A stretch of DNA of 64,000 bases from Pirellulales bacterium (GTDB lineage Bacteria; Planctomycetota; Planctomycetia; Pirellulales; JADZDJ01), in the NCBI GenBank assembly GCA_035656635.1, contig DASRSD010000145.1, positions 62,001 to 126,000 of the forward strand, read 5' to 3'. Both the position numbers and the translations under genes were made by a program. The notes beneath the pieces are model-generated. The model worked only from the letters and a program-made list of their open reading frames with translations, did not search any database and was not told where the DNA came from. This document shows, one piece after another, positions 1 through 64,000 of the stretch; the stretch's first letter is position 1; each line of letters begins with the position of its first letter.

Positions 1-67
1 GTTCCTCGCCGGTCAGTTCGCCGTCAAGGTAAGCGCTAATCAAAATGTCGTTTTCCGAATGGTCCAT
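1..67 (-). CDS. Anti-sigma factor, N-terminal fragment (partial)
   Basis: The first 22 codons of a gene that runs off the left edge. The ATG at 67 opens MDHSENDILISAYLDGELTG, and the 'ISAYLDGELT' pattern is typical of the N terminus of short cytoplasmic anti-sigma domains that follow ECF sigma genes in planctomycetes. It starts 32 bases after the stop of the sigma gene on the same strand, so the two are probably cotranscribed and the product would hold that sigma factor inactive. The zinc-binding and transmembrane parts lie outside the window, so the assignment depends on the N-terminal motif and on context. Confidence 0.6.
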   Translation of the reverse strand, partial: MDHSENDILISAYLDGELTGEE

Positions 68-99
68 CGAAAGTTATTCAAAATTGAATTCCAACTTTG

Positions 100-657
100 T
101 CACTCCGTCACCAATACGCCCTTCAATAATTCGCGCAATTCCATCCGAGCCCGATGCAACCGGCTGCGGACGGTGCCCAGCGGCAGCTCGAGCATTTCGG
201 CAATTGTTTCGTAGGGATGGCCGTCGATTTCGCGCAGCACCAACACCGTGCGAAAGTCGTCATCCAAGGCAGCCAGCGCCTCTTGAACTCGAGCCACCCG
301 TTCTTGCTGCTCCAGCGGCTCCGAGGGTCGGCCTTCGCGCCCGACCGGTTCGTAGCCGGTTGCTTCGCGATGTTCGTCAACCGAGAGGGTCGGTTTCTTT
401 CGTCTCCGGCGGCTGGCGGCCATGTTCAGTGCAATTCGGTACAGCCACGTGTAAAACGCGCTGGACCGCTGGAACGAGCGCAATTTGACGAATGCCTGAA
501 CAAAGGCGTCCTGGCACACGTCGCGCGCCTCTTCCGCCGATCCTGTCACGTGGACCAGCGTGTTGTACAGCCGGTCCTGGTAACGCGTTACCAGGCGTCC
601 AAAGGCCGACGAGTTCCCACATAGTGCTTCGTCAATGAGTTGCAGGTCGTCGTTCAC
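100..657 (-). CDS. ECF-type RNA polymerase sigma factor (sigma-70 family)
   Basis: A 185-residue sigma factor of the extracytoplasmic-function group, which directs RNA polymerase to alternative promoters. Region 2 occupies about residues 15-85, with the core-binding DVCQDAFVQAF helix near 46-57 and the aromatic/basic YTWLYRIALN stretch near 69-78. Region 4 occupies about 120-178 with the HTH containing 'GTVRSRLHRAR'. A polar linker separates them. No region 1.1 or 3 is seen, and the length fits ECF sigma factors. The start is GTG. The next gene downstream begins like an anti-sigma factor, which suggests regulation by sequestration. The specific ECF subgroup and stimulus cannot be read from the sequence. 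Confidence 0.93.
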   Translation of the reverse strand: MNDDLQLIDEALCGNSSAFGRLVTRYQDRLYNTLVHVTGSAEEARDVCQDAFVQAFVKLRSFQRSSAFYTWLYRIALNMAASRRRRKKPTLSVDEHREATGYEPVGREGRPSEPLEQQERVARVQEALAALDDDFRTVLVLREIDGHPYETIAEMLELPLGTVRSRLHRARMELRELLKGVLVTE

Positions 658-1423
658 CGTAACTCCAAGTATTAGACGTGCACCACCAAATAAAGTTCCG
701 AAAATGGCATATCAGTCCGAGGGAGGTTAACTTTTCTGAAAATCTGCAAGGGAAATTCTAAATTCTGCAATGGCATGCGGTTAGGTTGAATTTTCCCGGC
801 AGATTATTGGGCGATTCACTGATATTCTCCGGCAATTCGCCATTTCGATCAAAATTGGGCCACTTATTTTCCTCTTAATTTCCTCTTGAATTGGGCCACG
901 GCAAAAAATCGGCTCGTGAAAACAAGGCATTTTCGTATGCCGAGGCGGTTTCCTTGAAAATCCCAAAGGGAAATTATGAAGCCACAAGTGGGGTTGAGCT
1001 CCCTGCATGGCCGCTTTCCTACAACAACTGTTTTTGATTGGAACCATGGCAGCCATCGCCCGCTTCTAGGCCACAATTTTGTTTCTTGGATGTTTTGGAG
1101 CATTTCACTTCTTCTGTTACGTCGCTCAACGCTTGCCGGCGGGTTTTTGATAATTCAGGATCGCTTTCGGATGATTCAGGTCAACTGTCGTAGCCATCCA
1201 GCATAACAAACCCATGGCCTAAAACTCGAAAGTTTTTTTCGCTCGCCGCCATTGGGGAACGTGTTTAAATTTTTGGTAGTGGGCCAGTTTGATGAAAACA
1301 ATTTGGGTGGCCGGGATCGAGTACCGCCGAGCCCCCAGAATTTCTGCGACTGGGGGCTCACTTCGTTCGACCCCAACCACCCTGAAAAATCAAACTGGCC
1401 CCCCAAATTTTTTGAAAAATCGC
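658..1423. other. Non-coding gap with short repeats
   Basis: No convincing gene. Short open frames on both strands lack ribosome sites and family features. The stretch holds a small tandem duplication: AATTGGGCCAC occurs at 853-863 and again at 889-899, with CCTCTT following or preceding each copy. It ends in a nested inverted-repeat element at 1270-1413, listed separately. Confidence 0.6.
1270..1413. repeat. Nested inverted-repeat element (MITE-like)
   Basis: GGGCCAGTTTGAT at 1281-1293 pairs perfectly with ATCAAACTGGCCC at 1389-1401. Inside, GGGTGG (1305-1310) pairs with CCACCC (1377-1382), and GAGCCCCCAG (1329-1338) pairs with CTGGGGGCTC (1350-1359). The three stems are concentric, so the whole 120-base unit could fold into one long hairpin. 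The right end, CCCCCCAAATTTT (1399-1411), is shared with a second element near 9507-9519. It lies just upstream of the predicted blaI-like promoter. A non-autonomous mobile element is the simplest reading; a structured RNA is the alternative. Confidence 0.5.
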
Positions 1424-1452
1424 TTGCAAAGCAGTAAAGACCGTGCTACTAT
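1424..1452 (+). promoter_or_regulatory. Candidate sigma-70 promoter of the BlaI/BlaR1-like operon
   Basis: TTGCAA at 1424-1429 and TACTAT at 1447-1452 are separated by exactly 17 bases, and the -10 is preceded by TGC, an extended -10 arrangement. It sits about 100 bases before the regulator start codon, in an otherwise non-coding stretch. Each hexamer matches the consensus at 4 of 6 positions, so the call rests mostly on spacing and location. Confidence 0.4.
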
Positions 1453-1482
1453 AAAACCAAATCTAAATAACCAAATATAGTC

Positions 1483-1492
1483 TGTGATCACA
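1483..1492. promoter_or_regulatory. Candidate operator, TGTGATCACA palindrome
   Basis: A perfect 10-base palindrome, TGTGATCACA, lies about 30 bases downstream of the proposed -10 and 58 bases before the BlaI-like start codon. BlaI/MecI repressors bind dyad operators in their own leader regions, so this is a plausible autoregulatory site. The known TACA/TGTA-type consensus is only loosely matched, so this is inference from position and symmetry. Confidence 0.35.
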
Positions 1493-1549
1493 AAGATCGG
1501 ATTTTCAAGCGAATTTTGCTGCGGTTCTGCCATATAGGAGAAGTTCAAA

Positions 1550-1936
1550 ATGGCTCGTCCCCGTGCCAAGGAATTAACCGAACGTGAATTGGAAGTCATG
1601 CAAATGTTTTGGAAGCACGGCGAGCTGAACGCCGTGGAAGCCCGCGAGAAGTTGGCGGCCGCTGGACTGGACCGGGCTTATACCACCATCGCCACGCTGA
1701 TCCGAATTTTGGTGGATAAGGAATGCTTGAGGCAACTACCGGGCAGCGAGCGGCCGTTTCTTTTTCGTCCCACACGCTCGCAGGACGAAGTTTCCGGGCG
1801 AATGCTGGCCGATGTCGTGGAGCGCGTGTTCCAAGGCTCGAGGGAACAGTTGTTGGTGCAACTACTCAAACAGAAAAAATTAACGGCCAAAGAGCGGGCC
1901 ACTTTGCAAGAACTCTTGAAGGAGCAAACGTCATGA
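1550..1936 (+). CDS. BlaI/MecI/CopY-family transcriptional repressor
   Basis: A 128-residue winged-helix repressor. 'LTERELEVMQMFWKHGELNA' at 8-27 and the recognition region 'AYTTIATLIRILVDKECL' match the DNA-binding half of the BlaI family. The C-terminal third, rich in Leu, Lys and Gln, fits the dimerisation helices where BlaR1-type proteases cut. A GGAG ribosome site precedes the ATG. Its stop overlaps the start of the M56 peptidase gene by four bases (ATGA), so the two are translationally coupled and form the usual repressor/receptor pair. In planctomycetes such pairs are widespread and are not necessarily tied to beta-lactam resistance. Confidence 0.9.
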   Translation: MARPRAKELTERELEVMQMFWKHGELNAVEAREKLAAAGLDRAYTTIATLIRILVDKECLRQLPGSERPFLFRPTRSQDEVSGRMLADVVERVFQGSREQLLVQLLKQKKLTAKERATLQELLKEQTS

Positions 1937-4900
1937 ACGCTTTAACCTCGGCAATTTTGTGGATGGCAGTGCAAGTGCTGTTGTTTTCGCTGGTTGGCGG
2001 TGCGGCGTTTGTGCTGTTACGCCGCCGTGGGCCCAGCGCTGCGGTCGCTTGCGCGGCCACGGTGTTAGCGCTCACCTTGCCACTCGTCTTCTGTTTGGCC
2101 AGTCCGTGGCCACAGTGGATCGGCACATCGGACAGCCGAATTTCGGCAACGCAGGCAAATGCTGGGCTTGCTCCGTCCACGATTCAAAATCAATCCTCGG
2201 ATGCGATCATTTCAGCGGCCGATAGCGCCAATGCAACGCACGGCTCGGTACTTTCGACGGTATCGAACTGGTGGCTGAAGGCGGTCGAATGGCTGCAACC
2301 TACGAGCAATTTCGCCAACGGAGAGAAATCCGCAGCGCCTATCTGGCAAATCGCGATGCTATGGGTATTGGCAACCGGCGTGAGCTTGAGTTTGGCTCGG
2401 CTGGCCGCCGGAATGTGGGCTGTTCATCGATTGCGCCACCGCTCGCAGCCGATTGACAATCCGGCACTGGAATCGACACTGCGAGAACTTTCGCAGCGGT
2501 TGAATGCGCCGACGGTGGAACTGCGTCACACCGAATGGTTGCGCTCCGCGGCCACGATTGGCTGGCGGCGTCCCATGTTGCTGTTGCCTGCCGATTGGTC
2601 TGGCTGGACCGAAACAGAGCGGCGGGTGGTCCTGGCTCACGAATTGGCACACGTCGCCCGGCGCGATTATTTCACCGCTTTGTTGGCGCAGTTGGTGTCG
2701 GCGATCCATTTTTATCAGCCGCTGGTGCTGTGGCTTAGCCGCCAATTGCGGGTGCAGCAAGAATTGGCCGCCGATGGGCAAGCCGCCGCCGTGACGGAAA
2801 ATCGACAAGCTTATCTCGCCACGCTGGCACAAATGGCCCTGCGGGCCGATGAACAGCCGGTCCCCTGGGCTGCGCGTGCATTTCTGCCGGGCACCAGCAT
2901 GCTCATCAAGCGCGTGGCGTGGCTCAAACGCAAGGGTCAAAGAACGGAAACATCGCTGGGCAGAACAGGCCGTTGGATTCTGGCAGCATGTATGGCGGCC
3001 ATTGCGCTAGGCGTGGCAGGCCTTCGTGGACCGAGAGATTCATTCACTCAGGTGGCCATGGCTGCGCCGGCCGACGATGCCAAGCAATCCGAAACCAAAA
3101 AAGACGCCGAGCGAGCTTGGGATGTTTCGCAGCCGCAGCCAGCGGTGTTGCGGAGCTTCCGGTTTGTGCCGTCGGAAGCAAAACTGGTCGTCGGTATTAA
3201 TCCGCATGAATTGGCGAAGACTGCATCGGCGGCAAAACCGATTGTGGACATGCTGGACAAGGAATTCGAAGGCAAAAACGGATTCAAGCTCACCGACATT
3301 GCCGACGTTGAGCTCATTTGGATGCACTCCACACAAGAGCCTGACAGGATTGTCATTCAAACCGAAAAGCCCATCGACTGGAAGGAAACGCTGCGGCGTA
3401 AGAATCCAGGCGATATGGAAATCCAACACCAGGGCGATCACGAGTATTACGTGCTGAAAGATAGCGCAGATTTTGGGCCATGCGTGTACCCGGTCGACAA
3501 CCGAACAATTGTTGCCGGCAGCGAAAAGCAAATTCAAACGTTCATTCGCGGCGGCGAAAAATTGATGGACGCTAGCGCGTTTCCTGAGTTTCCAGCCAGT
3601 ACGTTGGCGATTCGGGCGGAAATATCGATTATGAAGCCGATCACGGAATTGGACGCCCTGTCGGCGGCGATGTTTTTGCCGCTCATGGAGCATGTGAAGG
3701 TGGGACGGGGGTTTGTCGGCGCCGAACCGCCGGGGACCAACGGCGTCGGCTTCCACGCACTACTCGAATGTGATTCGGCCGACGGCGCCCAGCAGGTTGC
3801 CAAAACACTGGAAGTGGCGCGGACCATCGTTTTGAATATGATCCAGATGAAAATACAAGCCTGGCGGCAAACGGAAGGACAGACGGCCGACAAGGAACAA
3901 GCGGCCCAGATCAATGGGTTGTTCGACTTACTCACCAAAGCGCTGAGCGATTGCAAGATTAACGCAGCCGGCAGCGTGGCACAAGTTTCGGCAAATGTGG
4001 AGCTGGGGCCGGCACTGGTCGCCGGATTTTTAATGCCGGCGATGGCGGCCGCGAAAGAGGCGGCCATGCGACAGCAAACCATGACCAATATGAAACAGTT
4101 GGGGCTGGCGATGTTTGAGTATGCCGACAAGCACAATCACTTTCCCCCTGCGGCTATCGTTGGGCCAGACGGCAAAACAAAACATAGCTGGCGCGTGGAG
4201 GTACTTCCGCTGTTGAATACGGTCGAAGCGAACACCGTTTATAAGGAATATCACTTCGACGAACCGTGGGATAGCGAACACAACAAAGCATTGTTGGCGA
4301 AAATGCCGGCCGTATTGCGCGATCCGCATGAACCGGAAGGAAGCACCGACGCTTGCTATTTTATGCCGACCGGCAAGGGAATGATTGGCGGAAGTGAAAC
4401 CGGAACACGCCTTGAAGACATCACAGACGGCACGGCAGTGACGATTGCGCTGGTCGAAGCCAAGCGCGATATTCCCTGGACCAAGCCGGAGGATATTGAA
4501 ATCGACGCCGATTCCACCAAACCGCTGCCGAAATTTGGCGGACATTTGGCGGACGCTACAGGTTCCAACAATATTTACGCGGCGGTCTTTGCCGACGGGC
4601 ATGTGCAAATTATGTCCAACGAAGCCGATCCGAAATGGGTTCGAGCGGCATTTACCATTAGCGGCGGTGAGCCATTAGATGGAGGAAGACTATCGGCCCC
4701 GCAAGAACAGAAGCGGCTAACGCCGGATTTGAAGCCGGTTAATCCGCAGTCCACGCCGGTTCCGCCTGGAAGTGGTTCGAAAATCGATCGGCCAAAGCTG
4801 GAATTTCGTTTGGCGGAAGCCGAACCAGGAGAAGGACTAACGGAAGCCGCGCTGCCCGGCGGAACGGAAAAAGTTTATTTGCATCTCCAGGCGGAATTGA

Positions 4901-5172
4901 GCAAAGACGACATAGCGTCGATCCAACTCATGCCAAACGAAAATGGAACAGAAGGGATTTCCATTACGTTGACCGAGGCGGGAGGGGAAAAAATGGAAGC
5001 CCTAACGGCCGCCAACCTCTTAAAAAGATTGGCAGTTTTAGTTGACGGCAAAGTGCTGGTTGCGCCGAGGATTCAATCCAAAATTTCGGATAAGATGCAG
5101 CTCACCGGCAACTTCAGCAAAGAAGAACTAGAGCAGCTTTCAAAAACCTTGGGCGGGGATCCAAGGCATTGA
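1933..5172 (+). CDS. BlaR1-like M56 peptidase fused to DUF1559-like and SecD-like segments
   Basis: A 1079-residue membrane protein. The ATG at 1933 overlaps the repressor stop; a longer frame reading back into the repressor is rejected. Residues 1-360 look like an M56/BlaR1 sensor-protease: several hydrophobic helices, zinc motif HELAH at 236-240, and the third-ligand helix 'ELAADGQ' from 277. Residues about 400-720 are an uncharacterised extracytoplasmic region. Around 720-890 the 'MKQLGLAMFEYADKHNHFPP' stretch through 'FADGHVQ' resembles the DUF1559/SBP_bac_10 fold of planctomycetes. The last about 120 residues, with 'VLVAPRIQSKI' near 1040, resemble the SecD periplasmic P1 head. Expected role: sense an external signal and cleave the partner repressor. 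The C-terminal additions make it over twice the length of ordinary BlaR1. Confidence 0.85.
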   Translation: MNALTSAILWMAVQVLLFSLVGGAAFVLLRRRGPSAAVACAATVLALTLPLVFCLASPWPQWIGTSDSRISATQANAGLAPSTIQNQSSDAIISAADSANATHGSVLSTVSNWWLKAVEWLQPTSNFANGEKSAAPIWQIAMLWVLATGVSLSLARLAAGMWAVHRLRHRSQPIDNPALESTLRELSQRLNAPTVELRHTEWLRSAATIGWRRPMLLLPADWSGWTETERRVVLAHELAHVARRDYFTALLAQLVSAIHFYQPLVLWLSRQLRVQQELAADGQAAAVTENRQAYLATLAQMALRADEQPVPWAARAFLPGTSMLIKRVAWLKRKGQRTETSLGRTGRWILAACMAAIALGVAGLRGPRDSFTQVAMAAPADDAKQSETKKDAERAWDVSQPQPAVLRSFRFVPSEAKLVVGINPHELAKTASAAKPIVDMLDKEFEGKNGFKLTDIADVELIWMHSTQEPDRIVIQTEKPIDWKETLRRKNPGDMEIQHQGDHEYYVLKDSADFGPCVYPVDNRTIVAGSEKQIQTFIRGGEKLMDASAFPEFPASTLAIRAEISIMKPITELDALSAAMFLPLMEHVKVGRGFVGAEPPGTNGVGFHALLECDSADGAQQVAKTLEVARTIVLNMIQMKIQAWRQTEGQTADKEQAAQINGLFDLLTKALSDCKINAAGSVAQVSANVELGPALVAGFLMPAMAAAKEAAMRQQTMTNMKQLGLAMFEYADKHNHFPPAAIVGPDGKTKHSWRVEVLPLLNTVEANTVYKEYHFDEPWDSEHNKALLAKMPAVLRDPHEPEGSTDACYFMPTGKGMIGGSETGTRLEDITDGTAVTIALVEAKRDIPWTKPEDIEIDADSTKPLPKFGGHLADATGSNNIYAAVFADGHVQIMSNEADPKWVRAAFTISGGEPLDGGRLSAPQEQKRLTPDLKPVNPQSTPVPPGSGSKIDRPKLEFRLAEAEPGEGLTEAALPGGTEKVYLHLQAELSKDDIASIQLMPNENGTEGISITLTEAGGEKMEALTAANLLKRLAVLVDGKVLVAPRIQSKISDKMQLTGNFSKEELEQLSKTLGGDPRH

Positions 5173-5270
5173 GCTGGGCCGTGGTGTTTTCAGGCAACGG
5201 CCGCATATTTCAACCGCGGGCTGCGGATGACGAAAATCCACAGCGTGAAACTCCAACCTAGCCCACAACA

Positions 5271-5927
5271 GTGAAAGCTGAACTGAAGCAAGAATTGTTA
5301 TACCTGGCGCCGGCTAGCTCCGTTTGTGTACTGTTGCCGCTGCCTGTAATTTTCTTCTGGCCAACTGCTGACGGACGACGAGTGGCAATTTGGCTGTTCT
5401 TGGTATCTTGTTGCAGCCTCGTTGCTTTTGCGTTTCGGCGCGAGTTAATGTCTGCGTCTTTAGAAAGGCAAGAGCGAACGTCTCTTGGGTGGCACATAAA
5501 AATGGCTGCCATTTCAAGCGTCGTCTTTGCCGTCTTTATTTGCTTTTCACTTTTGTCATTACTCTTGAACAGTTCCAGCGACTTTGTAGCAGTCTTCCTT
5601 GCTTTTTTAGCATTGATTCCATCCCTTTGTGTTGTGCCTTACTTGACACTTCTTACCTGCAATCCGTTTGCGGCGGTGATATTCTCGCTCGCACTTCTCG
5701 GTTCGATGAAACTCCTTGGCTGCGTCGTTGTGGTTTTTATCTATGGCTGGCACGCCGACGCTTTGGGTTATACGCAGACGCCTTGGATGCATCCAAACTT
5801 GCTGGTATGGTTAATTTGGTTCAATACTGGAGTGCTTTCGTTAGCGTGTTATTTTCTGGGTAAACGGCGATATGTAAGGATCGGTGCGTCGAGTCGACAG
5901 CATTCAGATATTGCCTCGGTCCAATGA
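5271..5927 (+). CDS. Multi-pass membrane protein of unknown function
   Basis: A 218-residue protein with a GTG start and about five hydrophobic stretches: near 20-32, 40-55, 77-98, 103-150 and 175-195. A basic Cys-poor C terminus (GKRRYVRIG) would face the cytoplasm. No catalytic motif or family signature is recognised. It follows the M56 peptidase gene by about 100 bases on the same strand and could be in its transcript. Base composition is slightly more AT-rich than its neighbours. It converges on the lgt gene, whose 3' end is 44 bases away. Confidence 0.65.
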   Translation: MKAELKQELLYLAPASSVCVLLPLPVIFFWPTADGRRVAIWLFLVSCCSLVAFAFRRELMSASLERQERTSLGWHIKMAAISSVVFAVFICFSLLSLLLNSSSDFVAVFLAFLALIPSLCVVPYLTLLTCNPFAAVIFSLALLGSMKLLGCVVVVFIYGWHADALGYTQTPWMHPNLLVWLIWFNTGVLSLACYFLGKRRYVRIGASSRQHSDIASVQ

Positions 5928-5970
5928 ACATTCACTCGATGGATGATCGGAATCTTGGTGGCAAAACGGC

Positions 5971-7299
5971 TCATCGGGATGAGAATCGATATTTTGGATT
6001 CCGCACCACGAAAATCCACAGTGTAACGGCAGCCGCCATCAGCAGCACGCTGGCGATTTGTGAGATGGTCATATGCGTGAGGCCCACGAAGGGTTCGTCG
6101 GTGCGAATGGCTTCTTCCAGGATCCGCATCAACGGGTAAATGGTGATCATCAGCGCCGTGACTTCGCCCGCATGTCGGCGAAACGGATACCAGGCCAGCA
6201 AAAATAGCGTGAGCAACAGGGCTCCCAACGCGCTGTACAACTGCGTGGGATGCACCGGCAGGCTGCGCGGCGGCAGCGGCGGCGGCGTGGTCAATGTCCA
6301 AACCTGCGATTTCGGTTTGCCGGCGGCATCGATGGCGTGGAACGTAACTTTCGTTCCAGGCTGTTGAATATTCGCCAGTGCCTCCTGCGCTTCAGCCACC
6401 GAAAGCGCCGTTGTTTCGTTCCCTGAGTATTCCTGCGGCCGTTTGGGAGCCGGCGGTTCGACGTAAATGCCCGTCAAACGATCGCCCGCATGTAGCCCGG
6501 CCTGTGCCACCGGGGAGCTTTCATCGAGCGATTCGATTACTGCCGGTGCAAACGGATTCGGTTCAAAGTGAATTCCGTCCAGAACCAGCTGTCCGCGGTC
6601 AGCCTGGTTCATGTACGCCGGCGAGCCGATTGGAAAAGTTACCCCCCAGGGACGATCGCACATTCCGCCGTAACAGCAGCCGTTTAGGAAACATCCGATG
6701 CGCCCCAATGCCAGGCCAAGAGTCAAACTGGGGGCAATGATGTCGGCAAATTTCAGCATCGGCAACTTGTACCGGGCAAAGAACAGCCCAGCGGCCACGC
6801 ATCCGCCGGCAAATGCTCCGTATACCACCAACCCGCCTTGTGTGTAATTGACGACGGCGATAATCGTCGCCCGCAATGTGTCTTTTTGAAATTGGGTATC
6901 CCAATACTCGATCACGTAAAACAACCTCGCACCCAGGATCGCAGAAATGCACATCCACAGTGCGAGCGAATAAACGAGTTCGGGATCGAAGCCTTCCCGT
7001 TTGGCACGGTACACGGCCAGCGCCACGCCGGCTACTACGCCCAGAAAAACCATGACCCCGTAGCCACGGACCGGCAACCCGGCATCATCCGATAGCGCCG
7101 GCAGCACCCACGCCAGGACCGCCCCCAGCACCAACATGATGGGCAACTCGTTCCACACGGCGCTACTCCATCCGTGGCGAAAGACAAGCCAACCGACACG
7201 TGCTGCGCAAATCAATGCCCAAACCGCCAGCAGAATTCCAAACCCCAACAGCGGCACGCCGCCCACCGTATTTGGAATGTGAAACAGGATGGTTCGCAT
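5971..7299 (-). CDS. lgt: Prolipoprotein diacylglyceryl transferase with inserted PDZ-like domain
   Basis: A 442-residue inner-membrane enzyme that moves diacylglycerol from phosphatidylglycerol to the lipobox cysteine of lipoprotein precursors. The signature 'GRIGCFLNGCCYGG' is near residues 198-211 and 'HPTQLYSALGAL' near 347-358, both in the right order with hydrophobic helices around them. Bacterial Lgt is usually about 260-300 residues. The excess is partly an N-terminal membrane extension, and partly about 100 residues between the two motifs that carry 'SPVAQAGLHAGDRLTGI', a PDZ-type carboxylate-loop pattern. The gene is the third of a folK-panC-lgt operon, with only three bases between panC and lgt. 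Several predicted lipoproteins in this window would be its substrates. Confidence 0.92.
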   Translation of the reverse strand: MRTILFHIPNTVGGVPLLGFGILLAVWALICAARVGWLVFRHGWSSAVWNELPIMLVLGAVLAWVLPALSDDAGLPVRGYGVMVFLGVVAGVALAVYRAKREGFDPELVYSLALWMCISAILGARLFYVIEYWDTQFQKDTLRATIIAVVNYTQGGLVVYGAFAGGCVAAGLFFARYKLPMLKFADIIAPSLTLGLALGRIGCFLNGCCYGGMCDRPWGVTFPIGSPAYMNQADRGQLVLDGIHFEPNPFAPAVIESLDESSPVAQAGLHAGDRLTGIYVEPPAPKRPQEYSGNETTALSVAEAQEALANIQQPGTKVTFHAIDAAGKPKSQVWTLTTPPPLPPRSLPVHPTQLYSALGALLLTLFLLAWYPFRRHAGEVTALMITIYPLMRILEEAIRTDEPFVGLTHMTISQIASVLLMAAAVTLWIFVVRNPKYRFSSR

Positions 7300-7302
7300 G
7301 CC

Positions 7303-8217
7303 TCAGTGCGCCTTAGCGTTTGTGCGGTTCAAATCTGCTTCGGAAAAACCAAGCAATTCGTTGTCAATTAATCTGGTTTTGCCCACTCGCGCGGCAACCA
7401 GCGCGACGGCAGAATTTTTAATGTGCGACAGTTCTGCAAATGTTTCCGGATCGGCAATGGTCGCATAATCCAATTGCACGCCTGCTGCGGCGGTAATTGA
7501 GCGTCGTAGGAAATCGCGAATTTTCACCGCATCGCGCTCGCCGGCGTCAAACATTTCTCGCGCCAATCGAAGACTGCGCGGCAGCGCCAGCGCATGCTTT
7601 CGCTGGTCGGGGGTTAAATACACGTTTCGAGAGCTCAGAGCCAGGCCATCTGCATCCCGAATGGTTGGGCAAACAACGATTTCGATCGGCAAATTCAAAT
7701 CGGCGGCCATCCGCCGCACGGCCAGCGCCTGCTGATAATCTTTGCGGCCGAAGTAGGCCCGATCGGCCGGCGCAATTTGAAACAACTTCATCACGACGGT
7801 AGCCACGCCGCGGAAATGCCCTGGCCGCAACGCGCCTTCCCACAAATCGGTCAGGCCGCTGACATCAATCGAAGTGCCAAAGCCGGGTGGGTACATTTCG
7901 CCGGGTTCGGGCGCAAAAACCAATGGGACACCCAAGGCGGACAATTGGGCCAAATCGGCTTCCAAGTTTCGCGGATACTGCGTGAAATCTTCCGTGGGCG
8001 AAAATTGCTTGGGATTAACGAAAATCGAGACCACCGTGTAATCGCACTCGTTGAGGCTGCGTTGCACCAAACTGAGATGTCCTGCATGCAACGCGCCCAT
8101 CGTCGGCACCAGCCCCACGTGCTTGCCGGCCTGCTGTTGTGCACGGACCAACCGATGCGTTTCGTGCACCGTGGTGGCAACAGGCGTGCGAGTCCGATTT
8201 GGAGTTGCTTGAACCAT
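7303..8217 (-). CDS. panC: Pantothenate synthetase (pantoate--beta-alanine ligase)
   Basis: A 304-residue cytoplasmic ligase that joins pantoate and beta-alanine with ATP in the pathway to coenzyme A. The HIGH-type motif is 'VPTMGALHAGHLSLV' at about 41-55. It is followed by 'NPKQFSPTEDFTQYPR', 'LRPGHFRGVATVV', 'YFGRKDYQQ' and 'DADGLALSSRN', which form the ATP and pantoate sites. Length is slightly above the usual 280 because of short N- and C-terminal tails. It lies 14 bases after folK and three bases before lgt on the same strand, so cotranscription is very likely. Confidence 0.97.
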   Translation of the reverse strand: MVQATPNRTRTPVATTVHETHRLVRAQQQAGKHVGLVPTMGALHAGHLSLVQRSLNECDYTVVSIFVNPKQFSPTEDFTQYPRNLEADLAQLSALGVPLVFAPEPGEMYPPGFGTSIDVSGLTDLWEGALRPGHFRGVATVVMKLFQIAPADRAYFGRKDYQQALAVRRMAADLNLPIEIVVCPTIRDADGLALSSRNVYLTPDQRKHALALPRSLRLAREMFDAGERDAVKIRDFLRRSITAAAGVQLDYATIADPETFAELSHIKNSAVALVAARVGKTRLIDNELLGFSEADLNRTNAKAH

Positions 8218-8231
8218 GAAATAATTACTGC

Positions 8232-9254
8232 CTACGCCATTGCTTGAATCGCCGCGGTCAATTCAGCCTCCGCATGCGCTAAACTTCCGCCTTCCAGCCA
8301 CAATACGGGGCCCAGCCCGGGACGGCCGGCTCGGGCACGCCGAGCTTCGTTCAATCGATGCCACAGTGCTACGGCCACGCTACTCGACTGCTTTTGCTCC
8401 GAAGTTTGGCTCTCGTGGAACTGCTGCGAAGTCGCTTCGTATACCACTAATAATTTGGGCGGCACAATGGACGCAACCAACGATTGCCACGCATCGGTCA
8501 TTGCACCGGGCCATAACGCGTCGCCAATGGCCAGTAAATCTTCGATCCAAAACGGGGTGATCGCGCCTGGTTGGCGGGAGCCAAGCCACCGCTTACGATC
8601 GAGCAGCGTTGCCTGCTGGCGAAGGAATTCTATCGTTTGTGATAATCCCAGACTAGCCAAACCACCGAATGGTGAAGCGTCGTCGCCTTCGGCAAAGTCC
8701 ACAAGCTTCCAGCCAACTTTCGCTGCCACAGCATGCGCTAGTTGCCGCGTGGCCTGATGCACGGAGCCGCTGATCGCCACATACGGCTGGGCAAATTGCA
8801 CATGTTTCAGCAATTGAGCAACCGTCCAGCCAATGATTGGGTGCCGCATTTCGCTGGCCACTTCGCTGGCCGGCTGAAGCACAAAGCGGCGAAAGGCCAT
8901 TCGCGGATGAGGCAATTGCAAACCCGGCGTGTGCTGCACGACATCGTCATACAGCAACAAATCAAGATCGATGGTCCGCGGGCCAGAAAGCTCGGCACGC
9001 ACGCGCCCCAGAGTTTGTTCTATTTCCAGCAGCCGCGCCAACAATAACTCTGACGGCAGTGAAGTTTCCATCACGGCCGCGCCATTCAGAAATTCCGGTT
9101 GACCCGGCGGCCCGCCAATGGCATGCGTGGCATGCCAGGCGCTATGCCGCAATTCCGATACGCACGGTGTAGTTCGCAACATTTGCACGGCGCGGCCGAG
9201 TAATTGTCGCCGATCGCCTAGATTGGAACCCAAACCGATCAGGGCAGAGGCCAT
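8232..9254 (-). CDS. folK: HPPK (FolK) fused to a deoxynucleoside-kinase-like domain
   Basis: A 340-residue two-part protein. Residues 1-165 are 6-hydroxymethyl-7,8-dihydropterin pyrophosphokinase, the folate step before dihydropteroate synthase: 'ALIGLGSNLGDR' at the start, 'FLNGAAVMET' and the signature 'GPRTIDLDLLLYDD' near 90-103. Residues about 175-340 resemble deoxyadenosine/deoxyguanosine kinases in layout: a beta strand and glycine loop, then 'FWIEDLLAIGDALWPG' like the conserved lid/substrate helices, then 'PPKLLVVYEATSQQ' like the 'PDLVIYLDAS' strand. The ATP-binding P-loop is degenerate, reading 'ISGSVHQATRQLA' where GxxGxGKTT would be expected. HPPK-dNK fusions are known in other bacteria; here the second domain is probably not a kinase. 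First gene of the folK-panC-lgt operon. Confidence 0.88.
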   Translation of the reverse strand: MASALIGLGSNLGDRRQLLGRAVQMLRTTPCVSELRHSAWHATHAIGGPPGQPEFLNGAAVMETSLPSELLLARLLEIEQTLGRVRAELSGPRTIDLDLLLYDDVVQHTPGLQLPHPRMAFRRFVLQPASEVASEMRHPIIGWTVAQLLKHVQFAQPYVAISGSVHQATRQLAHAVAAKVGWKLVDFAEGDDASPFGGLASLGLSQTIEFLRQQATLLDRKRWLGSRQPGAITPFWIEDLLAIGDALWPGAMTDAWQSLVASIVPPKLLVVYEATSQQFHESQTSEQKQSSSVAVALWHRLNEARRARAGRPGLGPVLWLEGGSLAHAEAELTAAIQAMA

Positions 9255-9975
9255 AGTGAGAAACCAACCCCAATCTGTAAGCCGAACTCTGGAAACCAGG
9301 CAACCGCGGAATCAATCCCTAGTTCCCCTAGGTTGTACACCGGGCGCAGCTCAAAGCAATTCTGAGAACAGCGGTTAACCGTGCAATTTTTCCGCGTCAG
9401 GGTATATCTGAGAATCGCGCTTTGTGGTTTCGGCTGCTAAAAATAGTTGGGGGGGACATCCTTGGCCCCGACCAGAGGTCGTCGACGGTCGATCCCTCGG
9501 TTCGCGCCCCCCAAATTTTGGTTGGGAAGGATAATTGCCCGAGCGTGGGACCAGCCTGACCTGTCAGAACATCAGCGCAACACGACCGCTTAACCCCTAC
9601 GCCACAAACACGATCGGCATAGGCAATCGCCGCGGTACGCCACAATTTCCGTGACTTGCTGTACACTAAAAGCGGTCACGAAAACTGCCAATATTCATTT
9701 CATTTCGGTCGAAACTGCCAGGTCATTCGGCGGGCAAACCGTAAAACTCCAGCCGCCTGGTGCGTTTCGACGCGCTGATTCCACAAGTCAGGCCCCACGC
9801 GGCTTATTTTGGGAACGGCGCAGTTTTTGTCAAGCAAGCGCGCGAAAAAGTTTTTTTCGCACCGCTGAATACCGAGTAACCTGCGAAAAAAATAACGGAA
9901 TTGCCGATTCTTCAGCGTGCTGTTTGAGAAGCAGGGCGCTGCTGGCAGGCAGCGCAGCATTCGATATCGCGCCGT
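9255..9975. other. Non-coding gap
   Basis: No gene is supported in these 720 bases. The only structure seen is the inverted-repeat element at 9439-9520, listed separately. A short segment at 9263-9290 superficially resembles the 3' end of RNase P RNA on the minus strand but lacks the rest of that RNA. Confidence 0.5.
9439..9520. repeat. Imperfect inverted-repeat element related to the one at 1270-1413
   Basis: An AAAATAGTTGGGGGGG arm at 9440-9455 faces a GCGCCCCCCAAATTTT arm at 9504-9519, so the ends form an imperfect terminal repeat. The interior carries GGTCGTCGACGGTCGATCCC, itself partly palindromic. The right end CCCCCCAAATTTT is identical to the right end of the element near 1400. Two copies in intergenic DNA suggest a dispersed non-autonomous element. 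Confidence 0.4.
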
Positions 9976-10383
9976 TTACCATCCAATGGGCGGCACCACA
10001 CATTGACAGCGAGGATCAATGCCGGCATACGGAAACTGTTCGCGATAAGGATACGGTTGCGTGTAATCCGCCGGATGCAAAAACATGCGGTGATAGAAAT
10101 AACACGCCGGACGGTAATTCGTCTCACACGCTGGCTGAGTGCTGGCCAGGGGTGGTGCATTATTCGGACAGCACCGATAGGCCGGCGGAACAGCACAATT
10201 GCCGCCGCAACCACAGCCCGGACAGCCGTACACGGGCGCAGGAACCGGATACGAAACGCTGATATTGCACTGCGGCGCGATGGAGCTGACGCATTCGACC
10301 GGCACCGCTTGAACAACTTCGCGCGGCGGCGTGTCGCCGCAAGAAACGGACATCAACACCAATGACAATAACGCTGCGTGCAT
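9976..10383 (-). CDS. Small exported Cys/Pro/Tyr-rich protein
   Basis: A 135-residue protein with a short hydrophobic leader (HAALLSLVLMSVSC), either a signal peptide or a poor lipoprotein signal because the residue three before Cys is Ser rather than Leu. The mature part is rich in Cys, Pro and Tyr, with clusters such as 'YGCPGCGCGGNCAVPPAYRCC' trimmed here to its start, GCPGCGCGGNC, near 55-65. No catalytic motif is recognised. Planctomycetes encode many such small disulfide-rich exported proteins, often proposed to be cell-surface structural components. Two other Cys-rich proteins occur in this window, at 25248-25907 and 58448-59479. Confidence 0.6.
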   Translation of the reverse strand: MHAALLSLVLMSVSCGDTPPREVVQAVPVECVSSIAPQCNISVSYPVPAPVYGCPGCGCGGNCAVPPAYRCCPNNAPPLASTQPACETNYRPACYFYHRMFLHPADYTQPYPYREQFPYAGIDPRCQCVVPPIGW

Positions 10384-10717
10384 AATTTAAGATCAAGTTA
10401 TTTGCCGGCCGGCGGCAAAGCGAAGAAAATGGATAGAACTAGCTGTGTTTCATATCGGCCCGTTACAGACACCGGGTTTAGTACTATCGACGGCGATGAC
10501 GGCAATTGTTTAATTGTTCGCTTTAACAACGGGCGAGGGAAAATCGGGAAGCAGCCGCGCAAACTGCGGCGGTTCGCTGGCAATGCTGGCGCTGGACTTG
10601 GTCTGCGCGCCACTTTACAATGCTTAGCTGCTAGCGATGGGAGATAGCGCGACTTGCGGCAGGAACGAATTGGCCCCCGGTCAGGCGCCTCACCGCACAG
10701 CAAGAAAAAAAGTTTTC
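10384..10717. other. Non-coding gap before tRNA-Ala
   Basis: Open frames here on both strands run through the tRNA gene or lack ribosome sites, so none is accepted. No clear promoter was identified for the tRNA. Confidence 0.5.
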
Positions 10718-10790
<73 letters not shown>

Positions 10791-10792
10791 CT

Positions 10793-10818
10793 AACCCCTT
10801 GCACAGCAAGGGGTTTTT
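10793..10818 (+). terminator. Rho-independent terminator of tRNA-Ala
   Basis: AACCCCTTG (10793-10801) pairs perfectly with CAAGGGGTT (10807-10815) around a five-base loop and runs into a T tract at 10814-10818. It lies three bases after the tRNA. Confidence 0.88.
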
Positions 10819-11036
10819 CATGCGCAGAATTCTTTTTTACAGGTAGTGGATTTTTCCAAAAAATAACGACTTATGCCAAGAAATCGCCAAAGTAAGTTCC
10901 CAAAATCGGGTTTTCAACAACGACGGGCGATCAGGTTTTCTGAATTCCCAAAGTGCAAATTGGATCGCGTAATTTCGGCAGTTTGATTTTACGACACCTG
11001 ATCGGCACTCTTAGAGGCGACTAGATTACTGGTAAT

Positions 11037-11696
11037 ATGACACGCCTTTTCACGTACACGATTCCTGTTGACGACGGAGCCGCTCCAAATCCATTTCATG
11101 GAATGTGTACTCTGACGATCTGCAAACCTGGAATCCGTAGAGTTGCGGAGCGTGGCGATTGGGTCGCTGGACTTTGCTCCAAAAGAGCGCCTAGTAGCGA
11201 CTTAAGCCGCCGCCTTGTCTATGCCATGCGAGTTGACGATGTCCTGACCTTGGAGGATTACGACATGCGGGCAATTGAAGAGTGGCCGCATCGTATTCCA
11301 AACCTTCAAAGTGATGATCTTAATGAGCGCCTGGGCGACTGCATTTACGATTATTCGCGCGAACCGCCACGGCAAAGGCGCTCGGTACACGGGCCGCAAA
11401 ACGTAGACACGGATTTGAGCGGAAAAAATGCACTCATTTCCCGACACTTTTACTACTTCGGCCGCAGCGCCATTTCGCTGCCAGAAGCTCTTTGGGAGAT
11501 TTGCTATCAGACTCAGGGGCATCGCAGCAACTCGAATGCGCCATTTGTAGATGAGTTTGTCTTATGGCTTGAGAATCAGGAGTTTGCGCCAGGACAACAT
11601 GGTCAGCCTGATTACGTGATCGACTGGAACGACGGCGCGTCGTGCAGTCGTTGCACCGGTCGACAGCAGGACGGCGAAAATGACAATAGTTACTGA
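11037..11696 (+). CDS. Nmad2-like protein (nucleotide-modification-associated domain 2)
   Basis: A 219-residue protein. The N-terminal half, 'YTIPVDDGAAPNPFHGMCTL' then 'ICKPGIRRVAERGDWVAGL' and 'LVYAMRVDDVLTLEDYD', matches the pattern of the Nmad2 family (APNPFxG, CKPxIRRxAxxGDW, YAMxV). That family was defined from genomic association with DNA base-modification systems; its chemistry is not established. Later pieces ('SRHFYYFGRSAISLP') fit the same family. It stands alone just after tRNA-Ala, with a decayed restriction-modification gene about 220 bases downstream on the same strand, which fits a shared foreign origin. The last 20 residues are unlike the rest and may be an altered C terminus. 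Confidence 0.65.
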   Translation: MTRLFTYTIPVDDGAAPNPFHGMCTLTICKPGIRRVAERGDWVAGLCSKRAPSSDLSRRLVYAMRVDDVLTLEDYDMRAIEEWPHRIPNLQSDDLNERLGDCIYDYSREPPRQRRSVHGPQNVDTDLSGKNALISRHFYYFGRSAISLPEALWEICYQTQGHRSNSNAPFVDEFVLWLENQEFAPGQHGQPDYVIDWNDGASCSRCTGRQQDGENDNSY

Positions 11697-11920
11697 TTGC
11701 AAGATAATCACTGCCAGCCGACTCATCTGTTCAATCGGCCTGGGAATAAACTGCTGTTCAGGCTGCTTTACGACGGGCCATTGTAGTTTCCGGGCGCTCG
11801 CGGCGGCCAATGGACGGTGCTCTTAATCCCGGTAAGTATAGAGGGTTTTCGGCCAGCACGGTGTTCACCGCAGCGGGCTGATTGCACCGTTCACCCGCTG
11901 GTTCGATAACCCTTTCTCCA

Positions 11921-12525
11921 ATGAAACCGCACAGCGCTGATCTCAATATCGGCCAAAAAGAGATTGCCGGTCTCGCCTCGCTCGATGCGGTGGCAGGGTT
12001 CGTAACCACATTGGGATTACGACACCTCCAATCGGAAGGAATTGACCGCGGAAGCGATCGGATTGACCGGTGATTCGGCAGCGGCGATCAAGCAAATCGA
12101 ATTGTTGTCGGAAGACGCCGAAGGCTTTCTGCGAGTCGTCTTCGTCCAGCTTCGGTCGCTAACCGCCAAGAGCCGATATGATCTTGCCCGCGTGCTGGGC
12201 AAATCAAACGTCGATCATCTGCTGATTCTTACGTCCGACTTTTCGACGATCGAATTTGTCTTGCTCGACAAGCGCCGACGGGAACAACGCGGCCCCATTA
12301 GCGTACAGCGCATTCAGGTTGTGCCGCTTAGCGTTGCCGTCGCGCGAAAATCTCCTGAAACGCGAGAATTGCGCACGATTCGCCGTTTCACCTGGACGCA
12401 GCGAGATGGATTAGAGCAGTTCGATAAACTCCGTAGCGTTTTTGAGGCGGCTGCATTTTCTGAAGATTATTTCTGCAATCGAGCGCTCTTCGCAGACCAT
12501 TACCTGCTAACACGGCTACCCGGTG
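11921..12525 (+). pseudogene. Decayed N terminus of an Eco57I-type restriction-modification enzyme
   Basis: Two reading frames must be joined. The ATG at 11921 opens a frame reading 'GQKEIAGLASLDAVAGFVTT' and ending LG near 12016. The continuation 'YDTSNRKELTAEAIGLTGDS' is in another frame, so one extra base is present in GGATTACGAC at about 12018-12024. The second frame then reads 'FVQLRSLTAKSRYDLARVLG', 'DHLLILTSDFSTIEFVLLDK', 'RRFTWTQRDGLEQFDKLRSV' and 'NRALFADHYLLTRL'. This matches, from memory, the N-terminal segment that precedes the methylase domain in large type IIG/IIL enzymes. Homology stops at 'TRL' near 12520, where GC hairpin repeats begin. No methylase motif or nuclease domain remains, so the gene is frameshifted and truncated. 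Confidence 0.6.
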
Positions 12526-12534
12526 CGAACGGTA

Positions 12535-12720
12535 GAGCGCCCCGTTGGGGCTTGGTGGATATTATGTGCCATCCGTTCCAGGGGCGATGCCCCTGGCTAT
12601 TACAGGTTGGGCCGTTAGCCCAGGTGCAAATTTGTCGTTGGCCCACATTCATGCTGGCCGTTGGCCTCACGGGGCGATTGCATACTGGCTTTGCATTCCT
12701 CGCTGGGCGGTTACATTAGA
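12535..12720. repeat. Cluster of GC hairpin repeats
   Basis: Three hairpins in a row: GCCCC-GTT-GGGGC (12539-12551), CCAGGGGC-GAT-GCCCCTGG (12578-12596) and TGGGC-CGTTA-GCCCA (12608-12622), with further short GGCC/GGCC repeats to about 12700. The loops are very short. The block abuts exactly the point where the restriction-enzyme homology ends. It looks like a dispersed intergenic repeat rather than coding sequence, although an open frame runs through it. Confidence 0.55.
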
Positions 12721-12813
12721 AGCATCCGATTCGCTCCCGGGCTCTCACCTAAAAACTCTAACAAAATCCGTCTTTTTACCTCTCATCCGGCCCTTCGATG
12801 AACTCAGCGCAGG

Positions 12814-12846
12814 CCCTCTCCCACAAGGAGAGAGGGAGTTTTTTAG
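12814..12846 (+). terminator. Hairpin with T tract, possible terminator or repeat
   Basis: CCCTCTC (12814-12820) can pair with GAGAGGG (12830-12836), followed by AGTTTTTTAG. It precedes the aldo/keto reductase start by about 30 bases and would separate that gene from the repeat block. It could equally be one more copy of a dispersed CCCTCTCC/GGAGAGGG repeat. Confidence 0.4.
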
Positions 12847-12875
12847 AGTTCCTGAATTCAAAACAATTCAAAACC

Positions 12876-13859
12876 ATGAAATATCGCACCTTCGGCAGCA
12901 TCGGTTGGAACGTTTCCGAAATCAGCTTCGGCGCGTGGGCCATTGGCGGATCGTGGGGGGAGCAAAGCGAGGAAGAATCGATGGCCGCGCTGCACCGCGC
13001 GCTCGATGTCGGCATGAATTTTATCGATACGGCCGATGTGTACGGCGACGGCCGTAGCGAACGGTTAATCGCCCGGCTGCGGCGCGAGCGCAAAGAGCCG
13101 TTTTACGTGGCCACGAAAGCGGGCCGGCGACTCAATCCCCATACAGCCGAGGGTTACAACGAAACAAATCTCGCGCAGTTTGTGGAACGCAGCTTGAAGA
13201 ATCTGGAAGCGAACGTTTTGGACCTCGTGCAACTGCATTGTCCGCCGACCGATGTTTACTACCGGCCGGAAGTGTTCGAGGCGCTCGATCGGCTCGTCGC
13301 CGCGGGAAAAATTCGCCATTACGGGGTAAGTGTGGAACGGGTGGAAGAGGCGCTGAAAGCGATAGAATATCCGGGCGTGCAAAGCGTGCAGATTATTTTC
13401 AACATGTTCCGTCACCGGCCGGCGGAATTGTTTTTTGCCGAAGCCAAGCGGCGAAACGTGGCTGTAATTGTGCGCGTGCCGCTGGCCAGCGGATTGTTGA
13501 CCGGCAAGTTGCAGCGGAATTCACACTTTGAACCGGACGATCATCGGCAATTCAATCGCCACGGAGAAATGTTTGATCGAGGCGAAACTTTTTCCGGCGT
13601 CGACTACGATATCGGGCTGCAAGCGGTGGAACATCTACGAGCGCTGGTTCCGGCTGGCGCTAGCCTGGCACAGATGGCGTTGCGCTGGATTTTGATGTTC
13701 GACGCCGTTTCGACTATCATTCCCGGTGCCCGGCGGCCGGCCCAGGTGGAAGACAACGCCGCCGCCTCTGCTCTGCCGCCACTTACCGAACCTCAAATGG
13801 CTGTGGTCCGCGATTTATATCACCGCCGTATTCGGCCGCTGGTCCACCACCGCTGGTAA
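12876..13859 (+). CDS. Aldo/keto reductase
   Basis: A 327-residue NAD(P)H-dependent oxidoreductase with a TIM-barrel fold. The catalytic tetrad is complete: D51 and Y56 in 'DTADVYGDG', K81 in 'VATKAGRR' and H121 in 'VQLHCPP'. The cofactor region appears as 'VPLASGLLTGKL' and 'STIIPGARRPAQVEDN'. The ATG at 12876 is chosen because the upstream in-frame extension runs through a hairpin repeat and has no family match. The substrate cannot be read from the sequence. It is flanked by non-coding DNA on both sides, so it is probably monocistronic. Confidence 0.93.
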   Translation: MKYRTFGSIGWNVSEISFGAWAIGGSWGEQSEEESMAALHRALDVGMNFIDTADVYGDGRSERLIARLRRERKEPFYVATKAGRRLNPHTAEGYNETNLAQFVERSLKNLEANVLDLVQLHCPPTDVYYRPEVFEALDRLVAAGKIRHYGVSVERVEEALKAIEYPGVQSVQIIFNMFRHRPAELFFAEAKRRNVAVIVRVPLASGLLTGKLQRNSHFEPDDHRQFNRHGEMFDRGETFSGVDYDIGLQAVEHLRALVPAGASLAQMALRWILMFDAVSTIIPGARRPAQVEDNAAASALPPLTEPQMAVVRDLYHRRIRPLVHHRW

Positions 13860-14167
13860 ATAAAGCTAATTGCGCGATAACACCGCTGGCGGGGAGGCCT
13901 GCAAACGAGTGTGTTTTTCTCCAGCGCATCTGAATCCGCTTAAATCGGCGGGCAAATTGCGATGTGGCATTTTGCATTACCCAGGCAAACTGTGCCGATT
14001 AGCGCGAAAGTTCTCGAATGCGCCACGAATACCGTCGAAAACGATTAAAACGCCTGTGCCGATGGCACGGGTGGTAATGTCTTTGTGGGACGGCTGACTC
14101 GACACCGAGAGGCGGTCTGTGATTTGGAGCGCTTCGCTCATCATCTAGATCGCAAGGAACCTGTGCC
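13860..14167. other. Non-coding gap
   Basis: No gene supported. An AAGGAA at 14155-14160 lies upstream of the GTG start of the porin gene and could serve as its ribosome site. No clear promoter or terminator was recognised. Confidence 0.5.
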
Positions 14168-15916
14168 GTGATCCATCGCATTCGGGAAGCGCCTGGGGCT
14201 GTCTTGTTCGTCCTTTTGCTCTCGTCATCGCTTTTAGTTTGGGCAGATGAGAGCATACCATCGCCTGCAACCGTTCTGTCGCATCAAACTGAGAGTCCCA
14301 TTTTTATGCCAGCGCCGCCTACCGGTTCCGCTGTGGCATCATCGAACGTCGATCTGCAAGCCATTTACCGTCGTCTGGAACAACAAGACGAGGAATTGCG
14401 GCAACTGCGAGATCAATTGGGCACTATGCAAAATAGCGTCCATGCTTTGCCATCTGTCTCGAACGAAGAATTGTCGGCGCCCCAGCTAGGAATTATGCAA
14501 GCTGGTGGAATCGATAGTCCGCAGATTTTCCAATTGCAAGACCGGATGTCCGCGATGGAAAAGCGTTTGGACGCCAATGATGCAGCCGCCGGCAGTGCAC
14601 CTCCTGGCTATGAAGTGGGAAGCGATTTGCATTTCTCGGCTACCTGGGCCAAGGGCTTGCAGTTCGAAACGCCCAACAAAGATTTTCGCTTTCACGTGGG
14701 CGGAGTGCTGCAGTTCGACCTGAATTATTTCGACAATCCGCATGGGATTCAGGCGCCCGCAGCCGCCGGCGGCATTGGCCGACAGCCAGATTCGCTCGAT
14801 TTCCGTCGCATACGGCTCCGCATGGACGGCACCATGTATGAAGTTTTCGATTGGATCGTGCAGGTCGACTTCGCGAACCTGGTCACTCCCGCCGGCAGTC
14901 CGAATGCGCAGTCACCGGCCACCACCAGCCCGGCCTTCGACGAAATGTACATCAACTGGGGCCAGATACCTTACATCGGCAACTTGCGGTTCGGCAATAT
15001 CAAGGAGCCCATGGGCTTTGAACACATGATGACCGACTCGCAATTGCCTTTCATGGAACGATCGTATTTGCAGGACTTTGTATTCGGTCCATTCAACGGC
15101 GGCTACGCGCCAGGGATTGAAATGATCAATTGGCGCCAGGATTTGAAAGGCACGTATTCGCTGGGTTGGTTTGGCGCCGACGACGATCAATTTGGCTTCA
15201 GCTTGGGCAACGATTATGCCGGCACCGGCCGACTCACGTGGTGTCCGATTTACGATGAACCGTCGAATGGCGCCTATATGATGCACTTGGGAGTGTCCGG
15301 CAGTGTTCAAAGCACCGACGAAGGGTTTGTACGGTTGCGAACGCGGGGCGATATTCGCAGCGGCCCGCCGGGTATTTTGAATCCTATTTATATCGACACC
15401 AACTATACCGGCACCATTGACGCCATCTCGCAAAACATCTTTTGTGGCGAATTTGCCTGCGTGATGGGCTCGTTCAGCGTAGTCGCGGAATATGCGGGCA
15501 CGACGATTCCCAACGCAACCGTCGCCGGTGTAAATCATGGCACGCCGTTATTTCAGGGCGGTTACATTCAGTGCGCCTACTTGCTGACCGGCGAGCACGA
15601 AGTTTACGACCGCAAGCGGGCAACTTTTGAAAGAATTGTGCCGTATGAAAATGCGTTTTGGGTTCGCGACACAAATGGTAATTGCTGCCATGGCTGGGGC
15701 GCCTGGCAGATATTGGCGCGCTATAACACCATTGATCTGAACGACAACGGAATTACCGGCGGCGAGCTCAATAGCTTTAGCCTGGGCGTGAATTGGACTT
15801 GGAATGCCCAAGCTCGAATGCAATTTAACTACGATTTCACCAACCGCAGCGCCATCAAAACGACATCGCAGGCGGACCTAAACTCGGTGGGTACGCGGTT
15901 TAGCTTTGACTTTTGA
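14168..15916 (+). CDS. Outer-membrane porin, phosphate-selective (OprO/OprP) type
   Basis: A 582-residue exported protein with a GTG start and a signal peptide ('AVLFVLLLSSSLLVWA' near 11-26). A coiled-coil segment follows near 58-85 ('YRRLEQQDEELRQLRDQLG'), probably for trimer or periplasmic contacts. From about 155 onward the sequence alternates in beta-strand fashion, with 'FRFHVGGVLQFDLNYF', 'DFRRIRLRMDGTMYEVFDW' and 'LRFGNIKEPMGFEHMMTD' as in OprO/OprP porins. It ends in 'GTRFSFDF', with a terminal Phe typical of outer-membrane barrels. The solute is uncertain: in planctomycetes this family is large and not restricted to phosphate. Confidence 0.88.
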   Translation: MIHRIREAPGAVLFVLLLSSSLLVWADESIPSPATVLSHQTESPIFMPAPPTGSAVASSNVDLQAIYRRLEQQDEELRQLRDQLGTMQNSVHALPSVSNEELSAPQLGIMQAGGIDSPQIFQLQDRMSAMEKRLDANDAAAGSAPPGYEVGSDLHFSATWAKGLQFETPNKDFRFHVGGVLQFDLNYFDNPHGIQAPAAAGGIGRQPDSLDFRRIRLRMDGTMYEVFDWIVQVDFANLVTPAGSPNAQSPATTSPAFDEMYINWGQIPYIGNLRFGNIKEPMGFEHMMTDSQLPFMERSYLQDFVFGPFNGGYAPGIEMINWRQDLKGTYSLGWFGADDDQFGFSLGNDYAGTGRLTWCPIYDEPSNGAYMMHLGVSGSVQSTDEGFVRLRTRGDIRSGPPGILNPIYIDTNYTGTIDAISQNIFCGEFACVMGSFSVVAEYAGTTIPNATVAGVNHGTPLFQGGYIQCAYLLTGEHEVYDRKRATFERIVPYENAFWVRDTNGNCCHGWGAWQILARYNTIDLNDNGITGGELNSFSLGVNWTWNAQARMQFNYDFTNRSAIKTTSQADLNSVGTRFSFDF

Positions 15917-15985
15917 CACGTCGCGTCTTGACTGTTCAAGCATTTAAAATTTTAGCGATTGCCTGTTAAGTGCCATTCACGCTTT

Positions 15986-17662
15986 TTAACGATGCTCTGT
16001 CGGTCGATATACTGTCGCAACGGCGGACGAACCCATTTCAGGCGGGCGCTGGCAATTGGTCGGTTGCGGATCGCCCCAGCCGGGATTGCACGTCATCTGC
16101 TGCGCGGGAAAACCGAGGGCGTGGTACAGTCGGAATTCTGCGCGATTGTAATCGTTGATGCTGGTATAGTAATCGCTATACGCTTGCTGCAATTGCAATA
16201 GCGCGGCGGTCACTTCCTGAGGACGAATCACGAGTTCCAACTGTTGCCCGACCTGAATCGTTTCGCTGAGCCCTTTCAAATTGCCTTTGAACGAGGCTTC
16301 GGCGGAGGCCAATCCATATTCTGCTTGCTTGATTCGCGCAGCGGCCGCGATGACTTGCGCCTGGGCCTGGACAATTTCCGCCGCCACCCGATCCTGAACG
16401 CGAAATAATTCCACCATTGCCTGCCGTTCTTCACCCATCCGCTCGTGAACCAGGCCTGCATTTCCAGCGCCTAAGTTTTGCAATTCCCAAACGACTTGAA
16501 AATCCCAATCGCTGCGGCCTGTTGAAATCGGATTGGCACCGGTGACATTGGCTTCATAAAAACCGGCTCCTAGCGTATCGCCCGGATTCGCCGACCCCTG
16601 CACCACCAAGCTAGGAATTAGCGGCCGCATTCGTTCCTGCTTTAACCGCGCAATGGTTGCTTGCACCACGGCCTTTTGCGATGCCAATTCCGGACGCGTG
16701 AGCAAGCCTTCGGGAATCAATTCATCGACCGATTTTTCGGGCGACACTATCGTCACTTGCAATTGCGGCGGTTCCAGCGGCACGATAACCGCCGCCGGAT
16801 TCAATCGCAGCACGCGGGTTAAGTTGGCGCTATTAATGCGCCAATCTTGTCGGGCAGTAGTCGCCCGCTGTTCCAATTCTGCCAACGTGGTTTGAGCCCG
16901 TTGAACTTCAATTGGCGCAGCTAATCCTTGCGACAGCGATTGCACGGTTTTTAGAAGCTCGCGCCCTTTCGCTACGGCATCTTCGTCGCCGGCCAACACT
17001 CCTCGCGATTGCTGTACCAGAAAATACGCATCGGTCATATCCAGCAGCGCATCGTTTTTTGCGGCCTGCACGTCGTAATTTCGGGCCCGGTAAAGTTGCT
17101 TTGCGGAAAGCGGCTCGTAAATTGCGTCCGCTAATGCAAAAATGGCTTTCAATCCGCCGCCGGTTAAAAACTGGTTTCGGTCGTTGATCGAAACTTCGCC
17201 CTCAGCGCGCTGTTGGCCACCATCGTGGCGTTGATAATCGCTCCCCAAAATTAAATCGGGCAACCACAACACTTGGGCTTGCTGGACGCGACCATAAGAA
17301 GTCATCTCGCTTGCTATCGCGGCTTGAATGACTAAAGGCCGCGCACTGGAAAGGCGCATGGCCGTGGCCAAATTAATCGGCAAAGCCGCGTCGATTTGCT
17401 CCGGCTGTGCTGCGGGAATGTTTGGGGCAGCGCCGGCATCACTGAGGTTCGGAATCGCTGGCTCTGGTTCACCTTGGAGCCACGCCAGCGAACTGGGACA
17501 CAGCCTGGCCGGCGAAGCAGGCCGTTGTTGGTATTCTGGCCGCGGATCATACCCGAACGAAGGATTTCCTCGCGGAACGGTTTCCGGAGATTGGCCGTAT
17601 AGAACCGCCGCTGGGGCGGTGAAAAGCAACATCGCCGCCAAGAGTATGAAGCTAACTCGCAT
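15986..17662 (-). CDS. TolC-like outer-membrane efflux channel
   Basis: A 558-residue protein with a signal peptide (RVSFILLAAMLLFTAPAAVL). Two OEP-type repeats of long amphipathic helices are visible: one around 150-300 ('LLKTVQSLSQGLAAPIEVQR', 'TTLAELEQRATTARQDWR') and one around 390-520 ('RVAAEIVQAQAQVIAAAARI', 'YSDYYTSINDYNRAEFRLYH'). Such proteins form the trimeric exit duct of tripartite pumps. It is divergent from the RND permease, which begins 365 bases away with its lipoprotein adaptor, and probably works with that pair. A Pro-rich C-terminal tail follows the barrel/helix region. Confidence 0.92.
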   Translation of the reverse strand: MRVSFILLAAMLLFTAPAAVLYGQSPETVPRGNPSFGYDPRPEYQQRPASPARLCPSSLAWLQGEPEPAIPNLSDAGAAPNIPAAQPEQIDAALPINLATAMRLSSARPLVIQAAIASEMTSYGRVQQAQVLWLPDLILGSDYQRHDGGQQRAEGEVSINDRNQFLTGGGLKAIFALADAIYEPLSAKQLYRARNYDVQAAKNDALLDMTDAYFLVQQSRGVLAGDEDAVAKGRELLKTVQSLSQGLAAPIEVQRAQTTLAELEQRATTARQDWRINSANLTRVLRLNPAAVIVPLEPPQLQVTIVSPEKSVDELIPEGLLTRPELASQKAVVQATIARLKQERMRPLIPSLVVQGSANPGDTLGAGFYEANVTGANPISTGRSDWDFQVVWELQNLGAGNAGLVHERMGEERQAMVELFRVQDRVAAEIVQAQAQVIAAAARIKQAEYGLASAEASFKGNLKGLSETIQVGQQLELVIRPQEVTAALLQLQQAYSDYYTSINDYNRAEFRLYHALGFPAQQMTCNPGWGDPQPTNCQRPPEMGSSAVATVYRPTEHR

Positions 17663-18027
17663 GAATTAGCCCCCTCGACAGCAATTGTTTTTGAAAGGTC
17701 GACACGGATTTTTAGCCCGAATAATCGCCTCCCTTGCAGCCCGTATCATCGGCATTGCCGGCCTTTAACCGGAGGAATTCGGGCCATAACATTGATGCAG
17801 TCGTATTAAACGTATGCTGGCATTGCTTACCCGCCCGGCCAACTCGAATTAATCGATAGGCAGGCACTCAAAAAATCGCCTTTCGAAGCACACGAAATCA
17901 CTTGGCAGCGTTGAACTTACAGCGCCCCGGGATTCGCAAAAACTATGCTTCGTCGTATATTTTTGAACTGCCGCCAAAATAGGAAAACCGGTGGGAATGG
18001 GAAACGTGCTGCTGCAAGGAGCAGGGA
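17663..18027. other. Divergent promoter region between efflux channel and RND permease
   Basis: No gene supported in 365 bases. Both flanking genes start away from this stretch, so their promoters should lie here. A strong ribosome site, GGAGCAGGGA, lies just before the GTG start at 18028. No operator was recognised with confidence. Confidence 0.5.
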
Positions 18028-21000
18028 GTGAAGCTGATTGTCTTTGCGATGAAGCATCCGGTGACGACCGTGATGCTTGTTGTTTCGATCGTGCTGGGCG
18101 GCTGCCTGGCCCTCTCGCGCATGCGCATCGATATCTTTCCGCCTATCAACATGCCGCAGATTTATGTGTTCTGCAATTATGGCGGCATGGACCCCGGCCA
18201 AATGGAAGGGCTGCTGGTCAATCAGTTTGAGATTTCTTTTCAATACGTCGACGGCGTGAAATCGATTGAATCGCGCTGCATTTCGCAAGTGGCGGTCATC
18301 AAGCTGTCGTTCTATCCCGATACCGACATGGCCAAAGCGATGGCTTCGGTAGTCAGCCAGGCCAATCGCGCGCAAGCGACGATGCCTCCCAACGTGTTGC
18401 CGCCGCTGATTATGCAAATGGATGCCGGCAGCGTGCCCGTGGGTTATCTCGTGTTGCAAAGTAAAACCGCTTCGCTGGGAACGATGGGTGATTTGGCCCA
18501 AATGCGAGTTCGAGCCCTGGTGCAATCCAATGTGCCTGGCACGGTCGCTACTTCGCCTTTCGGCACCAATGTGCGGGCGATTGTCATCAGCGTTGACCCC
18601 GATCGGTTGCGCTCTTACGACCTAACGCCGGAAGATGTGGTTTCCGCAGTTCAAGCGGGCAATTTCATCAGCCCGTCGGGCAATGTGTACATCGAAGACG
18701 AAATGCCGCTGGTGCCCAACAATGCCATGATTGGCAATTCGGCAGACTTCGCAAATATTCCAATTAAAACCGGCCGGAATGTTTATGTGCGCGATGTCGG
18801 CACCGTGGCCGATGCCACCGACCTGAACTACGGCTATGGGCTGGTCAATGGCCACAAATCGGTATACTTGCCGATCGTGAAAAAAAGCACCGCTTCCACG
18901 CTGCAAGTGGTGGCCGATATTCACAAGGCCATGCCGCTTTTCAAAAGCGTGCTGCCAGACGATGTGGATATTAGTTTTGAATTCGACGAATCGCCCACGG
19001 TCGTTCGCTCCATCAAAAATGTCGGCACGGAAGGCTTAATCGGCGCCACATTAACTGGCCTGATGGTGTTATTATTCCTGCGCGATTGGCGCAGCGTGTT
19101 GGTCGTGGTGGCAAATATTCCGCTGGCACTATTAGGAGCGCTGTTCGCGCTGTGGATCACCGGTTGCACAATCAATATTATGACGCTCGGCGGGCTAGCG
19201 CTGGCGATTGGCATCTTGGTCGACGAAGCGACGGTCTCGATCGAAAATATCCACGTACAAATGACGCGCACGAAGTCCTTGGCCCGAGCGGTGGAACGGG
19301 GCGGTGCGGAAACGGCCATTCCCCGATTTTTGGCGCTCGTTTGCATTTTGTCGGTATTCATTCCGGCATTTATCATGGCCGAGCCGATCCGTTCGTTCTT
19401 CGTGCCGCTGGCGCTAGCTGTCGGCTTTGCGATGACGACCTCGTATTTCCTTTCCAGCACGCTCGTTCCGGTGTTGTCGGTGTGGTTGTTGAAACATCAC
19501 GGAAAGACGCACGAAGAACACTCGCAAGGGCTGTTTGCACGGGTAGAACGGGTGTTTGGCGGCGTGGTGAAGCAGCTCGTATTGTGGCGCTGGGTGGTAG
19601 TGCCATCTTACTTAGTTGTTTGCCTACTGATCCTGTTGGTCGTGGGGACTAACCTAGGAACAGAGTTATTTCCGCAAGTCGATGCCGGCGAATTCGTGCT
19701 TCGATTCCGCGCCCCGCCCGGCTCCAACTATGAAATCACCCGCGAAATTGCCGTGAAGGCCTTGCAAATCATCGAGCAAGAAGCCGGCGGCCCCGGCAGC
19801 ATCGATATTTCCATGGGCTTTGCCGGCCAGCAAGCGCCCACGTACTCGATGAACAATTTAATTTTGTTCATGCGCGGGCCAGATGACGGCCAAATGCGCA
19901 TCGCCTTGAACGAAAACTTTGACGTTCGCCTGGACGAGTTGCGCGAGCGATTGCGCAAGCTCTTGCCGGAAAAAATCAAGCCGTGGCTGGCCGAGTTGCT
20001 CCAGCAGAAAGGCTTGACGCCTGATTCGGCCAAGCAACGCGCCGATTTGGTTACGTTCGGCTTTGAGCCCGGCGACATCGTTAGCGAAGTGATGAGCTTC
20101 GGCTCCCCCACGCCCATTGAGGTGGCTGTCGCCAGCCCGAACATGGCTGATTCCAAAATGTTCGCGATGCGGATAAAAAAAGAGCTCGAAAAAAATGATT
20201 ATTTGCGCGACGTCGGTTTCCGCCAATCGCTCGATTACCCGACGGTGCCTGTAAAAATCGACCGAGAACGCGCCGGCCTCAGTGGACTGACTGCGCGCGA
20301 CGTGGCCGATGCCATCTTGGTTAGCACTTCGTCCAGCCGTTATGTGGCACGCAATTATTGGCGCGATCCGAAAACGGGCATCGATTATCAAGTGGAAGTG
20401 CTGGTCCCCACGCCACGCATGAACTCGCCGCGGCAAGTGGAAACCATTCCGGTGCGGCACGTGGAGGGGGGCACCAATGTCCTGGTTCGAGATGTTGCCA
20501 ACGTCATGGCCGGGGCTATGCCCGGCGAATACGACCGCAACACCATGCAACGCTACTTGAGTTTGACCGCGAATGTAGAAGGGGAAGATTTGGGCCGCGC
20601 CGGACGGCAAATTCACCGGGCGATCGAAGCTGCCGGTCAACCCCCTAAAGGCGTTCGCATTGAGGTGCGTGGGCAAATCACGCCGATGGAAGAAATGTTC
20701 CGCTCCATGGGTATTGGCTTAATTGCGGCGGTGATGGCAATTTTAATTATGCTCACCGCGTATTTTGAATCGCCTCGCTTGGCGCTTTCCGCGGTGGGCG
20801 CGGTGCCGGGCGTACTGACCGGCGTGGTATTGATTTTGTTTATTACCCGGACAACGTTAAATATTGAATCGTTCATGGGCTCCATCATGTGCATTGGTGT
20901 GTCGCTGGCGAATTCGGTCATGATGGTGTCGTTCATTTCCCGTGATTGGCGCGAAGGGAAGAACACCTTTGAAGCCGCCTGGTCGGGCGCACAAGAACGG

Positions 21001-21273
21001 TTGCGGCCAATTTTAATGACCGCTTGCGCGATGATCGCCGGCATGGTGCCCATGGCGTTGGCGCTGGAACACGGTACCGAAATGCAAGCGCCGCTGGGCC
21101 GCGCGGTAATTGGTGGCTTGGCGTTTTCCACCTTCGCCACGCTGTTCATTGTTCCGGCGGTATTTGCACTGTTGATGGGGAAGAAGCCGGCAATTTCGTT
21201 GTCGATGCATCCCGATGACCCCGAAAGCGCTCATTACCATGAAATGCGCGGCGAGGAAGGCAGCGGGGCGTAA
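18028..21273 (+). CDS. RND efflux transporter permease
   Basis: A 1081-residue inner-membrane antiporter of the AcrB/HAE-1 type. The first helix (HPVTTVMLVVSIVLGGCLAL, near 9-28) is followed by a large periplasmic loop with 'RMRIDIFPPINMPQIYV'. A block of helices then appears near 335-535, with 'GALFALWITGCTINIMTLGG' and the proton-relay-type segment 'LAIGILVDEATVSIENIH'. After a second periplasmic loop come the last helices, near 890-1050. Length and two-fold layout are normal. The adaptor follows on the same strand after about 90 bases, and a TolC-like gene is divergent, giving a complete tripartite pump. The substrate is unknown. Confidence 0.95.
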   Translation: MKLIVFAMKHPVTTVMLVVSIVLGGCLALSRMRIDIFPPINMPQIYVFCNYGGMDPGQMEGLLVNQFEISFQYVDGVKSIESRCISQVAVIKLSFYPDTDMAKAMASVVSQANRAQATMPPNVLPPLIMQMDAGSVPVGYLVLQSKTASLGTMGDLAQMRVRALVQSNVPGTVATSPFGTNVRAIVISVDPDRLRSYDLTPEDVVSAVQAGNFISPSGNVYIEDEMPLVPNNAMIGNSADFANIPIKTGRNVYVRDVGTVADATDLNYGYGLVNGHKSVYLPIVKKSTASTLQVVADIHKAMPLFKSVLPDDVDISFEFDESPTVVRSIKNVGTEGLIGATLTGLMVLLFLRDWRSVLVVVANIPLALLGALFALWITGCTINIMTLGGLALAIGILVDEATVSIENIHVQMTRTKSLARAVERGGAETAIPRFLALVCILSVFIPAFIMAEPIRSFFVPLALAVGFAMTTSYFLSSTLVPVLSVWLLKHHGKTHEEHSQGLFARVERVFGGVVKQLVLWRWVVVPSYLVVCLLILLVVGTNLGTELFPQVDAGEFVLRFRAPPGSNYEITREIAVKALQIIEQEAGGPGSIDISMGFAGQQAPTYSMNNLILFMRGPDDGQMRIALNENFDVRLDELRERLRKLLPEKIKPWLAELLQQKGLTPDSAKQRADLVTFGFEPGDIVSEVMSFGSPTPIEVAVASPNMADSKMFAMRIKKELEKNDYLRDVGFRQSLDYPTVPVKIDRERAGLSGLTARDVADAILVSTSSSRYVARNYWRDPKTGIDYQVEVLVPTPRMNSPRQVETIPVRHVEGGTNVLVRDVANVMAGAMPGEYDRNTMQRYLSLTANVEGEDLGRAGRQIHRAIEAAGQPPKGVRIEVRGQITPMEEMFRSMGIGLIAAVMAILIMLTAYFESPRLALSAVGAVPGVLTGVVLILFITRTTLNIESFMGSIMCIGVSLANSVMMVSFISRDWREGKNTFEAAWSGAQERLRPILMTACAMIAGMVPMALALEHGTEMQAPLGRAVIGGLAFSTFATLFIVPAVFALLMGKKPAISLSMHPDDPESAHYHEMRGEEGSGA

Positions 21274-21364
21274 CGCCGCGGCAAGGAACAGCGCCAGCCG
21301 AAAACACAGAAGCAAGCTAAATTTGATAGATTATTGCGGATTAGAATTTCATCGAGCACATTCC

Positions 21365-22741
21365 GTGAAACGCATTTGGTTATCATTGACGATTGCCGGC
21401 AGTCTGCTTAGCGGCTGCTCCGACCCCGCAAGCCCTACGGGAAAGGCGATGGAGCTACGGCCCACGGTCACCGTTGCACAGCCGGAAATCCGCACGATTC
21501 ATCGCTCCGTGGCTCAGCCCGGGGTGATCGAACCGTACGAGCAAACGTCCATTTTTTCTAAAGTCGCCGGGTTTGTGCAAAGGTGGAATGTCGACATAGG
21601 GGACCACGTGAAGAAGGATCAATTGCTGGCCGAAATTCTCGTCCCCGAATTGGCGGAAGAATACAACCAAAAAGTCGCGGTCGTGGAACAGCAAAAATCG
21701 ATGGTCAAGCAAAGCGAGCAACTTATACACGTGGCCGAAAGCAATTTGCAAGCATCAATCGACGCCGTGAACGAAACGAAGGCAAATCTCACTCGTTATG
21801 CGGCCGATGTCGAACGTTGGGAGGGAGAGCTGGATCGGCTGAATAAAATGGTGCGCGATCAAGTCGTTAATCCCGAGGTATTGGCCGAAACGAAAAATCA
21901 AGCCAAGGCCAGTCAGTCGGCCTATGACGCAGCCCAGGCAGCCGTCAAAACCAAGGAATCGCAACAGTTGGCCTCTGCCGCCCAGGTCGATAAATGCAAA
22001 GCCGACTTGGCCGCCGCGGGGGCACAGGTGAAAGTTGCCGAGGCTGACGAACGGCGCATGGCCGCCATGTTCGCCTATACGAAAATTCTTGCCCCCTACG
22101 ATGGCGTCGTCACCACGCGAAATATCAACACCGGCGACTTTGTCCGACCCGCTTCCGGCGACGCCTCCGGTGGGGAAGAAGGGGGCGCCTACGGGGTAAG
22201 CTCCATTCCGTTGTTCGTTGTCGCCCGCACCGATCCCATGATGTTTGTCATCGGCGTGCCAGAACTCGATGCACCGTATGTGTCGGTGGGAACCAAAGCG
22301 TCGTTGCGGCTGCAATCGCTGGCCGAACGGGAATACGACGTGCCTGTCACTCGCACTTCGCTGGCGCTGCGAAATCAAAGCCGTACCCTGCAGGCAGAAA
22401 TCGATTTACCCAATCCGAAAGACGAACTGCTGCCGGGAATGTATGCCTATGGTTCCATCGAAATCGAGCGGCCTAAAGTGTGGGCCATTCCCAGTTCGGC
22501 AATTGTAGAAATTGGCAACCGCATGTGTTGCTACTTAGTGAACGAAGGGGTAGCCGTGCGAACACAAATTCAGGCCGGCGTAAGCGACGGCACTTGGACG
22601 GAAGTGGTCAAGCGACGAACTTATCCGACCAGTGGAGAACCGGGAGCGTGGGAAGATTTCAACGGCTCCGAGCGCGTCATTGACGGCGACCTCTCAGAAG
22701 TTGGCGACGGTAAGCAGGTGGCCGTCGAGAATGCGAAATAG
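21365..22741 (+). CDS. RND efflux adaptor lipoprotein (HlyD/membrane-fusion family)
   Basis: A 458-residue periplasmic adaptor. The GTG at 21365 gives 'MKRIWLSLTIAGSLLSGCS', a lipoprotein signal with lipobox LSGC; the longer upstream frame would overlap the permease and is rejected. A first lipoyl half ('FVQRWNVDIGDHVKKDQLLA', about 68-87) is followed by a long coiled-coil hairpin (about 95-230). Then come the second lipoyl half ('TKILAPYDGVVTTRNINTGD') and beta-barrel parts. It links the RND permease to the outer-membrane duct and would be anchored in the inner membrane after Lgt modification. Confidence 0.93.
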   Translation: MKRIWLSLTIAGSLLSGCSDPASPTGKAMELRPTVTVAQPEIRTIHRSVAQPGVIEPYEQTSIFSKVAGFVQRWNVDIGDHVKKDQLLAEILVPELAEEYNQKVAVVEQQKSMVKQSEQLIHVAESNLQASIDAVNETKANLTRYAADVERWEGELDRLNKMVRDQVVNPEVLAETKNQAKASQSAYDAAQAAVKTKESQQLASAAQVDKCKADLAAAGAQVKVAEADERRMAAMFAYTKILAPYDGVVTTRNINTGDFVRPASGDASGGEEGGAYGVSSIPLFVVARTDPMMFVIGVPELDAPYVSVGTKASLRLQSLAEREYDVPVTRTSLALRNQSRTLQAEIDLPNPKDELLPGMYAYGSIEIERPKVWAIPSSAIVEIGNRMCCYLVNEGVAVRTQIQAGVSDGTWTEVVKRRTYPTSGEPGAWEDFNGSERVIDGDLSEVGDGKQVAVENAK

Positions 22742-22861
22742 CTCGAATTTTCGAGCAAATTGTCAAAACGAATGGTCGTTTACCAATCATGCCTGGCGAA
22801 TGCTATGGTTGTTTGAGGCGGCAGTGATACGGTGCATTTCAACTGCTGAAAACGGAACGAG

Positions 22862-23299
22862 ATGATGCTTCAAAACAGAGTGTCGATTTTGATCGCCTGC
22901 GGGATACTTGCTTTTGCCGGCTGCAACAACGAGCCGTCCATGGATAATTCCAAGCTTCCTCTTGCGGTGAACGTGACGGTGCAGCCGACTGATGCGCATC
23001 CCCCGCAAGTCGCAGCCGCCGATGCCTTGGGCCGCATTGGTGAGCCGGCCGTGGCGGCACTTTCCGATGCGCTGACCGACGGCAATCCGATTGTTCGCTT
23101 GCAATCTTGCCGCGCGCTGGCTTATATGGGCATTCAAGCCAAAGACGCGGTGCCGGCCCTCATTCGTACTTTAAACGATCCCGAAGAAGGGGTGCGGGAA
23201 GCGGCCGCGGAAGCGCTGGGACAAGTAGGATTGCCAGCCGCGCCGGCTGTGCCCACTCTCATCCAAATGTTGCGTGCGAAGACAGTGGGTGGTCAGTGA
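22862..23299 (+). CDS. HEAT-repeat lipoprotein
   Basis: A 145-residue protein starting with a lipoprotein-like leader ending 'LAFAGCNN'; the residue three before Cys is Phe, which is unusual. Three HEAT/PBS-lyase-type helical repeats follow: 'AAADALGRIGEPAVAALSDA', 'RLQSCRALAYMGIQAKDAVP' and 'REAAAEALGQVGLPAAPAVP'. Such repeats normally mediate protein contacts. The C terminus ends in 'KTVGGQ', inside a GGTGGTCAGTGATCGGTGGCC stretch of simple GGTCAGTG-like repetition, so the original end may have been lost. It lies 120 bases after the efflux adaptor; a functional link is not shown. Confidence 0.7.
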   Translation: MMLQNRVSILIACGILAFAGCNNEPSMDNSKLPLAVNVTVQPTDAHPPQVAAADALGRIGEPAVAALSDALTDGNPIVRLQSCRALAYMGIQAKDAVPALIRTLNDPEEGVREAAAEALGQVGLPAAPAVPTLIQMLRAKTVGGQ

Positions 23300-23333
23300 T
23301 CGGTGGCCAGATGGGAAGTCGCGGGTCCCACTG

Positions 23334-25024
23334 CTATCCGTAATTCAACCGCTCAGGCACGCCGCGCGCAATGGGGACATCGATTAAGCGTGGCTGGTCG
23401 CTAGCCAGTGATTCTTTTATAGCATCACTCAAATCGCCCGGCTCAGTAATGCGCACCGCTTGTACGCCCAGCGATTCAGCCAGTGCGACCATGTCGACCT
23501 CCGGCTCAACAATGTCTAGCCCCACAAATTTTCCAGCCAGCGCTTGCGGCAATTGCAAACCGGCAGCGCCGACTTTGAGAATTTGATATTGGGCGTTGTT
23601 CGCAATTACAAACGTGACCGGAATGCGGTAACGGGCCGCCGACCACAACCCTTGAATGCCGTACATGGCGGCTCCTTCACCTAAAATGGCCATCACCGGC
23701 CGGCGCGGCCACGCCAACTTTACGCCCAAGGCAACGCCCAAGCCCCATCCCAAAGCCCAGCCGCGATGGCCAAAGTGGCCAGAGGTGTTTTTAAATGTCC
23801 CCAAGCGTTCCAACATGGTTCCGGTGGTGGTTACCGCTTCTTCCACGACGGCGGCATCCGGAGGAAGCACCCGGGCGATGGCCGCCATAAAGGCCAGCGG
23901 AGAAAGCGGTCGCTCGTTTTTCTGCGCATCGCACTCTTGCCAAGCAGCCTGGCAAGCCGCCGCGTGATCGAGCGCGAGGTGTTCTATTCGCTGCATGGCC
24001 ATTTTTTTCTGCGCCGCTGTCATCCGCTGCGCCAGAATGGTTTCCAACTCCGCCAGTCCCGTTTTTGTGTCGCCGATCAGCCCAACTTCCAACGGATAAT
24101 TTTTCCCGAGTTGATACGGATCTTCGTCGAGATGAATTAGCCGGGTTCCTTCAGGAATGGGGCAAGCTGGCTCGTAGTACACGTATTGCCGCAACAAATC
24201 CATGCCGACGACCAGCAGCACGTCATAATTTTGCAGGCGCTGGCGCACTTCGGGCGACCACAGGGGCAATCCCTGAGCATACAGCGGATGATCGCAGGGA
24301 AACGCCAGCCGGCCGTGCGTAGTGCCGCTTTCGGAAATAACTTGTAAGCCCAATCGCTCCGCCAGGCGAACCAACTCCCCCACGGCGTCGGCTTCCTGCA
24401 CGCGGCTGCCGACCAAAATTGCAGCATTTTTAGACTCGATCAAAACTTCGGCTGCGCGGTTCAATGCTTCCAGCGGTGGGCGCACTCGGCGATCGGGCAG
24501 TCGTGCGGGAGTTAAGTCGAGCCCCTCGGTTACGGCAGTTTGCACATCCATCGGCAGCGACATAAACACGGGGCCAGTCGGCGGCGTAAGTGCTGTTTGA
24601 ATAGCGCGGCGCGTGGCGGTAGGCAAATCTTCCACTCGCTCCACTTCCACGGCCGAACTACGTCGACCATACGGCCCCATAAAATAGGCTCTTCAAATTT
24701 CAAGCGACGGTCTTGCTGGCCTGCCGTAATTAACAGCGGAGTGCCTTCCCGGAAAGCGTTGTATAACATGCCCATGGCGTTGCCCAACCCGCAGCAAATG
24801 TGCAAGTTAACCACAGCCAGTGAGCGCGAAGCCATGGCGAAACCATCGGCCATCGCCACCAGCGGCACTTCTTGCAGTCCCAAGATGTACTGAAAGCGCG
24901 GATCGCCAGCCAAGGCATCGTTTAGCGGCAGCTCCGTGGTGCCGGGGTTGCCGAAAATGTGCCGTACACCGGCCGCAGCAAGCAAATCGAGAAACGCATC
25001 GATTCCGCGCATGAGCTGAGCCAT
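23334..25024 (-). pseudogene. Thiamine-diphosphate enzyme (benzoylformate decarboxylase-like), frameshifted
   Basis: Two overlapping frames together make one enzyme of about 560 residues. The N-terminal frame (25024 down to about 24640) holds the Pyr domain: 'IFGNPGTTELPLNDALAGDP', the catalytic-Glu region 'LGLQEVPLVAMADGFAMA', and 'GMLYNAFREGTPLLITAGQQ'. The C-terminal frame resumes with 'VEVERVEDLPTATRRAIQTA' and 'TPPTGPVFMSLPMDVQ', and ends with the PP domain 'ILGEGAAMYGIQGLWSAARY'. The usual GDG metal motif there reads GEG. The junction lies in repetitive GTGGAAGTGGAGCGAGTGGAAG at about 24630-24655 (minus strand). A missing number of bases equal to 1 modulo 3 restores the frame, probably more than one base because the KWS-type linker is short. 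Assembly error is the alternative. Confidence 0.75.
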
Positions 25025-25148
25025 TGACCAACGAAGGCTGAGATCGCCGCTGACAACAACGATCTCAGTGTAAGGTCTTGGCGGCCGGAATCAACAAGGG
25101 GCAAACGAGACTCCTGTTGATTCGCCGTAGGCTGGAGAAAAGCTCAAT

Positions 25149-25207
25149 AAAAAATCCGCCGTGGGGGACCTTCGAAGTTGACCGTTCGAATGGTCCTCAG
25201 CGGCGGA
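25149..25207 (-). terminator. Rho-independent terminator after the Cys-rich gene
   Basis: Read on the minus strand, TCCGCCG pairs with CGGCGGA and is followed by TTTTTT. Inside are a GGACC/GGTCC pair and two TTCGAA palindromes, giving a long stem. It lies about 40 bases after the stop of the gene at 25248. Confidence 0.8.
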
Positions 25208-25247
25208 CGTAAGTTGGATCTGTCGCCACGAGCAACGCGAATTAGAA

Positions 25248-25907
25248 CTATTGCGTTACGGTGTTTTTCGACTTCTGGCCGATGTAGGTTTCGTCGCCGG
25301 ACATGCCGCTTTCGTCATGCGGCGGCCAGGTGACCGAGCCGAACCGTGGCGTCGCCTGGTAGCAATGGTTGGAACAAGCACAGCCGCCGGTGTAACCGCC
25401 GCAGTGGTCGCAGGGATCGGGCGTGGGAGGGCAGCTTTTCCAATCGCACCAATATTTTTCGCCACATCCGCCGCCGGGGCAGCTATATTGCTCGCCTGTG
25501 CAGTTGCTGCAAGAGAACCAGCTTTTCAGCCAGGAATCCAAAAAGCAGCAACTGTGCCCGCAGTTGTTGCATCCACAACCGCCACAGCCGCCCGAATCAC
25601 AACCGCAGCTACCGCACGAAGCACAACCAGAGTTATTGCCACAGCCACAGTTATTACCGCAACCGCAGCTTTCGTCACAGCTGCAGCTATTGCAGCAACT
25701 GCCGCACGAGCCGCAGTGAGAACATGTATCGCAACTGCTGCATCCGCCACCGTGTCCGCAGCCGCAACTGTCGCAGCTGCCGCATTGATTGCAGCAACTA
25801 TTGCAGCCTGTGTGCACACCGCAAAGATAATCCATATTGCAACAACCGCCAGATGCGGCCATGGCAATCGCCGACAAAGCGGCAGCCCACAACGCATGCT
25901 TGGTCAT
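25248..25907 (-). CDS. Extremely Cys-rich exported protein
   Basis: A 219-residue protein with a signal-peptide-like leader (KHALWAAALSAIAMAASGGCC), which could also be a lipoprotein signal. By hand count 44 of 219 residues are cysteine, about 20%, mostly as CGSC, CNSC, CGC and CC units with Gly, Ser and Asn between residues 20 and 130. A quieter segment follows ('FLDSWLKSWFSCSNCTGEQY'), then a Pro/Cys part and a charged tail. No enzyme motif is seen. The pattern suggests an extensively disulfide-bonded surface or wall protein, or a metal-binding protein. It has its own terminator and seems monocistronic. Antisense frames of similar length are composition artefacts. Confidence 0.75.
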   Translation of the reverse strand: MTKHALWAAALSAIAMAASGGCCNMDYLCGVHTGCNSCCNQCGSCDSCGCGHGGGCSSCDTCSHCGSCGSCCNSCSCDESCGCGNNCGCGNNSGCASCGSCGCDSGGCGGCGCNNCGHSCCFLDSWLKSWFSCSNCTGEQYSCPGGGCGEKYWCDWKSCPPTPDPCDHCGGYTGGCACSNHCYQATPRFGSVTWPPHDESGMSGDETYIGQKSKNTVTQ

Positions 25908-26116
25908 GACAGGTCCCCCCGAAATTTGCTGTCGAAGTAGGGCCGCGGAAAGAAGAACTGCGCGGTTACCTGAAGGCGTTATCGGCCGATAGAAACGGCG
26001 GAATCGAGAAAATCGTTATAACCGCTCCCAATGCATCGGCGGCAAACTCAACCAACCTTACGACTTTCCATGCCGCTACGCTGGATGGACAGAAGCCAAG
26101 CGTGCATTCACCGCTA

Positions 26117-27145
26117 TCACGCGGCGGGCTTGATAGCAAGGGGAGCCGCTTGGTGCGCTGCCAAAGCCAAATCGGCATCGACCATCATTTCGGCCAATTG
26201 TTGAAATGATGTGCGCGGTTTCCAGCCAAGCTGCTGGCGTGCTTTGGTGGCATCGCCCACAAGATGAAACGGCTCGCTGGGGCGAAAATAACGCGGATCG
26301 ATGTCCACATGCTGTTGCCAATCCAAATTCACGCGGTCAAACGCGATTTGCAAAAACTCGCGCACCGTGTGCGTTTCGCCAGTGGCAATGACAAAATCGT
26401 CGGGCTGACTTTGCTGCAGCATTAGCCACATCGCTTCGACGTAATCTTTGGCGTAACCCCAGTCGCGCTGGGCATCGAGGCTTCCCAACGACAAGCGATT
26501 TTCCAACCCCAAGCGAATTCGTGCGGCTGCGCGCGTAATTTTGCGCGTGACAAAATTTTCGCCGCGGCGAGGCGATTCGTGATTGAACAAAATTCCGCAG
26601 CAGGCAAACAGACCATACGCCTCACGATAGTTGACCGTTTGAAAATGCGCAAATACTTTGCCACAAGCGTACGGGCTGCGCGGGTGGAATCGGGTATCTT
26701 CGCGCTGCGGCGATTCCATGGCTTTGCCAAACATTTCGCTGGAAGAGGCCTGATAGAACCGCACCGACTTATGCTTATTCAATTGCCGGGCGGCTTCCAA
26801 GACGCGCAGCGTGCCCAGTGCGGTAATCTCAGCCGTGTAGAGCGGTTGATCGAATGAAGCCTGCACGTGGCTTTGAGCGGCCAGGTTGTAAATCTCGTCG
26901 GGCTGCACATCGAGCACCAAATTCGCCAGGCGAATGCCATCGATCATGTCATCGTAATGCAGCACCAGATTGGGGCTCGCGCCGTGCAAATTTCGATACA
27001 GATGCTCCAGCCGACCGGTATGCAGCGAGCTGGCCTGTCGGGCTAAACCATGAACCTCGTATCCTTTTTCCAAGAGCAACTCCGCCAGATAGGAGCCGTC
27101 CTGTCCGGTGATGCCGGTGATTAAAGCGCGGCGGGGTAAAATCAT
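26117..27145 (-). CDS. gmd: GDP-mannose 4,6-dehydratase
   Basis: A 342-residue short-chain dehydrogenase/reductase that converts GDP-D-mannose to GDP-4-keto-6-deoxymannose. The NADP motif '[20 protein letters not shown]' is at 7-26, '[16 protein letters not shown]' near 85-100, and '[11 protein letters not shown]' supplies the Ser/Glu part of the active site. The YxxxK pair is in '[20 protein letters not shown]'. Length is normal. It lies about 75 bases after a GT10 fucosyltransferase on the same strand, so the pair probably serves deoxyhexose-containing glycan synthesis. The next enzyme for GDP-L-fucose is not in the window. Confidence 0.95.
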
Positions 27146-27219
27146 CGCAGAATGCTCGAAAGTTTACGGCAGGAGTTCAATGCGGAACTATTCAATTCAT
27201 TTTTTGACGCACACGGCAT

Positions 27220-28197
27220 TTAGCTTGCTTCGCGCATTTCGTCCCAGTGATACTTGGCCCAACGATTCAGCCGGCCCCAGTTTTTTTTGAGCCGCAGTTT
27301 TGTATTGCGAGTCTGGCGAATCAGGAAGAGCCGCGGCTCAGGCTTTTTCAGCGCGATTGGCGTTTGGGGCGACGATAAAATCTTTTCGAACTGTGCCAGT
27401 ACATTTTGCTTGTCAACAAAGGCGTTCGGACGGTTGCCGTGAAACCACGGCTGGCTTACATATTGGCAATACAACTCGTCGTTGCGATCCACTTCAATAA
27501 TGCGTTCGATCAGCGCGCGGGGACTGCCATAATCGAAATAGTTCAAAAAGCTGGCCGGGTTAAAATCGCGGTGCACCAGCGGGTTGCCCCAATAAATGGG
27601 CAAGCTGTTCATGAGCATCGGCTGGCCAATTTTTTCCGTCGTATAGCCAGGATAGCTGGAGTTTTCAAACGCGAGGGTAAATTTGTATTGGCGGATGAAT
27701 TCCAGTTTATCTTTGACCCGCCCCCCGACATTGTTGAACAGCCGCCCGCCGGCATCTACGTGTTTGTACTTCGAAAGCTCGCGAAAAAATGCGTTGCGGA
27801 ACCGGCAATAGCGGTTGGAATACACAAAATTGCAGAACTGGATTTTTTCCGCCAGAACTTTTTGGGGATCGACCGTGGTCTTCACCAATCGACCGACGTC
27901 GCAATGCAAAGCGTATTGCGGCAGGCGATAATGATTAGGATGATCGCAATAATCGAAGGTGAACGCGTAATCGCAATCTGCGAAATTCGGCCGCAAATTT
28001 TCCGAGGTGTAGTAAACGCGCGTGCAAGGGTAACGGCGAAAGTTTTCTCGCGAACCGTAGCAACTGTAAATTACAATCTCGGGCTGATCGGAAAGCTCGA
28101 CGTCGTACTTCTCGCGCAATAATCGCGTGAAGTAATGATTGGCCGGATTCATCGCGGCCTTAAAATCGCTGAATGCCAACCGCAGCCGAGGCTTCAT
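27220..28197 (-). CDS. Glycosyltransferase family 10 (alpha-1,3-fucosyltransferase-like)
   Basis: A 325-residue transferase; the ATG at 28197 gives 'MKPRLRLAFSDFKAAMNPAN', and a longer upstream frame is rejected for lack of homology. The GT10 donor-site region is clear: 'NFVYSNRYCRFRNAFFREL' near 137-155, then 'YKFTLAFENSSYPGYTTEKI' and 'SLPIYWGNPLVHRDFNPASF'. The family moves L-fucose from GDP-fucose onto GlcNAc- or Glc-containing acceptors. The C terminus is basic and may contact the membrane. Its position directly upstream of gmd links donor synthesis and transfer. Which glycan it decorates is unknown. Confidence 0.88.
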   Translation of the reverse strand: MKPRLRLAFSDFKAAMNPANHYFTRLLREKYDVELSDQPEIVIYSCYGSRENFRRYPCTRVYYTSENLRPNFADCDYAFTFDYCDHPNHYRLPQYALHCDVGRLVKTTVDPQKVLAEKIQFCNFVYSNRYCRFRNAFFRELSKYKHVDAGGRLFNNVGGRVKDKLEFIRQYKFTLAFENSSYPGYTTEKIGQPMLMNSLPIYWGNPLVHRDFNPASFLNYFDYGSPRALIERIIEVDRNDELYCQYVSQPWFHGNRPNAFVDKQNVLAQFEKILSSPQTPIALKKPEPRLFLIRQTRNTKLRLKKNWGRLNRWAKYHWDEMREAS

Positions 28198-28318
28198 GGA
28201 AATCCTGCGGAAATAGATGGGCAAAATTTCGCTGCTTCCCCAATGCACCGCCGTAAATTGGGGCGGTATGATACTGTTTGCCCAGACTTTGCCAAACGCC
28301 ATTTTCTTTCGAGCCGCT

Positions 28319-28738
28319 ATGCCAGCCGCGCTGCCAATTTCTGAACTGAACCATGTGGCGCTGGTCACTCGCCACCTCGATGCTAGCAAGAAGTTCTACA
28401 ACGAGGTGCTGGGCTTCCGCGAAGTGCCGCGGCCAAATTTCACGTTTCCCGGCGCATGGTTGTTCGGCCATGGATTAATGATCCACCTTCTCGGTCACAA
28501 TCCCGCAGCCAACGAACAACCGAGCCCAGCAGCGGCCGAAATTCTAACCCGCGAATACCATTTGGCGCTGCATACCGACGATTTGTCCACTGTCGAGCGG
28601 TTACTAACGGAACACGGCATACTGTTCCGCCGGAACCGGCAGGCCGACACCGGCGTAAAGCAGATTTTTTTTCAGGACCCGGACGGCTTTCATATTGAAG
28701 TGGGCGCCTATCCCCCAAACCCACCAGCACCGGGTTAA
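28319..28738 (+). CDS. VOC-fold metalloprotein (glyoxalase/dioxygenase superfamily)
   Basis: A 139-residue single-domain protein. Two beta-alpha-beta-beta-beta modules are visible: 'LNHVALVTRHLDASKKFYNE' at the start and 'YHLALHTDDLSTVERLLTEH' in the second half. Candidate metal ligands are the His in 'NHVALV', the His in 'EYHLAL' and the Glu in 'DGFHIEVGAY'. The ATG at 28319 is preferred because homology begins there; an upstream in-frame start near 28268 is possible. The substrate cannot be inferred. It is divergent from the fucosyltransferase and convergent with gltD. Confidence 0.85.
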   Translation: MPAALPISELNHVALVTRHLDASKKFYNEVLGFREVPRPNFTFPGAWLFGHGLMIHLLGHNPAANEQPSPAAAEILTREYHLALHTDDLSTVERLLTEHGILFRRNRQADTGVKQIFFQDPDGFHIEVGAYPPNPPAPG

Positions 28739-28891
28739 AAGCACGGGGTGTCTAACGACACAAAAGAGGCTCCCTGCGAGCAGCGGCTGGACGATCACAA
28801 GCAAGACGAAAATTCCAGCGGGAAGAAATAACCAGCCCGGCAGAGTTCGCAATCTGTGAAATCGGCTTCCGTTCCGTGTTGCTGTACCGAT

Positions 28892-30379
28892 TTATTTCCA
28901 CGCAAAATCGCCGGCGTTCACGCTCGGCAGGTGCGATACCCCCATCAGGTATTTATCGACGGCTCGGGCAGCTTCGCGCCCTTCGTGAATGGCCCACACC
29001 ACCAAAGACTGCCCGCGACGCAAATCGCCAGCGGCAAACACGCCGGGCTGGCTCGTCATGTAGTTGGCATCCGTTTTTACATTGCCACGCGGATCCATTT
29101 CCAAATTCAAATCAGAAATCGCTCCGCGTTTTTCCGGCCCGACAAAGCCCATGGCCAATAACACGAGTTGGCAGGGCCACACTTCCTGCGTGCCTTCCAT
29201 TTCCTTGAACACGTGGCGCCCTTGCTCGTCTTTGATCCATTCAATGCGCACCGTGACTAAACTCTCCACGTGACCGTGGGAATCGCCGCGGAATTCCTTC
29301 GTCAAAATGCCCCACTCGCGGCGACAGCCTTCTTCGTGCGAGGTGCTAGTGCGCATAATCATGGGCCACAACGGCCAAGGTGTATTGGCAGGGCGCTGAT
29401 CAGCCCGCGGGTAATTTCCCACATCGGGCGGTTGCGGAAGCAGTTCGAACTGCGTGAGGCTTTTGCAACCTTGCCGGTTGGATGTCCCATCGCAGTCGCT
29501 GCCGGTATCCCCACCGCCGATGACAATCACGTCCTTGCCCGTCGCCAAAATCTGTTGGGAAATTACATCTCCCTGGTTCACTTTATTTTGTTGCGGAAGA
29601 AACTCCATGGCAAAATGAACGCCACCGAGGTCGCGGCCGGGAATTGGCAAATCGCGCCCTTGCGTGGCGCCACCGCAAAGCAAGATGGAGTCGTAATCAC
29701 GGCGCAAATCAGCCGTCGCCACGTTGACCCCCACGTTGGCATTGTACTTAAATTCCACGCCCTCCTCTTGAAGTTGCTTAATCCGCCGCCAGATGCGCGA
29801 TTTTTCCAGCTTGAAATCCGGAATGCCGTACATTAGCAAACCGCCCGGCCGATCGGCTCGCTCGAACACGGTGACATAATGTCCAGCGCGATTGAGTTGC
29901 TGCGCCGCCGCCAATCCCGACGGGCCGCTGCCAATGATGGCCACTTTTTTCTCTGTGCGAACCGTCGGTGGTTCCGCTACAATCCAGCCTTCATCAAATC
30001 CGCGATCGGCAATGGAACATTCAATTTGCTTAATCGCCACCGGATCTTCGTTAATGCCTAACACGCACGCCGCTTCGCACGGGGCAGGGCACACCCGTCC
30101 GGTGAATTCCGGAAAATTGTTCGTAGCGTGCAATCGATTGATGGCTTCCTGCCAGTGATCGCGGTATACCAAATCGTTCCAGTCGGGAATGATGTTCCCT
30201 AGCGGACAGCCGGTATGGCAAAAGGGGACGCCGCAATCCATGCACCGGGCGCCCTGTTTGCGCAGCTCGTCTTCCGACAATATCGTGAGAAATTCACGAT
30301 AATGCTTGATTCGTTCCGGCACCGGCTCTTTGCCGCTGGTCTTGCGGCCATATTTCATAAACCCGCGAACGTCACCCAT
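28892..30379 (-). CDS. gltD: Glutamate synthase (NADPH) small subunit
   Basis: A 495-residue flavoprotein that passes electrons from NADPH to the large subunit in the GOGAT reaction. The N-terminal domain carries the Cys clusters for two 4Fe-4S centres ('[19 protein letters not shown]' near 44-62 and '[15 protein letters not shown]' near 94-108). The FAD motif '[17 protein letters not shown]' is near 145-161 and the NADPH motif '[13 protein letters not shown]' near 288-300. The C-terminal '[19 protein letters not shown]' closes the FAD site. It starts 24 bases after the stop of gltB, so the two form an operon. Confidence 0.97.
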
Positions 30380-30403
30380 CGAATCCCGCCTGTCTCAAAA
30401 GAA

Positions 30404-34987
<4,584 letters not shown>

Positions 34988-35068
34988 AACCGTTACCCGT
35001 TCAATGATTCGATGAATTGCTTGTTTCCCTACGCACAATTGATTTATTTTGAATTGCGGCAAATCGAA

Positions 35069-36118
35069 TTAATTGGCTGCCGCAGAATGCGCAGCCAGCG
35101 TTGCTCCCCCGGCCGTCAAATGATCGTGTTGATTGCTTCCCGCTGTCCCATGCATGGCCGAGCCATTTCCAGCGGCAGTAAACTCCGCATCGCCTTCGCC
35201 ATTTCGAAGAGTCGATTGAGGATGCGCGCCAAACAAATGGCCTTCGCCCCGCAGCAGTTCGATAAACTTGCGCACGGTCACTCCCAAATCCTTACCACGA
35301 CGATGAATAATTCCCAACGGCCGTACTAATTCGTTGGTTGAAAGCGGCACAGCGGCCAAAGTGCCTGTCTCCACTTCACGCACCACTGTCGGCGCCGGCA
35401 ACAAACTAACGCCGGCGCCAATCTCAACGGCCCGTTTAATCGTTTCGATGTTGTCGAATTCCATGACCACGTTCACGTCGGCGCGATGTTCCAGCAGCAC
35501 GCGGTCAATTTCGCGCCGGATCGTTAAATCAACGTCAAAGCCAATAATGGGTTCACCCGCCACTTCTTCCAGCGACACCTGCGGCCGTTTGGCCAAGCGA
35601 TGGCTCGGCGCGCACACCAATACCATCGGTTCCTGCCGCCAGCCGATGGCTTTGACGGTCCGTGATGGTTTGGGATAGCTTACCAGTCCCAGGTCGGCCT
35701 GATCGTTTTCGACCGCTTCGTAAACTTTGTGCGGATGCAAATACTCCAATCGCACATTCGCCTTGGGATACTGACTAAGAAACTGGTGCAGGTACCGGTC
35801 CATGTGATGCAATCCGACGGAATAAATCGAAGCCACGCGCACTCGACCCGCCACTTCATCGTGCAAGGTGCGCACGCGATCTTCCAACGCGAAATAACGC
35901 TCCACAATTTTGCGGCAGCCGCTGTAATAGATTTCCCCTTCTGGCGTGAGCGAAAACGGCCGCTTCGATCGATCAATCAACTTTGTGCCTAAGTGCCGCT
36001 CGAGCTGGTTCACCACCTGGCTGGCGCCGGATTGCGAGATACCGTTCTCCTCCGCAGCGCGAGAAAAACTGCGCCGCCCGACAACATCGCAAAACACTTT
36101 CAGCGACTTAAGGTGCAT
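35069..36118 (-). CDS. LysR-family transcriptional regulator
   Basis: A 349-residue regulator from the ATG at 36118; a TTG eight codons earlier is the alternative. The winged HTH occupies about 1-62 ('LKSLKVFCDVVGRRSFSRAA', 'SQSGASQVVNQLERHLGTKL'), followed by the linker helix and a periplasmic-binding-like effector domain (about 90-300: 'VRVASIYSVGLHHMDRYLHQ', 'AVEIGAGVSLLPAPTVVREV'). The last 45 residues are low-complexity Ala/Gly/His-rich and not part of the fold. It reads in the same direction as gltB-gltD, 81 bases upstream. LysR proteins often control neighbouring operons, so control of glutamate synthase is plausible but unproven. Confidence 0.9.
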   Translation of the reverse strand: MHLKSLKVFCDVVGRRSFSRAAEENGISQSGASQVVNQLERHLGTKLIDRSKRPFSLTPEGEIYYSGCRKIVERYFALEDRVRTLHDEVAGRVRVASIYSVGLHHMDRYLHQFLSQYPKANVRLEYLHPHKVYEAVENDQADLGLVSYPKPSRTVKAIGWRQEPMVLVCAPSHRLAKRPQVSLEEVAGEPIIGFDVDLTIRREIDRVLLEHRADVNVVMEFDNIETIKRAVEIGAGVSLLPAPTVVREVETGTLAAVPLSTNELVRPLGIIHRRGKDLGVTVRKFIELLRGEGHLFGAHPQSTLRNGEGDAEFTAAGNGSAMHGTAGSNQHDHLTAGGATLAAHSAAAN

Positions 36119-36542
36119 AAGTTTACCCAGGATGTAAGCCAAGATGGATAATTAGCAATCCAAATACCATATCCGATAAGTATTTGCCCCAAACATAGTA
36201 GAGTAAGAATGTTGTCGTCCCAAGTCAAGCCGCTAGCACGAACAAAACAAACGAGCCGGGGACGGCAATTACGCCATAATTATCATGACGCTCGTACATA
36301 AATGATTAATTTGCTTATACTTGCATTGATATCAGCAAGTTTGGCCTACCCGTGCAATTGACGCAATGATTAATGCAGTTTGCGCAATGCGTAGATTAGC
36401 CAGCCGAACATTGAACTCGCAGTAATCCTGCTCAGGCTCAATTTCACTTCTAACAATGGCCTTAATAAAGCGCCTTTTTGGCCCGGCATTCTTGGTACCA
36501 GACTCGGCCCGATTGCAACAAGGCGCAATCTTCAAAGAGCAC
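36119..36542. other. Non-coding, AT-rich gap
   Basis: No gene supported in about 420 bases. The stretch is notably AT-rich with several TTA/TAA tracts, and contains the upstream region of the LysR gene. No individual promoter or operator could be fixed. Confidence 0.5.
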
Positions 36543-37271
36543 TTACCGTTTCCGGCAAACACGTTCCGCTAGTTGGCCAATGCGCGCCGAAAACTCCTTT
36601 CGACGTGCGGTGAATTCGGCCACCGTTTTAGAGCCGGGCATTCGAACATAATCAAGCACAATTTTCTCGGCGGCTGCAAACTCGGCTGCAACATCTGGAA
36701 TTTGGTCGGCAATTTCCAGCGGTATGCAGGTCACGCCATTCAAATCGCCATGCAGTAAATCGCCCTGGTTCACCACGAGGCCTCCAACTCGCACGGGCAA
36801 CCCAATGTGCAGAATATGGCAGTATCCGTGCGAACAAATGGTTCCCCCGGTAAATACGGGATAATTCAAAGCCCGCACTTGTTCTAAATCGCGTCCGGCG
36901 CCGGAAGTGATTAACCCAACCGAACCGAATGCCCGATAGGTGGAACACATGACTTCGCCAAACGTGGCGGCAACAGGCGGATCGTCGAAGTCTTGAAATA
37001 CCACCACGGCCGGACCCGGCAGCTCCGCAAACCGTGTGACTTGTTGGTCCATGCTGCCATAAGCATCCCCGGTAGTCGGGGGTGCATCACTGCGAAATGC
37101 CGCCGTGGCGGCAAAGCCCACCATCGGTGGCAATTCAGAAAACGCGGCTCGAATTCGTCCGTCCATATAGCCGCGGTTTCGCGGCACAACGTCGAACAAC
37201 TCGATGGTGTTGCTAATGGTGGGCGTATCGAACTTCGCCAAGGCAGCCAAAGTTGCGGGGGAAAAGTGCAT
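36543..37271 (-). CDS. RraA-like protein (class II aldolase/4-hydroxy-4-methyl-2-oxoglutarate aldolase family)
   Basis: A 242-residue protein. The family core is visible: 'DTPTISNTIELFDVVPRNRG' at the N terminus, 'FGEVMCSTYRAFGSVGLITS' near 104-123, 'GAGRDLEQVRALNYPVFTGG' near 124-143, and 'QGDLLHGDLNGVTCIPLEIA' near 168-187. The G(x)RD and nearby Asp residues match the metal/pyruvate-binding site of HMG/CHA aldolases. The family also includes RraA, the RNase E inhibitor, which lacks lyase chemistry; the extra C-terminal helices make an enzyme more likely here. No close neighbours suggest a pathway. Confidence 0.82.
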   Translation of the reverse strand: MHFSPATLAALAKFDTPTISNTIELFDVVPRNRGYMDGRIRAAFSELPPMVGFAATAAFRSDAPPTTGDAYGSMDQQVTRFAELPGPAVVVFQDFDDPPVAATFGEVMCSTYRAFGSVGLITSGAGRDLEQVRALNYPVFTGGTICSHGYCHILHIGLPVRVGGLVVNQGDLLHGDLNGVTCIPLEIADQIPDVAAEFAAAEKIVLDYVRMPGSKTVAEFTARRKEFSARIGQLAERVCRKR

Positions 37272-37528
37272 CGTGGATCCTTAAATCCATGTCAATCCGT
37301 GAGTTATCAAGCAGCGAAGACAACATCCTAACCGAACCTAAATGCCTTTGCAGCCGCCCTTGCGCCCCATGTTGACCACCAAATTTGCGCAACACCTCTC
37401 AAAAACCTTGACCATTTCGAAAAAGGAGTTTAAGCTCGTTCTGGTGTAGTGTATATGCAAAGTATATGACGTGCAGGTGAGCTTTTGGGCCGGTGGAACA
37501 AAGTAGAGCTTTATCGAAAGGCAACCGT

Positions 37529-38179
37529 ATGCGCATCGCCAGAATCACGTTGCAGGGAATTCTTTGGGCAGCCCTTTGTGTTTTGACCATTAACCAAGCA
37601 CAAGCGGGAAACACTTACAACGAATCGACCAGCACCGATCTGTCAAATAATCAAGCAGCGCCCACTTCATTTTCACTTACCTCTGGCACGAACCCGGTCA
37701 TCGGGAACGTGGGCGCGGCGGTAGGAGATATGCAAGATTGGATTGCGGTCTCCGTACCTAGCGGATTTCAGTTGAGCTCGCTGATTTTGCACTCGTATAT
37801 TTCAAACGATGTGCAGGGATTTACGGGGTTCCAAGCCGGTTCGGCGTTTTCGGGAAATCCTCAAACCGCTCCCAGCGCCTACGAAGGCTATACCCATTTT
37901 GGCACCGCAGCTCAAAATGGAGTTCTCGCGGCGGTTAATTTGGTGGGACAAGATCTGTTGCCAGTGATGGCAAATCCAGCCGATGCACCGGGCTCGCAGG
38001 GTTTCACGCCGCCATTGGCCGCGGGAACTTACACTTTTTTGGTTCAGCAGTCGGGCGCTTCGACGAGCTATGAATTTGATTTCGGTGTTACCGCGGTTCC
38101 CGAACCGGCTTCCCTGGGCCTGATGGGCTTGGCCGGTGCGGCTTTGCTGGCCGTTGCTTTTCGACGCCGCAAACAATAA
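37529..38179 (+). CDS. PEP-CTERM exported protein
   Basis: A 216-residue protein with a signal peptide ('RITLQGILWAALCVLTINQA') and a C-terminal sorting tail: 'VPEPASLGLMGLAGAALLAV' followed by the basic end AFRRRKQ. The ATG at 37529 is chosen over an upstream in-frame ATG because it follows a GAAAGG ribosome site. PEP-CTERM tails are processed by exosortases; none is in this window. The body, rich in Ser, Thr, Asn and Gly, is probably a beta-sandwich ('GDMQDWIAVSVPSGFQLSSL') with no catalytic residues recognised. It stands alone and converges on glnA. Confidence 0.85.
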   Translation: MRIARITLQGILWAALCVLTINQAQAGNTYNESTSTDLSNNQAAPTSFSLTSGTNPVIGNVGAAVGDMQDWIAVSVPSGFQLSSLILHSYISNDVQGFTGFQAGSAFSGNPQTAPSAYEGYTHFGTAAQNGVLAAVNLVGQDLLPVMANPADAPGSQGFTPPLAAGTYTFLVQQSGASTSYEFDFGVTAVPEPASLGLMGLAGAALLAVAFRRRKQ

Positions 38180-38262
38180 GTCGCCAAGCTTAACACTGCT
38201 GTCGGTATCAGGCCGCCCAGCGCGCTTTCACGTCCTCAGCTTTCAACCGTTGGAAGGAGCGC

Positions 38263-38294
38263 AAAAAAAGCCCGGGGTTGTTTCCCCTGGGCTT
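38263..38294 (-). terminator. Rho-independent terminator of glnA
   Basis: On the minus strand AAGCCC-A-GGGG pairs with CCCCGGGCTT (one bulged base) around a short loop and is followed by TTTTTTT. It lies about 90 bases after the glnA stop and on the correct strand; the plus-strand T tract is weak. Confidence 0.8.
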
Positions 38295-38383
38295 AGTTTC
38301 TTGCGCGACCGATGGTCGTAGCCTTAAACGCACAAGTATTCATCGCGAAAAATACTTAACTCGCGAAATCACTCTGCGATCGC

Positions 38384-39796
38384 TCACATATCGTAGTACA
38401 GGCAAAATTCGTACGGATGGGGCCGCAGCCGCATGGCGTCGACCTCGTTTTTCATTTTGTACGAAATCCACGTGTCGATCACGTCCTTGGTGAACACGTC
38501 GCCACGCAGCAGGAAGGCATGGTCGTGCTGCAAGGCGCTCAGCGATTCTTCCAAACTGCCCGGTGTCTTGGGCACTTCGGCCAATTCTTCCGGCGAAAGA
38601 TCGTAAATATCTTTGTCCAGCGGCTGGCCCGGATTCAGTTTGTTCTGAATGCCGTCGATGACAGCCATTAACATGGCGGAAAACGCCAAGTAGGGGTTGC
38701 AGGACGGATCGGGGCAGCGGAACTCCACGCGCTTGGCTTTCGGGCTGGGGCTGTACATCGGAATGCGGCAGGAGGCCGAACGGTTCCGTTGCGAATAAGC
38801 CAAATTCACCGGCGCTTCATAACCTGGCACCAATCGCTTGTAGCTGTTGGTGGTGGGGTTGGAAAACGCCAAGATCGAAGGCGCATGCTTCAGCAAGCCG
38901 CCGATGGCGAACATGGCCATTTCGCTCAGGCCGGCGTAGCCGCTGCCGGCGAACAATGGATTGCCACCCTTCCACAACGAAATATGCGTGTGCATGCCGG
39001 AGCCGTTATCGGCAAACAGCGGCTTGGGCATGAAGGTGACGGTTTTGTTGTACTTCTTGGCCACATTCTTGATGATGTATTTATAAATCATCACTTGGTC
39101 GCCCATACGCACCAAATCGTGGAAGCGCATGTCAATTTCGCTTTGACCGGCCGTGGCCACTTCGTGGTGCTGCGCTTCAATGTCGATGCCGCAATCGATC
39201 ATCGTTTGCATCATTTCGTTGCGGATGTTCATTAGCGCATCGGCCGGCGGCACAGGGAAGTAACCTTCCTTGTAGCGAATTTTGTAGCCCAAGTTCGGCT
39301 TTTCATCGCGGCCCCGGTTCCATTCGCCTTCGCTGCTGTCGACGTGGTAGTAACCTTCGTGTTGGTTAAAGTCGTACCGCACGTCGTCGAAAATGAAAAA
39401 TTCCGCTTCCGGACCGATAAAGCACGTGTCGGCAATGCCCGTGCTCTTCAAATAATTCACAGCCTTGCGGGCCACATTGCGCGGATCGCGGGAGTAATCT
39501 TCCCGGGTAATCGGGTCTTGAATGTTGCACACCATCACCAGCGTGGGAATGGTGGTGAACGGGTCGATAAACGCCGTTTCCGGCTGGGGCACGACAAGCA
39601 TGTCGCTTTCGTTAATCGCCTGCCAGCCGCGGATGCTGGAGCCATCGAAGCCTAGCCCGTTTTCAAATACATCTTCATCCAGCTTGTTGACCGGCACGGT
39701 GAAGTGCTGCCACAGGCCCGGGAAGTCCATGAACCTTAGGTCCACCGCCTTGACATCCTTTTCGCGGCACAACGCCAACACTTCTTTTGGCTTCAC
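38384..39796 (-). CDS. glnA: Glutamine synthetase type I
   Basis: A 470-residue enzyme that makes glutamine from glutamate, ammonia and ATP as a dodecamer. Diagnostic stretches are '[20 protein letters not shown]' near 47-66, '[16 protein letters not shown]', '[18 protein letters not shown]', and '[20 protein letters not shown]'. '[20 protein letters not shown]' contains the Tyr that is adenylylated in GSI-beta enzymes, so control by GlnE-type adenylylation is plausible. GTG start with an AAAGGG ribosome site. A terminator follows. It is divergent from a type III glutamine synthetase, so the organism carries both classes side by side. Confidence 0.97.
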
Positions 39797-40432
39797 AGCA
39801 GTTTCCCTTTCGCTAAAAAAATTCCAGAAGGAAGAACGATTGGTTTTTACAAATTTGGATCGTCTCTGTCAGATGGGCTGGTGCCTTTCGTACGCCGGCA
39901 CCCCGGTGTTATCGCAGCCGCTAACTCCCCAGCCGGCGGCAAAAAGAACCTCAGGGTTCCGCCATTAAGCAATCACAGTGCCGTAGCCTGGAGCACAGCG
40001 CGCAGAAAGAACATGATAGCGCCTAATTGCCTGCTTGCAACGGGGTTGAGCAAAAAATGTCGGCGGCGAAAATGAGGGCAATTCATGCGAATATGCCGAC
40101 GATTTAGGCACTCCTAGATCAATCCACAGGCAAATTGCACGATCAAGCGGTGCAGTATTCGGCCATTCCTCAAGATCGATAAAAACAACCTGTCGCTGGT
40201 TTCTGGCGGTAGCCGAATGACTTACCGCTTGGTAACCAATTTGTCAGCCGGAAAGCGCGGAAGGTCCGGTCACTTCGCCACATCGTGGCATGTAGTTTGC
40301 CTATAGCGGGGCAGACTAGTCTGAATTTGCTTACAGAGTCAAGGACGCCACTCTGTCTATTTAACCCGAACTGCCGCAGTTCCAAGGAATGGAGCTGGCG
40401 GCAAGCGTCTTTGCTTTTGTAAGGAGTTCTTC
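39797..40432. other. Divergent intergenic region between glnA and glnN
   Basis: No gene supported in 636 bases. Both glutamine synthetase genes start away from it, so it should hold both promoters. A perfect 12-base palindrome lies at 40312-40323 (listed separately). No sigma-54 GG/GC site was recognised by eye. Confidence 0.55.
40312..40323. promoter_or_regulatory. Candidate operator upstream of glnN, palindrome CAGACTAGTCTG
   Basis: A perfect 12-base dyad about 110 bases before the glnN start codon. Its length and position suit a dimeric regulator's site. No regulator is known for it here, so this is inference from symmetry and place. Confidence 0.35.
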
Positions 40433-42687
<2,255 letters not shown>

Positions 42688-42728
42688 ACCTCCTCATTTT
42701 CAACCGGTTCGCAACCAATTCAACTACG

Positions 42729-42770
42729 GCCCTGTATCTGTGATAAAGCGGATACAGGGCTTTTCCGTTT
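42729..42770 (+). terminator. Rho-independent terminator of glnN
   Basis: GCCCTGTATC (42729-42738) pairs perfectly with GATACAGGGC (42751-42760) around a 12-base loop, followed by TTTTCCGTTTCTTT. It lies about 40 bases after the glnN stop. Confidence 0.82.
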
Positions 42771-42844
42771 CTTTCCCCGCTGAGGCGCCCGATGGAATAT
42801 GGTACAATGACGCTGGGCACTTGTTGATTTGGGAGTCACGAATC

Positions 42845-43447
42845 GTGAAAGCTGTTTTCGCCAGCGTTCCTGACCATATTTTGGAGTGGCGGCGCCGCAC
42901 TGATGCCGACCAGTGGGACGAAATGTGGGAAGGGGTTTTACATATGGCGCCGAGTCCGAATCGAGAGCATCAGAGTATTGAGTTCAAATTGGCGATGTGG
43001 TTGGAGCAGAATTGGGCCGAGCCAAATGGCTGTCGGATTTATCCGCAAATTAATGTTGCCGAACCAGACATTGATAAATGGACTGACAATTATCGAATCC
43101 CCGATCTCGTGCTGTTGATGCCGGCGCGATTCAATATCGATCGCAACGAATACTTCAACGGCGGGCCGGATGCGGTTGTCGAAATTCACAGCCCAGAAGA
43201 CGAGGCGTATGAAAAGCTCGATTTCTATTTCAAAGTCGGCGTGCGAGAAGTATGGATTATTGAGCGCGATTCCAAGCGCCCGGAAATCTACGAGCCCGCC
43301 GGCGCCGGCGGGCATCAACTGCGCAAGGCCGATGCGAACGGTTGGCTCCGCAGTGACGTGGCCGGCGCCGAATTCCGCGCCGCCGGTAACGGCAAGCTCG
43401 AAATCCGCTTGACCGGCCGCCCGGAAACCGCCGCGAGATTGCCGTGA
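42845..43447 (+). CDS. Uma2-family putative endonuclease (PD-(D/E)xK fold)
   Basis: A 200-residue protein; the GTG at 42845 starts at the family's first conserved part, and an upstream in-frame extension through the glnN terminator is rejected. The Uma2/DUF820 layout is visible: 'WDEMWEGVLHMAPSPNREHQ' near 24-43, 'NYRIPDLVLLMPARF' near 84-98 and 'PDAVVEIHSPEDEAYEKLDF' near 108-127, ending with 'VREVWIIERDSKRPEIY'. The PD, the Glu of VVEI and the later Lys fit a PD-(D/E)xK nuclease site. These proteins are widespread in cyanobacteria and planctomycetes, and their function is not established. Confidence 0.85.
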   Translation: MKAVFASVPDHILEWRRRTDADQWDEMWEGVLHMAPSPNREHQSIEFKLAMWLEQNWAEPNGCRIYPQINVAEPDIDKWTDNYRIPDLVLLMPARFNIDRNEYFNGGPDAVVEIHSPEDEAYEKLDFYFKVGVREVWIIERDSKRPEIYEPAGAGGHQLRKADANGWLRSDVAGAEFRAAGNGKLEIRLTGRPETAARLP

Positions 43448-43650
43448 CGGACGCGTTGACCAAATCAAATGGTCTCGCCCGCCTGAAAAGCATTCTTACA
43501 ACGTTTAGCGGCCGAGCTTGCTCGGCGCTCGCATACCAGCCGGTCAGCACTCGCAACACTTTTGTAAGACTTGAAAGAAGTTTATATTAGTTCGAAGAGT
43601 TTGCAACAATTCGGCTATTGAATCAATCGTTATTCGGGGGAAGAGTTTCG

Positions 43651-44481
43651 ATGCCTGAATGGACCCGGGAAACGATTGTCGATGAGGCTCGCAAGACGGC
43701 GGGTAAGGTAGACGGTCCGCTCTCGAAGTCGGCATTCCGTCAGCATACAGGCATTTCCGACTATTACATTTACCGCCTCTTTCCCGAAGGCGGCTGGACG
43801 GAGATACGCGAACTCGCAGGTTTGCCGCGTCATCCGCAAGATAATGAATCGTTGGAAGACGACGAGCTACTTCAAGAATTTCATCGTGTCGTGGAGCATT
43901 TTGGTGAGGTCCCAACAGGGCACAGATTCGCGTCGGTAGCGACGATAAGTTTTGACACTCTGAAGAAGCGGTTCGATGGCCGCGATGGATTAATCGGTCG
44001 TTACCGTGATTGGCTAATAACCAAGCATCCGGACTCCCCGTTGCTGCAAATGATAAAAGTGAAGTCGACGCATGAGATAGTTCCGCCACCTATCGCCGTC
44101 CCAACCACTGAACGCCCTCAGTGGTCGAAGGCCGATGGGCTAGTCTTTGGTGCCCCGATCAATTTTCGCGGGTTACGTCATGCGCCAATTAACGAGCAAG
44201 GTGTCGTGTATTTGTTTGGGATGGTCAGTTCCGAATTAGGGCTGATCGTCGAAGCTGTTCAGTCAGCCTTTCCAGATTGTGAAGCCAAGCGATGCATCGA
44301 TAGGAACAATAATCGATGGCAGCGGGTAAGAATCGAATTCGAATTCTACAGCAGCAATTTCCGCGAACACGGCCACAATTGCACGGGTTGCGACTTAATC
44401 GTTTGCTGGGAGCATGACTGGCATGACTGCCCAATCGAGGTCATTGAGTTGCGGTCAGTGATCGATCAACTTGACGCATAA
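43651..44481 (+). CDS. Homing-endonuclease-associated-repeat protein with nuclease-like C terminus
   Basis: A 276-residue protein from the ATG at 43651. The N-terminal part carries two helix-turn-helix-like repeats of the homing endonuclease associated type: 'SKSAFRQHTGISDYYIYRLF' near 25-44 and 'GHRFASVATISFDTLKKRF' near 87-105. A linker follows. The C-terminal domain (about 155-270) reads 'PINFRGLRHAPINEQGVVYL', 'LIVEAVQSAFPDCEAKR', 'RVRIEFEFYSSNFREHGHN' and 'CDLIVCWEHDW'. The acidic/Lys residues and the 'DLIVCW' strand resemble a PD-(D/E)xK-type nuclease core. Family recalled from annotation practice, not searched. It sits among Uma2, pRiA4b and toxin-antitoxin genes. Confidence 0.65.
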   Translation: MPEWTRETIVDEARKTAGKVDGPLSKSAFRQHTGISDYYIYRLFPEGGWTEIRELAGLPRHPQDNESLEDDELLQEFHRVVEHFGEVPTGHRFASVATISFDTLKKRFDGRDGLIGRYRDWLITKHPDSPLLQMIKVKSTHEIVPPPIAVPTTERPQWSKADGLVFGAPINFRGLRHAPINEQGVVYLFGMVSSELGLIVEAVQSAFPDCEAKRCIDRNNNRWQRVRIEFEFYSSNFREHGHNCTGCDLIVCWEHDWHDCPIEVIELRSVIDQLDA

Positions 44482-44621
44482 TCGCGGCGGCTCGGCCACC
44501 GATAACCAAACGCTGCAATGGACCGTGCGGGCATGACGGTCCCTGGTATTCGATAGTTGGTCGGCACTCGCCCCGGCCATTGAACGGTGTTACGTTAGAG
44601 GCGTTTCAACTGGAAATCAGC

Positions 44622-45107
44622 ATGGCAAAGAAGACGGCCCCGATCTATGTCGTCAAAGTGGCACTCAAGGATGCCAAAAAGATTTGGCGGCGAATCGCCC
44701 TTCGGGGAAATCAAACGCTCGACGATCTGCACGAAGCGATCTACGATGCCTTTGACCGCTACGACGAGCATTTGTACTCGTTTTTCTTTCCGCCCGAGGG
44801 AAGCCGAAGCCGCGGGCGAAATCGACTGCGCGATGCCGTGGAGTACGCACACCCGTACATGGTCGAAGATCCAGGGCCGTTTCGCGACGAGCCGCTGCTG
44901 GATGCTTCCCAGACTCGAATCGATTCGCTTGGCTTATCGAAGGGACAACGATTTGAATACCTGTTCGATTGGGGCGACGAGTGGTGGCATGAATTGACCG
45001 TCGAAGAAGTCGATGCAAAGCCTGAAAGAGGGCGGTATCCAAAGATCGTCGAAAAGCATGGGGAATCTCCGCCCCAGTATCCGGATTTGGAGGAATGCGA
45101 GGAATAG
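44622..45107 (+). CDS. Plasmid pRiA4b ORF-3 family protein
   Basis: A 161-residue protein from the ATG at 44622. 'YVVKVALKDAKKIWRRIALR' near 8-27, 'TLDDLHEAIYDAFDRYDEHL' near 32-51, and 'FEYLFDWGDEWWHELTVEEV' near 111-130 are the family's conserved blocks. The family is named from an Agrobacterium plasmid and is common near mobile elements; its role is unknown. It begins about 140 bases after the homing-repeat protein on the same strand. Confidence 0.85.
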   Translation: MAKKTAPIYVVKVALKDAKKIWRRIALRGNQTLDDLHEAIYDAFDRYDEHLYSFFFPPEGSRSRGRNRLRDAVEYAHPYMVEDPGPFRDEPLLDASQTRIDSLGLSKGQRFEYLFDWGDEWWHELTVEEVDAKPERGRYPKIVEKHGESPPQYPDLEECEE

Positions 45108-45186
45108 CCAGCGAGCAATTGGCAAGTTGCTGCTGAATCGCCTTGCGCGATAGGGGGATGTGTTATTTGTGCCGGCGACCGATGCG

Positions 45187-45416
45187 CTAGACGCGCAGCA
45201 CCTTTACCAGTCTGTCTTGCGAATCGACGGAATAAATTATTCCCAACGGCTGCTCAAATAAAATTCTGCGACTTAAATCTCGTGACTCGCCGACTTCGAT
45301 CGGAAAGTCTCGCAAAAGATCATCCACGATCGACGCCGCCTTGGTAACTGCATCGCGAGCCAGATTTTCGTTAGCGCTGTTTCCGCCGTCCGATTCCATA
45401 CGACGGTGTATTTCAT
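45187..45416 (-). pseudogene. RelE/ParE-family toxin, frameshifted
   Basis: The ATG at 45416 overlaps the antitoxin stop by four bases (ATGA) and opens 'MKYTVVWNRTAETALTKIWL', the usual N terminus of ParE-like toxins. That frame is lost near 45345-45360. The family continuation, 'RDAVTKAASIVDDLLRDF' then 'SRRILFEQPLGIIYSVDSQD' and 'RLVKVLRV', is in another frame and ends at 45187. The frames are joined by restoring a number of bases equal to 1 modulo 3, probably about 13 because the 'DR' part between IW and AVT is short. Without repair no full toxin is made. Assembly error is the alternative. Confidence 0.7.
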
Positions 45417-45638
45417 TTAAGGCGCTCGAAGTCGGCTAGGATTTTGCTTAATGGCCGACCCTCTTCTTTTTCCGCTTCGCATAGCTCCCCCTCAGTGAAT
45501 GGCGGAACATAGTATTCATAGTCGCTGACCGGTCGAAACCAGCCCAACGTGTTCCCCTCTGCGTCGCAGACCTCGACGCTACGTTCTAGGCCCGCGAGTT
45601 TAGCGCCGGGTGGATGGATCAACAGTAAGCTTGTCCAT
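45413..45638 (-). pseudogene. Antitoxin of the RelE/ParE pair, probably frameshifted at its start
   Basis: The ATG at 45638 has a GAAAGG ribosome site nine bases upstream and reads 'MDKLTVDPST', then stops. The rest, 'GAKLAGLERSVEVCDAEGNT' and 'LGWFRPVSDYEYYVPPFTEG', is one frame over. Dropping one C from CCACCCGG at about 45609 joins them into 'LTVDPSTGAKLAGLERSVEV', which fits related antitoxins. Alternatively translation starts at a TTG at 45622, giving a 69-residue protein with no frameshift. The C-terminal 'RPLSKILADFERLK' helix would bind the toxin. Toxin and antitoxin overlap by four bases. Confidence 0.6.
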
Positions 45639-45724
45639 AGAAATTGCCTTTCTCATTGTCCTTATTGACAACCAATCTATTTTAGACAAGCTGTTGTGTC
45701 ACGAGCAACTTTGCCAAATCTCTC

Positions 45725-47026
45725 TTACCCGCGCTTATCCAGCGATTGGTATTCGCGCTTTAATGCGCCGGTGTAAATTTGCCGGGGGCGGCAGATTTTT
45801 TTGCCCGGCGTGTGGTGCATTTCCATCCAATGGGCAATCCAGCCCGGCAGGCGGCCGATGGCGAATAGCACGGTGAACATGTTCACCGGAATGCCCATGG
45901 CGCGGTAGATCACGCCGCTGTAGAAATCGACGTTGGGGTAGAGCTTCCGCTCGATGAAGTATTCATCCTTGAGTGCCGCCGCTTCCAATTCCTGGGCGAC
46001 ATCGAAAATGGGATCGCGGATTTTCAACTTATTCAGCAGTTTGTCACAAGTGCGCTTGATGATGGTCGCCCGGGGGTCGAAGTTTTTGTATACCCGGTGG
46101 CCAAAGCCCATCAGGCGGAAGCCGGAATCTTTTTTCTTGGCCAAATCGACGTATTTTTTCACGTTGCCGCCATCGGCGCGAATTTCCTCCAGCATTTCCA
46201 CACAGGCCTGATTGGCCCCGCCATGCAGCGGGCCCCACAACGCGCAAATGCCGGCCGAAATGGAAGCGAATAAGTTGGCGTCGCTGGAGCCGACCATTCG
46301 CACGGTGCTGGTGCTGCAGTTTTGCTCGTGATCGGCGTGGACAATCAAGAGCAGGTTGAGCGCCTCGACAAAATCGGGGTCGACCTCGTACGTTTCGCAC
46401 GGCACGCCGAACATCAAATACAAAAAGTTGGAGCAATAATCCAAGTCGTTTCGCGGATACATGAACGGCTGGCCGGTCGATTTTTTGAAACTGTAGCTGG
46501 CGATGGTCGGCAGCTTGGCCATCAGCCGGTGGACCGAAACTTCCACTTGCCGCGGATCGCGGGGATCGAGCGAATCTTGATAAAACGTGGAAAGCGCCCC
46601 CACCACGCTGCTTAAAATCGCCATCGGGTGGGCATCTCGCGGGAAGCCGTCGTAAAACGATTTCATTTCCTCGTGCAGCATCGTGTGACGCAGCAAGGAA
46701 CTTTTGAAGTACTGCAGCTGCTGTTTGTTGGGCAGTTCGCCGTAGATCAGTAGGTAGCTGGTCTCGACAAAATCGCTGCGCTCCGCCAGTTGCTCGATCG
46801 GGTAGCCGCGGTATCGCAAAATGCCTTGTTCGCCGTCCAGAAACGTTATGCCGCTGATGGCCGAGCCGGTGTTCATGTAACCGTCGTCCATCGTAATCAA
46901 TCCGGTGGCGCCGCGGAGCTTGGAAATATCGACGGCGGTTTCGTGCTCCGTGCCGATAATGATCGGCAATTCCAGTTGATGACCGTTGTACAGCAGTTTG
47001 GCCGCGTCAGACATGTTGGTATTCAT
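45725..47026 (-). CDS. gltA: Citrate synthase
   Basis: A 433-residue enzyme that condenses oxaloacetate and acetyl-CoA in the TCA cycle. The start is placed at the ATG at 47026 (MNTNMSDAAKLLYNGHQLEL); the upstream open frame is unrelated. Typical type II features are 'GITFLDGEQGILRYRGYPIE' near 59-78, catalytic-His regions 'GPLHGGANQACVEMLEEI' and 'MGFGHRVYKNFDPRATIIKR', and the 'HADHEQNCSTSTVRMVGSS' helix. The C terminus 'RPRQIYTGALKREYQSLDKR' is standard. It is the last gene of a minus-strand run with mfd, a prolyl isomerase and a CYTH protein, though a 240-base gap suggests its own promoter. Confidence 0.97.
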   Translation of the reverse strand: MNTNMSDAAKLLYNGHQLELPIIIGTEHETAVDISKLRGATGLITMDDGYMNTGSAISGITFLDGEQGILRYRGYPIEQLAERSDFVETSYLLIYGELPNKQQLQYFKSSLLRHTMLHEEMKSFYDGFPRDAHPMAILSSVVGALSTFYQDSLDPRDPRQVEVSVHRLMAKLPTIASYSFKKSTGQPFMYPRNDLDYCSNFLYLMFGVPCETYEVDPDFVEALNLLLIVHADHEQNCSTSTVRMVGSSDANLFASISAGICALWGPLHGGANQACVEMLEEIRADGGNVKKYVDLAKKKDSGFRLMGFGHRVYKNFDPRATIIKRTCDKLLNKLKIRDPIFDVAQELEAAALKDEYFIERKLYPNVDFYSGVIYRAMGIPVNMFTVLFAIGRLPGWIAHWMEMHHTPGKKICRPRQIYTGALKREYQSLDKRG

Positions 47027-47268
47027 TGCACAGTTGTCAGAAGAACGGAAACCAGCCCAATCAATGATGGACGGTAAAAGAGCACGGGTCGAACAATGCG
47101 CACAATGAATTCGAACTCTCCCGATGCAGCCGGTTCGAATGCGCCGCCTGAAGTTATCATACCGGCGCGGCCCAGCCAGCGGAAGCGGCCAGCGGACACC
47201 GCCACATTTTCTCAATGAGGCGAGGACCCGGCTGGCGGCCTGTAGAAAACAGGCGGCCACAGGTTTTC

Positions 47269-47814
47269 CTACTTGGCCTGCAACATGTCGGAGTAGGAAG
47301 TCGCTAGCAAGTCGGCCGGCTCGATGCCGAATTCTTGTTGCAGTTTGGCCAGCTGCGTGTGGCCGGCGGCGGCATTTACTTGGAGACCGAGCACTGCCTC
47401 GAATTCCAAAAACGTGCCAAGCTGGGTCACTTCGTCCAAATGAATGCGCACGTTATCGTGCAAGAAAATTTCGCGGCGCTTGGCCACGACCACGCGAATG
47501 CCCATTTCGCGCTTCAAAGCCACGGCTCGGGCCGGATCGGTAATTTCCACGATTTGGTAATCGCTTTGCTTGGCGTTGAGTTCGTCGGGGCGATCGTAAC
47601 TGATGAGCTGCGCGAGCCGCTGCGGCGGTTCATTCGGCCGTGGGCCATAATCGACAATTTCGCGCAGCTTCAGCCGGCCCTGCGGACAGTAAAAGTATGT
47701 GTCGGTTTGCTGTTGCACGCCCAGATATTCCGTGGCCACACGCTGCGCAATGATGCGGGCGGCAGCGAGATTGTGCAGCCGCGCTTTCAGTTCGATATTG
47801 CGGGCAGGTTCCAT
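47269..47814 (-). CDS. CYTH-domain protein (CyaB/thiamine-triphosphatase superfamily)
   Basis: A 181-residue protein. The ExExK-type entry of the CYTH tunnel is 'NIELKARL' near 6-13, here reduced to ExK. Later strands carry 'DTYFYCPQGRLKLREI', 'VVVAKRREIFLHDNVRIHLD' and 'LGTFLEFEAVLG', with the alternating charged residues that bind triphosphate and metal. Members hydrolyse tripolyphosphate or thiamine triphosphate, or act as class IV adenylate cyclases; the substrate cannot be chosen here. It starts 60 bases after the prolyl isomerase stop. Confidence 0.85.
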   Translation of the reverse strand: MEPARNIELKARLHNLAAARIIAQRVATEYLGVQQQTDTYFYCPQGRLKLREIVDYGPRPNEPPQRLAQLISYDRPDELNAKQSDYQIVEITDPARAVALKREMGIRVVVAKRREIFLHDNVRIHLDEVTQLGTFLEFEAVLGLQVNAAAGHTQLAKLQQEFGIEPADLLATSYSDMLQAK

Positions 47815-47874
47815 GGTCGAAGATTATCACCATGGCGAGCAGAAAAAGAAGCCGTATGGCTCAGACGCGCAAAC

Positions 47875-49641
47875 TCAGAAATGATGATCCTCTTCCTTGG
47901 GCGGGCCGTCCAATCCGCCGAGCTGGTCATCGAATACACTGTGGACCGGCGTTTTTTTGTGCAACTCAGCCAAGTATTTGTCGCGCTGTTTTTTGAAGTT
48001 TTCTTCTTTCAATTGCTTTTTAATGTCGCCTTGGGCATCTTCAAATGATTTTCGCCCGGCGACTTTGCGGTCGACGACTCGAATAATGTGGAAACCGCGA
48101 TCGCTTTCGACAATGCTGCTGAGGCTGCCAATCGGCAATTGGAACATGTTTTCGTCCAGGGCTTTGCAAGCCAAACTGCCTTGGGTGGTCCAATCGTAGG
48201 CGCCCCCTTTATCGGCCGTTGGCCCCTGCGACATTTTCATGGCCACTTCAGTGAACGGCGCGCCTTGCATCACCTGATTTCCCATTTGGGCAATCGCGGC
48301 GTAGGCCGCGTTCTTGTCGGAAAACTTGTCGAAGCTAACCATCAGCTCTTCCCACTTGGCTTGGGCCGGGTATTCGTAATCGAGCAAATGCTGCTCGTAA
48401 TAACCCAGCACGTCGGCTAAGGCCACTTGCTTGTCGTCTTTGACTTGTTGGTCCCGCCACCCGTGATAAATATTTTGCTCGAAGAACGAACGTCGTTCCC
48501 AATCCAGCGAGCTGCCTCCTTTGCGGAGCGCTTCGTCCAGCTCATGCTGATTAGAAACGTGATAATCTTCCATCAGCTTGGGAATTCGATTTTTGTCGAA
48601 ATCGTGATTCACTTCGACTTCAATTTTTGCCATCCCCGCGGCGGGAATCGTTTGCTTAGCATCGTTCACAACGAGCTTCATTTCCACCATTTGCTTCAGC
48701 ACCGGACGCATCGCCGCTTCAATAAATTCCTTTTCGTGCTCTGGCGGGGGAGCGGAAAACATATTGTTGTGAATGGCCTGGTTGATCATCGCCCGCACAT
48801 CGCCCGCAAGAATGGGCAGATTGCCGACCGTGGCGACGATTTTTCCATCTGCATATTCTTCTCTCGGTCCCGGCAATACTTGCAAGCTTTGCATGTTGGC
48901 ATCTGGCTGCGGGACCATTGCCACACCACCAGGCGTAGCTTGGATCGTGCCGTTGGGAACCGGGCCGCTGGGACCAAGGGCTCCCATCGGCATGGTTTGC
49001 ATCGGCGCGGGAACGTAGGCTGCAGCCGGCGGCATGGTTTGCGCCGGAACTGGATTCATACCCGGCGGAAGAGGAGATGCAGTTGGCGGCGTCGCCGCGT
49101 AAGAATTTTGTGGCATCCCCACATAAGAGATTTGCGGCTGGGCTTGGTACGGAGATGGGTATTGAGCTGCAGGCTGTCCGGCCGTTTGAGGCATCGTTTG
49201 AGGCGGCAACGTCCCCTGCGGTATAACAGCGCCCGGCATGGTAGCGCCATACCCCGATGCATTCGTGGGCGAAGCAACCGGCGCTGCGCCATTGGTGGCC
49301 GCGCTGGGGGTAGCATATTCTAACGGGGCGCCGGGCCAAGAAACCGGTCGAGTGGCTGGAATTGGTTGCGTTAGTCCACTGGGTAAATTGCTGTACGGCA
49401 CTACACCCGGCTGCCCTCCCCAACCCGGTGAAGGAGGCGCCTGCGAATTCCAATCGTTCGCTTGTGGAGAGGCGGCAGCCACGCCCGGCGATTGGGCGCG
49501 CACGCTGCGTGCCAAATCGATCAAATCTTGCGCCAACCCTGGCCGCAGCCACAACGTGGCCAGCAGCGCCAAAGTGGCGCACATCAGTAAGTTATACAGC
49601 GTCCGTGCCACGCACAGCCTGCGCTTGATGAGTTGGAACAC
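47875..49641 (-). CDS. Parvulin-type peptidyl-prolyl isomerase, exported
   Basis: A 588-residue protein with a GTG start and a long leader (LYNLLMCATLALLATLWL, near 17-34) that is a signal peptide or anchor. Residues about 50-240 are Pro/Ala/Gln-rich and low in complexity ('PPQTMPQTAGQPAAQYPSPY'), probably an unstructured spacer. A SurA/PpiC-like N-terminal helical part follows (about 260-420), then a rotamase domain near 430-530: 'GNQVMQGAPFTEVAMKMSQG', 'GAYDWTTQGSLACKALDENM' and 'IVESDRGFHIIRVVDRKVAG'. It would fold exported or outer-membrane proteins. It is 91 bases downstream of mfd. Confidence 0.88.
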   Translation of the reverse strand: MFQLIKRRLCVARTLYNLLMCATLALLATLWLRPGLAQDLIDLARSVRAQSPGVAAASPQANDWNSQAPPSPGWGGQPGVVPYSNLPSGLTQPIPATRPVSWPGAPLEYATPSAATNGAAPVASPTNASGYGATMPGAVIPQGTLPPQTMPQTAGQPAAQYPSPYQAQPQISYVGMPQNSYAATPPTASPLPPGMNPVPAQTMPPAAAYVPAPMQTMPMGALGPSGPVPNGTIQATPGGVAMVPQPDANMQSLQVLPGPREEYADGKIVATVGNLPILAGDVRAMINQAIHNNMFSAPPPEHEKEFIEAAMRPVLKQMVEMKLVVNDAKQTIPAAGMAKIEVEVNHDFDKNRIPKLMEDYHVSNQHELDEALRKGGSSLDWERRSFFEQNIYHGWRDQQVKDDKQVALADVLGYYEQHLLDYEYPAQAKWEELMVSFDKFSDKNAAYAAIAQMGNQVMQGAPFTEVAMKMSQGPTADKGGAYDWTTQGSLACKALDENMFQLPIGSLSSIVESDRGFHIIRVVDRKVAGRKSFEDAQGDIKKQLKEENFKKQRDKYLAELHKKTPVHSVFDDQLGGLDGPPKEEDHHF

Positions 49642-49732
49642 CGAGCAAGGAAAGGACGAAACTCAGAAAAGTGCACATCCGAATGGATCTTGGTCATTGC
49701 CCTTTTTTGTGGGCGGAAGTTTAGCGGCGAAC

Positions 49733-52700
49733 TCACTTTAGCTGCAAGACGGATTCTGCCAATGCTAGCAGGGAATCTGCGTCGATTTTATGGCCTTTCA
49801 GCGGCAAGTAAGCACTGCGATCGTCAACAATGCGTAGCCGATTGTTGTTCAAACGGTTCAATTCTTCAATTTTTAGGCGGTTGGCGTATTGGAAAACGAG
49901 ATAGCCTTCCTCGCGTCCAATCGAAGCAATATGCCACTGCGCGGCTGCAATCCGGAGTTGGGCAAACCTCACCATACCTGCAGCGGAGGGAGGCAAGGGA
50001 CCGAAACGATCCAACATTTCCGCCCCCAAATCGTTCAATTCGTCTTGGGCCGTGACACGCGTCAGCCGGCGATATAAATCGATTTTCATCCGCATGTCGG
50101 GCACGTAACTGCGGGGAATGAAGGCTTCGCCGGGTAAATCAACGTGCACTTCAATCGTTTGCCTTGGCGGCAGCTTCTTCAGTTTGCGAACGGCCTGTTC
50201 CAGCAGCTCGCAATATAACTCGTAGCCAATTGTGGCAATGTGCCCACTTTGCTGCGTGCCCAAAATGTTGCCGGCCCCGCGAATTTCTAAATCTCGCATG
50301 GCGATGGCAAACCCGGCCCCCATATCGCTGAATTCTTCGATGGCGCGCAATCGCTTGGCCGAATTCGTCGATAAATACTTGTTCGGATCGAGCAGCAAAT
50401 AACAGTAGGCCCGGTGCTTGTAACGCCCTACCCGGCCGCGCAATTGATGCAAATCGGCCAGACCGTAGCGATCTGCCTCGTCGATGAAAATTGTGTTGGC
50501 GTTGGGAATATCGAGCCCGCTTTCGACAATCGTCGTCGCCAGCAAGATATCGAATTTGTGATTCACGAAATCAAGCATCACGCTTTCCAATTGATGCTCC
50601 GGCATTTGGCCGTGCCCAATGCGAATGCGGACTTCCGGCACAATGCGCTGCAGCCGGGCGGCCAGCAAGTCGATGTTGTTGACGCGATTGTGGACGAAAA
50701 ACGCTTGTCCGTTGCGATTGATCTCCCGCATCAGGCCGTGGCGAATTAACTCTTCGTCGAACCGTGTCACGCGGGTTTCCACGGCCAAGCGGTCTTCCGG
50801 CGGCGTTTCTAAATTCGAAATATCGCGCAAACCCAACAGAGACATGTGCAACGTGCGCGGAATGGGCGTGGCCGTCATGGTAAGCACGTCGACCGTGGTC
50901 CGGAGCGCTTTCAGCCGCTCTTTCACTTCCACGCCAAAGCGCTGCTCCTCATCGATCACCAGCAGCCCCAAATTTTGAAAATTCACGTCGCCTTGAGCAA
51001 GCCGATGCGTGCCAATTACCAAATCGACCGAGCCATCGATTAGCCCGGCGATGGTTTCACGCTGCTGCTTCTCCGTGGCGAAGCGGCTAAGCACATCAAT
51101 ACGGAACGGAAATTCCGCCATGCGTGCCGTAAAGGTGCGGCGGTGTTGCTCGGCCAAAATGGTCGTGGGAACCAATACCGCCACTTGAAAGCCGGCGTCA
51201 ATCGCTTTGAACGCCGCCCGAATGGCCAGTTCCGTTTTGCCGTAGCCCACGTCGCCGCACAGCAGCCGGTCCATCGGGCGCGGCTGCCGCATGTCATGTT
51301 TGATGGCGCCAATGGCCGAAAGCTGGTCGGGCGTTTCGCGATAAGGAAAGGCGGCATCAAATTCGCGCTGCCATTCGCTGTCGGACGGAAACTCAATGCC
51401 GGGGCGCAACGACCGCATGGCTTGCACCTGAAGCATGTCGGCCGCCAAATCGATCACCGCCCGCTGGGCCGCTTCCTTTTGCCGCACCCACATTCGCCCG
51501 CCAATATGCGCCAGGCTGGGCCGGGCTTTATTGCCGCCGATGTATTTTTGCACCAGGTCAATGTTGGAAGCCGGCACGAAAATGCGCGTGCCGCCGTGAA
51601 ACTCCACCTCCAAGTGTTCTTCTACAGTCCCATTTTTTTCCAGCAGCTTCATCCCCCGATAGCGGCCAATGCCGTGCGAAAGATGCACCACGTAATCCCC
51701 TTCGCGCAGCTCCAGGAAGCTGTCGATCACACGGCCCAACCGGCGTCGGGCTGGCCGATTCAAATCTTGCCGATGAAACAGCTCGCCGCTGGAAACCAGC
51801 ACGACGCGCTCGCTCACCAATCGAAAACCCATTTGCAACCTGCCCAATGGAAAATGCAACCGGTCGGCGGCCGCCAGTTTCGTATTGCCGAAAATCTCGC
51901 GCAAGCGATCCGCCTCCGCTTGTGTCGGGCAAATCAAATGCACGTCGTACCCTGTGCCGACCGTGTCCAACTCATCGCGTACTTTGGCAATGTCACCACT
52001 GAATCGCTCCACGCTTTCAATTCGCAATTGACATTCGGCTTCCATCGAGCCGCTGGCGACTGCGGCGGCGGTAACGGAAGGAAAGCGGTACATGGCGGCC
52101 AGTGCGTCATCCAAATCATGCACTTCTTGCGGCCGGTCCAAGCGCTGACGATAGTGCCGCCCCTCCTCTTGCATTTCGTGCGGTTCCACCAGCAGAAACC
52201 AACTTCGCGGCGGCAGGTAACTGGCAAAATGATCTGACGCCGCCGCGGACTCATTGGGCAGCATGGTAATGTCAACCGAATTAAGCGATTCCAAGCTGCG
52301 TTGCGTGCTGACTTCAAATTGCCGCAGCGATTCCACGGTATCGCCAAAAAATTCGATCCGCACAGGATGAAACCAATCAGGCGCAAAGACATCCACAATG
52401 CCGCCGCGGGGCGAAAACTCGCCCGGCAGTTCCACAGCGGTAGTGTTGAGAAAACCGTTTTCCGCCAGCCACCGGAGGAGCGCGTCGGGTGAAATTTCCT
52501 CCCCCACCCGCAACCGCTTGGTTTGGGCATTCAGCACCGCTTTAGACGACACGGGCTGGAGCAACGCTTGAATGCTGGTGACGATCAGGCGCGGCGACTT
52601 CAGTTCACCTTGCGGCGCCGATTGTGAACTCAGTAATTTCAGCACTCGCAAGCGGTCGCCGTGAGCTTCATCTTGAATGTTGCGCTCGCCGGGCGCGCTT

Positions 52701-53020
52701 TCCCATGCGGGAAATTTTTCGAGATTGTAGCTGGCGACTTGCGTCGCCGAATTCGCCGACTGGGAAATGAACACTGCCAAATCGTCGCAAAAATCGTCGA
52801 CATCGCCGGCGCGAGGCAATACCACCACGAGTGCAGCAGGAGCATGTTGCGCCAGGTTCGCCGCCACCAGCGCGCAGCTCGATCCCCAGACTCCGCCCAG
52901 CGCCGCACCGTGTCCTGCCTGCAGGCTGGCGACTACTTGGGCGTAGCCTTCTTGCGCATCCAATCGCTCGGCCAGGTTGGTCAACCGTGCCGAGCCGATA
53001 TCGGCTACGGGCGCGGCCAT
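49733..53020 (-). CDS. mfd: Transcription-repair coupling factor
   Basis: A 1095-residue DNA translocase that removes RNA polymerase stalled at lesions and recruits UvrA. The N-terminal UvrB-like part is followed by the RNA-polymerase-interacting domain ('LREGDYVVHLSHGIGRYRGM' near 435-454). The RecG-like motor follows: Walker A 'GDVGYGKTELAIRAAFKA', DEEQ box 'LLVIDEEQRFGVEVKE', motif III 'TMTATPIPRTLHMSLLG', and 'LRGRVGRYKHRAYCYLL' near the C-terminal half. Length is close to the E. coli enzyme (1148). It is divergent from the giant PEP-CTERM gene, with 175 bases between the starts, and leads a minus-strand run with the prolyl isomerase. Confidence 0.97.
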   Translation of the reverse strand: MAAPVADIGSARLTNLAERLDAQEGYAQVVASLQAGHGAALGGVWGSSCALVAANLAQHAPAALVVVLPRAGDVDDFCDDLAVFISQSANSATQVASYNLEKFPAWESAPGERNIQDEAHGDRLRVLKLLSSQSAPQGELKSPRLIVTSIQALLQPVSSKAVLNAQTKRLRVGEEISPDALLRWLAENGFLNTTAVELPGEFSPRGGIVDVFAPDWFHPVRIEFFGDTVESLRQFEVSTQRSLESLNSVDITMLPNESAAASDHFASYLPPRSWFLLVEPHEMQEEGRHYRQRLDRPQEVHDLDDALAAMYRFPSVTAAAVASGSMEAECQLRIESVERFSGDIAKVRDELDTVGTGYDVHLICPTQAEADRLREIFGNTKLAAADRLHFPLGRLQMGFRLVSERVVLVSSGELFHRQDLNRPARRRLGRVIDSFLELREGDYVVHLSHGIGRYRGMKLLEKNGTVEEHLEVEFHGGTRIFVPASNIDLVQKYIGGNKARPSLAHIGGRMWVRQKEAAQRAVIDLAADMLQVQAMRSLRPGIEFPSDSEWQREFDAAFPYRETPDQLSAIGAIKHDMRQPRPMDRLLCGDVGYGKTELAIRAAFKAIDAGFQVAVLVPTTILAEQHRRTFTARMAEFPFRIDVLSRFATEKQQRETIAGLIDGSVDLVIGTHRLAQGDVNFQNLGLLVIDEEQRFGVEVKERLKALRTTVDVLTMTATPIPRTLHMSLLGLRDISNLETPPEDRLAVETRVTRFDEELIRHGLMREINRNGQAFFVHNRVNNIDLLAARLQRIVPEVRIRIGHGQMPEHQLESVMLDFVNHKFDILLATTIVESGLDIPNANTIFIDEADRYGLADLHQLRGRVGRYKHRAYCYLLLDPNKYLSTNSAKRLRAIEEFSDMGAGFAIAMRDLEIRGAGNILGTQQSGHIATIGYELYCELLEQAVRKLKKLPPRQTIEVHVDLPGEAFIPRSYVPDMRMKIDLYRRLTRVTAQDELNDLGAEMLDRFGPLPPSAAGMVRFAQLRIAAAQWHIASIGREEGYLVFQYANRLKIEELNRLNNNRLRIVDDRSAYLPLKGHKIDADSLLALAESVLQLK

Positions 53021-53104
53021 GTGTAGGAGAATTGTAAGCCGCCGCCGTTTCGGTGGAAGGGCGATTTCCGGCGGTGTTTCTCGATATCCAAGCAGTGTCT
53101 GCCT

Positions 53105-53135
53105 GCAATTGCAATCTGCTCGATTGCAATTGCAC
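53105..53135. promoter_or_regulatory. Paired TGCAATTGCA palindromes in the divergent promoter
   Basis: TGCAATTGCA, a perfect 10-base palindrome, occurs at 53105-53114 and again at 53126-53135. The copies are exactly 21 bases apart, two turns of the helix, so two dimers would bind the same face. The second copy overlaps the proposed -35 of the promoter for the giant exported protein. Position between mfd and that gene supports an operator; the regulator is unknown. Confidence 0.5.
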
Positions 53136-53154
53136 TACCCGTGCGATCATAATA
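53125..53154 (+). promoter_or_regulatory. Candidate promoter of the giant PEP-CTERM protein
   Basis: TTGCAA (53125-53130) and CATAAT (53149-53154) are separated by 18 bases. The -10 matches 5 of 6 consensus bases and the -35 matches 4 of 6. The start codon is about 40 bases downstream. The -35 lies within one of two palindromes that could block it. Confidence 0.4.
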
Positions 53155-53195
53155 ATCCTGGATTCGGGGGAATCCACGGACAGCGGGAGGTCGAG

Positions 53196-56100
53196 TTGTA
53201 TCCGGCCAAGCATCTATTTGCCGCACGCCCGGCGTTTTGCTGGAGCGTGGTCGTTAGCGGCATTTTGTTGAGTGCTATTGGCTGGCCGGCGGCCCAGGCG
53301 GCAACCGTCAACGTGGCAGCCGGCAATTCCAGCGCCCTAAATACGGCCATGACCAACGCCAAGCCGGGCGACACCCTCGTGTTGCTGGGCGGCACGTACA
53401 ACACAGGCATCACAACGCACACCGATGGCACTTCCGCCGCGCCGATTACCGTGATCGGCACCAATGGCGCCAAGTTGAACAGCTCGGTCACAACCACCGG
53501 CAGCGGAATTTCCTGCAGCAACGACTACTGGGTATTTCAGAACATTGCCATCAATGGTTTTCAAAAATCGGTGCGGATCGACAACGGCTCGCACGGAATT
53601 CTAAACGGCCTGGTCTGCACCAACTCCGGCAATGAATCGATCAAGCTGAAAAATTCGTCTCAGTATTGGCTGGTCGAAAACTGCTCGGCTTCCAACGCCG
53701 GCATGGAAGGCTATTACTGCGGCGACGCCGACCAGAATTGGGAAGGGGGCGTGCCCGATCAAACCGGCTTCGTCACGTTCTACCACGACACCGCTTTCCA
53801 AACCTTCAACGACGGCTTCGATTCCAAGGAAGGAACGCACGATATTCGGATTGTCGATTGCTCGGTCGATTGGAATAACACCGTGCCCGGCGGCAACGAC
53901 GAGGGAGACAGCGGCGTGTACGATCGCGCCAATGGAATTCAGGTGGTGAACTTGAACGCCAAAAACAATGGGTCGGTGGGAAACGGCGTTCGCGCCAACA
54001 AATTGACCGCCGTGAACAGCGTGACGTATGGCAGCGGGGCCCAGATTTATGGGCTGGTGCTGAACAACATGCAGGGCACGCTGTTGTCGACCAATCAATC
54101 CGACACCGCCTTATACACGAATTACTCGATGACCAATGTGGCCGGTGGAATTGGCAGCTCCGGCCACACGCAACCCAGCCCCGCCACGTTTTCGCTGACC
54201 GGCTGGAGCGACCCCACCGGTAGTTTCCCGACCATCAACATGGTTTGGGACGACAGCCAATCGGCAGTGGGCAATGGCGCGACGTGGGATTACAACCAGC
54301 AAAATTTCAACGATCCGGGGGTGAACGGAAATATTCCGGTCATTTTTTTCCAAGGGGTGAATGTCGTTTTCAACGACAGCAACAACGGCCACTACAACGT
54401 AACCATTGGCGCCAATGTTAGCCCCAGCGAGATTACCGTGAGCAACAGCGCGGGCAATTATTTGTTCAGCGGCAGCGGCTCGATCACGGGCGCCGCCACA
54501 CTAACCAAAAGCGGCGCCGGCGTGCTGACCATTTCCAACACCAATTCGTATACCGGCGCTACGCTGGTCAACGGTGGCACGCTGGCAGTGAACGGCAGCA
54601 TTTCGTTCAGCCCCATCACCGTAAACTCCACCGGCGCGTTGCAAGGCGTCGGCAGCTTGGGTAGCACGATAATGGTCGCTTCCGGAGGAACATTGCAGCC
54701 CGGAAACTTTTTCGGCGCGACGGCCACTCCCGGAACGCTAACGGTTACGTCCGCGGTGACGTTCAACAGCGGATCGAGTTTAAACATCGTCTTGCAAGGC
54801 GCCCTCAGCACCAAATACTCCCAACTGCATGCGCAAGGATCGTTGACTCTGGGGGGGACGCTGAACGTTTCGTTGAGCGGCTTCACCCCCTTTGCAGGCA
54901 ACTCCTTCGATATTCTGAATTGGGGTTCGCTGACGGGCGTTTTCAGTACGGTGAATTTGCCCACCATGAACGGCCGCATCGCCTGGAATAGCTCGCAGCT
55001 GTACACCAATGGCACGCTCTCCATTACCGCCACTTATTGGGCTGGAGATTTTGATCGCAATGGCCATGTCGACGCCGCTGACATTCCCGCCATGTTGTCG
55101 GCGTTGGTGAATTTAAGCGGCTATGAATCTGCTAAGGGGTTGACCAGCGCACAGTTGACGCTCATCGGCGATTGCAACGGCGATGGCAAAGTGACCAATG
55201 CTGACGTGCAGGCGCTGTTGAATAATCTCAAATCGGGCGGCGGATCGACTGACGCGGTGCCCGAACCCAGCACCGGATTTCTGGCGCTGCTAGGCGCGGC
55301 GGCAATTCTTCCCTGTCGCTTTTGGCGGCGGTTCAGCGCACTTGTGTTTGGTCTGTATGTGGCGATTTGCTGGGGACCGTTCCAAGCCCGCGCCGCTACT
55401 CCGGTAGTGGTTCAGAACGAAGCTGGCTTCGAAGGCCTGGAAGAACCCAAGGTTATTTACTTTCCCGACACCAACACCTTTGAAAACGATCCCACGAATT
55501 TTCAAAACCACGTGGACGAAGGGGGCGGACTTTTCCGCGATACGTTGCGTAACTACTATTCCACGCTCGGCTGGTGGGATGGCGATGGCGCCGATACCTC
55601 AAACACCGACCGCCAGCGTTCCGAACCCAAAGGCATTGTTGGCCTCGGCCACCAGCAGGTCGAACAGACATTTGAATACTCGTTCGACTTCCGGACCGAT
55701 CCAACCTTCCAGGCCACCAGTAACTTTGACCATATCTTCCAGCTCAAGGCCACCAACGGTGACGATGGCTCGCCGCTGGCCACGATCTCACTTTACAAAA
55801 GCGGGTCCGGCATCCAAGGCAGAGTTGACGCGTTCTCCGACGGCAGCAGCGGCAGCACCTCCGAAACCGTTCCGGTTACTTTCTCCTATACCGCCGGCCA
55901 GTGGATCCACTTTGTCATCCGCATCACGCCTTGTGCCGCCGGGGAAAGCACGGGCCAAATTCAGCTATCCGTCAACGGCGGCGCTTTCACTGGCATTGCC
56001 AACGCCCCTGTCGACCTGACTGGCTCGACCGATTTCCGCCCCAAATTCGGCTTCTACCGTGGCATCTCCACCACCAACGGCGTTCCCGCAGGCATTTCGT

Positions 56101-58028
56101 GGGTGGAACACCGTACCATTACCGGCTACATCGGCACCAGCAATGTGCTCACTTGGAATGGAACAGCGACGACGAGCACTTGGGATAACAATACGACGCA
56201 AAGTTTTTTGAACGGCACGAGCGCTGCGTCGTTTAATATCGACGATCAAATCAACTTCACCGATGCAGCGGCCAATGCCGCAGTGAACATTTCCGGCAAT
56301 GTGTGGCCCAACTACATTCGCGTTAATTCGTCAAAGAATTATGTGCTGTCGGGCACAGGCTCGATTGTCGGAGGCACGCTGCGGAAGGATGGCTCTGGAA
56401 TGTTAACGCTGGCGACGACAAATTCTTATCCCGGTTTGACTGACATACGGGCCGGAACACTGCTTGTCACCGGTTCGGTTGGCAACAATTCGCTGGTGTC
56501 GATTACTGGCGGAACGTTGAAGGCGGGTTCCAGTGCAGCGCTGGGGACGAACTCCACGATTGGAACGCAGATCGACGGAGGCACTCTCGACATCAACGGA
56601 TTCAATCTGACTACGGAGCCGATTTCGGTCGATGGCACGGGTGCAGGGGGCGTGGGGGCAATTATCAACAGCGGCGCCCAGCAAACCAGCGCCTTGACCA
56701 ACGTGACGCTGACGGCCGATGCAACCTTCGGCGGCTCCGGCCGCTGGGATATTCGCGGAACCGGCGCCACGCTGAGCACCGGCGGGACCAGCGCAAATTT
56801 GACAAAAACGGGCACGAACCAGGTGTCGCTGGTCGGCACAAATGTGGATTCGGCGCTGGCCAACATCAACATCAATCAGGGTGAGCTCTGCTTTCAAACC
56901 AGCACCACTTCGATGGGCGACCCAACCAAATCGGTCACTGTGGCCTCGGGTGCGGCACTTGGATTTTTTAACACCACTGCCGTGATGAACAAGCTGTGTA
57001 CACTCAACGGCGGCACCATCTGGGGCGAAAGCGGCACCGGCACGCAAAACACTTTTTCCGGCGCAATCACGCTGGGCAGCGCGGGAGGCGTGTTCGATGC
57101 CGGCAGTGCGCTAACCGGCGGCACGCCCAATGCCAACGCAGTTTTGACCATTAGCGGCGCGATTGGCGGGATCGGCGCGCTGACCAAAAACGGCCCCGGC
57201 ACGCTCACGATTTCGAACATCAACAACACTTGGTCAGGTGGAACGACGATCAACGCCGGCACACTGGTGTTAACTGGAAAAATTCCTGGCGCAGCGACAA
57301 TCAATTCCGGTGCTACGCTACAAGGCTCAGGAAGCGTTGGTGGCTTACTGAGCGTCGCCAACGGTGGAGATCTCGCGCCGGGCAATAGCGTCGGCACGTT
57401 GTCGGTCGGCTCACTCAGCCTAGGAAATGGCGCAACTACGTCGATGGAACTGAGTGGCGCGACCGCCGTTCAATTCGATCAAATTCATGCCGCCGGCCTA
57501 GTAGCCTTGGGAGGCACGCTTTCAATCTCGCTCGTCAATGGCTATGTGCCGCTGTGGGGCAGTGCATTCGATATGCTGAATTGGGGCTCCGAGTCGGGCA
57601 CGTTTAGTACTCTGAATTTACCCAGTATGAATGGCCGCATTGCGTGGGATACCTCGCAGTTGTACACCAGTGGCACGCTGTCGGTAGCCGCCACGTACTT
57701 GGCCGGAGATTTTAATCGCGACGGCCACGTGGATTCCGCCGACATTCCAGCGATGCTCTCCGCCTTGGTAAATTTAAGCGGCTACGAATCGGCGACAGGC
57801 CTGACTGCTCCGCAATTGACGCTTGTGGGCGATATGAACAGCGACGGGAAAGTGAACAATGCCGATTTGCAAGCATTGCTCAACACACTGAAGTCCGGCG
57901 GTGGCTCGACAGCTTCTGTCCCCGAGCCCGAGGGGATGGTGTTACTCTCGCAGGGGGCAATAGCATTGCTGCTGGCGTTGCGAATCGGCAACCCAAATTC
58001 TCGAATCGAACTGCTACGAATTGCGTGA
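53196..58028 (+). CDS. Giant exported protein: two dockerin/PEP-CTERM proteins fused in frame
   Basis: A 1610-residue frame from a TTG that follows GGGAGG by five bases and opens a signal peptide (VVVSGILLSAIGWPAAQA, near 18-35). First half: a right-handed beta-helix like pectate lyases (about 36-300), autotransporter-type beta-strand repeats ('AATLTKSGAGVLTISNTNSY' near 435), a type I dockerin with two calcium loops (about 616-680), and a PEP-CTERM tail ('VPEPSTGFLALLGAAAI' near 688). Directly after it comes a second signal-like stretch ('ALVFGLYVAICWGPFQARA' near 715), a LamG/polysaccharide-lyase-like jelly roll (about 750-975), more beta-strand repeats, a second dockerin (about 1503-1567) and a second PEP tail ('VPEPEGMVLLSQGAIALLLA'). 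The halves share a near-identical dockerin-linked segment. Probable carbohydrate-binding or -cleaving surface protein; no active site was fixed. Confidence 0.8.
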   Translation: MYPAKHLFAARPAFCWSVVVSGILLSAIGWPAAQAATVNVAAGNSSALNTAMTNAKPGDTLVLLGGTYNTGITTHTDGTSAAPITVIGTNGAKLNSSVTTTGSGISCSNDYWVFQNIAINGFQKSVRIDNGSHGILNGLVCTNSGNESIKLKNSSQYWLVENCSASNAGMEGYYCGDADQNWEGGVPDQTGFVTFYHDTAFQTFNDGFDSKEGTHDIRIVDCSVDWNNTVPGGNDEGDSGVYDRANGIQVVNLNAKNNGSVGNGVRANKLTAVNSVTYGSGAQIYGLVLNNMQGTLLSTNQSDTALYTNYSMTNVAGGIGSSGHTQPSPATFSLTGWSDPTGSFPTINMVWDDSQSAVGNGATWDYNQQNFNDPGVNGNIPVIFFQGVNVVFNDSNNGHYNVTIGANVSPSEITVSNSAGNYLFSGSGSITGAATLTKSGAGVLTISNTNSYTGATLVNGGTLAVNGSISFSPITVNSTGALQGVGSLGSTIMVASGGTLQPGNFFGATATPGTLTVTSAVTFNSGSSLNIVLQGALSTKYSQLHAQGSLTLGGTLNVSLSGFTPFAGNSFDILNWGSLTGVFSTVNLPTMNGRIAWNSSQLYTNGTLSITATYWAGDFDRNGHVDAADIPAMLSALVNLSGYESAKGLTSAQLTLIGDCNGDGKVTNADVQALLNNLKSGGGSTDAVPEPSTGFLALLGAAAILPCRFWRRFSALVFGLYVAICWGPFQARAATPVVVQNEAGFEGLEEPKVIYFPDTNTFENDPTNFQNHVDEGGGLFRDTLRNYYSTLGWWDGDGADTSNTDRQRSEPKGIVGLGHQQVEQTFEYSFDFRTDPTFQATSNFDHIFQLKATNGDDGSPLATISLYKSGSGIQGRVDAFSDGSSGSTSETVPVTFSYTAGQWIHFVIRITPCAAGESTGQIQLSVNGGAFTGIANAPVDLTGSTDFRPKFGFYRGISTTNGVPAGISWVEHRTITGYIGTSNVLTWNGTATTSTWDNNTTQSFLNGTSAASFNIDDQINFTDAAANAAVNISGNVWPNYIRVNSSKNYVLSGTGSIVGGTLRKDGSGMLTLATTNSYPGLTDIRAGTLLVTGSVGNNSLVSITGGTLKAGSSAALGTNSTIGTQIDGGTLDINGFNLTTEPISVDGTGAGGVGAIINSGAQQTSALTNVTLTADATFGGSGRWDIRGTGATLSTGGTSANLTKTGTNQVSLVGTNVDSALANININQGELCFQTSTTSMGDPTKSVTVASGAALGFFNTTAVMNKLCTLNGGTIWGESGTGTQNTFSGAITLGSAGGVFDAGSALTGGTPNANAVLTISGAIGGIGALTKNGPGTLTISNINNTWSGGTTINAGTLVLTGKIPGAATINSGATLQGSGSVGGLLSVANGGDLAPGNSVGTLSVGSLSLGNGATTSMELSGATAVQFDQIHAAGLVALGGTLSISLVNGYVPLWGSAFDMLNWGSESGTFSTLNLPSMNGRIAWDTSQLYTSGTLSVAATYLAGDFNRDGHVDSADIPAMLSALVNLSGYESATGLTAPQLTLVGDMNSDGKVNNADLQALLNTLKSGGGSTASVPEPEGMVLLSQGAIALLLALRIGNPNSRIELLRIA

Positions 58029-58447
58029 ATTTAGGCCGTGTGAGCAAATGCACGGTGCACATCGCCATTTTCCAGGTTGATTTTTCATAAATTTACTGGC
58101 ATCGAGCAGTTTCACAGTTATACTGACGTGACGCCGGGTTTCGGGGGGGATTTTTTATTTCGATCCAGCACAGGACGGCCAAATCGCCCGAAATGGCGAG
58201 AAGCCTTTGCCTGTTGCCCTACTGTCGTCTGACAGCATTCTTGCAAGCCGCCCGTACAATCGGCAAACCTTAGCCGGTTTTTCTTCTGGGCAGGCAGTAC
58301 GCCGCCAATTTGCATAATTCGGGCAAACTCTCCCCGACATATGGGGAATTCTCGACTTAACGCCTTTGTCAGTTCGAACAGTGGGGAAGGAGCGCCGCAG
58401 TATTTGAAAAGTGGCGAAATTTTTCCCGGCAAGAAGGAGAGCTGTCG
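58029..58447. other. Non-coding gap
   Basis: About 420 bases with no supported gene. An AAGGAG at 58434-58439 precedes the next start codon by nine bases. No terminator was found after the giant gene. Confidence 0.5.
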
Positions 58448-59676
58448 ATGTGCAGCGTCGCAGGCAGAGCAATCGTTGGTGGTTTGGCACTTGCGCTGCT
58501 CATTGCAGGAATGGCGAGCGCACAAGTGCATACGCCGCCAGATACGTTACCGCCGCCGCCAACTCAACAGTTTTCAGCGGTTAGCTTAGCCAATGGATAC
58601 GATTACGGCGCAGCCGCGCCACAAGATCCTCGCCGCCAAACGACGGCTTTTCGATCTTCCGACGACGATGACGCTCCGGCCGTGACCGCGCTCAATGATT
58701 CAGATTCTTCTTCGCAGGGTACCGCAGCCAGTTGGTTCAATCGCTCAACGATCAAATTGAAATCGGTTGTTCAATCGATGACAAGATCGAGCAGCCCACA
58801 AACGCCGAACACGTCGCAAAATCCTCTGCCGCCGTCACAATACGGCCTCGGTTCGCCGCCGGGAGGCTATTCGATTCCCGGCAATCTAGCTCCGCCCATG
58901 GGCGCGCCTGCAACAAGTTGCGGTTCCCCGTGTGAACAGGCGATTCCTTATGTGCCATACTCGGCCGCTCAAGCACCATTTGCGGCGGCATTTTTCCCGT
59001 GTCCTTACTATCCACCCTGCTATAGCTATTCCGGGCAATTGTGTGCCACCTCGCCGTGCTTGTGCCCGCCGCCATGCAATCAACCCGCGTGTGGCCAGCC
59101 GCCGTGCAATCAAGCGATGGGCGGGCAGATGCTCCCCGGCCAGCCAGCAAATGGACAGCAACCGCCCACCGGCCAACCCACCAATGGCCCAACTTCCGGC
59201 GCGCCGGCAGCTTCCAATAGCGCAAACTTTAGCCAAGCAACCGCTAATACGATGCAACCCTATGGTGGCAGCGGTCCGTTGTCATTCGCCGATCACAACG
59301 GAGAACGGCAGGAAAACCAGTTGTGGGTTCCCTTCTATCGCTTTGCGGCGGCGGATAATTCCGGCGGGTTCGTCGGTGGGCCTGTGGATTATTTCTTCGG
59401 CAGCGACATGTTTTTCACAATGGCCGCCCGCTTGGATGGCCCATCCAATGGCAATATGCCGATCATGCGAGCTTTCTAGTAAATTTTTACGAAATTACCG
59501 TGGGGCTAAATTACAAGCCTAACGGCAGCTTGGCGATTCGGCCCGAAATTCGCTGGGATTGGTACGACGGCGAGCAAAATTAAAGCGTTACCAATCCGCC
59601 CGTTACCAGTCCGTATAACGCCGGCACAGCGAACAACCAATTCACTTTCGGCGTGGATTTAGTCTCTCCGTGGTAA
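58448..59676 (+). pseudogene. Outer-membrane beta-barrel-type protein with Pro/Cys-rich N terminus, broken near its 3' end
   Basis: The open frame from 58448 (AAGGAG site) gives 343 residues: a signal peptide ('AIVGGLALALLIAGMASAQ'), an acidic/Ser part, and a Pro/Gln/Cys-rich part ('CNQPACGQPPCNQ' near 210). A barrel-like end follows ('GGFVGGPVDYFFGSDMFFTM', 'AARLDGPSNGNMP') and stops at 59479. The continuation lies in the next frame: 'DHASFLVNFYEITVGLNYKP' and 'NGSLAIRPEIRWDWYDGEQN', as in planctomycete OmpL/BBP2-type porins. After an in-frame TAA near 59582 comes 'ANNQFTFGVDLVSPW' ending at 59676. One missing base in CCGAT at about 59459 plus one nonsense codon explain the break. A barrel of this size would be short, so the gene may also be a chimera. 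Confidence 0.6.
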
Positions 59677-59777
59677 GCCGCTTCTGGTCAGGGCCCCTCT
59701 CGCCGCGAATTGTGTATCACCTGGCTACAGATTACAAAGGAGTAATCTGTCCGCGCGCTTGCGTAGGTGATTTGCAC

Positions 59778-60917
59778 ATGAAATCCAGCTGGCCAAATCG
59801 TACCGATGCAAGTCGTGCGGCGAGCGTTCAAGCCAACTACAAACAACGCTCCAACGGCTCGATGATTTTTCGCGCGCTAATTCTTGCAGCGCTGGCGGGC
59901 GGGGCATTCTTTGTTAGTTATCGCCTCACGAAATTGCATTTTCAAAACTCCGCCGGTAAACCGCCGCAGGGAATGGTGTGGATTCCAGGCGGCCAGTTCA
60001 CAATGGGTACGGATTCCGTCTTGGGGTGGTCCGAAGAAAAGCCGCCGCATCCGGTGCGTGTCGACGGTTTTTGGATGGATGCCACGGATGTAATGAATGC
60101 TGATTTCGCCAAGTTTGTGGAGGAAACCGGTTACAAAACCACGGCGGAGCGCGCACCCACGGCAGACGAAATCCTGCGCCAAATGCCGCCGGGCACCCCG
60201 GCGCCCGATCCCAGAGACTTAGTGCCCGGTTCGCTGGTTTTTGTTCAAACGCCGGGACCGGTACCGCTGAATAACGTAGCAAATTGGTGGAAGTGGGTTC
60301 CCGGCGCCGATTGGCGTCATCCTGAAGGACCCAATAGTAACATCGTCGGCCGCGAAAATCATCCGGTGGTTCACGTTTCCTGGGATGACGCCGTGGCCTA
60401 TGCCAAGTGGAGCGGGAAGCGTTTACCGACCGAAGCGGAATGGGAATTTGCAGCCCGCGGCGGACTGGAAAACAAAGAATATGTGTGGGGTGATGCGACC
60501 CCTGAAGTAAAGCATCCGCTGGCCAATACCTGGCAAGGGGAGTTTCCGTACCACAACACGAAAGACGACGGATACGAGCGCACCTCGCCGGTGAAATCTT
60601 TCCCGCCCAACAGTTATGGGCTGTACGACATGGCCGGAAATGTGTGGCAATGGTGCGCCGACTGGTACGATGTGGCCTTCTATCCGCGCTGCCAGCGGGA
60701 AGGCCTGATCGTTAACCCCGCAGGTCCGCAAACCGGTTTCAATCCGGCCGCATTTTCAACGATGCAGCGCGTGCAGCGCGGCGGTTCGTTCTTGTGCAGC
60801 GACGATTACTGCTTGCGTTACCGCCCCAGCGCGCGGCAGGGAAGCACGCCCGACACCAGCATGTCGCATGTTGGCTTTCGCTGCGTAATGTCGTCCAATG
60901 CCGGGCAGCAGAATTAG
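59778..60917 (+). CDS. Formylglycine-generating-enzyme-like protein (SUMF1 family), membrane-anchored
   Basis: A 379-residue protein from the ATG at 59778, seven bases after AGGTGA; an upstream in-frame start lacks support. An N-terminal hydrophobic segment ('IFRALILAALAGGAFFVSYR' near 28-47) anchors or exports it. The FGE-sulfatase domain covers about 60-375: 'PPQGMVWIPGGQFTMGTDSV', 'HPVVHVSWDDAVAYAKWSGK', 'RLPTEAEWEFAARGG' and 'YGLYDMAGNVWQWCADWYD'. Both catalytic cysteines of true formylglycine-generating enzymes are present as Cys340 and Cys345 in 'GGSFLCSDDYCLRYRPSARQ', so sulfatase activation is likely rather than one of the many non-catalytic SUMF1 relatives. No sulfatase gene is in the window. 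Confidence 0.88.
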   Translation: MKSSWPNRTDASRAASVQANYKQRSNGSMIFRALILAALAGGAFFVSYRLTKLHFQNSAGKPPQGMVWIPGGQFTMGTDSVLGWSEEKPPHPVRVDGFWMDATDVMNADFAKFVEETGYKTTAERAPTADEILRQMPPGTPAPDPRDLVPGSLVFVQTPGPVPLNNVANWWKWVPGADWRHPEGPNSNIVGRENHPVVHVSWDDAVAYAKWSGKRLPTEAEWEFAARGGLENKEYVWGDATPEVKHPLANTWQGEFPYHNTKDDGYERTSPVKSFPPNSYGLYDMAGNVWQWCADWYDVAFYPRCQREGLIVNPAGPQTGFNPAAFSTMQRVQRGGSFLCSDDYCLRYRPSARQGSTPDTSMSHVGFRCVMSSNAGQQN

Positions 60918-61115
60918 TCTTTCCTGCCGCGGATGAAATCAATTGGCCCCGATCAGCCTTTGCCGGTTGTGCCGAGGTTTGACAAAGTATCGTTTATGAC
61001 GTAGGCATTCCATGGTTCGTTTTCCCAGGATTCGTCTTCTCTGGGTTCATTTTCTCTGGGCGACCCGCGCCTTTTGATTGGAATGCGGCGGAAACATCAG
61101 CGGCTCAGGCTTCCC

Positions 61116-61589
61116 ATGCTGCGAAACACCTTCTCGTTGCGCGGCCGGCAGGGATTCACGCTGATTGAAGTCATGATTGTCGTCGTCATCCTCGCGGTGC
61201 TGGCGGCGATTTTGATTCCTAATTTCTTTAACATCACCGACGACGCAAAGGCCAGCAGCTTGAAGCACAACTTGTACACGCTGCGCGCACAAATTGAAAT
61301 GTACAAGCTTTCGCACAATGGCGCGGTTCCCGCGCTGCAAAATGGCGCCCTGGCACAATTGATATCGGCAACCAACGCCAATGGGGACGTCGGCCTCTCA
61401 GGTCCAAACTATCCCTTCGGGCCATATCTTTCCGGCGGCGTTTTTCCGGTGAATCCCTACGACGGCAAAAACACGATCACGGCAATCGGTGCTTTTCCGC
61501 CCGCCGCATCCACGACCGATGGCGGCTGGTTTTATTGCCAAGCCGCCGGCGCAATCGCCGCCAACACAGACGGCCATTTAGCGGATTGA
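61116..61589 (+). CDS. Type II secretion/type IV pilus pseudopilin (PulG-like)
   Basis: A 157-residue protein. 'RQGFTLIEVMIVVVILAVLA' contains the prepilin peptidase site (G^FTLIE) and the start of the N-terminal helix; the mature protein begins with methylated Phe in this family. 'AKASSLKHNLYTLRAQIEMY' continues the helix, and the rest is a small globular part with 'NPYDGKNTITAIGAF', similar to major pseudopilins. The ATG at 61116 gives a leader of usual length; an ATG at 61083 would add 11 residues. It is isolated from any secretion operon here. Confidence 0.85.
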   Translation: MLRNTFSLRGRQGFTLIEVMIVVVILAVLAAILIPNFFNITDDAKASSLKHNLYTLRAQIEMYKLSHNGAVPALQNGALAQLISATNANGDVGLSGPNYPFGPYLSGGVFPVNPYDGKNTITAIGAFPPAASTTDGGWFYCQAAGAIAANTDGHLAD

Positions 61590-61757
61590 GTGCCTCGATT
61601 CAGGCCTTCTTTTATGCAGTTATTGAACTAGCGTGGCATCGTGGCAAGCGGCCATTGAACTTTTCCAGGCCGGCATCCAGTAGAATGTTCGTCGTGGTAC
61701 GAATACAGTAGTCAGTGGATTGTCAAACCAATCGCTGCAATTGACCGGGCCGTTATT

Positions 61758-62076
61758 ATGATTTTTCAGGCATTACATTCCTTGGCGCTGGCGCGTGTTT
61801 TGGCTCACGATGGTCAACCGCACCAACCCTCGCACAGCGGCCACTTCGGTCTTTACCAATCGCGAACTCACGATTCTCAATCACCTCGCGGGAGATGCCA
61901 GACAGTCGGCGAAGACCTCGATTGCCCATTACCTGAACATCGTCGCTAAGCTGGGAGGCTACCTCGCTCGTAAGGCCGATGGCCCACCAGGCAATCTTGT
62001 TCTCTGGCGTGGACTCTCGCGGCTAACGGATATTCACCTGGGCGTGAAAATCGGAGAACAACCTGTGGATAATTGA
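61758..62076 (+). pseudogene. C-terminal remnant of an IS4/Tn5-like transposase
   Basis: The frame reads 'WRWRVFWLTMVNRTNP', 'TNRELTILNHLAG', 'AHYLNIVAKLGGYLARKADG' and 'PPGNLVLWRGLSRLTDIHLG', the C-terminal end typical of Tn5-like (IS4 group) transposases, and stops at 62074-62076. No start codon or catalytic DDE domain precedes it: the frame is closed by a stop just upstream of 61758. Only the last 95-105 residues of a protein of about 450 remain. It lies about 170 bases from tRNA-Pro. Confidence 0.72.
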
Positions 62077-62191
62077 AAGCTTTCTCAAACGCTTACGGAG
62101 AAATGGCTTACCGCCGACTACACAGCAAAGCGTCGTATCCTAGAAATCGTTTGTTTGAACTTTCGCCTCGACGACGCAACTCTTGTCCCCA

Positions 62192-62227
62192 CAATAAGAA
62201 AGCCCTTCGACGTGCTCTTCGAAGGGC
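62192..62227 (-). terminator. Hairpin after tRNA-Pro, probable terminator
   Basis: On the minus strand GCCCTTCGA pairs perfectly with TCGAAGGGC around an eight-base loop and is followed by TTTCTTATTG. It lies 17 bases downstream of the tRNA. The T tract is interrupted, so efficiency is uncertain. Confidence 0.7.
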
Positions 62228-62240
62228 ATTTTGTCCAGTC

Positions 62241-62318
<78 letters not shown>

Positions 62319-62417
62319 AATCGGCGAGCAACTGATTCTAACCAACCCCACCGTGCGGTCAACGCCAGGAATGGCTCGCGGCACGCCAGTTCCCCGCAAT
62401 TCAGGGCCGAAATACAT

Positions 62418-63725
62418 CTATTCCACAAAGCCGCTGGCGCGCTGATGCAGTTTTTCACGCGTGGCCCATAATCCTGCTGATGGCGTCGGAATGAAATAGA
62501 ACTGTTCCCCATCGGCGGTCGTGTTCCAACCTTGCTTGCAATGGTCTGGACGATATCGAGCGATGGTCGCCTCGATATCTGCATAGCGAAAATTCACGCC
62601 TTCAATTTCCGATTGCGTCAGATGGCCGGGTGCGTACGTAATGGTGAAACGGCCTTCGCTGGAGCCGTGAATTAAATGCGCGGTGGCATGGGCCAAATCT
62701 TGCATGTCGGCGTTTTGTCGATACAGCTCCATCACGCGCGGCGTGCCCACGTAACCATATTTGCGAATGAACGCATCCACCTCCGGCTGCTCGCCGAAGC
62801 GCTTTAAGCCGGGGGCAATGACAACCAATTCACCGCTGTCTGCCAGTGCCATGCGAGTGCGATAGACCGATTTGTTCGCCACCCAGGTGCTAAAGAATTC
62901 ATCCCCCTGCATGACGCATACAATTTTTGGCACCGGTTTTTCAAACACCGTAATGTTTTGTTCGCGCGATTGGCGGGCGGCGTCCAAATACGTTTCCAAA
63001 TCGTCACCCACGTATAGTCCGGTATGCACCAATTGGTCGCTGGAGTTGCGTGCCAACACCACCTGCACGTAAAAATCGGGTAATTTGCCGAGGAACTCTT
63101 CTTCCGCCCGATTGAAGCAGGCGCGCACCGGCGTAACCAGATTCCCCAAATTATTCTCGATGCCGCAGCAGGCGGCCGCCATGTGCGAGGCGCAAATTAA
63201 ATCTTTCCCGCCCAAGCCGATGAAATAATTTTTGTTGTGATTGGCAAAGCCCAATACTTCGTGCGGCACGATGTGGCCAATGTTGATGATCCAATCCCAA
63301 GGGCCTTCCATCAGCATTTGATTCAGCACAATGGGCAACGGCCAATCGGCGGCGCCTTGCGTGGTTTCGTCGACAAAGCGGCCGGAAATTTGACCCACCT
63401 GCGTGCAGCCCTTTCGCCAATCGTGGGCATGAATCTTCTCATTCGGAATCGAACCGAACATTTGTAGATTTTCGGCCGGAGTGTGCGGCACATGCTGGCC
63501 CAACGTGGGAATGACGTGAACTTCTGCTTCGTCTTTCAGCAGGTTGTAAAAAATTTCCGTCAATCTGCCGGCGCCGGAATGCATTCGCGTAATATCCGGC
63601 GGCAGCAGCAGCACCCGCTTGGGCTTGGCGTTCAAACGGCGACGGGCTTCCGCCACAGCCTGCTGCATCAGCGCGTATAGCCGCTGCCAAGAAATTTCCT
63701 CGGCGCGTTCGGTAAACCAGGGCAT
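62418..63725 (-). CDS. LarA-like (lactate racemase family, DUF2088) protein
   Basis: A 435-residue cytoplasmic protein. The N-terminal domain shows 'VLLLPPDITRMHSGAGRLTE' near 39-58 and 'VIPTLGQHVPHTPAENLQMF' near 71-90, as in LarA, where these parts bind substrate and the nickel-pincer nucleotide. 'NIGHIVPHEVLGFANHNKNY' and 'FIGLGGKDLICASHMAAACC' follow, with the His and Lys expected for cofactor attachment. LarA relatives act on several 2-hydroxy acids and sugar acids, so lactate is only one possibility. The cofactor-making larB/C/E genes are not in the window. Confidence 0.8.
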   Translation of the reverse strand: MPWFTERAEEISWQRLYALMQQAVAEARRRLNAKPKRVLLLPPDITRMHSGAGRLTEIFYNLLKDEAEVHVIPTLGQHVPHTPAENLQMFGSIPNEKIHAHDWRKGCTQVGQISGRFVDETTQGAADWPLPIVLNQMLMEGPWDWIINIGHIVPHEVLGFANHNKNYFIGLGGKDLICASHMAAACCGIENNLGNLVTPVRACFNRAEEEFLGKLPDFYVQVVLARNSSDQLVHTGLYVGDDLETYLDAARQSREQNITVFEKPVPKIVCVMQGDEFFSTWVANKSVYRTRMALADSGELVVIAPGLKRFGEQPEVDAFIRKYGYVGTPRVMELYRQNADMQDLAHATAHLIHGSSEGRFTITYAPGHLTQSEIEGVNFRYADIEATIARYRPDHCKQGWNTTADGEQFYFIPTPSAGLWATREKLHQRASGFVE

Positions 63726-63781
63726 AAGTTTGAAAAGGCCGTTAAAGTTTTGCGAAACAGGCTGCTCGCTTTGGCCGGCGA

Positions 63782-64000
63782 TTACAGGACCAATCCCAAC
63801 TCGGCCAGTCGCGCCTTCGTAGAATCATAGGCGCTGTGTTGAATGCCGACGATTCCCATTTTGGAGGCCACTTCCACCAACATGGCCCGGTCGTCAATGT
63901 ATGCCACTTGTTGCGGCTCGAGCATGGCCACATCCAACGCCAGTTGATAGATGTCGTTATCTGGCTTGCGCAAGTGCACGAAGCTGGACACAATGAAAAA
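63782..64000 (-). CDS. HAD-family hydrolase, C-terminal fragment (partial)
   Basis: The gene enters from the right edge. The last 72 residues read 'LRKPDNDIYQLALDVAMLEP', 'QQVAYIDDRAMLVEVASKMG' and 'IVGIQHSAYDSTKARLAELG'. The KPD Lys and the 'YIDDR' acidic pair are motifs III and IV of HAD-superfamily hydrolases of the haloacid dehalogenase/epoxide hydrolase N-terminal type. The nucleophile Asp lies outside the window, so the substrate class is open. Confidence 0.82.
   Translation of the reverse strand, partial: FFIVSSFVHLRKPDNDIYQLALDVAMLEPQQVAYIDDRAMLVEVASKMGIVGIQHSAYDSTKARLAELGLVL

Follow-up and report, generated by a model that had tools for sequence, protein, structure and literature searches.

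Prolipoprotein diacylglyceryl transferase (Lgt) is best known structurally from Escherichia coli (5azb/5azc). The enzyme has a periplasmic head domain (PMC4728403; PMC13251419), which reportedly matters for function and, together with arm-2 and H103, for specificity towards protein substrates (PMC13251419); a structure of Lgt with preprolipoprotein is still called for (PMC13251419). PDZ domains are found on HtrA-type proteases (DegP, DegQ, DegS), which are soluble or single-pass, and on S2P proteases (RseP; A. aeolicus aq_1964), membrane-embedded enzymes that carry a periplasmic PDZ domain, often one of two, between transmembrane helices. The only PDZ-Lgt met in the literature searched was an engineered E. 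coli fusion (PMC9893748), in which a PDZ domain was joined to Lgt behind an export signal; the domain was mammalian and was placed at the Lgt end by design, as an enzyme scaffold. The available part of PMC12419801 did not describe a PDZ-Lgt, and neither "transferase" nor "lipoprotein" occurred in the searched text of the PDZ survey PMC6411480.

The window analyzed here, a stretch of 64,000 nucleotides from a bacterium of the order Pirellulales (Planctomycetota), encodes an Lgt with a PDZ domain embedded in its sequence. The protein resembled E. coli Lgt in core profile and sequence match and in the signature Arg and the R...E..R motif, and its insert lies at the head position. That site is about 25 residues long in E. 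coli, whereas the window protein has about 100 more than its PDZ-less relatives; the two also differ in that the window protein has Cys at the N146 and E151 positions, Ser at E202 and Tyr at H103. With the HtrA-type proteases it shared the predicted PDZ fold, the order of strands and helices and the place of the loop, the host protein here being a polytopic transferase. The S2P proteases gave the best profile match and share the placing of a PDZ domain within a membrane enzyme; they are proteases, and kinship of the catalytic parts is not claimed. Lgt and PDZ are known families, and their combination here is provisionally regarded as new: no report of a natural PDZ-bearing Lgt was found in the literature searched, which left most subscription papers and the domain databases outside.

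The lgt gene and the position of its insert

The 442-aa open reading frame was matched in two stretches by Pfam LGT (PF01790; E 8.1e-56; 189.5 bits against a curated cut-off of 24.9) and by NCBIfam TIGR00544 (123.5 bits against 118.9), and among solved structures its best match was E. coli Lgt 5azb. It was positioned after panC and an HPPK (folK-type) gene; no other gene with a Pfam LGT match was found in the genome, both matches falling within this one. Alignment to 5azb located the signature-motif Arg as well as the later R...E..R motif. The latter, with K allowed in the last position, was present in 87 of 88 Lgts from the order, and the core is thus considered intact. By profile and motifs the protein is an otherwise ordinary Lgt, with predicted transferase activity.

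Several further features were recorded at the locus. The N-terminal extension resembles a copy of TM1, with GVPLLGFGI early and GLPVRGYGV at the start of the core; both TM1-like copies were found by a loose motif in 29/88 Lgts of the order. The position of E. coli H103 (residue ~160 of the window Lgt) was Tyr (70) or Phe (18) and never His in these 88 proteins, which bears on the debate over H103 as catalytic base (PMC13251419). Two nearby genes are listed in Table 1. The 1149-aa product has an odd architecture (Pfam E 1.1e-24 for M56, 1.7e-23 for DUF1559/SBP_bac_10 and 9.4e-18 for the SecDF P1-head-like domain), and about 200 residues of the 340-aa protein had no Pfam match at E<=0.01.

The linker between GRIGCFLNG and HPTQLY measured 142 aa, compared with 44 aa in locus L034 (genome G182, same family) and 35-47 aa in seven Lgts of family f79. 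Its flanks match those of PDZ-less Lgts (WAVTFP..SPAY..Q...G on the N-terminal side, SLPV on the C-terminal side), which sets the additional stretch at roughly residues 237-338, about 100 residues. These lengths bear out the sequence-only reading, which had described an extra stretch of about 100 residues between the two conserved motifs. The interval then given, 6285-6570, covers most of the insert; as the domain begins near residue 237 (6591), it leaves out the first strand as well as the loop that probably binds the carboxylate. The insert occupies the site of E. coli Lgt residues ~169-193 (alignment to 5azb), and by homology to that enzyme it is predicted to lie in the periplasmic head, above the membrane-embedded active site.

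Table 1. Features of the lgt locus (positions in the window; residues of the 442-aa product)
Feature	Positions	Strand	Residues	Description	Basis
lgt	5971-7299	-	1-442	Prolipoprotein diacylglyceryl transferase, embedded PDZ domain	Pfam, NCBIfam and 5azb matches
N-terminal extension	6706-7299	-	1-198	Resembles TM1 copy	Motif reading
GRIGCFLNG	6679-6705	-	199-207	Start of Lgt signature motif; R200 = E. coli R143	Alignment to 5azb
PDZ domain	6286-6591	-	~237-338	Insert	Pfam on relatives, PDB profile search, models, shuffle test
LDGI	6571-6582	-	240-243	Probable carboxylate-binding loop	
SPVAQAGLHAGDRL	6475-6516	-	262-275	PDZ signature around alpha-A; motif of the sequence-only reading	
Extra loop in PDZ	6403-6447	-	285-299	Columns occupied in 4-12% of 98 linkers	
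Predicted alpha-B helix	6373-6399	-	301-309	One side of expected ligand groove	Models
HPTQLY	6235-6252	-	350-355	Lgt motif after insert	
1149-aa ORF	1723-5172	+		M56 (BlaR1-type) peptidase, DUF1559/SBP_bac_10 segment, C-terminal SecDF P1-head-like domain	Pfam
340-aa protein	8232-9254	-		First 133 residues HPPK	Pfam

Identity of the inserted domain

Searched alone, the window insert gave weak scores with three PDZ models (E 0.11-0.21), all below the curated Pfam cut-offs (PDZ_6 12.7 bits against 27; PDZ_2 12.7 against 27; PDZ 12.4 against 23.2), probably in part because of its rare 15-residue loop. The related proteins were more informative. Insert-bearing linkers (98) were aligned (alignment A1), leaving out L131, the end of which had been wrongly cut, and L136, which is not PDZ. 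At E<=0.01, 80 of these linkers matched PDZ_6, 74 PDZ and 69 PDZ_2, and none of the 45 linkers without the insert matched any PDZ model. A profile of A1 matched 233 distinct PDB sequences at E<=0.01, led by the PDZ domain of the A. aeolicus S2P homologue (3e-14) and by DegP (3.1e-14); the best 60 of the 233 are taken to be PDZ-bearing proteins. An HMM of relatives' inserts, from which the window and same-genus copies had been left out, scored the window insert at 42.7 bits, and the best shuffle at 7.9 bits (2000 shuffles were made; 1982 output rows, the real insert included).

Structure prediction of the insert had been suggested together with the sequence-only reading, and neither a disordered loop nor a non-PDZ fold was obtained. 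Modelled alone, the insert reached pLDDT 75.8 and pTM 0.67 with a PDZ-like order of strands and helices. Foldseek with this model gave a best E of 4.2e-4, the best 50 PDB matches listed being HtrA, Deg, Prc/Ctp and related PDZ chains, and VIA-align against Rv0983 gave Z 9.6 with an rmsd of 2.5 over 83 residues. The full-length AlphaFold2 model, made from only two sequences, was poor (mean pLDDT 54) and gave no Foldseek match at E<=0.001, 5azb coming first (E 7.3e-3) and then DegQ; the insert was better within it (pLDDT 56-83 in ten-residue blocks over residues 241-340). The predicted fold thus agrees with both the family profile and the profile search of the PDB on a PDZ-like domain inside Lgt, as first proposed, and by this profile and model evidence the insert is almost certainly a PDZ domain of the HtrA/S2P periplasmic type.

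The motif on which that proposal had rested, SPVAQAGLHAGDRL, is a PDZ signature; its assignment as the carboxylate loop was rejected, since family alignment, model and structural alignment all place it around helix alpha-A. The carboxylate-binding loop is probably LDGI. In the structural alignment, model residue 14 (L240) fell on DegP 264 and DegS 258, which we take to be the ELGI and YIGI loops, whereas an HMM alignment to DegP put G242 three residues past the loop glycine. Across the insert family the stretch often reads like LYLHGLKF. Among the 98 aligned linkers G242 was kept in 97 (G268 in 84, G272 in 86), position 243 was hydrophobic in 100% and position 245 in 97%; in the middle of the loop, where the window has D, a hydrophobic residue stood in only 54%.

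Distribution and evolutionary history

A search with PF01790 gave a match in 144 of 149 genomes of the phylum, in 114 of 117 genomes of the order and in 146 of 148 genomes of the class. The 211 loci yielded a count of 144 Lgts that carry both motifs, the duplicate L002 (= L001) being left out; 99 had the insert and 45 did not. L131 was still counted as insert-bearing in these order and class counts and in the tree labels. Five loci (L051, L100, L102, L108, L109) are absent from the counts because the motif script missed or rejected them; by eye, all of these save L100 had a long linker or PDZ-like letters. Loci without a GC-type signature (e.g. L003-L015, L064-L071) lay outside the script motif and are not among the 144; no PDZ-like stretch was seen in the translated parts inspected.

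The insert was present in 80 of 88 Lgts of the order, the eight without it being L034 and seven Lgts of family f79. In the order search, each of the 16 f79 genomes had a contiguous LGT match of only 750-789 bases. Elsewhere in the class it was read in families f92 (12/12), f95 (4/4), f94 (1/1) and f93 (1/3 loci, L112), counts that are not frequencies because loci were picked for long or split matches, and it was absent from the Lgts of f91 (0/20) and f3 (0/4). A survey of planctomycete Lgts, also suggested at the outset, finds the insert recurring through most of the order and, elsewhere in the class, in four further families. No PDZ domain was found by eye or by the Pfam control among Lgts read elsewhere in the phylum. 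The idea that long Lgt linkers are PDZ domains throughout the phylum was rejected: long linkers of, for example, f23, f30, f40, f43, f46, f66 and f71 were un-PDZ-like by eye, and the longer linkers of L136 (f46), L146 and L149 (f71), L150 (f66) and L197 (f24) had no PDZ match in the Pfam control. The domain was shortened or degraded in some members (L048, L098, L152, L158, L159), and part of family f78 had shortened domains.

Two kinds of additional Lgt-like matches were noted. Many genomes of the order (e.g. G112, G171, G243) had a second, compact match of weaker score (profile ~13-238, ~630-735 bases), too short for a PDZ insert. In genome G182, a 125-aa ORF (L213:1429-1806, minus strand) represents only the C-terminal part of an Lgt.

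In a tree of Lgt cores from which the linkers had been removed, the insert was strongly clustered, with at least five changes, two of them forced by the starred branches. L034 grouped with the genus of the window (SH-aLRT 99) and shares the HPPK-panC-lgt locus, HPPK-like and pantoate-ligase-like letters being read in one translated frame before lgt; the PDZ domain was therefore most likely lost in the L034 lineage. Family f79 was nested, with moderate support, within the order that bears the PDZ domain. By AU test, neither a single clade of all PDZ rows of the order (p 0.27) nor one of those plus f79 (p 0.32) was rejected, so that the inferred losses rest more on kinship, taxonomy and synteny than on the lgt gene tree.

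Scored with the profile of the order, the f92-f95 inserts had a median of 43.2 bits (n=17), compared with 23.1 bits (n=31) for PDZ frames of the own genome; the best of these frames (~49 bits) overlapped the insert scores. In the reverse profile test the two sets did not differ (30.0, n=80; 31.7, n=30). The insert may have been gained once or twice in the class, and these scores fit either.

Possible roles of the PDZ domain

PDZ domains commonly bind the C termini of partner proteins. The preferred reading, to which we assign a probability of about 0.4, is that the PDZ domain in the Lgt head may serve as a docking module for preprolipoprotein peptides, both an open groove and a precursor ligand being presumed. 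The domain would bind an extended peptide of the translocated precursor, either its C-terminal tail or an unstructured tether, in a groove bounded by the LDGI loop on one side and alpha-B on the other; the precursor would thereby be held or selected at the cavity mouth. The position of the insert in the head, together with published head-domain swaps (PMC13251419), makes it plausible that specific lipoprotein precursors or partners are recruited through their C termini, as the sequence-only reading had suggested. Recognition of a C terminus would demand complete export of the precursor beforehand, which counts against docking.

The ligand could instead be another protein, such as an export chaperone, a translocon-associated protein or a protease, its recruitment coupling lipidation to export or quality control. 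Partner binding of this kind is typical of the domain, and the 33 PDZ_6 matches in the genome, in a phylum reported to be rich in PDZ proteins (PMC6411480), make PDZ-based envelope networks plausible. A candidate partner was not found, however. The C termini of E. coli LspA and Lnt are cytoplasmic, which makes the next enzymes of the pathway improbable as C-terminal ligands, and on balance recruitment of a partner seems rather unlikely.

Somewhat less likely still is that the domain is a tolerated structural insertion, enlarging a variable head and slowly decaying. Its absence from the f79 Lgts read and from G182, and the shortened domains in part of f78, agree with decay, as does its rate: in 12 pairs for which both dN/dS values were computable, the insert/core ratio was 0.8-4.6 and the insert was the faster in 11 (0.193 in the PDZ domain and 0.145 in the core for the window pair). 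Against decay stand retention in 80/88 Lgts of the order, an insert dN/dS of 0.04-0.65 in the 14 of 16 close pairs that were computable, and the loop glycine in 97/98. By these estimates the insert is held by purifying selection, yet is less constrained than the enzyme core. Being missing from eight of 88 Lgts in the order and faster than the core, it is probably not needed for catalysis; the Lgts of f79 and G182, which lack it, suggest that the basic reaction can proceed without it.

A steric gate over the cavity, without specific peptide binding, is the least likely of the three alternatives: although the profile found its top PDB match in the PDZ tandem of an RseP homologue, and in RseP the periplasmic tandem reportedly acts as a size-exclusion filter ahead of an active site within the membrane (PMC7728848), a gate has no obvious need for a near-invariant loop glycine (which may be structural), Lgt has to accept many precursors differing in size, and the full-length model, with its low mean pLDDT, is not good enough to place the domain over the cavity mouth.

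Docking of precursor peptides remains the preferred reading. PDZ domains give selectivity or regulation in DegS and RseP, and by analogy much of the class might possess a two-module Lgt, the PDZ head of which would read peptides of precursors (or of stress-exposed partners) and make the first step of maturation selective or regulated; this extension is a doubtful one. In a phylum with an unusual envelope, how Lgt recognizes the protein part of its substrate becomes addressable through a natural, separable head domain of the peptide-binding type, for which L034, a PDZ-less counterpart from the same locus and family, provides a natural control.

Follow-up and report, generated by a model that had tools for sequence, protein, structure and literature searches.

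The locus raises the question of whether two dockerin/PEP-CTERM proteins that share one reading frame are the product of a very recent deletion between tandem paralogues, or a surface protein of double length that carries a processing site inside it. Both readings were offered by the original prediction. The frame lies at 53196–58028 on the + strand of the window, the whole 64,000-nucleotide stretch analysed from a Pirellulales bacterium, and all window features below are on that strand.

One frame carries the parts of two surface proteins

Translation of the window gives a single open frame of 1,610 residues, uninterrupted from a TTG at 53196 to a TGA at 58026–58028. Two complete proteins are therefore held in one frame, as predicted. 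Half 1 consists of a signal peptide, a β-helix uronate lyase-like domain, passenger-associated (PATR/autotransporter) repeats, a dockerin and a PEP-CTERM tail, VPEPSTGFLALLGAAAILPCRFWRR. Half 2 follows with no break and consists of a signal-peptide-like stretch, FSALVFGLYVAICWGPFQARA|A, a PF14099 lyase, PATR repeats, a dockerin and a weak PEP tail.

A Shine-Dalgarno-like GGGAGG (53185–53190) stands 5 nt before the TTG, and the GGAGG-TTG layout is conserved in the congener G001, which shares the genus but is another species. The TTG start and first signal peptide (53196–53300, ...GWPAAQA|ATV; residues 1–35 by inspection) keep their pattern in G001. Domain 1 occupies 53301–54350 and is followed by a PATR repeat at 54501–54590 (PF12951, 1.5e-9; TIGR02601) and by dockerin copy 1 at 55041–55229 (PF00404, 3.9e-6). 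In half 2, domain 2 occupies 55395–56150, the best stretch of the second PATR region is at 57180–57272 (PF12951, 5.7e-17) and dockerin copy 2 is at 57702–57890 (PF00404, 8.7e-8). The paired calcium-binding repeat of type I dockerins is thus present in both halves. The terminal PEP-CTERM-like tail and stop codon (57918–58028) begin with VPEPEG, also found in G001; the tail is at the C-terminus, though its motif is weak and a Pfam search at a threshold of 0.001 gave no match from 57918 on. A jelly roll had been expected in each half and was found only in half 2, as the lyase domain; half 1 has a β-helix lyase. A separate frame of 232 codons at 38099 of the window encodes a PEP-CTERM protein of the ordinary kind, whose canonical tail, VPEPASLGLMGLAGAALLAVAFRRRKQ, is terminal.

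Two unrelated lyase domains

Domain 1 matched PDB 6kfn, an alginate lyase of Paenibacillus, by sequence (E 2.5e-11), and its AlphaFold model (pLDDT 75) returned 6kfn as the best Foldseek hit (E 7e-7; TM 0.64/0.75), with the pectate lyase Pel9A (1ru4) second. Resembling 6kfn in both fold and sequence, this right-handed β-helix is predicted to be an alginate/pectate-lyase-like enzyme. Domain 2 is a jelly-roll polysaccharide lyase by its match to PF14099 (8.7e-10 and 1e-10), with 42.3 bits over a curated cut-off of 29.9. Its structure model is of low confidence (pLDDT 51), and its Foldseek matches, to alginate, glucuronan and ulvan lyases, are no more than suggestive.

Elsewhere in the order, domain 1 has weak relatives only, and domain 2 has none beyond the genus. 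A scan of the genomes of 84,980 species located relatives of domain 1 in Paenibacillus and related strains. In two Paenibacillus genomes (L049 and L067), a relative of domain 2 is encoded directly upstream of the domain 1 relative as its own secreted protein, and in L049 the two lyase genes are 18 nt apart. These genes are adjacent and homologous to both catalytic domains (about 41% and about 31% identity). Unlike the two halves studied here, they stand in the opposite order, each is a complete gene with a start, a signal peptide and a stop, and they lack a dockerin or PEP tail. Because the pair is separate and secreted in Paenibacillus, a Gram-positive lineage, it supports two separable enzymes. 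Multi-catalytic or dockerin-bearing polysaccharide-degrading enzymes resemble the fused gene in having two catalytic modules and dockerins per polypeptide; they carry a single signal peptide and are not known to contain a hairpin of sorting tail and signal peptide inside the chain.

The joint unites a PEP-CTERM tail and a signal peptide

Residues 688–734 form the joint between the halves. The internal tail (55254–55331) contains the PEP motif, hydrophobic helix and basic cluster of a PEP-CTERM segment, with VPEP at residues 688–691 and the positive charges at R711–R712, which bears out the tail proposed near residue 688. Against PF07589 it scored 24.3 bits in the genome search, above the cut-off of 20.7, and 20.2 bits, just below it, in the protein Pfam search. 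It is not C-terminal; about 900 residues follow it. The second signal-peptide-like stretch (residues 713–733, 55332–55394) directly adjoins the tail and ends in ARA|A, with a signal peptidase I site predicted by the AxA rule between 55394 and 55395. Two hydrophobic segments (residues 692–733) therefore lie between the N-terminal signal peptide and the terminal tail. The stretch had been described as free of any stop, spacer or start codon. There is indeed no stop and no spacer, but two GTG codons (55344 and 55359) lie inside the second signal peptide, both after its only positive charges and neither conserved.

Comparison with G001 indicates that the joint is under selection. Only 19 of its 47 residues are identical between the two species, with zero gaps, yet VPEP, RR, ARAA and both hydrophobic segments are kept. 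The PEP-CTERM tail segment is 36% identical and nonetheless retains VPEP and RR, and the hydrophobic core of the internal signal peptide has a Kyte-Doolittle value of 2.5 in the window and 3.2 in G001. In 20,000 runs of random substitution at the observed divergence, the frame stayed open in 21%, the PEP motif survived in 1.4% and both hydrophobic segments in 1.1%; no run retained all joint features together.

The G001 joint has a TTG at a neighbouring codon instead of the GTGs, and no start codon between the halves is conserved between the window and G001. Because of this, and because purifying selection on the domain 2 lyase is strong (dN 0.05, dS about 1), we conclude that this lyase is translated from upstream. 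Co-translation of both halves is well supported.

The fusion is old and the dockerins evolve in concert

G001 carries the same arrangement in a frame of 1,643 codons, gap-free at the joint. The catalytic domains are 93% (domain 1) and 91% (domain 2) identical in protein sequence between the species, with dN of 0.04–0.05 and dS of about 1.0–1.1. The DNA similarity covers 53186–57955 of the window and begins at 53186; the flanks of the gene gave no match between the window contig and G001:C207, and the fused gene may have moved as a unit.

The assembly of the window's genome comprises 190 contigs and 4.9 Mb. Both there and in two relatives, PEP-CTERM genes often stand in tandem, and the Paenibacillus lyase genes are separate, which would suit a recent deletion, an assembly or sequencing error, or a decaying pseudogene fusion of tandem genes. 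The same frame and joint in the congener's separate assembly, together with a dS near 1 and a low dN in both catalytic domains, rule out a recent fusion or assembly error and leave this whole group of explanations hardly credible. A very recent deletion between tandem paralogues is thus refuted as the origin of the fusion. Nor are the halves paralogues as a whole: the catalytic domains are unrelated, and only the repeat/dockerin tails are paralogous. The comparison with related genomes that had been suggested as a check returned the same fusion in the congener.

The dockerins had been called near-identical. In the window they are 82% identical over 72 residues and 75% identical over 300 nt, and in G001 they are 87.5% identical to each other; between the species, any pairing gives 71–75%. 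Similarity within a gene exceeds that between species and therefore points to concerted evolution of the end-of-half segments rather than fresh duplication. The segments in question, 54897–55196 and 57558–57857, appear to evolve in concert within each species, and gene conversion between them is likely. With 82% protein and 75% DNA identity and the same within-gene pattern in both species, we rejected the dockerins as a mark of recent duplication.

Joints recur across planctomycete families

When the window's genome and two relatives were searched for PEP-CTERM tails, further frames with more than one tail emerged. A second in-frame joint in the window's own genome lies in a frame of 643 codons (L029, G000:C88, 5684–7612) that encodes a β-propeller-like unit and then a second repeat protein. 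Profiles derived from the joints (alignments A2 and A3) were run on two sets of genomes from the order, 147 and 397, and on 392 from the phylum. In-frame PEP-CTERM/signal-peptide joints numbered at least about 90, in 15 genomes of nine families; the counts are lower bounds, with 17–43 candidates per genome scored in most searches and about 150 matches listed. The 92 joints counted include one antisense artefact, L083:1-375. A 4.2-kb contig of G002 (L030) was not relied on for recurrence; its tails look beta-proteobacterial, and the contig may be contamination.

The longest chain, in G029, has up to ten units in one frame of 2,531 codons, with up to 10 PEP-CTERM matches, each passing alone, and nine consecutive joints without a stop. 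G029 supplies about two thirds of the joints counted, and 62 of the 80 tails in its loci that were read are internal (one of the 62 being the antisense artefact). Its tails are near-copies, and PEP conservation there may stem partly from recent amplification. The G029 loci L078–L087, L092 and L102–L106 hold chains of 2–10 units, many with LamG-like (Laminin_G_3) domains. At residues about 1968–2030 of L078, an unusually long hydrophilic loop of about 45 residues separates a tail from the next signal peptide.

Other genomes join other proteins. A frame of 2,427 codons in G046 (L088, G046:C14, 4594–11874, minus strand) has seven units, mostly sulfatase-modifying-factor-like and each with its own tail, in which Pfam detects seven PEP-CTERM and six FGE-sulfatase stretches. 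Chains of two and of four units occur in G052; their units have relatives in G046 and in one unit of a chain in G098. Two chains occur in G008, a near-finished one-contig assembly, and joints are also carried by G158, likewise near-finished in two contigs, and by G072 and G098. A sulfatase is the first unit of the G373 chain, and the second unit of the G032 chain is glucose/sorbosone dehydrogenase-like. L114 and L115 were considered as orthologous three-unit chains and dropped, as only units 1 and 3 match, weakly (26–33%). Across the phylum, PEP-CTERM matches are mostly terminal and joints are rare in most of it; the internal joint is a minority arrangement, heavily used in a few lineages.

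Exosortase (PF09721) was found in all 15 joint-bearing genomes. The match in the window's genome is partial (1.2e-41; profile positions 80–251). In G008, an exosortase match (G008:C1:1484638-1485399) lies inside an open frame of 1,742 codons, far longer than usual.

A model for the joint and its alternatives

We consider it probable that the gene encodes a secreted polyprotein whose joint hairpin is cut by exosortase and signal peptidase I. The single conserved frame, the conserved and recurring joint and the presence of exosortase are read directly from the sequences; from them we infer the topology, the two cuts and the equal amounts of product. One ribosome would make both enzymes, and signal peptide 1 would direct export into the Sec channel. 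Transfer would then halt at the internal PEP-CTERM segment, leaving the RR pair in the cytoplasm, and restart at the next hydrophobic stretch, which would act as signal peptide 2 with the shared RR as its positive n-region. The joint would thus form a two-helix membrane hairpin that leaves both enzymes outside. Signal peptidase I, cutting after ARA, and exosortase, cutting near VPEP, would then yield two separate surface lyases for uronate polysaccharides, one β-helix and one jelly-roll, in 1:1 amounts. In other planctomycetes, the same hairpin would join 2 to 10 units. The double-length surface protein is accordingly the better of the two original readings, supported by the conservation and recurrence of the joint, and it is the AxA and PEP motifs that suggest its proteolytic separation. 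Several points count against this model. Transfer might stop after the hairpin, or the hairpin might stay uncut; the internal tail of the window (RFWRR, 24 bits) is less canonical than most; the exosortase match in the window's genome is partial; and exosortases are known with C-terminal tails only, the internal ones being perhaps non-functional (Haft 2006, PMC1569441).

The main rival, which we regard as unlikely, is a fused bifunctional surface protein that remains uncut, the hairpin serving as a double membrane anchor that displays two lyase arms. The fusion is conserved, it would be sensible to place two cooperating lyases next to each other, and a hydrophobic pattern with positive charges would suffice for such a hairpin. 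A plain hairpin, however, needs neither a PEP motif nor an AxA site. A helix-basic-helix scan that made no use of the PEP motif found 81 hairpins in these frames and PEP in all 81, a result that is not fully independent, as the frames had been chosen for at least one PEP motif; the same scan found one more hairpin, in a window frame that is transporter-like and unrelated. Of the 92 joints, 90 have an AxA-like site after the second helix, versus 66% of random stretches from the same proteins. Each half also ends separately in a dockerin and PEP tail, and an uncut ten-unit chain would make a single protein span the membrane with about 20 helices.

Strong Shine-Dalgarno sites are often missing in planctomycetes, and with GTG codons in the window joint and a TTG in that of G001, domain 2 could start independently inside the joint, the missing stop being incidental. 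This is quite improbable: the candidate starts differ in place between the two species, and starting after RR would leave the signal peptide without a positive n-region. Furthermore, 36 of the 92 joints contain no ATG, GTG or TTG; ATG occurs in 16 of them (17 of 1,506 joint codons), and nine consecutive stop-less joints in one frame are not incidental. The internal PEP-CTERMs might instead be relics, left by chance loss of stops in fast-evolving tandem families and tolerated as membrane anchors. The few internal exceptions have been described as rare and perhaps non-functional (Haft 2006, PMC1569441), most of the phylum has few joints, and a single genome contributes so many of them. Against these stand the long retention in two species, the conserved motif, the spread over nine families and the predominance of internal tails in G029, and we hold the relic explanation to be very improbable.

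Relation to known systems and implications

Secreted polyproteins are, to our knowledge, rare in bacteria. In Bradyrhizobium, the fbcH gene for the cytochrome b/c1 polyprotein likewise encodes two proteins, with signal peptidase cutting at an internal signal sequence; compared with the joint gene, it encodes two respiratory subunits, has no sorting tail and is limited to two units. In viral envelope polyproteins, such as bunyavirus Gn/Gc and pestivirus Erns/E1, an anchor helix also precedes an internal signal sequence at which translocation resumes, and signal peptidase separates the products (PMC7926653, PMC5113920, PMC8002126). They differ in that the genes here are on bacterial chromosomes and use plasma-membrane Sec, and removal of the anchor before the signal sequence is expected to fall to a second enzyme, exosortase. 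The principle of an internal signal peptide is thus already known.

The PEP-CTERM/exosortase system (EpsH, XrtA; TIGR02595/PF07589) shares with the joint genes the tripartite tail, the N-terminal signal peptide, surface-type repeats and a genomic exosortase (PMC1569441). Classical tails are virtually always C-terminal, 87% lying less than 10 residues from the end, and members have no membrane segments between signal peptide and tail, one small family excepted (Haft 2006, PMC1569441); here the tail lies inside the protein, and a new signal peptide follows it immediately. A literature search, with most subscription journals beyond its reach and earlier notice possible, gave no description of PEP-CTERM or exosortase together with a polyprotein.

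The chances are about even that planctomycetes run a general secreted-polyprotein system. In such a system, up to ten surface proteins would be made per message and the hairpin of PEP-CTERM tail and signal peptide would act as a repeated processing cassette, cut by exosortase on one side and signal peptidase I on the other. Exosortase would then be a maturation protease for internal sites, beyond its role in C-terminal sorting, and the joints would provide a simple route by which many surface proteins are exported at a fixed ratio. An internal joint leaves the downstream product with a sequenceable N-terminus, so that where and how exosortase cuts would become directly testable. For annotation, the model would give meaning to frames that are otherwise read as odd giant proteins or artefacts.
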